Positions 1-50,967 of a stretch of 50,967 bases of DNA are shown here, piece after piece. Within the stretch, counting starts at the first letter, position 1; every line of letters starts with the position of its first letter. Source of the stretch: Thermoproteota archaeon (GTDB lineage Archaea; Thermoproteota; Thermoprotei_A; Sulfolobales; Acidilobaceae); contig JAUQQR010000007.1 in assembly GCA_030549835.1 (NCBI GenBank), positions 1 through 50,967 on the forward strand, in the 5' to 3' direction. A program made the translations under genes and the position numbers. A model generated the notes under the pieces. It worked only from the letters and a program-made list of their open reading frames with translations, was not told where the DNA came from and searched no databases.

Positions 1-37
1 TTAAAGCCTCATTAACATCAACAACTTTAGAGACCAT
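1..37 (-). CDS. 5' end of a gene leaving the window, possibly a CoA-transferase subunit
   Basis: A reading frame begins with ATG at 37 on the minus strand and runs off the left edge after twelve codons (MVSKVVDVNEAL). A GGTG ribosome binding site lies about six bases ahead of the ATG and a TATA-like AT-rich stretch further upstream, so the start looks genuine. The opening resembles the N terminus of 3-oxoacid CoA-transferase A subunits, which often begin with a similar KVV..EA pattern, but twelve residues are far too few to assign a family. The sequence to the left of the window would decide it. Confidence 0.45.
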   Translation of the reverse strand, partial: MVSKVVDVNEAL

Positions 38-240
38 CCGATACACCAGAATAGTGATATTGTATTAAGGATTTAAATTTAATATTAAATCATTATAGTT
101 ATTAAGATACCAGTATCATAGTTAATTTCACCAATTATACTAACTAAATTTTATCTTATGTATTTTAAAGTTATTTGATTATTGAATTAGATATTTAAGG
201 TCAGACCATTACGTAATATAAGTAGGTGAGATAAGTGGAA

Positions 241-333
241 ATGGCTGAGTGGCTTAGAAAACCTAGGAATTTAGCTATAGTGGTGATAGTTATAATAGTT
301 ATAATAGCTATTCTATTCTTCATTCTACGTTAA
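241..333 (+). CDS. Very small single-pass membrane peptide (30 aa)
   Basis: ATG at 241 opens a 30-codon frame ending in TAA at 331-333. The peptide starts with a charged, tryptophan-bearing segment (MAEWLRKPRN) and continues with about nineteen hydrophobic Ile/Val/Leu/Phe residues before a final Arg, the layout of a single membrane helix. GGTGAG at 225-230 lies ten bases before the ATG; an in-frame GTG at 235 is an alternative start four bases from it. The stop is two bases from the end of the convergent PCNA gene. I do not recognise the family. It is shorter than usual SecE or Sec61beta. Function unknown; the reality of the gene rests on the RBS, the coherent membrane layout and the tight packing. 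Confidence 0.5.
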   Translation: MAEWLRKPRNLAIVVIVIIVIIAILFFILR

Positions 334-335
334 AC

Positions 336-1088
336 TCACTCAAGGACAGGAGCTATATAAATAATCATTTTTTCTTCTCCAGGCAACTCAAAGTTTATTT
401 GTATTGGGTAGTTTGTTGCATATTCTACTCTAACTTGTGTTGATGCACTTGTTGGCTTTGCTGCTACTTCTAATGCTGTCCTAGAGTATGAGGATTCAGC
501 TAGCTCTACTACTTCAAGGTCTAGTAGTGGGTCTCCTGGTTTAAGTGTCCATATGTATTCTTTATCTTCACTTCTAACTATAACATTAATATGATCTGTT
601 TCTGCTTTAAATGTTATAGTATCTCCTATTATCTTAGAATCTTGAACTAGCAACTTGAAGTCTTTAGGGTCTATTGTAAACTTTACTTTAGGTTCTAGTT
701 TAAGCTCTCTATACTCTTCTCCCGCTAGACTTACTGGTGTTAGTGTAAACTGTCTACTAATACCTGTTCTCCTATCTGTTAATGTTATGTATATGAGCTG
801 ATCTACTGGGTTAAATTCTAGTGTTAAGTTGTCATTTTTAGCAGCTCTCCTAACTATCTTATTAAACTCATCAGTTCTAATAGTAAGCTTAACCTCAGAT
901 TCTACTGTAAACTCTTCAAATGAGTATGCTGGCATAAATACTACTGCCATACTAGTCTTATCAGGGCTCATAAGCCAGAATCTTAGACCATCATTACTAA
1001 CCTCTAGGTATCCTTCATCATTAATTTTTGTCAAGGCTTGAGTCACATACTTAAACTTGGCAGCCCTACTATATGTTGCTCTAAACAT
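336..1088 (-). CDS. pcn: DNA polymerase sliding clamp (PCNA)
   Basis: This is the ring-shaped processivity factor that tethers polymerases, ligase and FEN1 to DNA. The 250-residue length is typical of archaeal PCNA. The conserved clamp signature around residues 22-36 (KINDEGYLEVSNDGLRFW) is present, the interdomain connecting loop lies near residues 118-133, and the protein ends in the usual beta strand (MIIYIAPVLE). GAGGTGA sits six bases ahead of the ATG, fixing the start. Crenarchaea commonly carry several PCNA paralogues that form heterotrimers; only one is in this window, so I cannot say which subunit it is. PolB1 about 3.6 kb away has a PIP-like tail that could bind this clamp. It is convergent with the small membrane peptide at 241-333. 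Confidence 0.95.
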   Translation of the reverse strand: MFRATYSRAAKFKYVTQALTKINDEGYLEVSNDGLRFWLMSPDKTSMAVVFMPAYSFEEFTVESEVKLTIRTDEFNKIVRRAAKNDNLTLEFNPVDQLIYITLTDRRTGISRQFTLTPVSLAGEEYRELKLEPKVKFTIDPKDFKLLVQDSKIIGDTITFKAETDHINVIVRSEDKEYIWTLKPGDPLLDLEVVELAESSYSRTALEVAAKPTSASTQVRVEYATNYPIQINFELPGEEKMIIYIAPVLE

Positions 1089-1160
1089 TCTATTTCACCT
1101 CTATTAAGTATTTTTAACTAAGTGTTTAAAAAGGGTAGTGCGTCTTTGCTATTCCCTAGG

Positions 1161-2078
1161 TTATTTTTGACTAGCTCTAGCTTTTAATCTACTTATTAGG
1201 ATAGGTAAGACTTTATATAGATCATTAACTATCCCATAGTCTGATAGCTTAAATATGGGTGCACTCTTATCCTTATTTATGGCTACAATTATCTTAGAAT
1301 CTGAAACTCCAGACATATGCTGTGGAGCTCCACTTATACCTATAGCTATATAGAGTTTTGGTGCTATCCTCTTCCCACTTATACCTATCCATGCATCCTC
1401 AGGTAGCCATTTATAATCAGCAGCTATAGGCCTAGTACCGCCTACCTGTCCGCCTAGTAGGTTTGCTAGCTCTAATGCTAACTTTAAATCCTCCCTACTC
1501 TTAAATCCTCTACCTACACCTACAACTATATCAGCATCTTCAAGCTTAATCCCCGATAGTACCTTAGGCTTCCTCTCTAGTAACTTAACGTCTCCAGCTG
1601 TAACCTCAAGATCTATGACATCACTCTTACCTATCTTCTCAGCTGGAGAAACTATCTTAGGTTTAACTAGCAGTATTGCAGGCTTACGTACACTAGCCGT
1701 CATTATAACTCTCTCACTTAAGAATCCTCTCTTATATATAACTTCATCGCCTCTATCCTCTATACTAGAAACATCTGTAGCGAGCGGGATATCATAGAGT
1801 CCAGCGAAGAGGGATAAAGCGTCTTTAACATTCTTAGTTGTAGGACCTATGATTAGTTTAGGCTTTAAGCTATCATATAGGCTCTTAATAGCATAGTATA
1901 GGGCTTCGGGTCTATCACTATTTAATCTATAAACTTTATGGCCGTACCCTGTAATTTCATTAATACTTACTGCTGATTCTTGGAATGCTAGTATTAGAGG
2001 CTCTCCCAGCCTCCTAGCTATTGCTATGAGCTCTCCTAAATCACTAGGCTTCTGAGATACTACAATAATGTTCTGCAA
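1161..2078 (-). CDS. etfA: Electron transfer flavoprotein alpha subunit
   Basis: EtfA forms a heterodimer with EtfB and carries FAD, passing electrons from flavin dehydrogenases to a membrane or ferredoxin acceptor. The protein is 305 residues. The C-terminal FAD domain is recognisable: GVGRG at 187-191, GGTRP at 213-217, and GISGAPQHMSG at 247-257, followed by a D-Y-G pair near 280. The start is TTG at 2078, with GAGGTGAGG a few bases upstream overlapping the etfB stop region; the two genes are 14 bases apart and clearly co-transcribed. The FixC-like flavoprotein divergent from etfB is the likely electron acceptor partner. Whether this ETF bifurcates electrons cannot be judged from the sequence by eye. 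Confidence 0.9.
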   Translation of the reverse strand: MQNIIVVSQKPSDLGELIAIARRLGEPLILAFQESAVSINEITGYGHKVYRLNSDRPEALYYAIKSLYDSLKPKLIIGPTTKNVKDALSLFAGLYDIPLATDVSSIEDRGDEVIYKRGFLSERVIMTASVRKPAILLVKPKIVSPAEKIGKSDVIDLEVTAGDVKLLERKPKVLSGIKLEDADIVVGVGRGFKSREDLKLALELANLLGGQVGGTRPIAADYKWLPEDAWIGISGKRIAPKLYIAIGISGAPQHMSGVSDSKIIVAINKDKSAPIFKLSDYGIVNDLYKVLPILISRLKARASQK

Positions 2079-2092
2079 TTAACCTCACCTCC

Positions 2093-2902
2093 TCATATTC
2101 TTAGTACTCCTTCTTTCTCTAAGTACTCTAAGAGCCTATCTACAGCTTTCTCTACATTAGCTTCCTCTATTACCACTTGCTTTCTAGTTATAGTTAAAAC
2201 CCTCATATCCATTATTGTTCTCTTCATCTTAAACTCTAGACCTAAATCTTTTAAACTAACATAGTGTACAGGCTTCTTAGAAGCCATCCTAATCTGTATA
2301 AGAGTTGGGGGTCTAGGCTCATTAATCTCTTGGGTTACACTTAAAACAGCTGGTAGTGGAGATTCTAGAATCTCAGTATACTCTTCTAAATCTCTCTCAA
2401 CTATAATCTTACCATTCTTAATATCAATAATCTTCCTAACATAACCTACATAGCTATACCCTAGCTTAGAGGCTACCCTAGCTGGGACTTGGGATGTAGA
2501 CTCATCTATACTAGCCTCACCTGCTAATACTAGAGCCGGTCTTAGACCCTTAGCTTTAATAAGTGTAGCTATAATATTAGATACTATAACTTGATCCGTA
2601 GGAGTTACGCTATCATCTGCAACAACATAAGCTTCATCTGCTACTTTAGCTAGAGCTTCTTGAATAGCTAGCCTCAAATCTTTATCCCTAGTTTTTAAAG
2701 GACCCCATGTAAGTACTGATATGGCGTAAACTTTACCACCTAAGATGCTCTTAAGCTTAACGGCTTCTTCTAATGCATTCCTATCTATATCTGATATTTT
2801 AAGTGGAGTATACTCTATGTCATAGCTACCATTAGGGTTCTGCCTTACAATCTCGGGGTTTAGGGATGCTTTAACTAAAACTATAATATCTCTAAGCTCC
2901 AC
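2093..2902 (-). CDS. etfB: Electron transfer flavoprotein beta subunit
   Basis: The 269-residue protein has the EtfB layout: an adenine-nucleotide alpha hydrolase-like fold with an aspartate-rich loop (YVVADDSVTPTDQVI) near residues 92-106 and the segment ALVLAGEASIDESTSQVPARVASKLG near 123-148, which matches the conserved G..S.D..T.QV...A..LG signature. It starts with GTG at 2902 and has no strong SD; a TTTTAAGTTTTAA stretch 25-38 bases upstream suggests a leaderless transcript. It is the first gene of an etfB-etfA operon. The intergenic region 2903-3009 serves two divergent promoters. Confidence 0.9.
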   Translation of the reverse strand: MELRDIIVLVKASLNPEIVRQNPNGSYDIEYTPLKISDIDRNALEEAVKLKSILGGKVYAISVLTWGPLKTRDKDLRLAIQEALAKVADEAYVVADDSVTPTDQVIVSNIIATLIKAKGLRPALVLAGEASIDESTSQVPARVASKLGYSYVGYVRKIIDIKNGKIIVERDLEEYTEILESPLPAVLSVTQEINEPRPPTLIQIRMASKKPVHYVSLKDLGLEFKMKRTIMDMRVLTITRKQVVIEEANVEKAVDRLLEYLEKEGVLRI

Positions 2903-2982
2903 GTCAGCATCCCTAGACTATAGTAAACTTAAAACTTAAAATTCTATATTATTTAATAGTGTAGAAAAATGTTAAATCTACT

Positions 2983-2990
2983 ATATAAGA
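2983..2990 (+). promoter_or_regulatory. TATA box for the FixC-like gene
   Basis: TATATAAG lies 20-27 bases before the ATG at 3010, the spacing expected for a leaderless crenarchaeal transcript. It supports the ATG at 3010 over the internal GTG at 3031 as the start of the flavoprotein gene. Confidence 0.6.
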
Positions 2991-3009
2991 ATTTATTGCT
3001 TTAAGTATT

Positions 3010-4173
3010 ATGAAGCTAGTGGTGTACCTAGTGGAGGTAGCAGTAGTAGGTGGAGGATTCTCTGGCCTCATATTCACTCTTAAACTAATTGAAGCTGGAG
3101 CTAATGTAACACTATATGAAGAGCATAATAGAGTCGGGTATCCACCACACTGTACAGGCCTTGTATCTAGTAGAGTAGTATCTTTGATAGGTGGGCCTGC
3201 ATTTAAAAGTATAATTAGCAGATATGATAGTATAATATTTGCTGGCAAGAATAGCTCTATAAGGGCTAAGATTAAGGGGGGGATTTACAAGCTTGATAGA
3301 GTTAAACTTGAAGAGTATATGCTTGAAGAAGCTTTATCGAGAGGGGTTAAAATCAAACTTAACACTAGAGTTTCTAGAGTTAGTCTTAAGGGTTTAATAG
3401 AAGCTAATAACTCTATAGCTAGATATGATGCTGTTATTCTAGCAGAAGGTTATAGAGGATTACTAAGGAAGAGTCTAAATATTGGATTCAATGGCACGCC
3501 CATATATGGAGTCAATATTGAGTATGAGGGTTTTACCTCCGACGACAAGACTGTCAAGGTTATATTTGACGATAAATTGTCAGGAGACTTCTTCTCCTGG
3601 ATACTTGGATTCAATGAAACAATACTCATAGGTAGCGGGTCAGAGGACCCAGCATATCTTAGAATGGGTTTAGCTAGATTAGAGAAGATGTTAGGCTTGA
3701 GTAAAAAAATCAGGGCATATGGAGGCCCTGTAATATTAGGCCCTGCATCTCTAAGATTAAGCAGTGGGAAGATTCATGTAGTGGGAGATGCTGGAGGATT
3801 AAATAAGCCATTAACTGGAGGAGGCCTATACCCTAATAGCCTAGCTGGAGAATTAATACTAAAACTCTATAGGGAAACTGGTGATTTGAATAAGGCAATA
3901 GAAACAGCATTAAGGATAGTAGCCTCAAAGCTTAGAAAACAATACAGGATAGCTAGGCTAATACTGAGGAATCCTAGGCTACAAGAAACCCTAATAAGCG
4001 TAGGTAGTGAGTTAAAAATAGACGAGAAAATAGGAGAACTAGACTTTGATAACCACGAGGAAATTATAACAAAAATAGTTATGAATCCATCACTAATAAG
4101 AGCTGGAGTAAATGTTTTATTTAGAGACCCAATAGCGGTAATTAAAATGCTTTCTAGGTTACTAATATCTTAG
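3010..4173 (+). CDS. FAD-dependent oxidoreductase, FixC / geranylgeranyl reductase family
   Basis: A 387-residue flavoprotein. The Rossmann FAD motif GGGFSG is at residues 14-19 with an acidic residue closing the second strand (E37); PPHCTG at 45-50 and the second FAD contact GDAGG at 259-263 followed by LTGGGLYPN are characteristic of the FixC/geranylgeranyl-reductase group. In this family members either hydrogenate archaeal isoprenoid lipids or, as FixC, accept electrons from ETF. Divergence from etfB-etfA across a 107-base shared promoter favours the ETF-dehydrogenase role, but the FixX ferredoxin normally paired with FixC is not visible here. No transmembrane segment is evident. It ends one base short of the convergent small membrane gene at 4175. 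Confidence 0.75.
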   Translation: MKLVVYLVEVAVVGGGFSGLIFTLKLIEAGANVTLYEEHNRVGYPPHCTGLVSSRVVSLIGGPAFKSIISRYDSIIFAGKNSSIRAKIKGGIYKLDRVKLEEYMLEEALSRGVKIKLNTRVSRVSLKGLIEANNSIARYDAVILAEGYRGLLRKSLNIGFNGTPIYGVNIEYEGFTSDDKTVKVIFDDKLSGDFFSWILGFNETILIGSGSEDPAYLRMGLARLEKMLGLSKKIRAYGGPVILGPASLRLSSGKIHVVGDAGGLNKPLTGGGLYPNSLAGELILKLYRETGDLNKAIETALRIVASKLRKQYRIARLILRNPRLQETLISVGSELKIDEKIGELDFDNHEEIITKIVMNPSLIRAGVNVLFRDPIAVIKMLSRLLIS

Positions 4174-4174
4174 C

Positions 4175-4474
4175 TTACTTCTCTCTTAACATTAAGTAGC
4201 CGCCAATAATAGCAATTACTGAGAGCACACAGGGAGCTAATAAGCCTAAGATACCGCCAATAATAACGTATAGGCCTATCCTTCTATATGAGAAGTATAT
4301 AGCGATTAAGCCACCAATCAAGGCTATTAAGCCAGTAATAATTAATACGCTACCCTCAATTAAAGTTATCCCTGTTAAATGTGTTATTAATGGTCTCTGA
4401 GTTAATATGCTAACCAGTCCAGTTATAATCGCTAGTAACCCTCCTATGTATCCTAGCCATTGTCCGAGAGTCAA
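4175..4474 (-). CDS. Small three-helix membrane protein
   Basis: A 99-residue protein made almost entirely of hydrophobic, glycine-rich segments: roughly residues 7-24, 34-62 and 67-94, with a short basic loop (YRRIG) between the last two and a charged tail (LREK). Three or four membrane helices are likely. No catalytic motif or known family is recognisable; glycine-rich repeats in helices of this kind occur in many small archaeal membrane proteins of unknown role. It is convergent with the FixC-like gene with one base between stops, and its start region faces the polB promoter. Confidence 0.65.
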   Translation of the reverse strand: MTLGQWLGYIGGLLAIITGLVSILTQRPLITHLTGITLIEGSVLIITGLIALIGGLIAIYFSYRRIGLYVIIGGILGLLAPCVLSVIAIIGGYLMLREK

Positions 4475-4651
4475 TTACACCGCCTTGCCATCTATTAATT
4501 TTTAGTCCTTAAATTTTAACATATATACTCTAATTATTTAAATAGCCCTTCATGGCCACTTAGAATTACTCATTTATTTAGTATTTATATGGAATACTAT
4601 TCTCGCGTCTAGGTTTAGAGTTAATAGTTGTGTCCTATCTCTATAATTATA

Positions 4652-4657
4652 GGAGGT
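4652..4657 (+). promoter_or_regulatory. Ribosome binding site that fixes the polB start
   Basis: GGAGGT, an unusually complete Shine-Dalgarno sequence for this window, lies six bases before TTG at 4664. It falls inside the longer reading frame that opens with TTG at 4628, so the downstream TTG is the better start for the polymerase. Confidence 0.7.
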
Positions 4658-4663
4658 AGAGTC

Positions 4664-7384
4664 TTGCCTATTAAGGCTAAGCACCGTAGGCACGCTAAAC
4701 TCGATAATTACTTTAATAGTAGTGGCTCTGAGAATCTAAGAGATAGGGTTAGGAGCTTAGTTGAAAGTTTAAATGAGGTTAAAGCCGGAAGCAGTAATAA
4801 GAATACTAGCTTAAATAATGATTCTTTGAGCGATATTGAATCTATAGAGAATACCAATGGGTGGACTCTAGGAGATATAGAGAATTTCGTTGAAGAGTTT
4901 ACGGGGTACTTACTAGATGTGAGATATGATGGTAGAATTAATAAGGCTATATCTTTCCTTATTGGAGATGATGGTAGAATTATTAGATGGATTGATAGAA
5001 CAGGTCATAGACCATACTTCCTTACAGATGCTGACCCGGAATCTCTTAAGAGTATGGGGTTAGATCCTGAAAGTAATAAGCTTATAGTACAGTTCGATTT
5101 AGTTAGTAAATTCCATCCTATTAGGAGGGAGAAAGTTAAGTTATATAAGGTGATAGCTAGTGACCCTTTAGCTGTGAAGAAGCTTAGATCCATCATCTCA
5201 GGTAAAGGTTTTAGTGTTTGGGAGGCTGACATAAAATATCACCATAACTATATCTTCGATAACTTACTAGTTCCAGGTATGAGGTATAGAGTGTCTAGGA
5301 GATGGGAGAGAGATAACTGGAGTATCGATCCTTCATTCTCAGAGGAGGTTCAGAGTATAACTATTGGTGAATCTAGAGAGTATAAAGATATGGCTTATGA
5401 GTTAGCATTAATATTTGAGCAAAGGCCACCAAAGATTAGAAGAGTTGCTGTGGATATCGAGATTTATACTCCAGAGTACGGTAAAGTACCAGACCCTGAT
5501 AAGGCTACCTACCCGGTTATTAGTATTGCTTTAGCAGATACAGATGGTAGGGTTAAAGTTCTACTACTATATAGAGATAATGCCTCCTTCAACGGCCCCA
5601 TATCATCTGAGGTTACTGAGGTAGAGATTTTTGATTCAGAAAGCGCTCTACTACTAGAGTTTTTTAGAGAGATTGAAAAATACCCTGTAATATTAACTTT
5701 TAATGGTGACTCATTCGATTTACCATACATCTATAATAGGCTCATAGTTCTTGGGTTGGACCCTATGTATATACCTATAGAATTTCACGAAGATAAAGTT
5801 ACGCTTAAGTACTCCCTACATGTGGACCTCTATAAATTATTTAGTATTAAAGCACTCCAAGCATATGCTTTTGGAGGCAGGTATAGAGAGCTTAAATTAG
5901 AGAATATAGCTGAGTCACTACTGGGGATTAGCAAGGTTAAGTTAGAGGATACAGTCTCAAATATTAGCTTAGAGAAGCTCGTAGAATATAATGCTAGAGA
6001 CGCTATTATAACAGTTAATCTCACAACATTCTCTAACGAATTAGTATGGAATCTAATACTAATGGTTATGAGGATTAGTAAACTTGGATTAGAAGATGTA
6101 ACTAGACACCAGGTATCAACGTGGATTAGGGGTTTAATGAACTGGGAGCATCGTAGAAGAGGGTGGCTAATACCGAATAAAGATGAGCTCAAAGCAGGAG
6201 AGGCTAGGAGTAGAGCTATTATAAAAGATAAGAGGTATAAGGGGGCTATAGTATTAGAGCCTCCTCAAGGCATATTCTTTAATGTTATAGTCTTAGACTA
6301 TGCTAGCCTATACCCCTCAATAATTAAGAACTGGAACTTAAGCTATGAAACAATAAATAACCCTAAATGTAGTAATACTAGAATAATACCTGAAGTTGGA
6401 TATGAGGTATGTATTGACTATAGAGGTATTACGAGTGAAGTTGTGGGATTACTTAGAGATTATAGGGTTAAGATTTATAAGAGAAAAGCTAAAGATGAGA
6501 AGCTTACGGTAAGTCAGAGGTTATGGTATGATACTGTACAGTCAGCATTAAAAGTCTATATTAATGCAAGCTATGGAGTCTTTGGTAATGAAGCCTTCCC
6601 ATTCTATAGTCTACCTGTAGCTGAGAGTGTAACAGCAATAGGTAGGAGTATCTTACTAGATACTCTTAAGGTAGCTAAGAGCTATTCACTCCACATAGTC
6701 TATGGAGATACTGATAGCATATTCCTGTGGGATCCTAAAGTTGAGGCTCTAGATTATCTAACTAAGTATGTTGTTGATAAGCATGGTTTAGAATTAGAGG
6801 TTGATAAGAGGTTTAAGGTAGTCTTATTTAGTGGTCTTAAGAAAAACTATCTAGGCATAACAGATAAGGGAGAGATTGTAATTAAGGGTATGGTTGGTAA
6901 GAAGAGTAATACACCAGAGTTCATTAAGAGAGAATTTAACACAGTAGTCAATAGCCTGAGAGAGCTAGATAGTCCTGAGTCTGTGTTTAAAGTCTTAGAT
7001 AATATAAGAGAGCACATATCAGAGGTATATAGGAGGTTAAAGAATAAAGGTTATACTCTAGATGAGCTAGCTATAAACGTAATGTTATCTAAAGATCCAG
7101 GTAAGTACGTTAAGACTACACCGCAACATGTTAAAGCTGCTAAATTACTCCAGAGAGAAGGATTCCCTGTATCAAAGGGGGATATAATAGCATATGTTAA
7201 AACAAAAGACCCTGTAGGAGTAAAGCCTGTAAGATTAGCTAAGTTATCTGAGGTAGATGTAACAAAGTATGTAGAGCATATTAAGACAGCGTTTGAGCAG
7301 ATACTCCAATCATTCGGCGTGAAATGGGATGAATTAACTGGGCAGAGAAGCCTAGATAAATTATTAGGTCTTGGAAGTGAATAG
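4664..7384 (+). CDS. polB1: Family B replicative DNA polymerase (crenarchaeal PolB1)
   Basis: The main replicative polymerase with proofreading, 906 residues from TTG 4664. Exonuclease motifs are intact: ExoI DIE near 264, ExoII NGDSFD near 347, ExoIII YNARD near 442. Polymerase motifs are intact: DYASLYP (A) near 545, KVYINASYG (B) near 630, YGDTDS (C) near 680 and KKNY near 726. The stretch TRHQVSTWIRGLMNWEHRR and the C-terminal part match Sulfolobus PolB1 (Dpo1) closely. The tail QRSLDKLL near 894-901 resembles a PIP box and could dock on the clamp encoded at 336-1088. The start is chosen from GGAGGT at 4652-4657; a 12-residue longer form from TTG 4628 is possible. A Ser/Asn-rich, low-complexity linker occupies about residues 17-60. 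Confidence 0.96.
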   Translation: MPIKAKHRRHAKLDNYFNSSGSENLRDRVRSLVESLNEVKAGSSNKNTSLNNDSLSDIESIENTNGWTLGDIENFVEEFTGYLLDVRYDGRINKAISFLIGDDGRIIRWIDRTGHRPYFLTDADPESLKSMGLDPESNKLIVQFDLVSKFHPIRREKVKLYKVIASDPLAVKKLRSIISGKGFSVWEADIKYHHNYIFDNLLVPGMRYRVSRRWERDNWSIDPSFSEEVQSITIGESREYKDMAYELALIFEQRPPKIRRVAVDIEIYTPEYGKVPDPDKATYPVISIALADTDGRVKVLLLYRDNASFNGPISSEVTEVEIFDSESALLLEFFREIEKYPVILTFNGDSFDLPYIYNRLIVLGLDPMYIPIEFHEDKVTLKYSLHVDLYKLFSIKALQAYAFGGRYRELKLENIAESLLGISKVKLEDTVSNISLEKLVEYNARDAIITVNLTTFSNELVWNLILMVMRISKLGLEDVTRHQVSTWIRGLMNWEHRRRGWLIPNKDELKAGEARSRAIIKDKRYKGAIVLEPPQGIFFNVIVLDYASLYPSIIKNWNLSYETINNPKCSNTRIIPEVGYEVCIDYRGITSEVVGLLRDYRVKIYKRKAKDEKLTVSQRLWYDTVQSALKVYINASYGVFGNEAFPFYSLPVAESVTAIGRSILLDTLKVAKSYSLHIVYGDTDSIFLWDPKVEALDYLTKYVVDKHGLELEVDKRFKVVLFSGLKKNYLGITDKGEIVIKGMVGKKSNTPEFIKREFNTVVNSLRELDSPESVFKVLDNIREHISEVYRRLKNKGYTLDELAINVMLSKDPGKYVKTTPQHVKAAKLLQREGFPVSKGDIIAYVKTKDPVGVKPVRLAKLSEVDVTKYVEHIKTAFEQILQSFGVKWDELTGQRSLDKLLGLGSE

Positions 7385-7387
7385 TAT

Positions 7388-7450
7388 AGTGGATGAAGAA
7401 CGACTCCGGGTTGAGGCTAGCCGATGATATACCGTGTGAGGGCTGACACT
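7388..7450 (+). ncRNA. Candidate C/D box guide sRNA
   Basis: Four bases after the polB stop there is an ordered set of C/D sRNA elements: a terminal stem AGTG (7388-7391) / CACT (7447-7450), a C-like box GATGA (7392-7396), 14 bases, a D'-like TTGA (7411-7414), an eight-base spacer, a C'-like GATGA (7423-7427), 15 bases, and a D box CTGA (7443-7446). Order, spacing and the roughly 60-base size fit archaeal dual-guide C/D sRNAs that direct 2'-O-methylation. The C and C' boxes are not perfect RUGAUGA and D' is degenerate, so this is a candidate only. The rest of the gap to pheS (7451-7678) shows no ORF; TTTAAAGATTATAAG at about 7640-7654 may be the pheS promoter. Confidence 0.4.
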
Positions 7451-7678
7451 AGGGGTGGAAGCCTGGCGGGTACATGTGAAGTAAGTCATCGTAAGAATAA
7501 TGTAGTTGAGGGCTATTTAAGGCTTAAATTTATAGTATGAGAATTAAGAAATTATGTTAATAAAGTTGAATATTTAAAAGTGGAGGTTGAGTCTATGTAT
7601 TCTCCATAAAGGGAATAGGGAACGTAAATGAGTAGATAGTTTAAAGATTATAAGTTTCGGGTTTAGTTTTGTAGTGAG

Positions 7679-9145
7679 GTGTCTGGTATTGTTTATATTG
7701 TTAGTGAAAGTGAGTATAGAGTTCTTCGTTTAATGATAGAGAAAGGTTTTTCGACTGGTTCTATTAGACAAGCTTCCCATATACTAGGTATTGATAAGTC
7801 TAGTCTTGCTAGTATATTTATGCTTTTGAGGGATAAAGGTTTAGTTGATATTAAAGAGGTGTCTATTAAGAAGCCTAAGTTAACTGATAAGGGTTTAGAT
7901 GTTTTAAGTAAAGGCTTTCCTGAGGAGAAGCTTATTAATATTCTTATAGAGTCTGGCGAGGCTAGTATTGCCGATTTATCGAGATCTCTAGGTCCTGAGA
8001 CTAGTATTGCTATAGGTCAAGCTAGGAGGAAGGGCTTAGTAATTATAGAGAAGGGTTTAGTTAAGCTTAATGTATCTGCTGGTGAGGCTTTAGAGATTAT
8101 TAATTCCTTGAAGAAGGCTTTAGAGGATTGTAGTAGGGGGGTTAATCCTGGAGAGCCTTACTATAGTGAGCTTAGAGATAGAGGTTTAATAGCTGAGATT
8201 GAGGAGCGCGATCTATATATTGAGGTTAGAGGTGATTTAAGATCTATAATTGAGACTGTTAGAGTTGAAGCTTCTAGGCTAACACATAGTATGTTGAAGA
8301 GTGGGACTTGGAGGATGTATAAGTTCAGAGCTTATGATGTAACATTAGAGCCTCCAGAGATACTACCAGCTAGGCTACACTTCCTACGAGAGTTTATAGA
8401 GGTAGTTAGAGATATATTTAAGGAAATGGGTTTCAAGGAGGTTACCGGCCCTATAGTTGAGCTTGAATTATTCAACTTTGACATACTATTCCAGGCTCAA
8501 GATCACCCAGCTAGAGAAATCCACGACTCCCTATGGGTTAAAGCCGAGCCTGCAGACTTGAGGGGCTACATGGATCTCATAGATAGGGTTTCTAGGGTTC
8601 ACGAGTCCAACTGGGGTTATAGGTGGAGTCCTGATATAGCTGCTAGGTTAATGCTTAGGAGTCAGACTACAGCTGTATCTGCTAGGGTAATAGTCTCTAG
8701 GCCTAAGCCTCCGATAAGATTCTATACTATAGGTAGAGTCTATAGGCATGATTCTGTAGATGCTACTCATCTACCAGAGTTCCACCAGCTTGACGGTATT
8801 GAGGGCTACCCAGGATATACTTTTAGAGATCTCTTAGGGACACTTAGAGATATATCTGAGAGGCTTGGGTTAGAAGTTAAGTTTAAACCAGCATACTTCC
8901 CATTCACAGAGCCTAGTGTTGAGGGTTACGTGAGATTACCTAATGGTAGATGGCTTGAGCTGTATGGGGCTGGACTCTTTAGGCCTGAAGTGTTAGAGAT
9001 GGCTGATGTAGACTACCCTATAGGTGCTTGGGGGTTCGGTATTGAGAGGCTTGCAGCAGCATACTATAACATCCAGGATATTAGGCTACTATACACTACC
9101 AATATCGAGATGATTAGGAGATTTAATGTTAAAGGGTGGGTTTAA
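7679..9145 (+). CDS. pheS: Phenylalanyl-tRNA synthetase alpha subunit
   Basis: The catalytic subunit of the (alpha-beta)2 class II synthetase that charges tRNA-Phe, 488 residues. The N-terminal part (about 1-130) consists of winged-helix-like modules typical of archaeal and eukaryotic PheS, which contact tRNA. The class II catalytic core follows, with motif 2 around FYTIGRVYRHDSVDATHLPEFHQLDG and motif 3 GAWGFGIERLA near the end. The start is GTG at 7679; there is no well-spaced SD, and the AT-rich element 25-39 bases upstream fits a leaderless transcript. The stop TAA is immediately followed by the pheT ATG, so the two subunits are made from one message. Confidence 0.96.
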   Translation: MSGIVYIVSESEYRVLRLMIEKGFSTGSIRQASHILGIDKSSLASIFMLLRDKGLVDIKEVSIKKPKLTDKGLDVLSKGFPEEKLINILIESGEASIADLSRSLGPETSIAIGQARRKGLVIIEKGLVKLNVSAGEALEIINSLKKALEDCSRGVNPGEPYYSELRDRGLIAEIEERDLYIEVRGDLRSIIETVRVEASRLTHSMLKSGTWRMYKFRAYDVTLEPPEILPARLHFLREFIEVVRDIFKEMGFKEVTGPIVELELFNFDILFQAQDHPAREIHDSLWVKAEPADLRGYMDLIDRVSRVHESNWGYRWSPDIAARLMLRSQTTAVSARVIVSRPKPPIRFYTIGRVYRHDSVDATHLPEFHQLDGIEGYPGYTFRDLLGTLRDISERLGLEVKFKPAYFPFTEPSVEGYVRLPNGRWLELYGAGLFRPEVLEMADVDYPIGAWGFGIERLAAAYYNIQDIRLLYTTNIEMIRRFNVKGWV

Positions 9146-10783
9146 ATGCCAGTATTAAGGTTTAGACCTGAGAGGCTATATGAGCTCACAGGCATAGACT
9201 TAGAGCTGCTAAGAGAGCTCTTATTTAAGCTTAAATGTGAAGTTGAAGAATCTGAAGGCTACATAGCAGTAGAGGTTAACGCTGATAGGCCGGACATGTT
9301 CATAGGAGAAGGGCTAGCTAGAGCAGTGAAAGGCATACAGGGCCTAGAAGAAGGGTGGGTTAAGCCAAGGACTATAGATAGTGGGCTATCACTAAGGGTT
9401 GAAGATGTTCCGAGTAGACCTTACATAGTTGCAGCTATAGTATACGATGTTAATATTGATAGTGAAGCTTACCTCGAAGAGCTCATACAATTCCAGGAGA
9501 AGCTCCACGAAGGCCTAGGGAGGAGTAGGAGGAGGGCTGCAGTAGGGTTACATGATCTTGATAAGATTCCCTCTAAGAACCTATCATATAGAATGGTTAG
9601 CGTAGATGATGAGTTCATACCACTAGGCTATAGCAAGCCTATGAAGATTAGGGATGTGTTAGAGAGAGATGAGAAAGGATTAGCTTACGGTAAGATATCT
9701 AGGCTTGGGGATCGCCATCCGGCAATAATATCTGGAGATGAGATAATAACCATACCTCCAGTATTAAACTCTAATATTACTAGACTAGATGTTGGGACTA
9801 GGAACTTATTCATAGATGTTACATCTACTAGCCTAGAGACTGCTGAGGCTATACTTAACATTATAGTATCTAATCTAGCAGAGAGGAGTAGAGCTATTGT
9901 TGGGCTCGTAAGGATTAATAGCCCATGGGGGGGATACTATCCTAGGCTTGAGCCTAGGGCTATGAGTATTAAGGCTAATGATGTCAATAGCATCCTGGGG
10001 ACGAGCTATTCCCTAGAAGATATTGCTACTATGCTGAGGCGAATGAGGTATAATGTCTATATTAGGGGAGACTATGCTATAATAGAAATCCCGCCATATA
10101 GGATTGACGTATCTAAGCCTATAGATATTGCTGAAGATGTAGCAATATATGTAGGATATGAGAGTATAGGATTTGAGAAGCCAGTAATGCTATATGCTAA
10201 GAGAGGCGAGTATAGTAGGTTATCCAGGCTAGTAAAGATAATCAGAACTATACTTGTAGGTATGAACTTCACAGAAGTCATGCAATTATCACTTGTAAGC
10301 CCTACAATAGTAGATGCCCTAGGGTTTAGAGATTATAGTGTTGAAGTTTTAAATCCAGTACAGGTAGACTATAGTATTCTTAGACCTACTTTAGCAGCTA
10401 CAATATTGAAGGTTCTAAGAGAGAATACTCATATGAGTAAGCCTTTAAAGATATTCGAGATAGGACCGGTAGTATATAGGAGTAATGGGGGGATAATAGA
10501 TGAGGAATGCTTAGCCATAGCTTTAATGGATGAAGATGCTAGCTATGAGCAATTACAGGCTGTAGTCTATACTCTCCTCAGAACGCTAGGCGTAACTTTC
10601 ACAGTGAGGAAGGCTATAAGACCTCATACTATGGATGGTAGGACAGCAGAGATTTTAGTTGGCGGAGTAGCAGTAGGCTATATTGGTGAGGTAAAACCTG
10701 AAGTCCTAGAGGCTATTGGATTAGATTACCCAGTAGTATTAGCTGAGATAAGCTTAAATAAGATGGTAGAGAAAGCAGATTAA
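9146..10783 (+). CDS. pheT: Phenylalanyl-tRNA synthetase beta subunit
   Basis: The 545-residue beta subunit has the archaeal length, which is shorter than bacterial PheT because the N-terminal OB-fold and C-terminal anticodon domains are absent. The B1 region (EVNADRPDMFIGEGLARAV) appears near residues 49-67, the editing B3/B4 region with GLHDLDKI near 136, the DNA-binding-like B5 domain around 275-350, and the class II-like domain at the C terminus (FTEVMQLSLVSP). It is directly adjacent to pheS with no intergenic bases and is followed after about 50 bases by mptA, so the three genes may form an operon. Confidence 0.95.
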   Translation: MPVLRFRPERLYELTGIDLELLRELLFKLKCEVEESEGYIAVEVNADRPDMFIGEGLARAVKGIQGLEEGWVKPRTIDSGLSLRVEDVPSRPYIVAAIVYDVNIDSEAYLEELIQFQEKLHEGLGRSRRRAAVGLHDLDKIPSKNLSYRMVSVDDEFIPLGYSKPMKIRDVLERDEKGLAYGKISRLGDRHPAIISGDEIITIPPVLNSNITRLDVGTRNLFIDVTSTSLETAEAILNIIVSNLAERSRAIVGLVRINSPWGGYYPRLEPRAMSIKANDVNSILGTSYSLEDIATMLRRMRYNVYIRGDYAIIEIPPYRIDVSKPIDIAEDVAIYVGYESIGFEKPVMLYAKRGEYSRLSRLVKIIRTILVGMNFTEVMQLSLVSPTIVDALGFRDYSVEVLNPVQVDYSILRPTLAATILKVLRENTHMSKPLKIFEIGPVVYRSNGGIIDEECLAIALMDEDASYEQLQAVVYTLLRTLGVTFTVRKAIRPHTMDGRTAEILVGGVAVGYIGEVKPEVLEAIGLDYPVVLAEISLNKMVEKAD

Positions 10784-10833
10784 TACTAAATCTTATAGCT
10801 TATAATCTGGACGTTAACTTGTGGGCTTCCATA

Positions 10834-11667
10834 ATGGAGCTCCAGGATAAGAGTCCTGAAGTGCCTATATTAATTGAGAAAGTCGGATTTAGAGATGTTA
10901 GGAGGAGGGTTAAGCTTCAAACCCCTAAGGGTCAGATAACTCTAGATTTAAGCCTAGACTTATATGTAGAGATACCTAGCGATAGGCGTGGAGCCCACCT
11001 GTCTAGGAGTATAGAGGCTTTAGAAGTCCTAGATGTTGAGGGTAAAAGTCTAGAGGAGTACTTAGAATCTATAGCCTCTAAGCTATTAGAGAAGCATAGC
11101 TATGCTATTAGAGCCTCAGCTATAGCTAAGACAACATACTATGTCGAGGTAGAGTTTAGGGGAATAAAGAGCTTAGAGCCTGTAATTGTTGAAGCTGAAG
11201 TTACTAGGAGTAGAGATGGTACTCGGTTGTGGAGTATAAGTGTAGAGGTTACAGGGTTAACAGTATGCCCTAGTGCTCTAGAAACTACACAATACTATGG
11301 AGAGAAGCTTAGCCATATGCAGAGGGTAGAGTTGAAGGCAAGAATACACACTATTGGAGAGCAGGCTAGAATTGAGAAGATTGCGAGAGCACTATACTCG
11401 AGCCTATCAGCTCCAGCTATAACACTATTAAAGAGAGCTGATGAAGCGAAACTAGTAATAGAAGCCTATAGGAACCCTAAGCTAGTAGAAGATGTAGTTA
11501 GAGATGCTACTAGGAATATAGCGCTAGAGTTAGTTAAGCTAAGAGATGATACACTAGTAGAGATTGAAGCTAAAAGCTATGAGAGCATCCACCCACACAA
11601 CCTATACGCATATACAAAGCTCACACTAAGAGATGCTAAGAGCATATTAGAGAGTAGCCATAGCTGA
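10834..11667 (+). CDS. mptA: GTP cyclohydrolase MptA / FolE2 type
   Basis: An enzyme of the COG1469 family that opens GTP to a dihydroneopterin phosphate, the first step toward pterins or deazapurines. The family motifs are present: GAHLSR near the start (RGxHxSR), VTGLTVCPSA carrying the metal-binding cysteine, SHMQR (the THNQR-type loop), and E..HPHNLYAY at the C terminus. I place the start at ATG 10834, giving MELQDKSPEVPI, which is how the family usually begins; TTG 10819 would add five residues. Crenarchaea without methanopterin pathways most likely use it for archaeosine or a pterin cofactor, and the tungstopterin genes nearby use a different (MoaA) route. It is co-directional with pheST. 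Confidence 0.88.
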   Translation: MELQDKSPEVPILIEKVGFRDVRRRVKLQTPKGQITLDLSLDLYVEIPSDRRGAHLSRSIEALEVLDVEGKSLEEYLESIASKLLEKHSYAIRASAIAKTTYYVEVEFRGIKSLEPVIVEAEVTRSRDGTRLWSISVEVTGLTVCPSALETTQYYGEKLSHMQRVELKARIHTIGEQARIEKIARALYSSLSAPAITLLKRADEAKLVIEAYRNPKLVEDVVRDATRNIALELVKLRDDTLVEIEAKSYESIHPHNLYAYTKLTLRDAKSILESSHS

Positions 11668-11678
11668 GACACAGGCAA

Positions 11679-12182
11679 TTAGAATTCCTTAATCCTAGAT
11701 GCTACATCATGATCTACTAGTTTCTTGAGAACCCTCAACGTGAAACCCCATAGTATGAGGTCTCCAGGTAGTTTTAAGCCAATGACAGTTCCTCTACGTG
11801 GATGCTCAACCTCATAGGGAGTACTTGATACATAGCTTAGTGGGAGCCAGCCTACGAAATCTACCTCTAAGCTTACAGGTCTAGGATCTATGGGGCCTCT
11901 AGGTACGCCTAGGATGATTAGAGCCCTCCTATACCCTCTAGCTGCGCTCTCAACACCAAGATCGCCAATAACATAGACCATGCTAGGATGCACGTAAGCC
12001 TCCTCCCATGCCTCTCTAAGCGCTGTATCTATAGGATCCTCCCCACTCTCAATAGAGCCACCTGGGAGAGCAACATCACAAGACCAGAAGCTAGGAATAC
12101 TACAAGACTTCCTAGTTATCAATACCCTAGGCTCCTCACCCCATATTAAAGCTAATACAGCTGAGTCAATACTACTAGTCAT
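11679..12182 (-). CDS. Nudix hydrolase, CoA-pyrophosphatase-like
   Basis: A 167-residue Nudix protein. The Nudix box is nearly complete: G-x5-E-x7-REAWEE-A-Y-V at about residues 42-64, with Tyr in place of the usual Gly of the motif's last part. Such enzymes hydrolyse nucleoside diphosphates linked to another moiety; the segment before the box (ITRKSCSIPSFWSCDVALPGG) resembles CoA or dinucleotide pyrophosphatases of the NudL/YeaB type, with LPGG directly leading into the box. Substrate cannot be fixed. It is convergent with mptA (11 bases apart) and is preceded by a possible 39-codon gene ending 14 bases upstream. Confidence 0.8.
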   Translation of the reverse strand: MTSSIDSAVLALIWGEEPRVLITRKSCSIPSFWSCDVALPGGSIESGEDPIDTALREAWEEAYVHPSMVYVIGDLGVESAARGYRRALIILGVPRGPIDPRPVSLEVDFVGWLPLSYVSSTPYEVEHPRRGTVIGLKLPGDLILWGFTLRVLKKLVDHDVASRIKEF

Positions 12183-12196
12183 AGGTTATGGAACCT

Positions 12197-12316
12197 CTAT
12201 GAGCGTGTTTGAAGCTTATAGTTTAGCTTTCTACTATGTACAAGAGCTTTACCCCTCCTAGGTACTAATACTAGAGTCTTCTGAGCTATCTTAGCCTCAT
12301 AACGCTTATCAGACAT
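12197..12316 (-). CDS. Possible 39-residue basic protein
   Basis: ATG at 12316 (minus strand) opens a 39-codon frame ending in TAG at 12197-12199, 14 bases before the Nudix start, so it would be the leader gene of that operon. The product is rich in Lys/Arg (MSDKRYEAKI, then LVLVPRRGKALVHSRK) and has a plausible soluble composition. A TTTTAAT element about 25-35 bases upstream could be a TATA box; no strong SD is seen. I do not recognise the family. The frame is short enough to arise by chance, so treat it as tentative. Confidence 0.35.
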   Translation of the reverse strand: MSDKRYEAKIAQKTLVLVPRRGKALVHSRKLNYKLQTRS

Positions 12317-12598
12317 TTACTCAATACCACTCTTACAGTAATCTAGAATAGATTAAAACTTTTACAGAGAAAGCAGTCTGTAGTAAGGTGAGCTTAGATG
12401 AGTCAGAGTAATACGTAGTATAATATTAGCCTGCTTTGAGGTAGTAGTGATGCTTACATTCACAGTTAACTCCTAATGATGATACTATAAGTCTATCATA
12501 AGATATTAGTATGACTAGCTCTAGTTAGATTCATAATTATGTTGATTTAGCTCTTATTTAACCTCTACGAGTCTATTCATAGAGTTGGTGTTTAGCTC
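12317..12598. other. Intergenic stretch with no clear gene
   Basis: About 280 bases between the possible small gene and the aminotransferase. A GGTGAG followed by ATG near 12395-12405 leads only to a six-codon frame. There are C-box-like GTGATG and ATGATGA words around 12446-12480 but no CTGA D box. The last 40 bases carry the TATA-like and GGTG signals for the aminotransferase. Nothing else is supported. Confidence 0.4.
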
Positions 12599-13906
12599 TT
12601 GGAGTCTAGTAATGCTTCATATTCTAGGCTTAGAGAATTATATGTTCCTAGAGGTCTTGGGCTCACACATCCTGTAACTATAACTCATGGGCTTGGAGAG
12701 ATTGTCTATGATGCTGATGGTAATAGCTATATTGATTTCACGTCTGGGATCGGTGTTACTATCTTAGGCCACTCTAATCCTGAGCTTATAGAGTCTGCTA
12801 TTAGTTCTTTGAGGAGCTTATGGCACATATGCATCATGGTTGCTAATTATCCCTCCTACCTAGAGCTTGCTAGAGAACTCTCAGAGCATATACCAATGTC
12901 CGGGTCTAAGAAGGTATTATTCTTTAATAGTGGAGCTGAGGCTGTAGAGAATGCTGTTAAAGTCGTTAGAGCCTATACTAGGAGACCATACATTATATCA
13001 TTTATAGGGGCATTCCATGGTAGGACTACTTTAGCTCTAGCATTAACTGGTAAGTATAAACCTTATAAGAAGAGATTTGAGCCTCTAGCCACGCATATAG
13101 TTAAGGTTCCCTACCCCTACTGTTATAGGCTTAGAGCTAGAGATGAGGATGAGTGCGTAGATATAGTAATGAATAGCTTAGAGCTACTCGTAGACGTAGA
13201 TCTATCCCCAGAGGTTATAGCTGGAGCTATAATTGAGCCAATACAAGGCGAGGGAGGCTTCATAGTACCTCCAAAGAGATTCCTTAAAGAACTAGAAGGC
13301 TTCCTTAAGAAGAGAGACATCCCAGTTATTATTGATGAAGTCCAAACTGGATACTGTAGAACTGGGAAGTTTATGGCATTCGAACATTTCAACATAGACC
13401 CGGATATTGTAGTCTTAGGTAAAGCTATAGCCAATGGTCTACCTCTAAGTGCTATCGTAGGCAGAGCTAGTATACTAGACGTAATGGATCCAGGTATGGT
13501 TGGTGGAACATATGGGGGGAATCCGGTGGCTTCTACTGTAGCTTTAAAAGTCCTTGAAATAGTCAAGCGTGATAAGATTTGTGTGAGAGCAGAGAAACTT
13601 GGAGAATACATTGCTAAGAGACTAGACGAGCTCGTAGATAAATACGAGGTAATAGGAGAACATAGAGGATTAGGTGCTATGAGAGCTCTAGAGTTTGTTA
13701 AGAATAAGAAAACTAGAGAGCCCAACCCAGAAATAGTTCTAAGAATCATAGAGGAAGCTAGGAAGAGAGGATTACTATTACTAAAAGCAGGATACTATGA
13801 CAATGTTATAAGATTCCATCCACCACTAGTAATACAGTTTGAAAATTTAGAGAAAGCTATGAATATATTCGAGGAATCTCTAAGAGAAGCTACTAAGAGC
13901 ACTTAA
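12599..13906 (+). CDS. Class III PLP aminotransferase (4-aminobutyrate/ornithine type)
   Basis: A 435-residue fold type I aminotransferase of class III, the group that transfers the terminal amino group of GABA, ornithine, putrescine or beta-alanine. Visible motifs: FFNSGAEAVENAVK (phosphate-binding region), GAFHGRT, the Asp-containing IDEVQTGYCRTG that contacts the PLP ring, and the Schiff-base lysine in VLGKAIANG. The start is TTG at 12599 with GGTG eight bases upstream. It is convergent with the carbamoylase-deiminase operon, separated by 67 bases. The context suggests it acts on an amine or amino acid released by those enzymes, for example GABA, ornithine or beta-alanine; the exact substrate is inference. 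Confidence 0.88.
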   Translation: MESSNASYSRLRELYVPRGLGLTHPVTITHGLGEIVYDADGNSYIDFTSGIGVTILGHSNPELIESAISSLRSLWHICIMVANYPSYLELARELSEHIPMSGSKKVLFFNSGAEAVENAVKVVRAYTRRPYIISFIGAFHGRTTLALALTGKYKPYKKRFEPLATHIVKVPYPYCYRLRARDEDECVDIVMNSLELLVDVDLSPEVIAGAIIEPIQGEGGFIVPPKRFLKELEGFLKKRDIPVIIDEVQTGYCRTGKFMAFEHFNIDPDIVVLGKAIANGLPLSAIVGRASILDVMDPGMVGGTYGGNPVASTVALKVLEIVKRDKICVRAEKLGEYIAKRLDELVDKYEVIGEHRGLGAMRALEFVKNKKTREPNPEIVLRIIEEARKRGLLLLKAGYYDNVIRFHPPLVIQFENLEKAMNIFEESLREATKST

Positions 13907-13973
13907 ACCACCTACAACCCCCTTACAATAATCTCAGCACCCTAACTAGCTTAGAACACATCTCGTAGATAAG

Positions 13974-15233
13974 CTAGATCTCATCTAATCTTAGGACAAC
14001 TTCAGCTAGTAGTATTAACCCTTTAACTAAGTCTTCTTCTCTAGTATACTCATCTTTACTATGGCTTATGCCTTCAACAGATGGAACGAATATCATTGCT
14101 GTCTTAGTGATTCTGCTCATGTTCTGCGCGTCGTGGCCTGCCCAGCTCCACATCCTCTTACATTTGAATCCAAGATCTCTACAAGACTCCTCTATGATTG
14201 ATGTAACCTCAGGGTCGAAGACTATCCTCGGTATTGTCCAGAGCTCTTTATAGTCTACGCTTAAATTCTCTTCTCCCCCTATGTTTTCTGCTACTTTTAT
14301 AGTGTATTTTGTTGCTTCATCTATAACTTGTGAATCATAGCTCCTAATATCTACTGTTATCTTAGATAGTGCTGGTACTACATTAAATTTCCCTGGATCT
14401 ACACTTATATATCCTACTGTTATTCTAAGCTTATCCTGGTTTTTGAGAGCATACTCTCTCAGTCTTAGTACTGCTTTAGATAAGCCTACTACCGGGTCTC
14501 TCCTTAGGCTGATATGGCTTGAGGCGTGATCCTGCCTCCCCTTAAATGTTAACTCTAACACCCTTAACCCTACTATACCCTGGGGGATGCCTATATCGTA
14601 TCCCTCTCTATAGAGCTCTGGACCCTGCTCTATATGGGGCTCAATATAGAATCTTGGGGGATTCATAGATAGGTTATTCTCAGCACTACCCTTAAACCCT
14701 GACCTCTCTAGAGCTTCTCCAAAGGTTACCCCATTAGAGTCTAGTCTGGAGTAGACAAAGTCTCTTGTATAAACTCCTACGCTTAGAGCTGAGCCTAGTA
14801 GTGGAGGATTCCATCTAGAACCCTCCTCATTATTGAAATCTACGAGCATAAGTTTATGCTTAAGTCTCAAGCTACTCTTAACAATAGCTCTTAGAATCTC
14901 TAAGCCTGCAATAATACCGAATACTCCATCAAATCTACCACCGCCAGGTACACTGTCTAAGTGTGAGCCTATAGCTATAGCTCTACTACCTGATCCAACC
15001 TCAGCTATAATATTCCCTGCCTCGTCAAATAATACCTTAGCACCTATATTTTCAAGTTCCTTTAATAACTCTCTACGAGCCATAATATGTTCATTGGTGA
15101 GTGCAAGCCTAGTAGAGCCATAGCTCTCAACCCACCCAATACTACTTATTCTATTAAATGTTCTAAGGAAGCTATTTATGTCTAAGTTTAAACCCTTACT
15201 CTTTAATCTCTCCAAAGCTCTCTCGTAGAGCAT
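13974..15233 (-). CDS. M20 amidohydrolase of the N-carbamoyl amino acid hydrolase / allantoate amidohydrolase group
   Basis: A 419-residue dinuclear metal amidohydrolase that removes a carbamoyl (ureido) group as CO2 and NH3. The metal and catalytic residues are in place: H91 and D93 in GSHLDSVPGGG, bridging D102 in RFDGVFG, E136-E137 in NNEEGSRW, the PHIEQGP segment near 205 that is diagnostic of the HyuC/AllC branch, the interdomain GRQDHA, and the last metal His in GISHSKDEYT. Its ATG lies 31 bases inside the upstream deiminase gene, with GGTGGTG a few bases before it, so the two are translationally coupled. A deiminase that makes a ureido product followed by an enzyme that removes ureido groups is a coherent two-step path. 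Confidence 0.88.
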   Translation of the reverse strand: MLYERALERLKSKGLNLDINSFLRTFNRISSIGWVESYGSTRLALTNEHIMARRELLKELENIGAKVLFDEAGNIIAEVGSGSRAIAIGSHLDSVPGGGRFDGVFGIIAGLEILRAIVKSSLRLKHKLMLVDFNNEEGSRWNPPLLGSALSVGVYTRDFVYSRLDSNGVTFGEALERSGFKGSAENNLSMNPPRFYIEPHIEQGPELYREGYDIGIPQGIVGLRVLELTFKGRQDHASSHISLRRDPVVGLSKAVLRLREYALKNQDKLRITVGYISVDPGKFNVVPALSKITVDIRSYDSQVIDEATKYTIKVAENIGGEENLSVDYKELWTIPRIVFDPEVTSIIEESCRDLGFKCKRMWSWAGHDAQNMSRITKTAMIFVPSVEGISHSKDEYTREEDLVKGLILLAEVVLRLDEI

Positions 15234-16615
15234 CTAACACCACCCCCGCCAGCTTCTAGCTGGGGAATATCTACCCTAATAACATCAATACTATACATTC
15301 TCTCTAAATACCTATTCACGAGTTCATTAAATGAATCTGATATTATTCTACCCTTACCTAAATTTAAAGCATTAATCATAGTAATGCGGCTTTGACCCTC
15401 ACGAGGGGGCTCATCTAGTTTAACACCTAATTCTCTCATTAACCTAGGCATCTCTATAATCTTAAATGAGCCTTCTCTCCTATTATACTCTAGTAGAGAA
15501 TAGAATCCCATCCTAGAAGGATCTACGAGAGCTAAACGCTCCCCACCTATATCACCTATATATGAGAAGACTACATCTAAATGAACAGCCCCAGAGACCC
15601 AGTCTTTAATATATCCAGCTAGGGGAACGCCAATAAGCCTAACATCTTCTGGTAGTATACTAGCTAAGATTTTAAACACGGCATAATTAGAGCCTCTAAC
15701 ACCAACACCTGTCAAGACTGCTGTACCATACTCAGTCTTTATAACAAAGAAGTTACCGCCCTCCATATAAGCTCTAATTAACTTATCGCCCTCAGCTACC
15801 CATCTAATCCTAAAGAGAGGTCTTAAATTAAGTTTGCTATATATCTCGCTTAAAACTGCTTCTTCTCCACGCCTAAAATCTAGGGTCATATTACCTAGTA
15901 TAGGGCTCTTAAACCACGTAACACTCTGATCTCTAACATATACAATCTTTGCTAACCTCTGAGGAATCTTAACTGGAATTATATCATATGGTTTTAGAAT
16001 ATCGCCGTAATCATGTTCTATATCTGTAGCAATATAAACCTTTACTCCATAATCTCTAAGAGCATTACCTATCCTTAGAATATCATCTAGAATTAGTTTA
16101 GGATCTGGAGACTCGCGCCCATAGCGGTCGGTCCTCCTCCAAACCCACTTATCCCACTCTCCTCTAACAGTATCTAATAATCTACTAGAAGGTGCTAGTA
16201 TTAGAATCTCTCTCTTAACATCGTCCTCACTTCTAAAATCCTCTCCTCTAATTCTATAAAGTTCAGCTAAGCTTCTAGCAGTAGTATAAGCTTCTTCTCT
16301 TATTATCTCTAAGATTACATTCCTATCACTAGCTACGAGTGATTCTAGCTTACTAAGAGGTAGCATACTAATAACTAAATCTATGGATATGAATAAGTCT
16401 ATGCCATTCTCCCCCAGCGCACTCCTAATAACTCGTCCTTCAATATATTCAAGCCTAGGTTGAGGAAGTTCAAAGTCACCAATTATAGCGTCGTTAAAGC
16501 TAAGAGTAGAGATAGGAGGATCTAGGATTAAATTAAAAGTCTTCAATAACTTATCATCACTAATATAGCCTATTCCCTCAAGAGACTCTATAATCCCGGA
16601 TAAATCTAAATTCAT
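15203..16615 (-). CDS. Arginine-deiminase-fold guanidino-modifying enzyme
   Basis: A member of the amidinotransferase/arginine deiminase superfamily, 470 residues from ATG 16615. Despite low overall similarity, the catalytic signature is readable: YVRDQS with Asp near 229 (the FTRD position), MEGGN with Glu near 285, HLD at 345-347, and a C-terminal glycine loop GGGGVRCST with the nucleophile Cys near 462. Deiminases of this fold hydrolyse a guanidinium to a ureido group plus ammonia. The usual EGGD reads EGGN here. GAGGTC eight bases before ATG 16615 and a TATA-like ATTAAAATTAA at 16639-16650 favour this start over ATG 16630. The overlapping carbamoylase and divergent symporter point to catabolism of an imported guanidino compound rather than to amidine transfer. 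Confidence 0.78.
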   Translation of the reverse strand: MNLDLSGIIESLEGIGYISDDKLLKTFNLILDPPISTLSFNDAIIGDFELPQPRLEYIEGRVIRSALGENGIDLFISIDLVISMLPLSKLESLVASDRNVILEIIREEAYTTARSLAELYRIRGEDFRSEDDVKREILILAPSSRLLDTVRGEWDKWVWRRTDRYGRESPDPKLILDDILRIGNALRDYGVKVYIATDIEHDYGDILKPYDIIPVKIPQRLAKIVYVRDQSVTWFKSPILGNMTLDFRRGEEAVLSEIYSKLNLRPLFRIRWVAEGDKLIRAYMEGGNFFVIKTEYGTAVLTGVGVRGSNYAVFKILASILPEDVRLIGVPLAGYIKDWVSGAVHLDVVFSYIGDIGGERLALVDPSRMGFYSLLEYNRREGSFKIIEMPRLMRELGVKLDEPPREGQSRITMINALNLGKGRIISDSFNELVNRYLERMYSIDVIRVDIPQLEAGGGGVRCSTRELWRD

Positions 16616-16676
16616 AGACCCTGACCTCATATGAACCGTTAATTTTAATGTTGTAACTTGAGGTTATTATAGAAAA

Positions 16677-16686
16677 GCTTAAATAA
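16677..16686 (+). promoter_or_regulatory. TATA box for the Na+ symporter gene
   Basis: GCTTAAATAA ends 24 bases before the GTG at 16711, consistent with a leaderless transcript. The opposite-strand element for the deiminase lies at 16639-16650, so the short 95-base gap holds back-to-back promoters and could be controlled as a unit. Confidence 0.5.
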
Positions 16687-16710
16687 CACTTCTCCCTCCG
16701 CTATTCTCTG

Positions 16711-18114
16711 GTGTTTGGTGTGAGTGTTACAGCCTTAGACATAGCTATTATAGTCGGCTACATAACCTTTATGCTTATTATCGGCTTATTATCAGAGAGG
16801 ATAGCTATAAAATCCTTAGATAACTACCTACTAGCTAATAGGCAATTATCATATTTACTCTATGTTCCAGCTATGGCTGCAGTTGTTCTTGGAGGAGCTA
16901 GTACTATAGGGTCTGCTAGGCTAGGGTACCAGTATGGGATATCCGGGTCTTGGATGGTTATAATGATAAGCTTAGGTGTCATAGCCTGCGGCCTTATAGT
17001 AGCTAGGAAAATTATACCATTGAGAATATATACTATGGCTGAGTTTATGGAGAAGAGATATGATAGGACAACTAGGTTTATAGGGGCTATTGTTATTGCT
17101 ACATATACATTAATGATATTTGTTACTCAAATGATAGCTATTGGTACTGTTACGTCAGTAGTCTTAGGTATATCATTTGAAGCTGGAACCCTAATTGGAG
17201 GACTAGTTGTCGTAGCTTACGTAGCTCTCGGCGGTATGTGGTCAGTTACATTAACTGATTTAGTTCAATGGCTTCTCATGACCCTAGGCGTAATCATAAT
17301 CCTACCTATATTTGGGTACCTAGCAGTATCTGGGAAGGGCCTCTCTATCGATATGTTACCTGCAGGTTACCTATCCCCGACGCATATAGGCTACGACATG
17401 ATCCTAACATGGTTTCTACTATTCTTCTTCGGCTTAATGCTAGGTCAGGATATATGGCAGAGAGTTCTAACAGCTAGGGATACTAGAATTGGAGTTAATG
17501 GAACAGTTATAGCTGGAATCTATGGAGTAATATATGCTCTAGCAGCTACATTTATCGGAGCTCTAGCATACTTATACTACGCTGGTGGCTTAGAGAATCC
17601 TAGACTAGCCATGCCTAAGTTAACTGTAGATATTCTACCAGCCGGGCTAGCGGGGCTCATTATTGCAGCAATGTTCGCTGCATTCATGAGCACAGCTGAT
17701 GGAGCATTAATAGCTACATCAACACTAATAGCATATGATATTATAGGAATTCTCAGGAAATTAGAGGAGAGAATAATGACGTACCTCATAGCAGCATTAA
17801 ATGTCGTCCTAGGAGTTCTAGGAATACTACTAGCGATATACATACAAGAAATACTAATAGCCCTAGATATAGCATACTTAATACTATCATCATCCCTATT
17901 CATACCAACAATAATAGGCCTCTACTGGGCTAAGCCATCACCGAGGGCAGCCATAGTAGCCATAATTGGGAGTCTAATAGTAGCAGTTGGATACGCCTTC
18001 TACATAGGGTGGCCAGAGGGATTCGCCGATATAAGGCCAATAGGTTTAGGACTAATGGTAAATGCAGTACTATTCATAGTAGGATCTTACTTATGGCCTA
18101 AAAGTAGCTCCTAA
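16711..18114 (+). CDS. Sodium:solute symporter (SSS family)
   Basis: A 467-residue polytopic membrane protein with about thirteen hydrophobic helices spread over its whole length. The SSS signatures are visible: a glycine-rich GGASTIGSARLGYQYG in the second helix region, YTMAEFMEKRYD after the third, and FMSTADGALIATSTLIAYDI in the eighth, whose Ser residues lie at the conserved Na2 site. Substrates of the family include proline, pantothenate, sugars and ureido compounds, and the sequence alone does not tell which. Its divergent placement 95 bases from the deiminase-carbamoylase operon suggests it imports their substrate. GTG at 16711 is taken as the start because of the TATA box spacing. Confidence 0.88.
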   Translation: MFGVSVTALDIAIIVGYITFMLIIGLLSERIAIKSLDNYLLANRQLSYLLYVPAMAAVVLGGASTIGSARLGYQYGISGSWMVIMISLGVIACGLIVARKIIPLRIYTMAEFMEKRYDRTTRFIGAIVIATYTLMIFVTQMIAIGTVTSVVLGISFEAGTLIGGLVVVAYVALGGMWSVTLTDLVQWLLMTLGVIIILPIFGYLAVSGKGLSIDMLPAGYLSPTHIGYDMILTWFLLFFFGLMLGQDIWQRVLTARDTRIGVNGTVIAGIYGVIYALAATFIGALAYLYYAGGLENPRLAMPKLTVDILPAGLAGLIIAAMFAAFMSTADGALIATSTLIAYDIIGILRKLEERIMTYLIAALNVVLGVLGILLAIYIQEILIALDIAYLILSSSLFIPTIIGLYWAKPSPRAAIVAIIGSLIVAVGYAFYIGWPEGFADIRPIGLGLMVNAVLFIVGSYLWPKSSS

Positions 18115-18158
18115 CCTATATCCCCCTAACATCCTTAATAATCTTATTTTTCATTAAA

Positions 18159-18467
18159 CTAGCATCCTAGAGTTGAACAGTATAACTTACCACCAACTGC
18201 TGGAGGTAGAAAGGCTAATATATCCTCATCCCTAATTCTTACAGATCTCGGATTATCTTCTCTAACTGCTGATCCATTAACTAGTATTACATAGGCGCTT
18301 TTAATCTTACCCTTATCATCGAGTAATACCTTAGACACGCTTATATTCAATTTCCTATCTAGAATCTCAATAAGATCTAGGAGAGTTATCTCGTCAGCTA
18401 TTTTAAGGTTATATTCTTTAATCTTTGTTATTTCATAGAGTTCTCCATAAAATCTGATTTGAACCAT
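18159..18467 (-). CDS. MoaD/ThiS-like ubiquitin-fold protein with a C-terminal extension
   Basis: A 102-residue beta-grasp sulfur carrier. The fold hallmark LAFLPPAVGG near residues 84-93 matches MoaD C termini (FPPxxGG). MoaD proteins normally end at the Gly-Gly so that it can be adenylated and thiocarboxylated; here nine more residues follow, KLYCSTLGC, containing two cysteines. Either the tail is removed to expose Gly-Gly, or the protein acts differently. The reading frame to the TAG is unambiguous. The gene is divergent from the FAD oxidoreductase and near AOR, where MoaD homologues commonly serve tungstopterin synthesis. TTTAAAAACC about 20 bases before the ATG supports a leaderless start. 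A second, normal MoaD is at 25313-25573. Confidence 0.8.
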   Translation of the reverse strand: MVQIRFYGELYEITKIKEYNLKIADEITLLDLIEILDRKLNISVSKVLLDDKGKIKSAYVILVNGSAVREDNPRSVRIRDEDILAFLPPAVGGKLYCSTLGC

Positions 18468-18600
18468 GATATGTACCCAAGGTTTTTAAAGTGAATTAAG
18501 ACCTATATATTCAGACTTGTATGTTCAATAGTATCTATACTAAGTTTAAGGATCCTTTAAATATTAGTTTTGTAACATAAATATTTAGTGGTGTATTATT

Positions 18601-19845
18601 TTGAAGAGTGAAGTCTTAGTAGTTGGCGGAGGAGTTGGAGGTGGAACTGCCGTTACTAGTTTACGTAAAGCTAATCTTAATGTTACCCTCATATCGGTAG
18701 ATTCATTCATATATTCTAAGATGACGTTATCTTATGCTCTAAAGAATAACGTGACTAGTATAGATCCTTACGTGATACTTACCCATGACCAATTAAAGCA
18801 TCTAGGAGTGAGATTTATTAATGACGAAGTAGTATTCATTGACCCAAGTAATCGTGTAGCTGTAACTAGAGGTAATGGTATGTTTGAGTATGATGTCCTA
18901 GTCTTAGCAACTGGTAGTAAAGTTAGTACTCCTAAGATTGAGGGTTTAGAGCTGAGTGGTGTCTATACTTTTATATCATTCAGTGACATGATCAAGTTAA
19001 ACTCTGCCGCTATTCCAGGTAAGAGAGCTGTCATAGTAGGAGCTGGTATGATTGGTCTTCTTATAGCTGATAGTCTTTATAGTAGAGGGTTGAATATAAC
19101 ATTAATAGACATATTACCGTACCCGTTGATGACTGCTGTTGAGGAGTTTATATCTAAGATTATGCTTAATAGGATTAAGGCTAAAGGGATTAAGTTTATA
19201 GGTAATGCTGCTGTAGAGAGAATTGAGGGTAATGGTAAAGTTGAACGTGTAATACTAGCTAGTGGGGAGAAGATACCTGCGGATATAATTATAGTGAGTA
19301 CCGGAGTTACAGCTAATATACCAAGTGGCTTAGAGAGATTAAGAGACGGACCTGGCGGGTCAATATTAACAAATGAATTTCTTAGAACAAGTATACCAGA
19401 TATTTACGCTATAGGAGACTGTGCTAGTAGTATAGACTATATAACCGGGAAACCTGTATATAGGCCTTTGGGTATACTCGCATCCTATGAGGCTAAACTC
19501 TTACCATTAACAATGATGAATATGAGTTATAAAGGATTTATAGCCTACCAGGTAGGGGAGGCTCTAGGCTACTATTTTATAAGGCTAGGATTAAATGGCT
19601 TTGAGTCTAAAAGATTAGGATTAAATTATTCTAAGGCTATAATCGAATATAAGATCCCAGGTGTGGGTGCTCATAGAAGCCTAGTATTATATGAGAAGGG
19701 CTCAAGTAGGATTATAGGATGGCAGAGTATAGGTTCAGCTATGGTATCATATAAGTCTAAGATATTTGAGAATTTGATTAGAGATGGATGTAAACTTGAA
19801 GACATTCAAGAGAAAAATATTAGGATTATAAGTGAGGAACCTTAA
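18601..19845 (+). CDS. FAD/NAD(P)-dependent disulfide oxidoreductase family protein (NADH oxidase-like)
   Basis: A 414-residue two-dinucleotide-domain flavoprotein. The FAD motif VVGGGVGGGTA opens the protein, a second motif VVGAGMIGLLIA near residues 148-159 binds NAD(P), and IYAIGDCA near 263-270 gives the second FAD contact; LATGS at about 100-104 is also conserved. It resembles the NADH oxidase / CoA-disulfide reductase / rubredoxin reductase group. The active cysteine of the NADH oxidase group (SxxxC near residue 42) is not evident; the matching region reads FIYSKMTLSYAL. Start TTG at 18601 with GGTG seven bases upstream. It ends seven bases from the convergent Fe-S gene, so it may link the AOR-ferredoxin pair to NAD(P)H. 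Confidence 0.82.
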   Translation: MKSEVLVVGGGVGGGTAVTSLRKANLNVTLISVDSFIYSKMTLSYALKNNVTSIDPYVILTHDQLKHLGVRFINDEVVFIDPSNRVAVTRGNGMFEYDVLVLATGSKVSTPKIEGLELSGVYTFISFSDMIKLNSAAIPGKRAVIVGAGMIGLLIADSLYSRGLNITLIDILPYPLMTAVEEFISKIMLNRIKAKGIKFIGNAAVERIEGNGKVERVILASGEKIPADIIIVSTGVTANIPSGLERLRDGPGGSILTNEFLRTSIPDIYAIGDCASSIDYITGKPVYRPLGILASYEAKLLPLTMMNMSYKGFIAYQVGEALGYYFIRLGLNGFESKRLGLNYSKAIIEYKIPGVGAHRSLVLYEKGSSRIIGWQSIGSAMVSYKSKIFENLIRDGCKLEDIQEKNIRIISEEP

Positions 19846-19852
19846 ATGTACT

Positions 19853-20368
19853 CTACCCTGGCCTTACGCCAGACCATGTCCTCTTAGAGATATCAGTCCT
19901 AGACTTCAATGATATAGCATATTGATAAGCAAAATCAATGCCTACTTTATCTGCTCTAATAAATCTTAGAGCTCCATAATCACATGCTTTTACACATGCA
20001 GGATCCCCAGCACAAAGATCACACTTTATAACCTTACCGTCACTCCCTAATGTAATAGCTCCATATGGGCAGGCGTATACGCAAGCTTTACAATTTATAC
20101 ATTTCCTATAATCAATTAGCACAGAATTAGTTTTAGGATCTCTATATATAGCGTCTACACCGCAGGCCTCCATACAGGGTGCTGGATCGCAGTGGTAACA
20201 TCCTGTTACTATAAAGTCCCCTGTATCTCTCCATGCGAATACCCTTAACCTAGAATCCCTAGTCCCGTAGTATCCTGTTTTAATATAGTTACATGCTAGA
20301 ACACATCTCTCACAACCTGTGCATTTGCCTGAATCAAATTCTAGGACATAATAGCTCACTCCTACCAC
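19853..20368 (-). CDS. Four-cluster [4Fe-4S] ferredoxin subunit for AOR
   Basis: A 171-residue electron-transfer protein of the DmsB/HycB type. Four cysteine groups can be read in order: CTGCERCVLAC, CYHCDPAPCMEAC, CINCKACVYAC and CDLCAGDPACVKAC, enough for four [4Fe-4S] clusters. No signal peptide is seen, so it acts in the cytoplasm. It lies immediately downstream of the AOR gene (four bases between), the arrangement known for AOR enzymes that carry a dedicated polyferredoxin. It probably takes electrons from the tungsten site and passes them to ferredoxin or to the flavoprotein encoded next door. Confidence 0.9.
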   Translation of the reverse strand: MVGVSYYVLEFDSGKCTGCERCVLACNYIKTGYYGTRDSRLRVFAWRDTGDFIVTGCYHCDPAPCMEACGVDAIYRDPKTNSVLIDYRKCINCKACVYACPYGAITLGSDGKVIKCDLCAGDPACVKACDYGALRFIRADKVGIDFAYQYAISLKSRTDISKRTWSGVRPG

Positions 20369-20371
20369 CTC

Positions 20372-22249
20372 CTACCATGTGACATGCTTTAATACTCCCT
20401 CATCTACGCCAACTCTCTTTAATGTATCAATTGTAGGTCTCCCCTCTGCATCCCATCCTCTTATTTCATAGTATTCTCTCTTCATCTTTTCAAACCATTC
20501 TCTAGGTAATACTCTGCCTTTAGTTGGGCCTGAGACGTGGGGATCTTCATGTATTCTAGGTGGTAGAATATCGTCTTTCGCCGTCATCCCTTCTCTTACA
20601 TTAAATACTCGTATTAGATTAACTATTCTTTCACCAGCTAGCTCAAAGCCCTTAACATCCTTATATTCTTCGAAACCTGTTACAGCATATATTAGTAGAC
20701 CTAACCTCTCATTATCCCAGCAACAGAAGTCGCATACTCCTGCAGCGAATTTAGCTGCATACTGGTGTTCTTGCTGTACTACTATTATAGCCTTATTATC
20801 TGGACTCCACCTCTCAATTGCTATAGGCTTAGCTCCGAGCCAGTATCTACCTAGGACTTCTGGGCCTATAGGCCATGACCTAAGATGGTCTCCTCCCCTA
20901 TCTGCAACAGCATAGGATAATCCCATTGCTGGAGCAGCTCTAGGATCATATGCTGGAAGCTCTAATCCTTTAACATGGACAGCATACCTACAGGAGTCTC
21001 TACCAATTCTCTCACACGCTCTCCTAGTACCCTCAGCAAGTATATCGGCTAATGGCGTCTTCCTATAAGCTATGGCTTCAGTTAATACTACATATGCTTC
21101 ATCATTCCCAAATCTCAAGTCTAAGCCCCCAGTCTCCTCTATTGATATAATCCCCCTCTCATAAAGCTCAGTAGCCCATCCTAGGACTCCTCCTAAACTT
21201 ATAGTATCTAGGCCGAGCTCATCAGCTAAATAGTTAAGCTTAGCTAGAGCACCTATATCACCTATACCTAGGTTTGATCCTAGTAATGATGCAGTCTCAT
21301 ACTCTGGACCTTCAGTGAGGGTTCCAGCATACTTACCACTCGTTATTAATATTACATTATGGCAACCGATTGGACATTGCCTACATGCTGCTCTCTTTAC
21401 TCTAACTCTCGCTACTGCTAGAGCATCTATACCACTCCATAACTCAAAACTCCCAGTCTGGAAGTTTCTTGTCGGTAGGGCTCCTGCCTCATTAGTAAAC
21501 CAGCCTAATGATATACTACCCCATTTAATACCAAACTCTGCCTCTGGATTCTTGAATATATCTTTCTCTTCCATCTCCTCAACAATATTCTCAAATTCTC
21601 TTGGTAAAGCTACCTCAACTCTACCAGAGCCTCTTACAGCTATAGCTTTTAAGTTCTTAGACCCCATAACAGCTCCAGCACCGCCACGGCCATGCTGTCT
21701 GCCTTCAGAGTCTATAATAGCGTACTTAACTAGTTTTTCTCCAGCAGGACCTATGCTTAGAACTTTAACTTGAGGATCTCCAAGCTCCTCTTTTATAGCC
21801 CTCCTTGTATCACTAATTCTTAGACCCCATAGGTGATTAGCTCTCCTAAACTCAATCTTACCATCTTCAATATAGAGGTATAATGGCTTATCAGCTTTCC
21901 CCGATATAATTACCCCATCAAAACCAGCATACTTCAACTCTACACCAACAGCTCCACCACTATGAGTATCAAGCCAGTAGCCTGTTAATGGAGACTTAGT
22001 AACTATAGGGTACTTAGGGGATGCTGGAGCAGCTGTCCCATTAGCAGGACATGTCATAACTACTAGTAAATTATCTGGAGATAAAGGATCAACCCCCCTA
22101 GGTAAATAGTCTAGAAGATACCTAGCAGCTATACCCTTACCACCAATATAAAGCCTAGCATAAGTCATATTCAAAGGCTCAACATGATATTTCTGTTTTG
22201 ATAAATCTATAAAGGCAATTCTGCCAACATAGCCTCCAGGCAAAAACAT
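20372..22249 (-). CDS. aor: Tungsten aldehyde:ferredoxin oxidoreductase
   Basis: Oxidises aldehydes to carboxylic acids at a tungsten bis-pterin centre. About 625 residues from ATG 22249. Characteristic segments: PGGYVGRIAFIDLS at the N terminus, the pterin-contacting RGGAGAVMGSKNLKAIAVRG, CRQCPIGC with three of the cluster cysteines and the later CDFCCWDN with the fourth, and GLDTISLGGVLGWATELYERG. A longer frame back to 22318 exists but contains the TATA box, so I reject it. GAGGTG abuts the ATG and lies six bases before TTG 22243, so TTG 22243 is an equally good start (MPGGYVG). Downstream ferredoxin and surrounding FdhD, MoeA and MoaD genes complete the cofactor and electron-transfer context. 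Confidence 0.93.
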   Translation of the reverse strand: MFLPGGYVGRIAFIDLSKQKYHVEPLNMTYARLYIGGKGIAARYLLDYLPRGVDPLSPDNLLVVMTCPANGTAAPASPKYPIVTKSPLTGYWLDTHSGGAVGVELKYAGFDGVIISGKADKPLYLYIEDGKIEFRRANHLWGLRISDTRRAIKEELGDPQVKVLSIGPAGEKLVKYAIIDSEGRQHGRGGAGAVMGSKNLKAIAVRGSGRVEVALPREFENIVEEMEEKDIFKNPEAEFGIKWGSISLGWFTNEAGALPTRNFQTGSFELWSGIDALAVARVRVKRAACRQCPIGCHNVILITSGKYAGTLTEGPEYETASLLGSNLGIGDIGALAKLNYLADELGLDTISLGGVLGWATELYERGIISIEETGGLDLRFGNDEAYVVLTEAIAYRKTPLADILAEGTRRACERIGRDSCRYAVHVKGLELPAYDPRAAPAMGLSYAVADRGGDHLRSWPIGPEVLGRYWLGAKPIAIERWSPDNKAIIVVQQEHQYAAKFAAGVCDFCCWDNERLGLLIYAVTGFEEYKDVKGFELAGERIVNLIRVFNVREGMTAKDDILPPRIHEDPHVSGPTKGRVLPREWFEKMKREYYEIRGWDAEGRPTIDTLKRVGVDEGVLKHVTW

Positions 22250-22277
22250 CACCTCACATATAAAAATTTCCATAAGG

Positions 22278-22290
22278 TTATATATAAATC
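22278..22290 (-). promoter_or_regulatory. TATA box for the AOR operon
   Basis: GATTTATATATAA (minus strand) lies 29-41 bases before ATG 22249. Its position inside the longer upstream frame argues that translation starts at 22249 or 22243 and not at 22318. Confidence 0.55.
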
Positions 22291-22374
22291 TTTCACAACA
22301 ATCCCCTATAGCTCCCACTAATTACAACTACAGTATAAACTTTAAATCTCTCGAGTAACTAGCTATACGTGGAG

Positions 22375-22475
<101 letters not shown>

Positions 22476-22592
22476 CATGTATACTGGGCTCCTAACTTAG
22501 TCGAAGACTTTGGCTATTTTATTGGTGGTGTCTATAGTATCATTATTTCTTAATTAGTCTCTCTTCTACTTCTTCATTTTGGTGAAGTTTGT

Positions 22593-23306
22593 TTGAGTTT
22601 TAGTGTTTTTGAGGTTTTGGCTGAGTTTAGAGTTGAGGATGGTATTGTTATGCCTGTTGATGGTGTTTATAGTGTTTATGTTAATGGTTCTTATGTCTCT
22701 AGTCTTGTTATGAGTCCATGTTATGTTAGTGAGGCTGTTATTGGTTTTCTTGTTGGGTCTGGTGTTGTTAGTTCTCTTAGTGATATTATTGGTGTTAGTA
22801 TTGGTGATGGTAATGTTGATGTTTCTTGTAAGGGTCCTGTTAGGCCTGTTAGGCTTTATGTTGATGATTGTGTTGGGTTTATTGAGAGTGGTGGGTTTGT
22901 TAAGTCTAGGGTTAGGGTTGATAGGGGTTTAGTTGAGGGGGTTGTTAGCGATTTTATGTCTAGGCTTGATAGGTTTCATGGTGTTCAGGCTACTGGACTA
23001 TATGATTTAAGCTCTAATAATGCTGTCATTGCTTTCGATGTTAGTAGGTTTATGTCTATAGCTAAAGCTTTAGGTTATGCTCTAACTAGGGGGTTTAGTT
23101 TGGATAAGTCTATAGCTGTAGCTTCTGGTAGGGTCTCTGGAGACTTGGTATCTATGATTGCTAGGCTTGGGATCCCCATACTTGTAGGCTTTAAGAGTAT
23201 ACTATATAGTGGTTTTAAATACTCTATACTCCTAGGTGTGACCCTCATCTTATACAGGGGTGGAGAGTTGAGGATACTATCTTACCCTGAGAGGATCTCT
23301 ATGTGA
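22593..23306 (+). CDS. fdhD: FdhD-like sulfurtransferase
   Basis: FdhD delivers sulfur to the metal of molybdenum/tungsten bis-pterin enzymes. The 237-residue protein shows the family core: FHGVQATGLYD near 122-132 (the H.AGL. motif), DVSRFMSIAKALGYAL, and SGRVSGDLVSMIARLGIPIL near 177-196. The flexible CxxC loop that carries sulfur in E. coli FdhD is reduced to a single cysteine in the matching place (CVGF near 93-96), so the sulfur-transfer step may differ. Start TTG 22593 with GGTGA seven bases upstream. The first 110 codons are extremely T/G-rich, with nearly every Val as GTT; the last third is not. It is followed nine bases later by moeA; no formate dehydrogenase is in the window, so the client may be AOR. 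Confidence 0.8.
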   Translation: MSFSVFEVLAEFRVEDGIVMPVDGVYSVYVNGSYVSSLVMSPCYVSEAVIGFLVGSGVVSSLSDIIGVSIGDGNVDVSCKGPVRPVRLYVDDCVGFIESGGFVKSRVRVDRGLVEGVVSDFMSRLDRFHGVQATGLYDLSSNNAVIAFDVSRFMSIAKALGYALTRGFSLDKSIAVASGRVSGDLVSMIARLGIPILVGFKSILYSGFKYSILLGVTLILYRGGELRILSYPERISM

Positions 23307-23315
23307 GGTGTTATT

Positions 23316-25286
23316 ATGGTAAAGGATAGAGTAATATATCATGAACTATATACGCCTGAGGATGCTATAGCTAAGATTATGAAGTATACTAGTATTAATC
23401 CCCTAGGCGTTGAGACTGTAGAGTTACCCTTAGCCTATGGTAGGGTTCTAGCAGAAGATATATATGCACCTATAGATGTTCCACACTTTGATAGATCAAC
23501 TGTGGATGGGTATGCTGTTAGAGCAGAGGATACTTTTGGTGCAGATGAGCTCTTTCCATTAGAGCTTAGAGTAATAGGCTCTATAAGCCCTGGTGTGGGT
23601 AACCTACCAGTTATTAGCCGTGGTGAGGCTGTAGAGATCTCAACTGGGGCACCGATACCTTCTGGGGCGAATGCTGTAGTTATGGTTGAGTATACTAAGA
23701 GAGCTGAGGATAGAGTCATAGTATATAAGTCTGTTGTCCCAGGAGAGAATATTGTTAATACAGGCTCAGATATCTCTGCTGGAGAACTCGTATTGAGGAG
23801 GTGTACTACTCTTAGAGAGAGGGAGATTGGAGTTTTAGCAGCTTTAGGTATAAGGAGTGTTAAGGTCTATAGGAAGCCTCGAGTAGCCGTAATATCTACT
23901 GGGGATGAGCTAGTGGAGCCTGGTGGTAGTATAGGACTAGGTATGATATATGATATTAATAGTTATACTATAGCTAGCTCGCTAGCCAGTATCGGGGCTG
24001 ATCCACATATTATTGGTATTGTTAGAGATGACTTAGATAGTATGCTTAGAGTTATTAGTGAAGCTGAGAGGGAGTACGATGTAGTAATAGTGTCTGGAGG
24101 TACTTCTGCAGGGCCAACAGATATAGTCTATAGAGTCTTCAGAGAGATGGGACCGCCAGGAGTAGTAGTTCATGGTCTTAAAGTTAAGCCAGGTAAGCCT
24201 ACAGTTATAGCGTTATCTAGGAGTGGTAAGCTCTTAGTAGGCTTACCGGGCTATCCTAGCTCTGCACTCATGATATTTAATATTATAGTTAAGCCGTTAC
24301 TATCTAGGATGCTCTGTCTATCATATTATGAGCCTAAAGTTAAGGCTAGGTTGTCAGTTAGAGTTGAGGGGGCTAGAGGTAGGAGGGGGTTATATCCTGT
24401 TATCCTAGTAGATACAGGTGAGTATATAGCTGCATATCCCCAGTCAGCAGAGTCTGGTGCCATTAAGGTTTTAGCTTACTCTGACGGGTTTATAGTTGTA
24501 CCTGAGAGTGTAGAGTATATCCCTGAAGGTGAGATTGTAGATGTTACACTCTTCTCTAGCGAGTATAGGCCTGCAGACCTCTACATAGTTGGGAGCCACG
24601 ATATAGGTATTGATAGGCTCATACCACATCTAGGATTAAATGTTAAGGTTATAAATGTCGGGTCTCTTGAAGGCCTTAAATCAGCTTCTAGAGGTGAGGC
24701 TGACATAGCTGGAGTACACTTAGTAGATGATGAAACCGGAGAGTACAATGTACCATTCATAGTCAAGTATAATGTTAAGGATATAGTAGTAGTGAGGGGT
24801 TATATGAGAGAGCAGGGTCTCATAGTAGCTAGAGGTAACCCTCACAGAGTATCAGGTATAGAGGATATAGCTAGTAAGAGGTTAAGACTAGTTAATAGGA
24901 ATAGAGGATCTGGAACTAGATTCCTACTAGATATGAAGCTTAAAGAGCTATCTAGGAAGATAGGAGTAGCATTCGAGGATTTCATAGCCAGAATTGAGGG
25001 ATACTACTATGAGGTTAGAACACATACAGCAGTTGCAGCAGCTATAGCCCAGGGTAAAGCTGATATAGGTTTAGGTATTAGGGTTGCAGCAGAGATATAC
25101 AACCTAGACTTTATAAGTCTAGGTTGGGAGAACTACGACTTCGTAATCCCTAAGAGTAAGCTACAGAAAGAGCCTGTGAGGAGATTCCTCAAAGCTCTCA
25201 AGAGTAGTGAGCTTAGAGTAGAATTAGAGAATCTTAAGGGTTATAGGGTGCTAAGTGAGACTGGCGAAGTTATATGGGAGAGTTAG
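23316..25286 (+). CDS. moeA: MoeA-like molybdopterin metal insertase fused to a periplasmic-binding-protein-like domain
   Basis: A 656-residue two-domain protein. Residues 1 to about 400 are MoeA, which inserts molybdate or tungstate into adenylylated pterin: APIDVPHFDRSTVDGYAVRAEDT near 47-70, STGAPIPSGANAVVMVEY near 107-124, STGDEL near 200, and the MPT-binding SGGTSAGPTD near 263-272 with KVKPGKPT and GLPGYPSSA. Residues from about 415 to 650 form a PBP-like/LysR-substrate-like domain (DLYIVGSHDIGIDRLIPHL, RNRGSGTRFLLD, AAAIAQGKADIGLG) found fused to archaeal MoeA and thought to sense or hold the oxyanion. It follows fdhD in an operon and sits in the tungsten-cofactor cluster. Confidence 0.92.
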   Translation: MVKDRVIYHELYTPEDAIAKIMKYTSINPLGVETVELPLAYGRVLAEDIYAPIDVPHFDRSTVDGYAVRAEDTFGADELFPLELRVIGSISPGVGNLPVISRGEAVEISTGAPIPSGANAVVMVEYTKRAEDRVIVYKSVVPGENIVNTGSDISAGELVLRRCTTLREREIGVLAALGIRSVKVYRKPRVAVISTGDELVEPGGSIGLGMIYDINSYTIASSLASIGADPHIIGIVRDDLDSMLRVISEAEREYDVVIVSGGTSAGPTDIVYRVFREMGPPGVVVHGLKVKPGKPTVIALSRSGKLLVGLPGYPSSALMIFNIIVKPLLSRMLCLSYYEPKVKARLSVRVEGARGRRGLYPVILVDTGEYIAAYPQSAESGAIKVLAYSDGFIVVPESVEYIPEGEIVDVTLFSSEYRPADLYIVGSHDIGIDRLIPHLGLNVKVINVGSLEGLKSASRGEADIAGVHLVDDETGEYNVPFIVKYNVKDIVVVRGYMREQGLIVARGNPHRVSGIEDIASKRLRLVNRNRGSGTRFLLDMKLKELSRKIGVAFEDFIARIEGYYYEVRTHTAVAAAIAQGKADIGLGIRVAAEIYNLDFISLGWENYDFVIPKSKLQKEPVRRFLKALKSSELRVELENLKGYRVLSETGEVIWES

Positions 25287-25312
25287 GCTAATATATGTTA
25301 ACCGCTCTCAAT

Positions 25313-25573
25313 TCATCCCCCAGCTGCTGGCGGGAATATATCTATCACATCATTATCTCTTACTACTGTATCTAGCTCTTTAATCAGTCTAATATTATGA
25401 CCATTTATTAGTATAGTGTAAAAGTCTAGTCCTCTCTCCTGTATCTGAGCCCAGAGGTCTTTAATATTAGAGAGTAGATTACCTACTGTAGTCTCACCCT
25501 CTATATTAACATCTAGACTACTCCAGCCTAGAGCTTCTCTTAGAGTAGCATATACTCTAATTTTTACAGCCAA
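25313..25573 (-). CDS. moaD: MoaD-family sulfur carrier with canonical Gly-Gly end
   Basis: An 86-residue beta-grasp protein that ends exactly at the FPPAAGG tail required for thiocarboxylate formation. It supplies sulfur to MPT synthase for molybdopterin/tungstopterin, and archaeal members can also act as SAMP-like modifiers. It is convergent with moeA, 26 bases away. Comparison with the extended paralogue at 18159-18467 makes the tail of that protein stand out. No MoaE, MoaA or MoaC is in the window. Confidence 0.88.
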   Translation of the reverse strand: MAVKIRVYATLREALGWSSLDVNIEGETTVGNLLSNIKDLWAQIQERGLDFYTILINGHNIRLIKELDTVVRDNDVIDIFPPAAGG

Positions 25574-25650
25574 CTTAGCCCCTAAAATACTAAATAAATC
25601 TTAAAGTAAATATATTTTAGAAATTAAAGCTTATTTATAACTACTAACCA

Positions 25651-27018
25651 ATGGTGTTTAATTTGCAGTTACTAGAGAAGTTAAAGTATTATGTAGAGTC
25701 TAATACATCTCTACTAGTAGAGGATGTGAGGAGATTATTAAGAATGCCTAGTATCTCAGGTACAGGTGAGGGTATTGTTGAAACTGCTGAATATCTTAGA
25801 GATTTTCTTAGAGATAGAATTGGAGCTCAAGCTATACTACTAAGTTATGGTGGGCACCCTATAGTATATGGTAGGCTCAATGTAGGCTCTGATAAGACAG
25901 TTATAATTTATAATATGTATGATGTTCAGCCTGTTGAACCTCTTAATGAATGGGATGTTCCACCTTTCGAGGCTAGGATTGTAGGTGATAAGATTATTGC
26001 TAGGGGTTCGTATAATACTAAGGGGGCTCTTATGAGCTCTCTTCTTGGTGTAGAAGCTTTCTATAAAGTTGGATCTCAGCCTCCAGTCAATATAGTTTTT
26101 ATTCTTGAAGGTGAGGAGGAGTTAGGTAGTCCTTCTATGCCTAAGTTAATTGATGATAAGATAGGAGAGCTTAAAGGAGCTAGTTTAGCTTACTTCGCAT
26201 TTCCTAGTGAGAGGGTTAGAGGTAAACCAACTATAATATTAGGTAATAAGGGTATTGTTTTTATGGAACTTAAAGTTAAGACTAGTAAGTATGATGTTCA
26301 TAGTAGTTTTAGTAGAGGTTTATATAATCCTGCTTCAATATTAGCTAGGATAGCCTCAGAGCTCATAGACCCCCTAATCGGCCCTAAGGTTCAATGGCTT
26401 GAAGACAAAACTATAACACCTACTAGTGATGATTTAGAGTATCTAAGCGATATTATAGAAGCAAGCCCTAGAGAAGAACTTCTAAGCATTTATGGTATTG
26501 AGAAGACTAGACTTGAAGATCTAGAATGGTATATTGCAGTATACTTTAAACCAACAGTTAATATTGATGGTTTTACATCAGGATACACTGGGCCTGGAAC
26601 GAAAACTATAACACCTGCAGAGGCAGTCATGAGATTAGATTTTAGACTAGTACCTAATATTGAACCTGAAGATGTAATACGTGGACTTAAGAAAATAATA
26701 AATAATCTTGGATTAACAGACTTTGTAGAAATACACGTCCACGATGCTTACACATGGAGTAAAACGAGCCCCAAAGACCCAATGGTTGAGAAAGCTAGAG
26801 AAGCTTACAGATATTTAAACCTAAAACCATATACTATACCAATACTACCGGGCTCAGCACCATCATACCTATTCACGAGAAAGCTAGGAGTAGCATTCAT
26901 AGCAACAGGACCAGGCCATGGGGGGAGAGCTCATGCACCGAATGAGTACATAACAATAGATACAATCCCAAGTATAACATTATATACAGCAACTCTACTA
27001 ACACTAATTGGAGGCTAG
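25651..27018 (+). CDS. M20 peptidase-like protein lacking key metal ligands
   Basis: A 455-residue protein of the M20 dipeptidase/ArgE-DapE family, closest in layout to carnosinase-type dipeptidases (YDVQPxxPLxxWxxPPFEP signature). The metal site is altered: the usual HYD of the first motif reads MYD (Met89, Asp91), and the bridging aspartate of RGxxDxKG reads Asn (RGSYNTKG, Asn122). The EGEEE glutamates near 153-157 and the C-terminal RAHAPNE histidine (about 427) remain, and the interdomain DVHSSFSRG is conserved. The frame is intact with normal codon use, so the gene is expressed-looking but may encode a protein with a changed metal site or no hydrolase activity. It begins with ATG 25651, divergent from moaD. 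Confidence 0.8.
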   Translation: MVFNLQLLEKLKYYVESNTSLLVEDVRRLLRMPSISGTGEGIVETAEYLRDFLRDRIGAQAILLSYGGHPIVYGRLNVGSDKTVIIYNMYDVQPVEPLNEWDVPPFEARIVGDKIIARGSYNTKGALMSSLLGVEAFYKVGSQPPVNIVFILEGEEELGSPSMPKLIDDKIGELKGASLAYFAFPSERVRGKPTIILGNKGIVFMELKVKTSKYDVHSSFSRGLYNPASILARIASELIDPLIGPKVQWLEDKTITPTSDDLEYLSDIIEASPREELLSIYGIEKTRLEDLEWYIAVYFKPTVNIDGFTSGYTGPGTKTITPAEAVMRLDFRLVPNIEPEDVIRGLKKIINNLGLTDFVEIHVHDAYTWSKTSPKDPMVEKAREAYRYLNLKPYTIPILPGSAPSYLFTRKLGVAFIATGPGHGGRAHAPNEYITIDTIPSITLYTATLLTLIGG

Positions 27019-27117
27019 TTTAGGGGGAGCGTGTAGTTATATATGCTTCTTCCTTATAACCTGGTTATTATTATCTTTATAAACTTTGTTTTAAGCTACT
27101 CTAGAGGCGTCTCTCTA

Positions 27118-28407
27118 ATGGTGAAGACTATTAGATTTACTGATGTACTTGATAATGCGTCGTGGAGTATAGAGCACTAGAAATTATTTGCTATAGTTTC
27201 CTTAAACTACTTGCTAGACGGAGTTATGTTTAGTATAGCTCCATTAATAGCTTTTATTATAGCTCCCGATATAGCTATATATATGTTTTAATGGCTAATC
27301 TTTTATTTGAGACTCTCGGGGCATTACTATTCGGTAGATTAGCTGATTTCTATGGTAGGAGATTTATGTTCACATTAGCTCTACTTTTAGAGGCTTTAGC
27401 TCTTATTATACTCTACTTTACCTATGAGAATCCATTAGCGTTCTTAGTATTAACATCATTAATGACTTTTGGTATTGGAGGAGAGTTTGGAGCAGCTTAC
27501 TCGATGATTGCCGAGAAAAGCTTTAATGCTCTCTACGAACTTCTGGAATATTGGCGCAGCTCTAATAGCTGGGTTAGCCTTAATATTTGCAGTTATATAT
27601 GAAGATCCAGTAGTTCAAGTTAGGCTTCTACTACTCTCAGCTCTAGGCACTGCTCTTATTGCTGGCCTAGCTAGGATAGCGATACCTGAGAGTATTAGGT
27701 GGCTTGTCTTAAGAGGTAGAGTTAGAGAAGCTGAGCTCATAGTTACTAGGTTTGCAGCGCGGAGTCAATCTTCGGGTATAGTATTCGAGTTACCTCTAGG
27801 GCAAACTATTGGGTTAAGTGTAGCATTCTCAAGGTACCCATTTAGACTACTAGTCTTAGCTATAGTGACAGTAGCACAGTATGTAACCTATGGGATGCTA
27901 GCATATTACGTCCCATATGCTCCTGGCTTCGCGTTCGGCATTGAGCAGGCACCTCTAGTTATTTTTGTATCTAATCTTGGAGCATCTATTGGAGCCTTCC
28001 TATTAATACCGCTCATTGATAGGGCTAGGAGACTCTCTGTTCTCTTGGCATTTCTAGGTGACTTCATAACAGTTATCTTCATATTCTTAGTTCATGAGAT
28101 GATCCTAATTATAGCCTTCTATACCCTACTATTCCTCAACCTAGTATTCTCTGAGTGAGCCTGGGGCTTTATTAGTGTCCTCCAGAGCGAGCTATTCCCT
28201 ACAGGTGTTAGAGCATCAATAGTAGGGTTTCTAGTAAGCTCAACGGGGATGGCTGGAGCTTTAACCGTATACTCTGAGCTATACCTGACAGCTAGGAAGT
28301 TCATAGTATGGGCTATAGTATTATGGCTTCTAGGATTAATAGCATCAATAGCATGGTATACTAGAGGAGTTGAGAGTGCTAAGAGGAGCCTAGAGGAGTT
28401 AACATAA
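27118..28407 (+). pseudogene. Decayed MFS transporter (metabolite:proton symporter type)
   Basis: A once full-length major facilitator protein, about 430 codons. From ATG 27118 the frame reads through the start and first helix but is cut by TAG at 27178-27180 (probably a former Trp codon between H and K), then by TAA near 27288 with a shift of frame, by a second shift near 27510-27520, and by TGA at 28156-28158, after which the original frame continues to TAA 28405-28407. Conserved MFS pieces survive: GRLADFYGRR loop 2-3, the NFWNIGA helix 5 region, PESIRWL and QSELFPTGVRAS near helix 11. Several independent lesions make sequencing error or recoding unlikely. It probably carried a sugar or organic acid. 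Confidence 0.88.
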
Positions 28408-28430
28408 AAATCATACTCTACACTCTCTAT

Positions 28431-28907
28431 TCACTCTATATACTCGTATCTCTCGTGGCGTATAGGTCTATCTATGTATATTAACCCCCTAATAATCTTC
28501 TCTACTAGCCCTCTCACTGATCTTGTTAAGTCTAGTTTTAGTGAATCTTCTAAAGTATAATAGCCTACCTCTAATACGTCCCCTGAGGGCTCTGGGTCTC
28601 CCTTTGGATTCACCATTAACACATCTATTAGCACATAATGGTATTTTATCTTGTTATCTCTATCTCTTACTATTAATGTGTCCACGTTTACTATGCCTCT
28701 AGGCTCTGCTTTTACTCTAGTCTCTTCCTCAAGCTCTCTAACTGCAGCCTCTACTATATCCTCACCTAGCTCTAAGTGTCCTCCAGGTATACTCCACTTA
28801 CCCTCTCCTGGAGGGTATGCTCTCTTAACTAATAATATTCTCCCATCTCTATCTATGACGAGGCATCCAACCCCCACTAGGGGAGTCTCAGGATATACTC
28901 TATTCAA
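28431..28907 (-). CDS. Nudix hydrolase, ADP-ribose pyrophosphatase-like
   Basis: A 158-residue Nudix protein with a clean box at about residues 41-63: GGHLELGEDIVEAAVRELEEE then T-R-V, matching G-x5-E-x7-RELxEE. The upstream segment VGVGCLVIDRDGRILLVKR is typical of ADP-ribose or 8-oxo-dGTP-type housecleaning enzymes. Substrate is not determinable. It is convergent with the MFS pseudogene and divergent from the thiolase-like operon; the stretch 28908-28970 between them holds a TATA-like AATTTATAA for the operon. Confidence 0.82.
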   Translation of the reverse strand: MNRVYPETPLVGVGCLVIDRDGRILLVKRAYPPGEGKWSIPGGHLELGEDIVEAAVRELEEETRVKAEPRGIVNVDTLIVRDRDNKIKYHYVLIDVLMVNPKGDPEPSGDVLEVGYYTLEDSLKLDLTRSVRGLVEKIIRGLIYIDRPIRHERYEYIE

Positions 28908-28970
28908 GATCTCACCTTAAATCTCAACTTATAAATGAAATTTATAACTTCTAAACTCTCCTGCTAACCT

Positions 28971-30134
28971 ATGGTGTCATATGTGAGGGTTGCAGTCATA
29001 GGTATCGGGTACTATGGCTTTAAGCCTAGTGTGCCAGACCTCTCCTTTAGAGAGATGATGTTAGAAGCTGCTATGAGAGCCTACTATGATGCAAATGTTG
29101 ATGCTAGGAGAGATATAGATGTGTTTATATCTTGTCAAGAAGATTTCTGGGAGGGTATAGCTATTAGTAACGAGTTTGCCCCAGAACCTATTGGTGGTGT
29201 TTTAAGGCCAACAATGACAATAACTGGTGATGGATTACAGTGTATTGGGCAAGCATATATGATTATTAAGAGTGGATTGGCTGATATCGTAGCTGTCGAG
29301 GCCCACGCTAAGCCTAGCGATATTGAGAGTATACAGGAGATATACGAGTTATCCCTAGATCCACAGGTTAGAACTCTAAATATAGCTAACCCATTATTCC
29401 AGGCGGGCTTAGATGCTATAGCTTATATGAGGTGGAGTGGAGCTAGGAGAGAGCATTTAGCTATGATTGCTGTTAAGAATAGGAGTAGAGGGCTCTTAAA
29501 CCCTAGAGCCTCTCATGCTTCGAAATTAAGCTTAGATATGGTATTAAACTCTAAGCCAGTAATATATCCACTTACAAGATTTGAAATAGCTGATTATACA
29601 GATGTAGCTATTAATATTGTGCTAGCATCAGAGGAGAAAGCTAGAAAGTTTACAGAAAAACATATATGGATTGATGGTATATGGTGGAGTACTGAAGTTG
29701 GTAGTGGAGCTATAGAGTGGCATGAGTGGGGTAGAATGCCATCTCTAAGATTAGCTTCTAGAGAAGCTTATAGACAAGCCGGGTTAAGTAATCCTATTAA
29801 TCAAACTGATTTTGCAGAGGTTGAAGATAGATTTAGCTATATAGAGCTTCTAGCATTAGAAGAGCTAGGATTAGCTCCTGGAGGAGCTCATAGACTACTA
29901 GAGTCTGGATTCTATGATGCTAATGGCTCATACCCCGTTAATCCTAGTGGCGGTAGCTTAGCAGTAGGCTTAACACTTGAAGCTACAGGGTTATGGAGGC
30001 TACTAGAAGCTATACTACAGCTTAGAGGAGAGGCTGGAGGAGTACAGCTTAGGGATGCTAGGAGAGCTATAGTAGCTTCTTGGAGAGGCCCTCCAACATA
30101 TACTAGTACTGTAGCTGTTATTTCAAAAGAGTGA
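28971..30134 (+). CDS. Thiolase-fold protein without catalytic Cys/His (first of pair)
   Basis: A 387-residue SCP-x/acetyl-CoA acetyltransferase-like protein. The C-terminal half follows the family well (EDRFSYIELLALEELG, PVNPSGGSL, LEATGLWRLLEAILQLRGEAG). Counting back from the conserved SGxAD, the nucleophile cysteine position (about residue 85) holds Thr in TGDGLQC, and the catalytic His of GGHPxGATG reads Leu (VGLTLEATG, about 334); the final HN-GG region reads SWRGP. It therefore cannot run standard thiolase chemistry. Bacterial Ltp2, a Cys-less thiolase-fold steroid aldolase bound to a DUF35 protein, is the known precedent. The gene begins a four-gene co-directional set with a second thiolase-like gene and two DUF35 genes. 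Confidence 0.85.
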   Translation: MVSYVRVAVIGIGYYGFKPSVPDLSFREMMLEAAMRAYYDANVDARRDIDVFISCQEDFWEGIAISNEFAPEPIGGVLRPTMTITGDGLQCIGQAYMIIKSGLADIVAVEAHAKPSDIESIQEIYELSLDPQVRTLNIANPLFQAGLDAIAYMRWSGARREHLAMIAVKNRSRGLLNPRASHASKLSLDMVLNSKPVIYPLTRFEIADYTDVAINIVLASEEKARKFTEKHIWIDGIWWSTEVGSGAIEWHEWGRMPSLRLASREAYRQAGLSNPINQTDFAEVEDRFSYIELLALEELGLAPGGAHRLLESGFYDANGSYPVNPSGGSLAVGLTLEATGLWRLLEAILQLRGEAGGVQLRDARRAIVASWRGPPTYTSTVAVISKE

Positions 30135-30149
30135 GATGGTGGTGGAGAA

Positions 30150-31328
30150 GTGAGGCCTAACATATATGTTAAGGATAAGGTTGCCATTGTAGGAGCTGGT
30201 TTAACATTATTTAGGAGGAGGCTCTTAGAGACTCCTAGAGAGCTAGCATGGGAGGCTTCAAAGCAAGCTTTAGATTCAGCTGGTTTAACATTAAAAGATA
30301 TTGATTGTATCGTTATTGGATCTGCTCCTGACGCTTTCGATGGAGTACACTTCAAAGGAGAGTATTTAGCAGACGGTTCTGGAGGCTTTGGTAAGCCTAC
30401 AGTTAGAGTTTTTGTTGGTGGAGGTACTGGTGTTATGACTCCTATTGCGGCTTGGTGGCATGTTGCTAGCGGTCTCTGCAAGACTGTCTTAGCCGTTGGT
30501 GAGGAGAAAATGAGCCATGCATATCCGCATCCTCAGGGTGTATTCGCTTATATATGGGATCCCATTCTTGAAAGACCTCTAAGACCTAATCTTATATGGA
30601 TATTTGCTTTAGAAATGGCTAGGTATATGCATGTCTGTAAGGCTAGTAAGGAGGATATAGCTCTAGTATCTGTTAAGAATAAGAGGAATGCTTTAGATCA
30701 TCCTGCAGCTCAAGCTGCAGCAAATATCACTGTAGATGATGTACTTAAAAGTGAAGTTTTAGTATGGCCTGTACAGCTGCTAGATATAAGCCCTGTTAGT
30801 GATGGTGCTGTAGCTTTAGTAGTAGCTAGTGAGAAGATAGCTAGGAGAGTAACAGATACGCCAGTATGGATTGATGGTGTGGGGTTTACACTAGATAATA
30901 CACACTGGTATAATAGAGATCTCTCATATCCGAGATATTTAGAGTATGCTGCTAGAATGGCTTATAAAATGGCTGGTATTGAGAGGCCGTGGAAGGAGAT
31001 TGATGTAGCCGAGCCTTACGATCCATTCGACTACAAGGAGCTACACCATATTGAGGGCTTAATGCTAGCCAGGAGATGTGAAGCTCCAAAACTACTAAAA
31101 GAAGGATACTTTGATAGGAGTGGAGAGCTCCCAACATCGCCTAGCGGCGGGCTACTAGGCGTTGGGAATCCTATAGCTGCAGCTGGAGTAATGAAGGTTG
31201 CAGAGCTCTTCTGGCAGCTTAGATACGAGGCTGGGGCTAGGCAGGTTAAGAAGCCTGTCCATAAAGCTGTAGCTAACGCCTGGGGTGATCTTATGCAAGT
31301 AGGGACTGTAATAGTACTCTCAACTTGA
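30150..31328 (+). CDS. Thiolase-fold protein without catalytic Cys/His (second of pair)
   Basis: A 392-residue paralogue of the preceding protein, 15 bases downstream, starting with GTG 30150 behind GGTGG. The nucleophile position falls in a glycine run (VGGGTG, about residue 91), and the catalytic His is Asn in GVGNPIAAAG (about 340). The surrounding fold signatures remain: LDSAGLTLKDIDCIVIG, GEEKM, EPYDPFDYKELHHIEGLML, TSPSGGLLGVG and FWQLRYEAGARQV. Because each copy carries a different substitution yet both frames are intact, loss of the two catalytic residues appears old and tolerated. The pair may form a heteromer; partnering with the two DUF35 proteins is suggested by their order and matching number. 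Confidence 0.85.
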   Translation: MRPNIYVKDKVAIVGAGLTLFRRRLLETPRELAWEASKQALDSAGLTLKDIDCIVIGSAPDAFDGVHFKGEYLADGSGGFGKPTVRVFVGGGTGVMTPIAAWWHVASGLCKTVLAVGEEKMSHAYPHPQGVFAYIWDPILERPLRPNLIWIFALEMARYMHVCKASKEDIALVSVKNKRNALDHPAAQAAANITVDDVLKSEVLVWPVQLLDISPVSDGAVALVVASEKIARRVTDTPVWIDGVGFTLDNTHWYNRDLSYPRYLEYAARMAYKMAGIERPWKEIDVAEPYDPFDYKELHHIEGLMLARRCEAPKLLKEGYFDRSGELPTSPSGGLLGVGNPIAAAGVMKVAELFWQLRYEAGARQVKKPVHKAVANAWGDLMQVGTVIVLST

Positions 31329-31338
31329 GGTGAATATC

Positions 31339-31887
31339 ATGAGGTCTATTAGGCTTCCAGGTATGTATTTGAGGGAGGAGGATTTAAGGAAGCTGGTAGG
31401 AGTCATAGAGTATACTCCTAGAGCCAGGTATAGCTATAGTGCCGGCCAGGCTCTATCAGAGTTTCTTAGAGGCCTAAGGGAGGGTAGAATCCTCGGGAGG
31501 CTATGCCCATCATGTAATAGGGTCCTAGTACCTCCTAGAGTCTACTGTGAGCACTGCTATACCCAGACTACGGAGTGGGTTGAGGTTCCAGGAACTGGTA
31601 GGGTAGAGTCTGTAGTGGTAAGCTATATTGGAACTGCTAGGGAGAGGTTAGAGAAGCCTGAGATAATAGCTGTTATAAGGCTAGATGCCCCAGGATACGG
31701 TAGAGATAGCTTTGATTTCGCCGGACTATTCCATAAGCTCTGTGGGGTAACAGAGGATGATGTTAAGAGTGGTAGAGTCATAGGTTTAAGAGTTAAACCT
31801 AGATGGAAACCCCTAGAGTTGAGGACTGGGAGTATACTAGACATAGAGTGCTTCGAGCCTGAGGTGGTGGAGAGTGAGCGTGCCTAA
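31339..31887 (+). CDS. DUF35 OB-fold protein with zinc ribbon
   Basis: A protein of about 182 residues with a rubredoxin-like zinc ribbon (CPSCNRVLVPPRVYCEHC) followed by an OB-fold domain that begins WVEVPGTGRVESVVVSYIG, the normal DUF35 architecture. DUF35 proteins bind thiolase-fold enzymes and channel CoA substrates in archaeal mevalonate synthesis and in actinobacterial steroid aldolases. GAGGTG at 31327-31332 lies six bases before ATG 31339, which I prefer to GTG 31330. It follows the second thiolase-like gene by ten bases and overlaps the next DUF35 gene by 14 bases. Confidence 0.88.
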   Translation: MRSIRLPGMYLREEDLRKLVGVIEYTPRARYSYSAGQALSEFLRGLREGRILGRLCPSCNRVLVPPRVYCEHCYTQTTEWVEVPGTGRVESVVVSYIGTARERLEKPEIIAVIRLDAPGYGRDSFDFAGLFHKLCGVTEDDVKSGRVIGLRVKPRWKPLELRTGSILDIECFEPEVVESERA

Positions 31888-32332
31888 GAAGTTTAGACTT
31901 GAGGATACTATACACGTTAAGGGTAAGATTGAAGTAGAGAAATACGTATATACACCTGGAGTAGCTGGACTTAAACTAGCTGAGGCATTAATAGATGGGA
32001 GGATGCTCGGGATAAGATGTGGTGATAAGATACTAGTACCAGCTAAACTATACTGTCCAGACTTCACTCAAGGCGAAATAGTAGAGGTTAAGGACCCATG
32101 GATAGTAGAAGCATACACAGTAATATACGAGGACATGTATGGGAGGAGGTTAGAGAAGCCTCAGATTATAGCATTAGTGAGGCCAGAGAATAGTCTAGGA
32201 GGCATAATACACTATGTGAAGACTGATATAGAGAAGATTAGGTTAGGGCTAAGGGTTAAGCCGGTATTTAAGCCTAGAGAGGAGAGGAGAGGACTAATAA
32301 CTGATATAGAATACTTTGAGCAACTAGAATAG
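31874..32332 (+). CDS. DUF35 OB-fold protein with a degraded zinc ribbon
   Basis: A 152-residue second DUF35 protein. The OB-fold part is recognisable (EIVEVKDPWIVEAYTVIYEDMYG, RLGLRVKPVFKPREERRG), but only two cysteines remain where the ribbon should be (RCGDKILVPAKLYCPDF), so zinc binding is probably lost. Starting with GTG 31874 inside the end of the preceding gene, it is translationally coupled to it. One intact and one ribbon-less DUF35 next to two different Cys-less thiolase folds suggests two matched pairs that diverged after duplication, or one four-part complex. Confidence 0.82.
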   Translation: MSVPKKFRLEDTIHVKGKIEVEKYVYTPGVAGLKLAEALIDGRMLGIRCGDKILVPAKLYCPDFTQGEIVEVKDPWIVEAYTVIYEDMYGRRLEKPQIIALVRPENSLGGIIHYVKTDIEKIRLGLRVKPVFKPREERRGLITDIEYFEQLE

Positions 32333-32420
32333 GATTAAACAGATAAAATACTGTAGTTATCTACACAAACCAATATATACATACTATTAAATATTAATTT
32401 TCCTTCAAATACCTATACTG

Positions 32421-32846
32421 GTGTTAGAGATGAGTTATCCTACAGCTAAGATCGGAGAGTTAGTAAAGAGGCCTCCTGTAACGCTACCTCCACTAGCAAC
32501 AGTTGAAGATGCTGTTAAGTTAATGTATAGAGAGAATATTGGAAGTATTATAGTCACTAGTCCAGAAGGTAGAGTATTAGGTATATTTACTGAGAAAGAT
32601 CTTGTTAGAGTTATAGGTGAAGGGAAGCCTTTAAGTACTAAGTTAGGAGAGGTAATGACTAAAGACCCTATTACTGTTAGAGAAGAGGATACCATAGTAA
32701 AAGCTGTCACAATACTATCAGAGAAGAGGATTAGACACTTACCTATCGTAGACTCTGAGGGTAGGATTAAAGGAGTTGTATCTGTGAGAGATATCGTATC
32801 GATATACAAGAGATATCTAGAACAGCTCGAGGAAGTTAGCGAGTAG
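32421..32846 (+). CDS. Two-CBS-domain protein
   Basis: A 141-residue protein formed by two CBS motifs and nothing else: the first ends GRVLGIFTEKDLVRVIG near 58-72 and the second ends GRIKGVVSVRDIVSIYKRYLE near 114-134; both carry the G-h-h-[ST]-x-x-D signature that binds the ribose of adenyl nucleotides. Such stand-alone proteins sense AMP/ATP, NADH or S-adenosylmethionine and regulate partner enzymes. GTG 32421 or ATG 32430 could be the start. It is convergent with the E3 gene of the 2-oxoacid dehydrogenase operon; whether it regulates a neighbour is unknown. Confidence 0.88.
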   Translation: MLEMSYPTAKIGELVKRPPVTLPPLATVEDAVKLMYRENIGSIIVTSPEGRVLGIFTEKDLVRVIGEGKPLSTKLGEVMTKDPITVREEDTIVKAVTILSEKRIRHLPIVDSEGRIKGVVSVRDIVSIYKRYLEQLEEVSE

Positions 32847-32875
32847 TATCTCTAACTCTTAGACTATACTCTCAA

Positions 32876-34255
32876 CTACTTTTTACCTATATAGTAGTGT
32901 TTTGGTCTCCCTAGAGCTAGTTCTGACGCTTCCTGTAAAACTTCTGATATTGTGGGGTGTGGATGTATTGTTAATGATAGGTCTTCTAGTGTAGCTCCTA
33001 ATTCTATAGCTAGGGATGCTTCTCCAGCTAGTTCTGATGCGTGTGGGGCCGCTATATGTATTCCTAGTATTGTCTTAGTGTTAGTATCGTATACTATTTT
33101 AGCGAATCCATCTGTTGAATCCTCTATTATAGCCTTAGCTAGTGCTCCTATTGGTAGCTTTACTACTCCTACACTATAGCCTTCTCTCCTAGCCTCAGAC
33201 TCTGTTAATCCTACACTTACAATCTCAGGATCTGTGAACACTACTGATGGTATAGCTTTAGGGTTATAGTATGACTTTAAACCTCCAATACTCTCAGCTG
33301 CTGTAACTGCCTGCATGAAGGCTTTATGGGCTAGTAGAGGTGGGCCTGCGACATCTCCTGTAGCATATATTCTCGGATTACTAGTCCTCATTGTATCATC
33401 TACTCTAATATATCCCCTATCATCTAACTCTACCTTAGCATTCTCTAATCCTAGATTCCTAGTATTAGGCCTCCTACCTACAGCTACTAGTATATAGTCA
33501 ACCTCTATAGTTAAACCATTAGATAGGCTTACTAACGCATAGCTCTCCCTCTTATCTACGCTCTTAACAGTTGTAGAAGTGTAAGTCTTGACCCCTAGTC
33601 TTGATAACCTCCTAGATAATAGTTTTGAGAAATCCTCATCCATAGCTGGTAATACTCTCTCAAGTACTTCAACCATGTAGACTTCAACACCAAGCTTAGC
33701 TAGTAATCCTGCAAACTCTACTCCAATATAGCCAGATCCAACTATGAGAATCCTAGAAGGCTTCCTCCTAATACTTAGTATACTCCTATTACTATGCACC
33801 ATGGAGCCGTCAAACTCTAAGCCGGGAATAGTGGATGGATCTGTCCCAGTAGCAATAATAATATTACTAGCTTTCAATGATGTGCCGTCGCCTAGCTCTA
33901 CTAGAGTATCAGATTTTAGTGTAGCCTGGCCATAATATACATCAACATTATACATTCTGAGTAAGCCTCTCACACCCTCAGATACCTTAGATGATATCCC
34001 CTCAACCCAGCCCATATACTCTGAGAAGTCAATATCATAATTTAACTTTACAAACCTAAGCTTAGCTATGCTTGATAAGAGCTCTACAGGCCTAATCATA
34101 GCCTTCGTAGGAATACACCCGAAGTTGACGCACTCCCCGCCAAGTCTCCCCTGCTCAACTAAGGCTACCCTCAGTCCCAGCTGTGATGCCCTAATGGCTG
34201 CAGGATACCCTCCAGGACCTCCACCTATGACTACTAAATCGTAATTCTCAATCAG
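32876..34255 (-). CDS. lpdA: Dihydrolipoyl dehydrogenase (E3), apparently with a CTG or ATT start
   Basis: The flavoprotein that reoxidises the lipoyl arm of E2 with NAD+. From a CTG at 34255 the frame gives 459 residues, the normal length, beginning L-I-E-N-Y-D-L-V-V-I-G-G-G-P-G-G. The redox disulfide is intact (GGECVNFGCIPTKA), as are the NAD motif (VGSGYIGVEFAG), YATGDVAG, and the active-site HPHPTISE at the C terminus. The first standard start codon in frame (ATG 34099) would delete the whole FAD motif and disulfide, so it cannot be right. GGTGAT, 11 bases to 6 bases before CTG 34255, sets initiation there or at the neighbouring ATT codons. Upstream E2 ends only 11 bases away. Confidence 0.88.
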   Translation of the reverse strand: MIENYDLVVIGGGPGGYPAAIRASQLGLRVALVEQGRLGGECVNFGCIPTKAMIRPVELLSSIAKLRFVKLNYDIDFSEYMGWVEGISSKVSEGVRGLLRMYNVDVYYGQATLKSDTLVELGDGTSLKASNIIIATGTDPSTIPGLEFDGSMVHSNRSILSIRRKPSRILIVGSGYIGVEFAGLLAKLGVEVYMVEVLERVLPAMDEDFSKLLSRRLSRLGVKTYTSTTVKSVDKRESYALVSLSNGLTIEVDYILVAVGRRPNTRNLGLENAKVELDDRGYIRVDDTMRTSNPRIYATGDVAGPPLLAHKAFMQAVTAAESIGGLKSYYNPKAIPSVVFTDPEIVSVGLTESEARREGYSVGVVKLPIGALAKAIIEDSTDGFAKIVYDTNTKTILGIHIAAPHASELAGEASLAIELGATLEDLSLTIHPHPTISEVLQEASELALGRPKHYYIGKK

Positions 34256-34266
34256 AATAAATCACC

Positions 34267-35463
34267 TTACTTAAACTCTTCCTCTGAGGCTAATAAGAGA
34301 GCTGGATTCTCTATTAACCTCTTAACCTCTAATAGGAATCTTGTAGCGTAGGCGCCCTCAATAAACCTATGGTCAAAACTTAATGTTATATATCCTATCT
34401 TCCTAAGCTTAATTTCATTATCGATAAATCTTGGAATATCCATTACCCTATGGACTCCGAGTATGGCTGCCTCAGGATAGTTAATTACAGCCATACCGAT
34501 CACTGTGCCTATAGACCCTATATTAGTTATTGAAAATGTTCCATCCTTCACATCATCTAGTGAGAGCTTACCTCCTCTAGCCTTCTCTATAAGCTCATTA
34601 ATCTCTCTAGCAATCTGGAATAATCCTTTCTTATCTGAATCCTTAATATTAGGTACTACTAGGCCGCTTTCAGTATCAATAGCTATACCAATATTATAGT
34701 ATTTCTTAACTATTATCTCTCCTCTCTCCTCGTCCAGAGACGCGTTAAGTAGGGGGTATTCTTTGAGGGCTTTAACCACAGCTTTCACAATGAATGGTAG
34801 TAGTGTAAGCTTAATATTCCTAGCCTCAGCTACACTCTTAAGCATATCTTTTAGCTTCATGACCTCAGTATAGTCTACTTCTTCAGCAATATAGGCGTGT
34901 GGTATCTTAGACTTAGACTCACTCATCTTAGTAGCCATAATCCTCTTAATCCCAGCTAGTTTTATCCTCTCTACTCTACCCTCAGCTACCAACTGTCTCT
35001 CAGACTCTCTAACCTTAACCTCAATACTCTTCTTCATCTCCTCAGCATACCTTAGTACATCAGACTCTGTTATAACCCCTCCAGGTCCTGTACCCTTAAC
35101 TTTAGATAGGTCAACTCCAAGTTCTCTAGCTAGCTTCCTTACTCTAGGTGGAGCTCTAATAACTATAGCCTCTCCTCTCTCTAAATGGGCTTCCTTCTCT
35201 TCTATTTTAGGAGCCTCTCTAGCTTCAGTCTCAATCTCTACTAATACCTCACCAACCTTAACTACGTCTCCAGGCTTAGCTAGGATTCTCACAATTAAAC
35301 CCTCGAATGGTGAAGGTATCTCTACTGTAGCCTTAGCGGTTAAAACTTTAACTAGTGGCTGGAACTGTTTAACATAACTACCTTCCTTTACTAGCCATTC
35401 AACTATCTCTCCTTCAGTTAACCCCTCACCTATATCTGGTAGTTTTACCTGTTTTAAAACCAA
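34267..35463 (-). CDS. 2-oxoacid dehydrogenase E2, lipoate acyltransferase
   Basis: A 398-residue E2 core protein. The N-terminal lipoyl domain (1-80) carries the lipoyl lysine in LTAKATVEIPSP near residue 43, with Ala replacing the usual Asp before it. A peripheral-subunit-binding domain follows near 112-150 (APPRVRKLARELGVDLSKVKGTGPGGVITESDV), then the acyltransferase domain from about 175. The catalytic motif DHRxxDG reads DHRFIEG, keeping the His but with Glu for Asp. It forms the multimeric core of a pyruvate or branched-chain 2-oxoacid dehydrogenase complex; in archaea the branched-chain substrate is usual. Confidence 0.92.
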   Translation of the reverse strand: MVLKQVKLPDIGEGLTEGEIVEWLVKEGSYVKQFQPLVKVLTAKATVEIPSPFEGLIVRILAKPGDVVKVGEVLVEIETEAREAPKIEEKEAHLERGEAIVIRAPPRVRKLARELGVDLSKVKGTGPGGVITESDVLRYAEEMKKSIEVKVRESERQLVAEGRVERIKLAGIKRIMATKMSESKSKIPHAYIAEEVDYTEVMKLKDMLKSVAEARNIKLTLLPFIVKAVVKALKEYPLLNASLDEERGEIIVKKYYNIGIAIDTESGLVVPNIKDSDKKGLFQIAREINELIEKARGGKLSLDDVKDGTFSITNIGSIGTVIGMAVINYPEAAILGVHRVMDIPRFIDNEIKLRKIGYITLSFDHRFIEGAYATRFLLEVKRLIENPALLLASEEEFK

Positions 35464-35484
35464 TGTATTCCACCCTTAACGCAT

Positions 35485-36462
35485 CTAGTATTTCATAACT
35501 TTAGATAGTCCCATATATATTCTCGCTATATTAGGTAAGTAGTGGTTCTCATGGGCTAGTGGGTATGGTACATCATAGCCTGTAACTCTAGCTATGGGGG
35601 CTTTAAGGAGATCAATGTAATTCTCAGCTATATAGGCTGCTATCTCAGCCCCTAGACCTAGAGTCTTAGGAGCCTCATGAACTATGACTAGCCTCCCTGT
35701 TTTCTCTAAGCTCTCAACAATGGCATTCTTATCGAATGGATGCAGCGTTCTTAGATCTATAATCTCAATATCCCATCCGTGCCTAGACTCTACTAGCTTG
35801 CTGGCCTCTAATGCCTTGTAAACCATAGCGCCCCAAGTTATAATAGTCGCGTCTGAGCCCTCCTTAACGACCCTAGCCTTACCTATAGGGACTGTATAGT
35901 CCTCTTCAGGTAAATCCTCCTTAATAGCCCTGTATAGTATCTTAGGTTCAAGGAATATTACTGGATCTTCGCCTCTAATAGCTGATTTAATTAAGCCTTT
36001 AGCATCATATGGTCTAGAAGGCATTAATACTATGATACCAGACGTGTGTATAAAGTATGACTCATTACTCTGACTATGAAACATTCCACCCTTAACGCCA
36101 CCACAGCACGGGCCCCTAATGACTACTGGAGCACTATACATACCGCCAGTTCTCCTCCTAAGCTTAGATAGGTTAGTGAATATCTGATCAAACGCCTCAT
36201 ATATGAAGTCTATGAACTGTATCTCAGCTACAGGCTTCAACCCATACAAAGCCATCCCGGTAGCAACACCAACTATACCAGCCTCTGTTAATGGAGTATC
36301 AATAACTCTCTCTGGTCCAAACTCATCTATAAGCCCCTCTGTTACAAGGAATACTCCTCCCCTCCTACCAACATCTTCTCCTAGAATTACTACTCTACTA
36401 TCCCTCCTCATCTCCTCTCTTAAAGCACTATTTAGAGCTTGAACCATATTCATTACAGGCAT
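35485..36462 (-). CDS. 2-oxoacid dehydrogenase E1 beta
   Basis: The 325-residue beta subunit of the thiamine-diphosphate decarboxylase. Clear family segments: VVILGEDVGRRGGVFLVTEGL near 24-44, DTPLTEAGIVGVATGMAL near 56-73, the conserved Glu of PVAEIQFIDF near 78-87, and HEAPKTLGLGAEIAAYI near 262-278. It lies between E1alpha (two-base gap upstream) and E2 (22 bases downstream) in a single operon. The substrate-channel residues that separate pyruvate from branched-chain acids cannot be judged by eye. Confidence 0.94.
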   Translation of the reverse strand: MPVMNMVQALNSALREEMRRDSRVVILGEDVGRRGGVFLVTEGLIDEFGPERVIDTPLTEAGIVGVATGMALYGLKPVAEIQFIDFIYEAFDQIFTNLSKLRRRTGGMYSAPVVIRGPCCGGVKGGMFHSQSNESYFIHTSGIIVLMPSRPYDAKGLIKSAIRGEDPVIFLEPKILYRAIKEDLPEEDYTVPIGKARVVKEGSDATIITWGAMVYKALEASKLVESRHGWDIEIIDLRTLHPFDKNAIVESLEKTGRLVIVHEAPKTLGLGAEIAAYIAENYIDLLKAPIARVTGYDVPYPLAHENHYLPNIARIYMGLSKVMKY

Positions 36463-36464
36463 CT

Positions 36465-37664
36465 TTACTCAGCCCCTAATCCTAGCTCATTAATAAGCCT
36501 TAAGGATTCTTTTAGCTCCTCCTGCTGCTCTAATAGATTCCAGGTGGGTTTTGAGTATACATTCTCAAAAATAACCTCTACTGGTAGCTGCGGCTTATTA
36601 TAGCAGTTCTTAACTATATCCTCAATCTTTGCACTCCACTCCTCCCATATCCTCTTATCTTCACTCTCAGTCATAATACCCTTTAATATTAGATATTTTC
36701 TAAACCTCGGTATAGGGTCTAGTTTTTCGAAGAACTCTACCTCCTCCTTATACCTATACCTAGTGGGGTCATCTGCTGTGGTATGGGGGCCTAGCCTATA
36801 GGTTACAGCCTCTATGAGTGTTGGTCCTTCTCCAGTTCTAGCTCTCTCTACAGCCTCTAAAGCTGTAGTATACACTGCCAGGATATCGTTACCATCAATC
36901 CTAACACTTGGAATATTGTATGCTACACCTTTAATAGCAAATGTTCTTGAAGCTGTCTGCCTAATAGCTGGTGTTGATATAGCCCACTGATTATTCTGTA
37001 TAACTAAGACTACTGGAGCTTTAAATACGCCGGCAAAGTTTAAGCCTACGTGGAAGTCTGCCCTAGACGTAGCCCCATCACCGAATATAGCCATAGTAAC
37101 AGTTTTATGTTTTAGGATCTTAGCTGCTATAGCGGCACCAACAGCTAGTGGTATCTGAGAACCTACAGGTACTGGTGCTGGGATAATATTATATCTCCTA
37201 TGACCATAAATTGCAAATTCACTCCCCCTAAGGGGATCATCTATATTAATCATAGACCTATCTAGGATCTCCTCCTCACTCATACCTCTAGCTAGGTAAG
37301 CACCAAGCTCCCTATAGCTAGGGAATAGCCAGTCATCCCTATCTAAAGCCATAGCTGATCCTACAGCAACAGCCTCCTGACCCTTATTAGGAGCGTGAAG
37401 AGCAACCTTACCAATTCTTTGAAGCTTTAAAATCCACTCATCTAGAATTCTAGCCCTAACCATGAAAATATACATGTTAAGTAGTAGGTCAGAGCTCAAG
37501 CTAGGCTCTCTACCAGTAATGGGCATACCATCAACATTAATAACTCTATAGAGACCAAGAGCTCTACTAAGATCAAAACCTAAGTCACTAAGAGAATACT
37601 CCCTAAAAGGATTCTCCAAAAATAACCCACCATGAAACACAGCAAAACCTAAGACTAAAAACAT
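36465..37664 (-). CDS. 2-oxoacid dehydrogenase E1 alpha
   Basis: The thiamine-diphosphate subunit, up to 399 residues. The TPP motif is complete: GDGATSRADFHVGLNFAGVFKAPVVLVIQNNQWAIST near 191-227. Other conserved parts are LQRIGKVALHAPNKGQEAVAVGSA and YRLGPHTTADDPTRYR, the phosphorylation-loop equivalent. ATG 37664 adds a hydrophobic leader (MFLVLGFAVF) not usual for E1alpha; TTG 37619 preceded by GGTG gives MENPFREYSLSDLG and is the more natural start. A TTTATATA box about 20 bases before 37664 drives the four-gene E1alpha-E1beta-E2-E3 operon. Confidence 0.93.
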   Translation of the reverse strand: MFLVLGFAVFHGGLFLENPFREYSLSDLGFDLSRALGLYRVINVDGMPITGREPSLSSDLLLNMYIFMVRARILDEWILKLQRIGKVALHAPNKGQEAVAVGSAMALDRDDWLFPSYRELGAYLARGMSEEEILDRSMINIDDPLRGSEFAIYGHRRYNIIPAPVPVGSQIPLAVGAAIAAKILKHKTVTMAIFGDGATSRADFHVGLNFAGVFKAPVVLVIQNNQWAISTPAIRQTASRTFAIKGVAYNIPSVRIDGNDILAVYTTALEAVERARTGEGPTLIEAVTYRLGPHTTADDPTRYRYKEEVEFFEKLDPIPRFRKYLILKGIMTESEDKRIWEEWSAKIEDIVKNCYNKPQLPVEVIFENVYSKPTWNLLEQQEELKESLRLINELGLGAE

Positions 37665-37763
37665 GAGTATATAATATGTGTATATAAATACTAGAGAATA
37701 CTAATATAATTAAGCCTCCCTACAATATAGGTAATTTTACAATTCAAATAACAGGTCTTAGTC

Positions 37764-39989
37764 TTAATGCTTTGGTTCTATAACTACTATCATATATTCT
37801 TCAAGTTTATCTATTAATATATTTATGTTAGAACCTACTCCTTCTATTTTTAGCTTCTCATCTGTTATCGCATTATATGCCATATATTCTTTTTGATCTT
37901 CTAACGCTGCCTTTACTTTTATATTATGTACTGGAATAATAATTCTTGGAGGATGTACACTATAAGGTGGGATTACTCTTGGTAATGCTTGCTTACTGGG
38001 CCCTGATGGTGCTGTTAATATTCTCTGATTATACGTATGATTTACTATGTGCACTATTATCCTATCTTTCTGTTTATAGTACTCTGCTTGAATAGTTTCT
38101 GGGCCTTCAACTATTACAGGTGGTTGAGGAGCATGCTTCCTTAATGGCCTAATTATTAGCTCAGCATAGTCTGGATGGCCTAACCTACTATAATGAGCTC
38201 CTATTTTAGCTGCATAGTATATTATTGTTCCATTCTCATAGCTTGCTAATGCTATTCCAGCTATATTCTCTATTGTTGAGTCTGGTGGTGGTGTTGATCT
38301 ACCTAGTGTATACTCGTAGCCATATGGTGCTTTAGCTATCATACCTAGAGCTAATACTTCAGCTGTTATTGGTCTTGCCCTAATAAGATCTCCTAATCCT
38401 TTCTCTGCTCTCCTCCTCCTAAACTCTACGCTTTGATCACCTAGTATGATATGCTCTGGTAGCCCCTCCCAATACTTACGATAAGCTCCTGTTAGAGGTT
38501 TAAGGTGTAGGTATGAGTAATTTGCTCTTAGAATACCCTCAAAATATAAACCCATAATATGCTCAAGTGCTAAAGAGTATGTATAGGTATAATCTGGCCT
38601 CATAAGCCCAAAATCACCTGTAGCTATAAGGAGGCCTCCGTTTTCAATATATGATTCAAGTATATTCTCATCCTCTCTACTTAAGACAGCTGTGCTAGGA
38701 GCTACTATAACACTATAATCTTCAATTTTATCTTTCAAGTCAACTAGTGATAAGAAGTCTACAGGATAATTATGTGCTGTTAAAATCTCATACATGCCTT
38801 CAAGCTCAGAGATATAAATATCTGGTTTATCCCAGAAGTACATATCATAGGTATTACTACTAAATAGTATAGTAGCGTATCTTATAGGCTCTGTATTAAT
38901 AAGGAAATCCTCTATCTTATCAAGTTCAGAGTAAACCTCACTTAAATAGTCTAAAGATCTAGTATCTTCAATAAACTGACTAGAGAATATTGTAGCTACA
39001 GGGTGGCCTCCTGCAGCAACAATAGTTCTAATACCTTGAACTATAGCTAATCTAGGAGCAGATTGTACAGTTCTAAGAATATAGAATAAGTTACGACTAG
39101 CTAATACCGGCTTACCACTACCAATAAGTGCTCTAGATAATTTTATGGCCATAGATATCATAGAGTACTCTACCATATCAAACTCGCTGGCCTCTGCAAA
39201 TACACTATCAAGAATATCTCTAGCTTTCTCTACTATAATATTAGCCCTACCAGCCCATGCTAATGGATGGTTATTATAAGCGAAGAGTATATCACTCTTA
39301 ACACTCTTAACAGCATCTCTTATCCTCCTCATAGCTTCAACTTGAACTTTATACCTCCACTTTAAAGCTAACCTAAAAGCTGGATCTTCATCATCTTCTT
39401 TATTTGGCAAATCTATACCATACTCTTTCTTAAACTTATCCCTACAATACTTACAATAGCAAGCTTTAGAGATATCGGGTATATACCTAAAACTATCTAG
39501 TAGAATACCCTCGGGTCTAAGGATACTAGTAGCTTCCATAGCTTCAGGTATAAAATACTCTTCTAAGGCAGGGCTATTGGGGCATATTTGAGGCCATTGA
39601 GGATCTCTAATTTCTCTAACCATGGGGAAATGTTCTAAAACAATAACTTCACCATTCTGACTCCTCTGAGCATACTCAGGCTTAGCTCTATAAATATGCC
39701 TATTAGCTGTATGATTAACCATAATTATAACATTTAAACCCTTATCTCTAGCCATACTAATAAGATCTTCAAGGTTCAACCTAGCAGTAGGATGTCTAGG
39801 GTAAATCCTACTACCTCTATAGAAAACTCTACCCCAAGGATCCCTAGCGAAAACTATGATAGTATTAGCATTAACTTTTAAAGCAGAGCTTATAATACTC
39901 TCAGCAGTAATAGCTCCAGCATAGTATCCATAAGGATCCTCAATATTAAACTGAAGTGCCCTCAATAACTTACCTCGCCACCAAGTCAA
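37764..39989 (-). CDS. Putative glycoside hydrolase (GHL6/GH42-like)
   Basis: A 741-residue protein with the layout of hypothetical glycosyl hydrolase family 6 and GH42: a TIM-barrel front (ALQFNIEDPYGYYAG, then GLNVIIMVNHTANRH, PEGILLDSFRY and a CYCKYCRDKFKKEYG zinc-like cysteine cluster), a middle trimerisation/flavodoxin-like domain from about 380 (YATILFSSNTYDMYFWDK, YSVIVAPSTAVLSREDENIL) and a beta-rich C terminus. No signal peptide is seen, so it would act on a cytoplasmic sugar. The start is probably TTG 39965, six bases after GAGGT, giving MRALQFN; the TATA-like TTATATATT just upstream of 39989 agrees. Catalytic residues cannot be assigned, and no sugar transporter lies alongside. Confidence 0.7.
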   Translation of the reverse strand: MTWWRGKLLRALQFNIEDPYGYYAGAITAESIISSALKVNANTIIVFARDPWGRVFYRGSRIYPRHPTARLNLEDLISMARDKGLNVIIMVNHTANRHIYRAKPEYAQRSQNGEVIVLEHFPMVREIRDPQWPQICPNSPALEEYFIPEAMEATSILRPEGILLDSFRYIPDISKACYCKYCRDKFKKEYGIDLPNKEDDEDPAFRLALKWRYKVQVEAMRRIRDAVKSVKSDILFAYNNHPLAWAGRANIIVEKARDILDSVFAEASEFDMVEYSMISMAIKLSRALIGSGKPVLASRNLFYILRTVQSAPRLAIVQGIRTIVAAGGHPVATIFSSQFIEDTRSLDYLSEVYSELDKIEDFLINTEPIRYATILFSSNTYDMYFWDKPDIYISELEGMYEILTAHNYPVDFLSLVDLKDKIEDYSVIVAPSTAVLSREDENILESYIENGGLLIATGDFGLMRPDYTYTYSLALEHIMGLYFEGILRANYSYLHLKPLTGAYRKYWEGLPEHIILGDQSVEFRRRRAEKGLGDLIRARPITAEVLALGMIAKAPYGYEYTLGRSTPPPDSTIENIAGIALASYENGTIIYYAAKIGAHYSRLGHPDYAELIIRPLRKHAPQPPVIVEGPETIQAEYYKQKDRIIVHIVNHTYNQRILTAPSGPSKQALPRVIPPYSVHPPRIIIPVHNIKVKAALEDQKEYMAYNAITDEKLKIEGVGSNINILIDKLEEYMIVVIEPKH

Positions 39990-40126
39990 TATATAACCCC
40001 ATAACTAATAATATAAACTAATACTTTTAACCAAAGAAAGGTCAAAACATTACACTATAAAATCTATTTAATACATATAATATGTAGAGTATGATGCAAT
40101 AATCTTAGATTTAATATTATTCTAAG

Positions 40127-40483
40127 TTATAACCTCCTCATACAACAATCACATATATCGATATTATCTCTACTTACTTTCTCTAAATATCTACTATCTA
40201 ATAAGTCTTTTAATTCACCTTTAAATCTATAAATATTAATATTTAGCTTCTCGCTAATCTCTAATCCCTTAAGTCCTATTGATGAAACAATTATGCCTTC
40301 AGCTTTAACACTCTTAGCTTTTAATATGGCCTTAGTTAATACTACTAATCCTTTAGATGCTCCTAGGCTCTCCTCCTCTCTTATAAAGTTTTCTTTTAAA
40401 TCTACTAAAAATAGTCTATCTGCTTCTAAAGGATTAGATATTTTATAACCTTTAGCTAATACTATAAATTTCAATATTTTCAC
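40127..40483 (-). CDS. NifX/NafY-fold small protein with a Cys-rich tail
   Basis: A 118-residue protein whose middle, IIVSSIGLKGLEISEKLNINIYRF, resembles the dinitrogenase iron-molybdenum cofactor superfamily, whose members bind metal clusters or act as small regulatory or chaperone proteins. The C terminus carries three cysteines in CDCC, which could hold a metal. In archaea without nitrogenase the role of such proteins is unknown. It starts with GTG 40483 directly behind GGATGG. The gap 40484-40649 before the next gene contains no ORF; AT-rich segments there include a possible promoter for this gene. Confidence 0.55.
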   Translation of the reverse strand: MKILKFIVLAKGYKISNPLEADRLFLVDLKENFIREEESLGASKGLVVLTKAILKAKSVKAEGIIVSSIGLKGLEISEKLNINIYRFKGELKDLLDSRYLEKVSRDNIDICDCCMRRL

Positions 40484-40649
40484 CCATCCATAAGCTTAAT
40501 ATCGAGAGCGTATAAACCAATTTATGTGAATTATGCATTAAGATTAAAGTAATTTTATTAAACACTCTGAGTATAGGGGGAATGTAGGTAATACAAATCA
40601 AATACTTATCCAGGAATCAAACTCTATAATGTATTGCGTATTCCTGTAT

Positions 40650-41546
40650 TTACTGGTTTACTTTAGTGTAGATTGTTATCTTTATCCTTTCGCCAGGGTT
40701 AGTTCTAGGAGTTATAGTAGCTATTATAGTGTTTTGTGTTTTTCTTAGTTCTACATCAGTAGTATCTATTATGTGGGGGTGATTTAGTGTTTCTATTAAC
40801 ATAGCGTAACTCTGATTATTTTTGAGCTCATTAAAAGTCGTCTTCACTCTATCTACTACCTCTCTATCTATATCTTTTAATTTTACATCTAGCATTATGC
40901 ATTCTACTGATTGAGCTGGTTTTAAGAGAGTACCTCCTACTATTATAGCATCCTTCTCTATCTCAATACATTCCCATAATCTCGGATTCCACATATGCAC
41001 TCGTTTTCCAGCTATTAGTGGCGGTATACTTGTCTCCACTTGTATCCTTGCTATAGGCTCAATACTTTTAGATGCAATTGTAAACTCTAATCCTTTAAAA
41101 TCACCAGTATACCAGGTTATACATAATAGGTCTGCTTTCTCTAATAGCTTGTTGAGGTAGCTGATGTCCTCGGCTTTAAAACATAATGACTCTCTAGTTT
41201 TCACTACTTCTAGTTGAGAGTATAGAGCATTAATTATTGAGAACACTCTCCTTACTAGATACTCTACATCATCTCTTTCAGCCTCAGGCCTACCTGTAAG
41301 CATAGAGATTGTATTATCGTAAGCTTCAAGTATAATTATGCAGCCACTACTCTCTCTCCTACTATTAGCTAGGAGCCCAACTACTAGATTATCTAGTAGG
41401 AAGCTTAGTGGTAATGACGCGTATCTAGCCTCAGAACCGCAAATATCTTTACCTAGAGCAGTCGATATTACAGTAGCCTCCTCTCTACTAATCTCTACCA
41501 CATTCTTCCATCTATTATCTTTCTTATCGATTTGTAATATCTTCAT
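40650..41546 (-). CDS. Unknown third gene of the ParA cassette
   Basis: A 298-residue protein that I do not recognise. It has a mixed alpha/beta composition with a hydrophobic centre (SFLLDNLVVGLLANS) but no membrane helix, no Walker motif and no obvious DNA-binding motif. It has four or five cysteines without regular spacing and a C-terminal beta-rich stretch (NTIIATITPRTNPGERIKITIYT). Its ATG overlaps the stop of the preceding gene by four bases (ATGA), so it is co-translated with the RHH-like and ParA proteins and is probably part of the same machine, perhaps a cargo or membrane adaptor. This is inference from context only. Confidence 0.75.
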   Translation of the reverse strand: MKILQIDKKDNRWKNVVEISREEATVISTALGKDICGSEARYASLPLSFLLDNLVVGLLANSRRESSGCIIILEAYDNTISMLTGRPEAERDDVEYLVRRVFSIINALYSQLEVVKTRESLCFKAEDISYLNKLLEKADLLCITWYTGDFKGLEFTIASKSIEPIARIQVETSIPPLIAGKRVHMWNPRLWECIEIEKDAIIVGGTLLKPAQSVECIMLDVKLKDIDREVVDRVKTTFNELKNNQSYAMLIETLNHPHIIDTTDVELRKTQNTIIATITPRTNPGERIKITIYTKVNQ

Positions 41547-42139
41547 GTCTTAATTCTCCTCCTAAGAGGTCTCGTACCTACACCGTACAGGTTCTCTAGT
41601 AAAGCTGTATTCCCAAAAACTAGTTCGAAGTTTCCTTCAGACTCTATAATTTCAATATCAAAGGCTGGGGCTATAGGCTTAATCTTTTCAATCTTATTTA
41701 ATATATATTTTATGGGATTTAATCCTCGCCTAGCTATCCTACTAATAGTATCCTCTAAATTGTTTAATCTTGACTCTAAGTCTCTTTTCGATACTCTCTT
41801 TGGAATTTTTCCATAGAGATCTACTAAGATTGTTGCTATAACTCCTAGAGGCTTTACATAGTTCTCAACTATATAAGCTTTATCTTTCTTTCGGAGTTTT
41901 ACTTTACCTTCTTTTACAGCCCTTAATACTAGGTCATAAGCATGATCTAGGGCTTTAGAGTATTTTAGTGAGTAATGACTATCAATATCCTCTACTATTC
42001 CAAGAAGGGTTTTAGTAAGTTCTACTATAGTATTCTCTATTGTTGAACCTCTAATATAAGCTAGCTTCTCTATTGTTCTATAGATATTATACGGTAACTC
42101 TATTATGACTCTCTGCTTTTCTCTAATGCTGCTAGCCAA
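41543..42139 (-). CDS. Probable ribbon-helix-helix partner of ParA
   Basis: A 198-residue protein. The N-terminal stretch QRVIIELPYNIYRTIEKLA followed by GSTIENTIVELTKTLLG, about residues 9-47, fits a ribbon-helix-helix DNA-binding unit: a beta strand and two helices. Middle and C-terminal parts are helical and charged, including a coiled-coil-like DLESRLNNLEDTISRIARRG near 120-140. It begins 37 bases inside the parA gene and overlaps the next gene by four bases. Small DNA-binding partners of this type (for example SegB, or RHH-type ParB proteins) bind centromere-like sites and stimulate the ParA ATPase, so this is the likely ParB-equivalent. Confidence 0.7.
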   Translation of the reverse strand: MASSIREKQRVIIELPYNIYRTIEKLAYIRGSTIENTIVELTKTLLGIVEDIDSHYSLKYSKALDHAYDLVLRAVKEGKVKLRKKDKAYIVENYVKPLGVIATILVDLYGKIPKRVSKRDLESRLNNLEDTISRIARRGLNPIKYILNKIEKIKPIAPAFDIEIIESEGNFELVFGNTALLENLYGVGTRPLRRRIKT

Positions 42140-43041
42140 TTCAGTCTCTCCTCAAATTCTCTAACCAAACTAGCTATATTAGCTTTAAGTCTATCCTGTA
42201 GTCTACGACTTACATCACTAGTATACTTACCTAAAATATGCTTTACTATATAGGGTGTGAAGCCTATAAGTTGTCCTCTAATCTTAGTTAATAGTGGATT
42301 ATAGTATAGCACAGTATCAAATACTGGATCAACAGGTGGTGGGCTTAAGTTAACGTTTTTAAAAGACTTAGAAACAGTTTCTTTAACTCTCTCACGTGAC
42401 AACTTAATTAGCTTACTATTACCCTCATCATATCTAGTTAAGATAGCACCTAGGAATACTGAAGGCTCCCTCCTAATAACCTTAGCAACATCATAGTAAG
42501 TCTCTATGAGGTACCCGACACTAGGAATACTGAAGGCTCCCTTAGCAACCGGGGTAACTATATAATCTGCTGAAGCTGCAGCTATAGTTATAACATACTG
42601 GTACATTTGAGGAGGAAAATCTATTATGACATGATCTAATTCTAATTCTTTTGTAAGACGGCCTAAGATGCCTCTAAAGCTTACAGCTCTATCCATCGGT
42701 ACATTAATACCATAAGCTGCTTCTCTCATAAACTTATGATGTGATGGTAGGAGATATAGGCCTGGTATGCCGGGAATCTCATATATAATGGGGTTTTCGG
42801 CAGGTCTAATTATTAAGTCGAAGGAGAAAACTCTATCAGTTTCAAAGGCTTTCTTAATAACTGCGCTTAGAGTAGTCTCTGTTAAGAAGACTTCAGATAG
42901 GTTAGCTTGAGGATCTAGATCAACAAGTAGTACTCTACGTTTAAGCATATATGATAAGCCAATGCCGAGAGAGGCGCTTAATACTGTCTTCCCGACGCCT
43001 CCCTTGAAGGCTATGATACCTGTAAATGTTGGTGATGACAC
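42103..43041 (-). CDS. ParA/SegA-type partition ATPase
   Basis: A 312-residue deviant-Walker ATPase. The Walker A motif KGGVGKT is at residues 13-19 with the signature lysine, followed by LLVDLDPQANLS (A') near 39-50 and HVIIDFPP (Walker B) near 135. These proteins form ATP-dependent dimers on DNA and move plasmids, chromosomes or cargo. It is longer than typical SegA. Start GTG 43041 with GGTGA seven bases upstream; both lie within a perfect inverted repeat. It leads a tightly overlapping three-gene operon. No plasmid replication gene is seen here, so it may serve chromosome segregation or positioning of a cellular structure, or be left over from an integrated element. Confidence 0.88.
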   Translation of the reverse strand: MSSPTFTGIIAFKGGVGKTVLSASLGIGLSYMLKRRVLLVDLDPQANLSEVFLTETTLSAVIKKAFETDRVFSFDLIIRPAENPIIYEIPGIPGLYLLPSHHKFMREAAYGINVPMDRAVSFRGILGRLTKELELDHVIIDFPPQMYQYVITIAAASADYIVTPVAKGAFSIPSVGYLIETYYDVAKVIRREPSVFLGAILTRYDEGNSKLIKLSRERVKETVSKSFKNVNLSPPPVDPVFDTVLYYNPLLTKIRGQLIGFTPYIVKHILGKYTSDVSRRLQDRLKANIASLVREFEERLNWLAALEKSRES

Positions 43042-43064
43042 TATTAATTCACCGGTTAATAGTG
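43039..43064 (-). promoter_or_regulatory. Perfect 9-base inverted repeat around the parA start and SD
   Basis: CACTATTAA (43039-43047) and TTAATAGTG (43056-43064) are exact reverse complements separated by TTCACCGG. One arm includes the parA GTG start; the spacer contains the SD GGTGA (minus strand). It could be an operator for the ParA-partner complex, or an mRNA hairpin with the SD in the loop and the start codon in the stem. Both would give autoregulation. Confidence 0.55.
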
Positions 43065-43110
43065 GTAACTTTAAAATTTAAAAATGTTAATTATTATATA
43101 CTTTTTTCTA

Positions 43111-43143
43111 GATGTATACATCTCTTAGATTTTTATCTAAGAG
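43111..43143. repeat. 12-base palindrome next to a 9-base-pair hairpin, upstream of parA
   Basis: GATGTATACATC at 43111-43122 is a perfect palindrome. It abuts CTCTTAGAT (43122-43130), TTTT, ATCTAAGAG (43135-43143), another perfect inverted repeat, which includes the stop codon of the Tfx-like gene. On the transcribed (minus) strand the hairpin is not followed by a T-run, so it does not look like a simple terminator; a centromere-like or operator site is possible. Confidence 0.4.
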
Positions 43144-43595
43144 AGTGTACATATTTTGGGAATTCTCTTCTTTTTATCTGGTATTGTTATGAGGTTTATG
43201 CTTCCATCTTTTTGAATGTAGACTATGATGTTTGTGTTTAGTTTTCCATCCTCTTCTCCGCCTATTCTCTTCAAGATGTCCATGATTTCTGGCATGTGTT
43301 CTTTTAGTTTTACTTTTGCGTTATTTGCTTCTCTTAAGATTCTCTTTACTGCAATATATGTATTCTCTCCTTTCTTAATCTCTACTTTAGCTAGAGATAC
43401 GGATTCAATATATGATACTATAGTTTCTATTGCTCTAATTAGATTTGATTTTGCTCTCCTCTCTATGACGGCTATATTTTCTCTCGTTGTCTTCATAATA
43501 TCTGCTATATTATTCTGAGTATAGCCTTGTGCTCTAAGCTTTAACACCTCTAACTGCTTTATTGTTAGGAATCCTTTCTTCTTTGATCCTTCCAT
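43137..43595 (-). CDS. Tfx-family DNA-binding regulator
   Basis: A 152-residue protein with an N-terminal helix-turn-helix, FLTIKQLEVLKLRAQGYTQNNIADIMKTTRENIAVIERRAKSNL near residues 9-52, which matches the Tfx family of archaeal transcription factors (sigma-70 region 4-like). The remaining domain is the family's C-terminal part (ITIPDKKKRIPKICTLS). In Methanothermobacter Tfx controls a molybdenum formylmethanofuran dehydrogenase operon; the target here is unknown. It is co-directional with and 95 bases upstream of parA, so it may be co-transcribed with or may regulate that cassette. Confidence 0.8.
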   Translation of the reverse strand: MEGSKKKGFLTIKQLEVLKLRAQGYTQNNIADIMKTTRENIAVIERRAKSNLIRAIETIVSYIESVSLAKVEIKKGENTYIAVKRILREANNAKVKLKEHMPEIMDILKRIGGEEDGKLNTNIIVYIQKDGSINLITIPDKKKRIPKICTLS

Positions 43596-43648
43596 AGTAG
43601 AACCCTGTAATTGTAAATCTAGTTTGTTAACCTAATAAGTTATGGATG

Positions 43649-43660
43649 TATATGCATATA
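43649..43660. repeat. 12-base palindrome upstream of the Tfx-like gene
   Basis: TATATGCATATA is a perfect palindrome 54-65 bases before the Tfx ATG. Its size and position fit an operator or part of an AT-rich promoter. AT-rich palindromes of this size can occur by chance. Confidence 0.3.
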
Positions 43661-43679
43661 TGCTAACTTTATCATGTCC

Positions 43680-44360
43680 TTATTTTAATAGGCTAGTTTT
43701 AGCTATTAGTTGGCGTATTGTATCTACTGCTATTTTGAGAGCGAATACTATTAGTATGAGTGCTAGGATTACTAGTAGTGCCGCGTAACCTGTACTCCCC
43801 AGTAACCTAGATGCTCCTCCCCCAGCTGATAATATTGCTAGCCACACGTAATCCATCCATACATGACTAGTATACATTACTGTTAATCCTCTAACTCCTA
43901 GTCTACTGGCCTCCTCTATTAGAGGGTATCCTACTGTAAGCCACCAGACTAGGAAGTATACATTAAACCCGGTTAAAGCAATACCAATGATAAACGCGCC
44001 TAGATAACTTGAAGCTATAACCCCACTACTAGACCCTAAGTTGCCCTCATTTAGTACTCTAATAGAATCTTGGAGTAGCATGTAGGAGAAGTATAGCAGG
44101 AATAGTGTGATGACCGTATTCATAGCAAGCCTAGTCTTACCCAGGATACTCCTGAGTCCAGCTGTAAACTTGTATATCAGGATAATGTATGGAAGCTCTA
44201 TAATCATGTGGCCGAGGGCTATGACTAAACCACCAGTAACTCCTAGTAAGGCTCCTACAGCGACAGCAGATGCTGATAAAGGACCTGGGCTTAAAGCACC
44301 ACTAGGCGTTATAGCTAGTGTCAATAATATGATCCTCCTAAAATCCCCCAATACATGCAC
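43680..44360 (-). CDS. LysE/RhtB-family amino acid exporter
   Basis: A 226-residue membrane protein with six likely helices. The family's opening signature is present: LTLAITPSGALSPGPLSASAVAVGALLGVTGGLVIALGHMI near residues 14-54, matching the TPGPxxxxxxxxxxxxGxxxGxxxxxGxxxG pattern. Members export amino acids or related metabolites and, in some cases, cadmium. ATG 44360 lies behind GGTG and a TTTATATACC box 20-30 bases upstream, so the transcript is short-leadered or leaderless. It is divergent from the triple-HTH gene, whose product is a candidate regulator of it. Confidence 0.85.
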   Translation of the reverse strand: MHVLGDFRRIILLTLAITPSGALSPGPLSASAVAVGALLGVTGGLVIALGHMIIELPYIILIYKFTAGLRSILGKTRLAMNTVITLFLLYFSYMLLQDSIRVLNEGNLGSSSGVIASSYLGAFIIGIALTGFNVYFLVWWLTVGYPLIEEASRLGVRGLTVMYTSHVWMDYVWLAILSAGGGASRLLGSTGYAALLVILALILIVFALKIAVDTIRQLIAKTSLLK

Positions 44361-44531
44361 CTGGGTTTAAGGTATATAAATTTTGGGTAAATAAATTTAT
44401 TGCTAGTAGAATCATAATAGTAATACTATCAAGGTTATTAGCTATTATTATACCTCTAAGATTAAATTTAACCTGTTAATAACAACCTTTATTAATTCTT
44501 ACTATAAGCATTATAATGTAGGTGGCTGAAT

Positions 44532-45362
44532 ATTACTGAGATTTCAGAGGATAATATCAGTTCTTTGAGAGATCTCTGGTTTAAAGGTGTTAAGGCATCA
44601 GATATTGCTAAAATTCTTAACATAGACTCTAACCTTGTCTATGCATATGCAAGAGTATTGGGCCTCTCTCCTAGGAATAGGTCTGTTATTAAGATGAGCT
44701 TGGATAAGATAGATGAGTTGAAAGACTTGAAGTCTAGAGGCTATACTACTAGAGAGATAGCTGGAAAACTTGGTGTAAGTATACCTACAATATACTACTA
44801 CTCTAAGGTACTAGGACTCTCAAAACCTAGAAGTAAGTGTGAGAATATAAGTATAGATTCTCTAAAAGAGCTCTACATAAGTAAATTAACAGATAGAGAA
44901 ATAGCTAGAAAACTAAACTCAACCATAAACTGTATTAGGAGACTTAGAACTAAACTAGGACTTAAAAAGACAATAGAGAAGTCTAAACTAGATCTTAAAA
45001 TAGACAAGATAATAGAGGTACTTAAGGTAAAGGAGTACACCACAACTCGAGAACTTAGACAAATGGGTATCACGATAACAAGGAGACTATTAGAAGAGTT
45101 AAGGTATAGGAATCCGGGTGTAAAATGGTTTAAGCTTAGATACGTGTCAACATCAAAACATCAGGTATTCCACCCGAGAATGGTTGGGATAAGAATAATA
45201 TACTTAGAAGGTAGTGAGGAGACTGTAGCTAAGTACATAGCAGGTAATATAGAGGAGAATATCCCGGTTAGAGTAGTTAAAATACTCTTAAAAGAAAATG
45301 GTGTACCTAGTAAGATAGTAGAAGAGCTTATCAAAATCTTTACTATGAAAAGTTATAAATAA
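44532..45362 (+). CDS. Protein with three tandem HTH repeats (possible ATT start)
   Basis: The N-terminal half is three copies of a roughly 45-residue helix-turn-helix unit of the Hin/HTH_23 type: SLRDLWFKGVKASDIAKIL..., ELKDLKSRGYTTREIAGKL... and SLKELYISKLTDREIARKL..., each ending in a V/TxLGL segment. The C-terminal 120 residues are an unfamiliar mixed domain. TTG 44565 would cut into the first repeat; the frame runs upstream through I-T-E-I-S-E-D-N-I-S, and GGTGG at 44521-44525 sits six bases before ATT 44532, suggesting an ATT start (CTG 44526 is too close to the SD). The gene leads into the CcdA-like and thioredoxin genes and is divergent from LysE. Confidence 0.75.
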   Translation: MTEISEDNISSLRDLWFKGVKASDIAKILNIDSNLVYAYARVLGLSPRNRSVIKMSLDKIDELKDLKSRGYTTREIAGKLGVSIPTIYYYSKVLGLSKPRSKCENISIDSLKELYISKLTDREIARKLNSTINCIRRLRTKLGLKKTIEKSKLDLKIDKIIEVLKVKEYTTTRELRQMGITITRRLLEELRYRNPGVKWFKLRYVSTSKHQVFHPRMVGIRIIYLEGSEETVAKYIAGNIEENIPVRVVKILLKENGVPSKIVEELIKIFTMKSYK

Positions 45363-45399
45363 AAATATTCACATACAAATATATAATTGGGTTTTCATT

Positions 45400-46083
45400 T
45401 TGGAGATTGATATTATAACAGTTATAATATTAGCTCTGATAGACTCTATTGAGCCATGCATATTTGCCTTGTATACAGGTATTCTAGCTTCTATAGCCTC
45501 TAATAATATATCCAGTATTGCTAGGGTTTCTATACCTTTTATTAGTAGTGTGTTTTTAGGTTATTCCATTTTTGGATTCTTTCTTAGGAGCTTAATTTCT
45601 AGTTTATCCTTCAATAAAAGTATCCTAGTCGGGCTACTCATAGTTTATGGTAGTATAGTTTTAGCTTATAGTATCTTATCTATCGTTAAGAGGAGTGATA
45701 GTTCAGGTTATGCCTGTAGAAGAGACGATTTACCATGTATGCTAGCTTATAAGCTACACCTATACGAGTTCCCCATATATAATGTTATATTTGTTAGCCT
45801 TCTAGGCTTTATAGCGTCATTTACACTACTCCCCTGTACTTCTGGTATGTACATAGTTTATAACGCTCTAATGTATGAGGCTAGCATTAGTAAGTGGATA
45901 CTCCTAACAACAATATACAATATAGTCTTCATATCACCATTGATACTCATAACTTTAATTTTCATTGGAGTAACACTAATACCGAACATGTACATGCTAA
46001 TAGTACATAGGAGAGAGTATTTTAGAGCTCTAGGAGGATTAATAAGCATAATAATAGCCATATATATACTAAAATTTTACTAA
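45400..46083 (+). CDS. CcdA/DsbD-like transmembrane thiol-redox protein
   Basis: A 227-residue membrane protein with six hydrophobic segments. Two conserved cysteines lie in the expected places of the CcdA family: one in the first helix (DSIEPCIFALYTG, about residue 20) and one in the fourth (FTLLPCTSGMYI, about 148). A short extra loop (CRRDDLPC) holds two more. Such proteins pass reducing equivalents from cytoplasmic thioredoxin across the membrane to extracytoplasmic thiol proteins. TTG 45400 lies about 20 bases from an ATATATAATT box. The adjacent membrane-anchored thioredoxin at 46110 is the natural acceptor. Confidence 0.82.
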   Translation: MEIDIITVIILALIDSIEPCIFALYTGILASIASNNISSIARVSIPFISSVFLGYSIFGFFLRSLISSLSFNKSILVGLLIVYGSIVLAYSILSIVKRSDSSGYACRRDDLPCMLAYKLHLYEFPIYNVIFVSLLGFIASFTLLPCTSGMYIVYNALMYEASISKWILLTTIYNIVFISPLILITLIFIGVTLIPNMYMLIVHRREYFRALGGLISIIIAIYILKFY

Positions 46084-46109
46084 CCGTTAGTAATAGTGGT
46101 GGCTAGTAG

Positions 46110-46619
46110 TTGAAACTTAAGTATAAATACTTACTCGTTACTCTATTAGTGGTTGTAGCCATAGCCTCTATTATAATATTAAAGACCATACTGGAAACCC
46201 CAATAGTTACTACTGGAGAAGTCACACTATACATGGGCTCTAAACCCTTATACGCTATAAACATAGATGAAAATATATGCAGAGATCTTATTAAGGATAT
46301 AAGAGATAGCTATGGTATTGGAAGTAGACAGGCGATAATAATGTTTGGCTTAACAACATGCCCTCACTGTAAAATCCAGGATAAACTCTTCACTGAGTAT
46401 TATAGAAGCATTTATAAGCCGTTATGGATAGATGTCGATAGTAAAGCATATAATATATTCTATAAACTAGTAGATTTAGAGCTTAAAGGGGGGGCTAGGC
46501 CAGCTGATGTGACAGGTGTACCACATACTGTGGTAATATCTGAATATAAAATTAAGGCAATAATCGTTGGTAGAGTGGATGATAAAAAATTCTGGGATGA
46601 TATACTTAGAGAGCCGTAA
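46110..46619 (+). CDS. Membrane-anchored thioredoxin-like protein
   Basis: A 169-residue protein with a positively charged start and one N-terminal membrane helix (about residues 7-26), followed by an extracytoplasmic thioredoxin-like domain. The redox motif is CPHC (in MFGLTTCPHCK, near 85-90), like DsbA/DsbG types, and the cis-proline is in TGVPHTVVI near 138. It starts with TTG 46110 behind GGTGG. Together with the CcdA-like protein upstream it makes a complete trans-membrane disulfide relay, maintaining reduced or oxidised thiols outside the cell membrane. Confidence 0.82.
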   Translation: MKLKYKYLLVTLLVVVAIASIIILKTILETPIVTTGEVTLYMGSKPLYAINIDENICRDLIKDIRDSYGIGSRQAIIMFGLTTCPHCKIQDKLFTEYYRSIYKPLWIDVDSKAYNIFYKLVDLELKGGARPADVTGVPHTVVISEYKIKAIIVGRVDDKKFWDDILREP

Positions 46620-46756
46620 ACTAATAAGATTAAGCCTGTAACCATAAATACATTGTTTTTAATAGAATATTCATGTGATCTCTATGTAAGTATATTCCTT
46701 TAAATTCTTTAGTAATCTCTTAGATTCTCATCTAAACACTCTTTACTTTGAGCTCT

Positions 46757-47224
46757 AAGCTAACAGTGTGAGAGAATGCAGCTATTGGAGCATTATTTGG
46801 ACCCCTATATGGGAAGATAAGTGTTAGAGAGGCCTTAGAAATAGCTGATCATATGCTTAAGCTAGTAGGATTATATGATAAGAGAGATGAGCTAGCTGGG
46901 AAACTTACAGTACCAGAGCTTAAACTATTAGAGCTTGCTAGAGCCCTATCATCAAAGCCTAAAATTCTACTCTTAGATGAGATAGTTGCAGGTATGCCTC
47001 CATCAATGGTAGATCAGTTAATGCTACTACTTAAGAGAATCTCAGATGAGGAGAATATTGCTATAGCTACTCTCATTGAGCATGTTATGAGAGCTGTAGT
47101 TAGGTTTGCTGAGAGAGTAGCCGTACTCCATCAAGGCTCTAAGATTCTTGAAGGTAAGACTGAGGAAGTCTTAAGAAACCCAATACTAGAAGAAATATAT
47201 CTTGGTAAGAAGTGGTCAGTATGA
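46757..47224 (+). pseudogene. livG: Remnant of branched-chain amino acid ABC ATPase LivG
   Basis: Only the C-terminal part of a LivG-type ATPase remains. Homology is legible from K-L-T-V at 46757-46768, then an in-frame TGA at 46769-46771, then ENAAIGALFGPLYGK and on to TGA 47222-47224. The Walker A part is gone entirely: no match is seen in 46620-46756. The ABC signature LSGG is degraded to VPELK, while Walker B survives in KILLLDEIVAG. The longest open part, from ATG 46853, is 123 codons and could not be an active ATPase. It overlaps the intact livF by the typical ATGA. Confidence 0.82.
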
Positions 47225-47940
47225 CTATAGCCTTAGAATGCTCTAATATTAAGTTATATTATGGTAAGATACAGGTCTTAAGGGGTGTTAGCTTAAGACT
47301 ACCTGAGGGTAGTATAGTAGCTGTTTTAGGACCTAATGGTGCTGGTAAAACTACATTGCTTAAAACCATAATGGGTATTACAATACCTATAGAGGGCTCA
47401 ATTAAACTCTATGATAGAGATGTATCAAAGCTACCCCCACATGTAAAGGTTGATTTAGGTCTAACAATGGTCCCTGAAGGTAGGAGACTATTCCCAGATT
47501 TAACTGTACTAGAGAATCTACAGATGGGAGCATATACTAGGAGGGCTAGAGAGAAGATGAGAGATAGTTTAGAAATAGTATTCAACCTATTCCCAGTATT
47601 AAAGGAGAGGTTAAATCAAAAAGCTGGAACCCTAAGCGGAGGTGAGCAGCAGATGCTAGCAATAGCTAGAGCATTAATGTCTAAACCTAAAATTATACTA
47701 TTAGATGAGCCAAGCCAAGGATTAGCACCAAAAGTTGCGTGGAGTGTAGCTGAAACTCTAGAGAGCATAATGAGAGAGCTAGGAGTATCAATACTCCTAG
47801 TAGAACAAAACATAGCAATAGCCCTAGATAGAGCCGAATATGTATATGTCATGGAGCAGGGTAGAATAGTTACTGAAGGCTCGAAAGATGAGATAGTATC
47901 TAAGAAGATTGATGTAGTTAAGGCATACCTAGGCATATAA
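47221..47940 (+). CDS. livF: Branched-chain amino acid ABC transporter ATPase LivF
   Basis: An intact 239-residue ATPase. Walker A GPNGAGKTT, Q-loop region, signature LSGGEQQML and Walker B IILLDEPSQGL, plus the H-loop region replaced by the LivF-type VEQN, are all present. ATG 47221 overlaps the livG remnant stop (ATGA). It normally works with LivG and two membrane proteins, LivH and LivM; none of these is intact in the window. The gene may now serve another transporter or may be at an early stage of decay. It is convergent with hutU. Confidence 0.92.
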   Translation: MTIALECSNIKLYYGKIQVLRGVSLRLPEGSIVAVLGPNGAGKTTLLKTIMGITIPIEGSIKLYDRDVSKLPPHVKVDLGLTMVPEGRRLFPDLTVLENLQMGAYTRRAREKMRDSLEIVFNLFPVLKERLNQKAGTLSGGEQQMLAIARALMSKPKIILLDEPSQGLAPKVAWSVAETLESIMRELGVSILLVEQNIAIALDRAEYVYVMEQGRIVTEGSKDEIVSKKIDVVKAYLGI

Positions 47941-48054
47941 ACTACGCTATCTCCCCTATTAAATCCCTTTCTTCACATATTAAAGTATCACAATAGTTAG
48001 CTATTAAATAAATTGTATGGGGGGAGGAAGAAACGTGAATACGCTAGAGTAGTG

Positions 48055-49794
48055 TTACGAGCATTTTATCATGGGGGCTTTTATTCCTTTCTCGCATATT
48101 ATCTTCTTAGATTTCTCATAGCCCGCATCTGCATGTCTTACGACTCCTAGTCCTGGATCAACTGTTAATACTCTCTCGGCTCTCTCTTCTGATTCTCTTG
48201 TCCCATCTAGTACTAAACCGAAACCTGCATGTATAGAGTATCCTATGCCTACTCCTCCACCGTGATGGAAGCATACCCATGTTGCTCCAGCTGAGGCGTT
48301 TAATAGAGCGTTTAGTACTGGCCAGTCTCCAATAGCATCACTTCCATCCTTCATCCCCTCTGTTTCTCTAAATGGGCTTGCAACACTTCCTGAGTCTAGG
48401 TGGTCTCTACCAATCCACATTGGCCCTATTTCTCCTAGTCTTATTAGGCTATTCATTATTTTACCGAATCTAGCTCTCTCCCCATAACCTAGCCATACTA
48501 CGCGTGCTGGTAGACCCTGGAATTTAACGTATTGTCTTGCTTTCTCAATCCACCTTACAAGCCTCTTATTATCTTTAAATGTAGCTATTATCTCGTCATC
48601 TAGCCTATATATATCTCTTGGGTTTCCTGTGAGGCTCGAGTATCTAAATGGTCCTCTCCCCTCCTCAAACATTGGCCTTATATATGCTTGTACAAATCCT
48701 GGGAATTCAAATGCATCTTTATATCCTGCTTCGTAAGCCATCTTCCTAATGTTATTACCATACTCGAATACAACTGAGCCTCTCCTCTTAAACTCTACCA
48801 TAGCCTTAACATGTATCTTCATACTCTCGAGAGCCATCCTCTTATACTTCTCAGGATCCTCTACTCTAAGCTTTTCAGCTTCCTCAACACTTAAGCCTAA
48901 TGGTACATAGCTTAGGGGATCATGGGCTGGTGTTTGGTCAGTAATGACATCTGGTATTATTCCTTGCTTTAGTATCTCATTATAAACCTCTGCAGCATTA
49001 CCTAGGAGACCTATACTTAAAGGCTCTCTCCTCTCCTTAGCTGTGAGAGCCATGTCTAGAGCTTTATCTAGGCTATCAGTCCATGTGTCTAGGTATCCAT
49101 GTCTTATTCTTCTCTCAATCATTCTCTTATCAACTTCAGCAACTATAGCTACACCACCATTCATCTTAACTGCTAGAGGTTGAGCTCCGCCCATCTCTCC
49201 TAAACCAGCTGTTAGGACAAGCCTCCCCTCAAGAGTACCCTCTGGGAAATGCTGCTCTGCAGCGAAAGCAAATGTCTCATAAGTCCCCTGAAGTATACCT
49301 TGAGTCCCAATATAAGACCAGCAGCCAGCAGTCATTTGACCAAACATTGTCAATCCTCTACGCTCAAGCTCCCAGAATATATCCCAGTCAGCCCACTTAG
49401 GAACTAGCATAGCATTACTAATAACTACTCTAGGAGCCATCCTATGAGTCTTAAATACTACAACAGGCTTACCACTCTGAACAACAAGCGTCTCATCCTC
49501 ATCCATCTCCATTAAAGAGTCAACTATAGCCTCAAAAGCCTCCCAGCTACGAGCAGCCCTACCAGTACCCCCATAAACAATAAGCCTCTCAGGATCCTTA
49601 GCAACCTCTGGATCTAGAACATGGAATAACATCCTTAAAATTCCCTCAATCTGCCAGCTCTTACTTTTAACATGAAGATCCCAGCCTCTAATATAGGATA
49701 CACGTAGACTCTCACCTGGCCTATAGTAACCCTCCTCAATAAGCTTACTAATAGGCCTACCCTTATACCTCTCCATAACACTAGATTCAGCCAT
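48055..49794 (-). CDS. hutU: Urocanate hydratase
   Basis: The second enzyme of histidine breakdown, converting urocanate to imidazolonepropionate with a tightly bound NAD+. At 579 residues it is full length. Recognisable segments include [55 protein letters not shown], and the active-site cysteine region [22 protein letters not shown] lies five bases before the ATG. No histidase, imidazolonepropionase or formiminoglutamate enzyme lies nearby. Upstream on the same strand is the truncated amino-acid-binding protein, so the local unit may once have been transport plus breakdown. Confidence 0.95.
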
Positions 49795-49837
49795 AAACTA
49801 CACCTCATAACTACTAGTAGTTTGGTAAAGATTAAAA

Positions 49838-50707
49838 TTATGGGATAGCTTTTTTACCAGCAGTTTTCTCCTCCCATGTAAATACAGGGTAGTATAGCCT
49901 ATCAGTAGCTACTTCAGGAGGCCATACGATTACTTTCTTACCGTCTTGCCATTGCCCAATAACACTTATATGACCTAACTGGAACCCAGTTGCTGGGTCT
50001 ATCTTGAATATACCGAAGAATGTCATTATATCCATCTTATTAAACGCTTCTCTTACAGCATCTTGATCTAGACTCTGAGCTAACTTAATAGCCTTAACAA
50101 GTAGTATTATAGCGTTTGCTAATGATGCAGAGTATTCCGTAGGCTCCTCCTTATGCATACCTAGAAACATTATGTGAAACTCTTGAGGTAGAGGCCCATA
50201 AAATTCTAGGTCGAATTTTCTAGCGTGCTCCGGACTCCACCATACTCCAGGCTCCCATTCTGATGGGAACACTATACCTTCGGCTAATAACCCTAAAGAT
50301 TTATAGTAATCTGGAACACTTGGAGCAACATTAACTGCTATTAATTTAGCGTTAACCTTTAAATCAGCCATTTGTTTAGTAATTGCAAGACCGTCAACAA
50401 AATGGTTACTGGTTATTATTACATCAGGTTTAATAGCTCGAAGCTCTACTAGGATAGGTGTAAAATCTAAAGTCCCTATTGGGAAAGATCTATCATAAAC
50501 TATAGTTAAGCCTAGTTCTCGAGCTTTGACTCTAACACCCTCTGCTACTAGCCTATTAAACTCATCTTCTTTCCATACTAAAGCTATTCTCTTAACTTCA
50601 GGATCATACTTAACGAGCACATCTAGTACAGGAACTACATACCTCGAGGCTTGAGTCCACGTTGTGACAACATACCTAAAACTTAGTAGGCTATCATTAG
50701 AGCCTGA
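49838..50707 (-). pseudogene. 5'-truncated branched-chain amino acid binding protein (LivJ-like)
   Basis: The intact frame from the only available start (GTG 50620) encodes 260 residues, the second two-thirds of a periplasmic-binding protein of the LivJ type: KRIALVWKEDEFNR, LRAIKPDVIITSNHFVDG, then the lobe-closing EYSASLANAIILLVKAI. Homology continues upstream of that start (SGSNDSLLSFRYVVTTWTQAS to 50707), with no start codon in frame, and the frame is closed by TGA at 50750-50752. The signal peptide and first ligand-binding lobe are missing and sequence of another gene takes over. A secreted receptor without these parts should not function. Confidence 0.8.
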
Positions 50708-50942
50708 GAGAGCTGAGAGTAAAGCATTAAAGCATATAATTGATAGGCATCAGAATGGTTACGGTGTTTTAGAGGCTCTACTCATGGATGATAATATTGT
50801 TGATGTATTCGCTATATCAAATGTCCCCGTTACAGTAGTCCATAAAGATTATGGTAGGCTTAAGACTAATATCATATTATCTGATGAGGATCTAACAGAG
50901 ATTTCTCTTAGAGCAACAACATTCTCTAATAGAAGTATATAG
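50706..50942 (+). pseudogene. Fragment of a type II/IV secretion-system ATPase
   Basis: Plus-strand frame with recognisable N-terminal domain of an archaeal GspE/PilT/CpaF-type ATPase: GYGVLEALLMDDNIVDVFA, PVTVVHKDYGRLKTNI, then DEDLTEISLRATTFSNRSI, ending in TAG at 50940-50942. The nucleotide-binding domain that should follow is absent up to the window edge. The fragment lies antisense to, and directly abuts, the broken 5' end of the binding-protein gene, marking a rearrangement junction near 50705-50720. Confidence 0.6.
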
Positions 50943-50967
50943 GAGTATTTATGATATCACTAGATAG

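Follow-up and report, generated by a model that had tools for sequence, protein, structure and literature searches.

An overlapping three-gene ParA cassette with a conserved third protein in Sulfolobales

The cassette and its chromosomal site

We analysed a stretch of 50,967 nucleotides (the window) from the Thermoproteota archaeon assembly GCA_030549835.1 (contig JAUQQR010000007.1, Acidilobaceae, Sulfolobales). Its minus strand carries a cassette of three genes, with parA as the first, and the following features were found at this locus:

37665..43136: insert missing at the corresponding site of G001 and G004, two genomes of the window's genus; contains, besides the cassette, a 118-aa ORF and a GHL6 glycosyl hydrolase-like gene
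40650..41546, minus strand: third gene (298 aa, pI 5.8, ATG start)
40650..41201, minus strand: C-terminal extension of the third protein (~190 residues; conserved C122, C142, C193 and C216)
41202..41546, minus strand: N-terminal domain of the third protein (residues 1-115; free-standing relatives in Ignisphaera and the SKYB35 lineage)
41543..42139, minus strand: second gene (198 aa, pI 9.7, TTG start) with an RHH-like N-terminal segment (~residues 10-50)
42103..43041, minus strand: ParA gene (312 aa, pI 9.3, GTG start), a deviant Walker-A ATPase
43039..43064: inverted repeat CACTATTAA-8-TTAATAGTG, covering the ParA start codon (P ~0.07 against shuffles)
43121..43144: inverted repeat TCTCTTAGAT-4-ATCTAAGAGA, between tfx and parA (P ~0.04 against shuffles)

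The overlaps are 37 bases between parA and the second gene and 4 bases, as ATGA, between the second and third genes, which confirms from the open reading frames the overlapping ParA cassette that an earlier note on this DNA had described. The 37-base overlap hinges on the TTG start of the second gene, for which there is no alternative in-frame start codon before the first predicted beta-strand. Inside parA, a run of 22 bases is repeated exactly and in direct orientation (42450-42471 and 42521-42542, 71 bases apart) and is read in two different frames, as KGAFSIPS and REPSVFLG.

In G001 and G004 the gene for pyruvate dehydrogenase E1 alpha follows tfx at a distance of about 50 bases or less (L297 11744-11793; L298 11707-11751), compared with 5.5 kb in the window. 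The insert has a GC content of 0.347, against 0.417 and 0.375 on either side. In two further genomes of the genus, G002 and G003, the cassette is located elsewhere. The cassette is accessory, since this site is empty of it in two close relatives; loss and gain are indistinguishable here. No integrase or transposase was recognised near the cassette and no flanking repeat at the borders of the insert. A protein encoded at 44565-45362 of the window gave several helix-turn-helix-like matches, the best of them TnsD-like (33.1 bits vs a Pfam cut-off of 32.4).

The inverted repeat over the ParA start codon has a single match in the window and is a possible, if weak, candidate for an autoregulatory site. 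The repeat between tfx and parA is a putative operator or terminator. Both perfect inverted repeats were found not to be conserved in relatives, and no upstream operator or centromere-like repeat was conserved between loci.

Properties of the three proteins

The first protein can be assigned securely to the ParA family from its sequence. It matched Pfam AAA_31 (3.1e-19) and CbiA (1.3e-13), both above cut-off, and PHROG 164 "ParA-like partition protein" (2.9e-28). The motifs KGGVGKT (residues 13-19), D41-x-D43-P-Q and D141-x-PPQMY do not vary among the 13 members aligned, which range in length from 292 to 314 aa, and the protein thus has the deviant Walker A (KGGxGKT), A' and Walker B motifs of the ParA superfamily. 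Its best sequence matches among solved structures were the ParAs 5u1j and 5k5z, which we take to be pNOB8-type segregation ParA. No close relative was found in plasmid, phage and viral collections, where the best matches were generic ParAs of ~33% identity. This is the sole ParA-type ATPase found in the window's genome (96% complete), the remaining P-loop matches there looking like Get3/ArsA and Mrp. In G001 and G004 no ParA-type partition ATPase was found, and by inspection their P-loop proteins are of the Get3, Mrp and hydrogenase-cluster types. An extra P-loop gene considered as a SegA-like substitute in these two genomes was rejected, as it sits in a hydrogenase cluster and looks Mrp-like.

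The second protein matched no Pfam family. Its orthologue in G002 weakly matched an Arc-like repressor profile, PHROG 582 (residues 6-53, E 0.006), and a five-member profile gave weak matches in the PDB, among them the antitoxin EndoAI (E 0.68). On these weak matches and a sequence pattern, an RHH identity is plausible but weak. The RHH-like proteins are 173-202 aa in size and carry their RHH-like part N-terminally; the C-terminal region beyond it is uncharacterised and in the window's protein ends in a basic tail, RPLRRRIKT. DNA binders are usually basic, and both ParA and the RHH-like protein are basic.

The third protein had no match in Pfam, NCBIfam, PHROGs, PADLOC or the PDB. The previous statement that it has no recognisable domain therefore holds for every library used, but it overlooks a conserved N-terminal domain which stands alone in other genera, as free-standing proteins of ~119-128 aa. 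The invariant residues of this domain include G32, D34, C36 and C70 (numbering of the Ignisphaera protein at L011; C70 corresponds to C69 in the window). Outside the window's genus, matches to the third-protein profile end at approximately position 110, and relatives of the C-terminal extension were found only in G002 and G003.

AlphaFold2 modelled residues 1-110 of the third protein confidently (pLDDT mostly 77-93), while the C-terminal part is unreliable. Most of residues 115-298 fell below pLDDT 50, and a fold search with the full-length model was for this reason meaningless. A free-standing Ignisphaera homologue was modelled with pLDDT 83 and pTM 0.73 and has the secondary-structure order b-b-a-b-a-b-a-a. 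The fold search with the domain model returned no PDB or viral structure with E below 0.001; RHH matches among viral proteins in this search were discarded at an rmsd of ~8-10.

Three functions had been proposed for this protein. A nuclease and a cell-surface tether are unsupported, as the protein matched no nuclease family and has no predicted membrane span. Of the three guesses a cargo adaptor is the best candidate. The possibility that the third protein is a known, unrelated enzyme was also looked into, and no match to a known enzyme was obtained.

Distribution and gene order in Sulfolobales

We surveyed 214 Sulfolobales genomes (in the GTDB sense) for the ParA subfamily (E below 1e-25) and for the third-protein profile (E below 0.01). 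A scan of genome contigs with the single ParA sequence gave no match; scanning with an alignment picked up the Ignisphaera and SKYB35 relatives. The 13 genomes with the ParA subfamily proved to be the 13 with the third-protein domain, and come from 3 genera of 3 families: 3 of the 6 genomes of the window's genus (g1), 8 of Ignisphaera (g16) and 2 of a third genus (g40: Sulfolobales archaeon SKYB35 and a relative). If the two were distributed independently, the chance of this agreement would be ~5e-21 by genome and ~1e-5 by genus (3 of 78), the latter being the fairer figure because the genomes are related. None of the 12 other genomes with the ParA subfamily lacks the third-protein domain, which upholds the proposed tie between the two proteins. 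Both genes are open in 13/13 genomes. Member ParAs scored at least 325 bits, compared with 88 bits for the next-best ParAs in a sample of the phylum, so that the subfamily is well delimited. The third-protein domain was not seen outside the order among 398 sampled genomes of the phylum. The trees of ParA and of the third domain agreed on the g1 and g40 clades and on several subgroups, with long-branch warnings on the trees.

Two exceptions were noted. One Ignisphaera genome, G123, lacks this ParA subfamily but has a divergent gene for the third domain (L174 5879-6307), and G127 has a second, broken copy of the third domain (L175 4122-4316). A weak third-domain match in G144, with no ParA or related gene beside it, was treated as chance.

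The order parA-RHH-third is common to five genomes, those of g1 and g40, which belong to two families, and their genes overlap or are separated by gaps of at most six bases. This conserved order, together with the co-occurrence of ParA and the third protein in 13/13 carriers among 214 genomes, means that the cassette is more than a chance arrangement. At the Ignisphaera loci a nitroreductase gene separates ParA from the third gene, the two being within ~1.3 kb of each other. LysE (unlisted for one locus of the eight) and a gene for a class I tRNA synthetase of the W/Y type come after the third gene, and the local context matches across the eight genomes. The constant coupling claimed in the earlier note is thus borne out as co-occurrence, but strict adjacency is lost in this genus. 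A local search of the eight Ignisphaera genomes found no RHH-like ORF of at least 40 aa near ParA. It should be noted that the g1 RHH profile fails to detect even the g40 RHH-like protein, which leaves room for a distant RHH gene in another part of the Ignisphaera genomes. Since Ignisphaera keeps ParA and the third protein without a nearby RHH gene, the third protein is a more constant partner of ParA than the RHH protein. The pair is also carried by the sequenced type strain I. aggregans, which has one replicon and no extrachromosomal element (PMC3035270), so that it is chromosomal there.

The neighbourhoods of the cassettes differ. In three Ignisphaera species only, a small hydrophobic and probably membrane protein is encoded just upstream of ParA:

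L011 7551-7802, L038 3959-4213 and L041 7825-8079: 83-84-aa hydrophobic protein

In the SKYB35 lineage (G090 and G091) a phosphate transporter and a PhoU-like gene follow the operon (L045 5829-7541). LysE lies near ParA in the window as well as next to the third gene in Ignisphaera; this linkage was rejected for the window's genus because all six of its genomes have LysE, which in G002 and G003 is on another contig than the cassette. No neighbour gene was common to the cassettes of g1, g16 and g40, as a shared cargo of the McdAB type would be.

Comparison with known systems and possible function

The ParF-ParG and delta-omega types are two-gene ParA/RHH partition cassettes of bacterial plasmids. 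The cassette resembles them in that parA adjoins an RHH-type gene (RHH-like here), and differs in its added conserved third gene, its large RHH-like protein (173-202 aa) and its chromosomal location. McdA/McdB systems pair a ParA-like ATPase with a small partner which is dedicated to it and lacks a common fold. A ParA-like ATPase with a small partner is likewise found here, the match to McdA (1.5e-11) being generic ParA similarity only, but no cargo gene was found beside the cassette.

The AspA-ParB-ParA system of pNOB8, which occurs on plasmids as well as chromosomes of crenarchaea, consists of three overlapping genes, for the winged HTH protein AspA, the 470-aa two-domain adaptor ParB and ParA (PMC5120986). 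The present system is similar in having three overlapping genes in thermophilic Thermoproteota and a ParA of similar length, with these ParAs as its best PDB match. The gene order, however, is parA-RHH-third in five genomes rather than aspA-parB-parA, and no profile match in the PDB was obtained to the winged HTH of AspA or to the Spo0J-like N-terminal and CenpA-like C-terminal domains of ParB, very remote homology being possible. SegAB is comparable in that the gene of a ParA-type ATPase overlaps that of a DNA-binding partner (predicted here) and that a third protein exists, namely SegC, which interacts with SegAB in Saccharolobus (PMC11381335). SegA is 219-261 aa in length (PMC12284271), whereas the ParAs described here are 292-314 aa. 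SegC is a 165-aa protein with a ThDP-fold encoded by a divergent gene (PMC11381335, PMC12284271), in contrast to the third gene here, which is last in its operon and whose product gave no PDB match, to a ThDP-type fold or any other, by profile or with the modelled N-terminal domain (none with E below 0.001). Inspection by eye of 160 bases upstream of parA did not show the SegAB palindrome core AGA(G/C)TCT. As AspA-ParB-ParA and SegAB with SegC both have three proteins, the earlier premise that SegAB and ParAB systems normally have two cannot serve as a general rule. No description of this triplet was found in the open-licence literature; the partner family and the gene set therefore appear to be undescribed, whereas three components as such are already known.

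The most likely reading, though only about as probable as not, is that the cassette is an accessory chromosomal ParA module which positions or segregates DNA, with the third protein as a dedicated adaptor. In such a module ATP-bound ParA would dimerise and spread on the nucleoid, and the RHH-like protein, where present, would bind specific sites and so mark the DNA to be moved; it may also repress its own operon. The third protein would be dedicated to ParA, either connecting it to the bound DNA or setting off its ATPase activity. That the cargo is DNA, that ParA contacts the third protein and which way the regulation runs are all inferred. A DNA-positioning module is favoured by the operon, by ATPase motifs that are intact and by the basic character of ParA and the RHH-like protein, and the greater constancy of the third protein favours its role as a direct partner of ParA. 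Against this stand the lack of a centromere-like repeat conserved between loci and the fact that G001 and G004, of the same genus, live without such a ParA. A mechanism based on marked DNA is also not obvious in Ignisphaera, as no RHH-like gene lies near ParA.

McdA, MinD and MipZ position protein or membrane cargo, and it is less probable, although a real possibility, that this ParA does so too, with the third protein as activator of the ATPase or adaptor for the cargo, and with no role for the RHH-like protein beyond repressing the operon. The third protein as invariant partner beside a dispensable RHH gene would suit this, as would the 83-84-aa hydrophobic protein upstream of ParA in three Ignisphaera species and the phosphate transporter and PhoU-like gene after the operon in G090 and G091. 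Yet no cargo gene is common to the three genera, the LysE neighbour in the window is unlinked to the cassette in G002 and G003, and the ParA most resembles partition ParAs. It is unlikely that the genes once partitioned a plasmid or other mobile element and now survive in the chromosome as its remnant, whether maintained or decaying, without a present role in chromosome segregation: the patchy occurrence in the genus (3/6), the empty site in two relatives, the different sites in G002 and G003 and the lower GC of the insert point that way, but no integrase, transposase or flanking repeat was recognised, the plasmid, phage and viral collections hold no close relative, ParA and the third gene are open in all 13 genomes and the context matches in eight Ignisphaera genomes. 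Quite improbable is a regulatory module unrelated to positioning, in which the ParA-like ATPase would work with the RHH protein as a regulator that depends on nucleotide. Many RHH-like proteins are repressors and a Tfx regulator lies upstream in the window, but the Tfx neighbour is absent from the cassettes of G002, G003, G090 and Ignisphaera, and in eight genomes no RHH gene adjoins ParA.

The pairs of ParA and third protein in Ignisphaera suggest, rather tentatively, that the third domain may be a new class of ParA partner which serves ParA without RHH or ParB, the DNA-binding subunit being optional. If this were true, the triplet would be a distinct archaeal ParA system. Archaeal chromosome segregation is poorly understood and few systems have been studied. 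The set is small and testable, comprising ParA, the third-domain protein of ~125 aa and an optional RHH-like protein, with one member in the type strain of I. aggregans, and within one genus members do with or without their only ParA. It could show whether archaeal ParAs use classes of partner beyond ParB, SegB and AspA.
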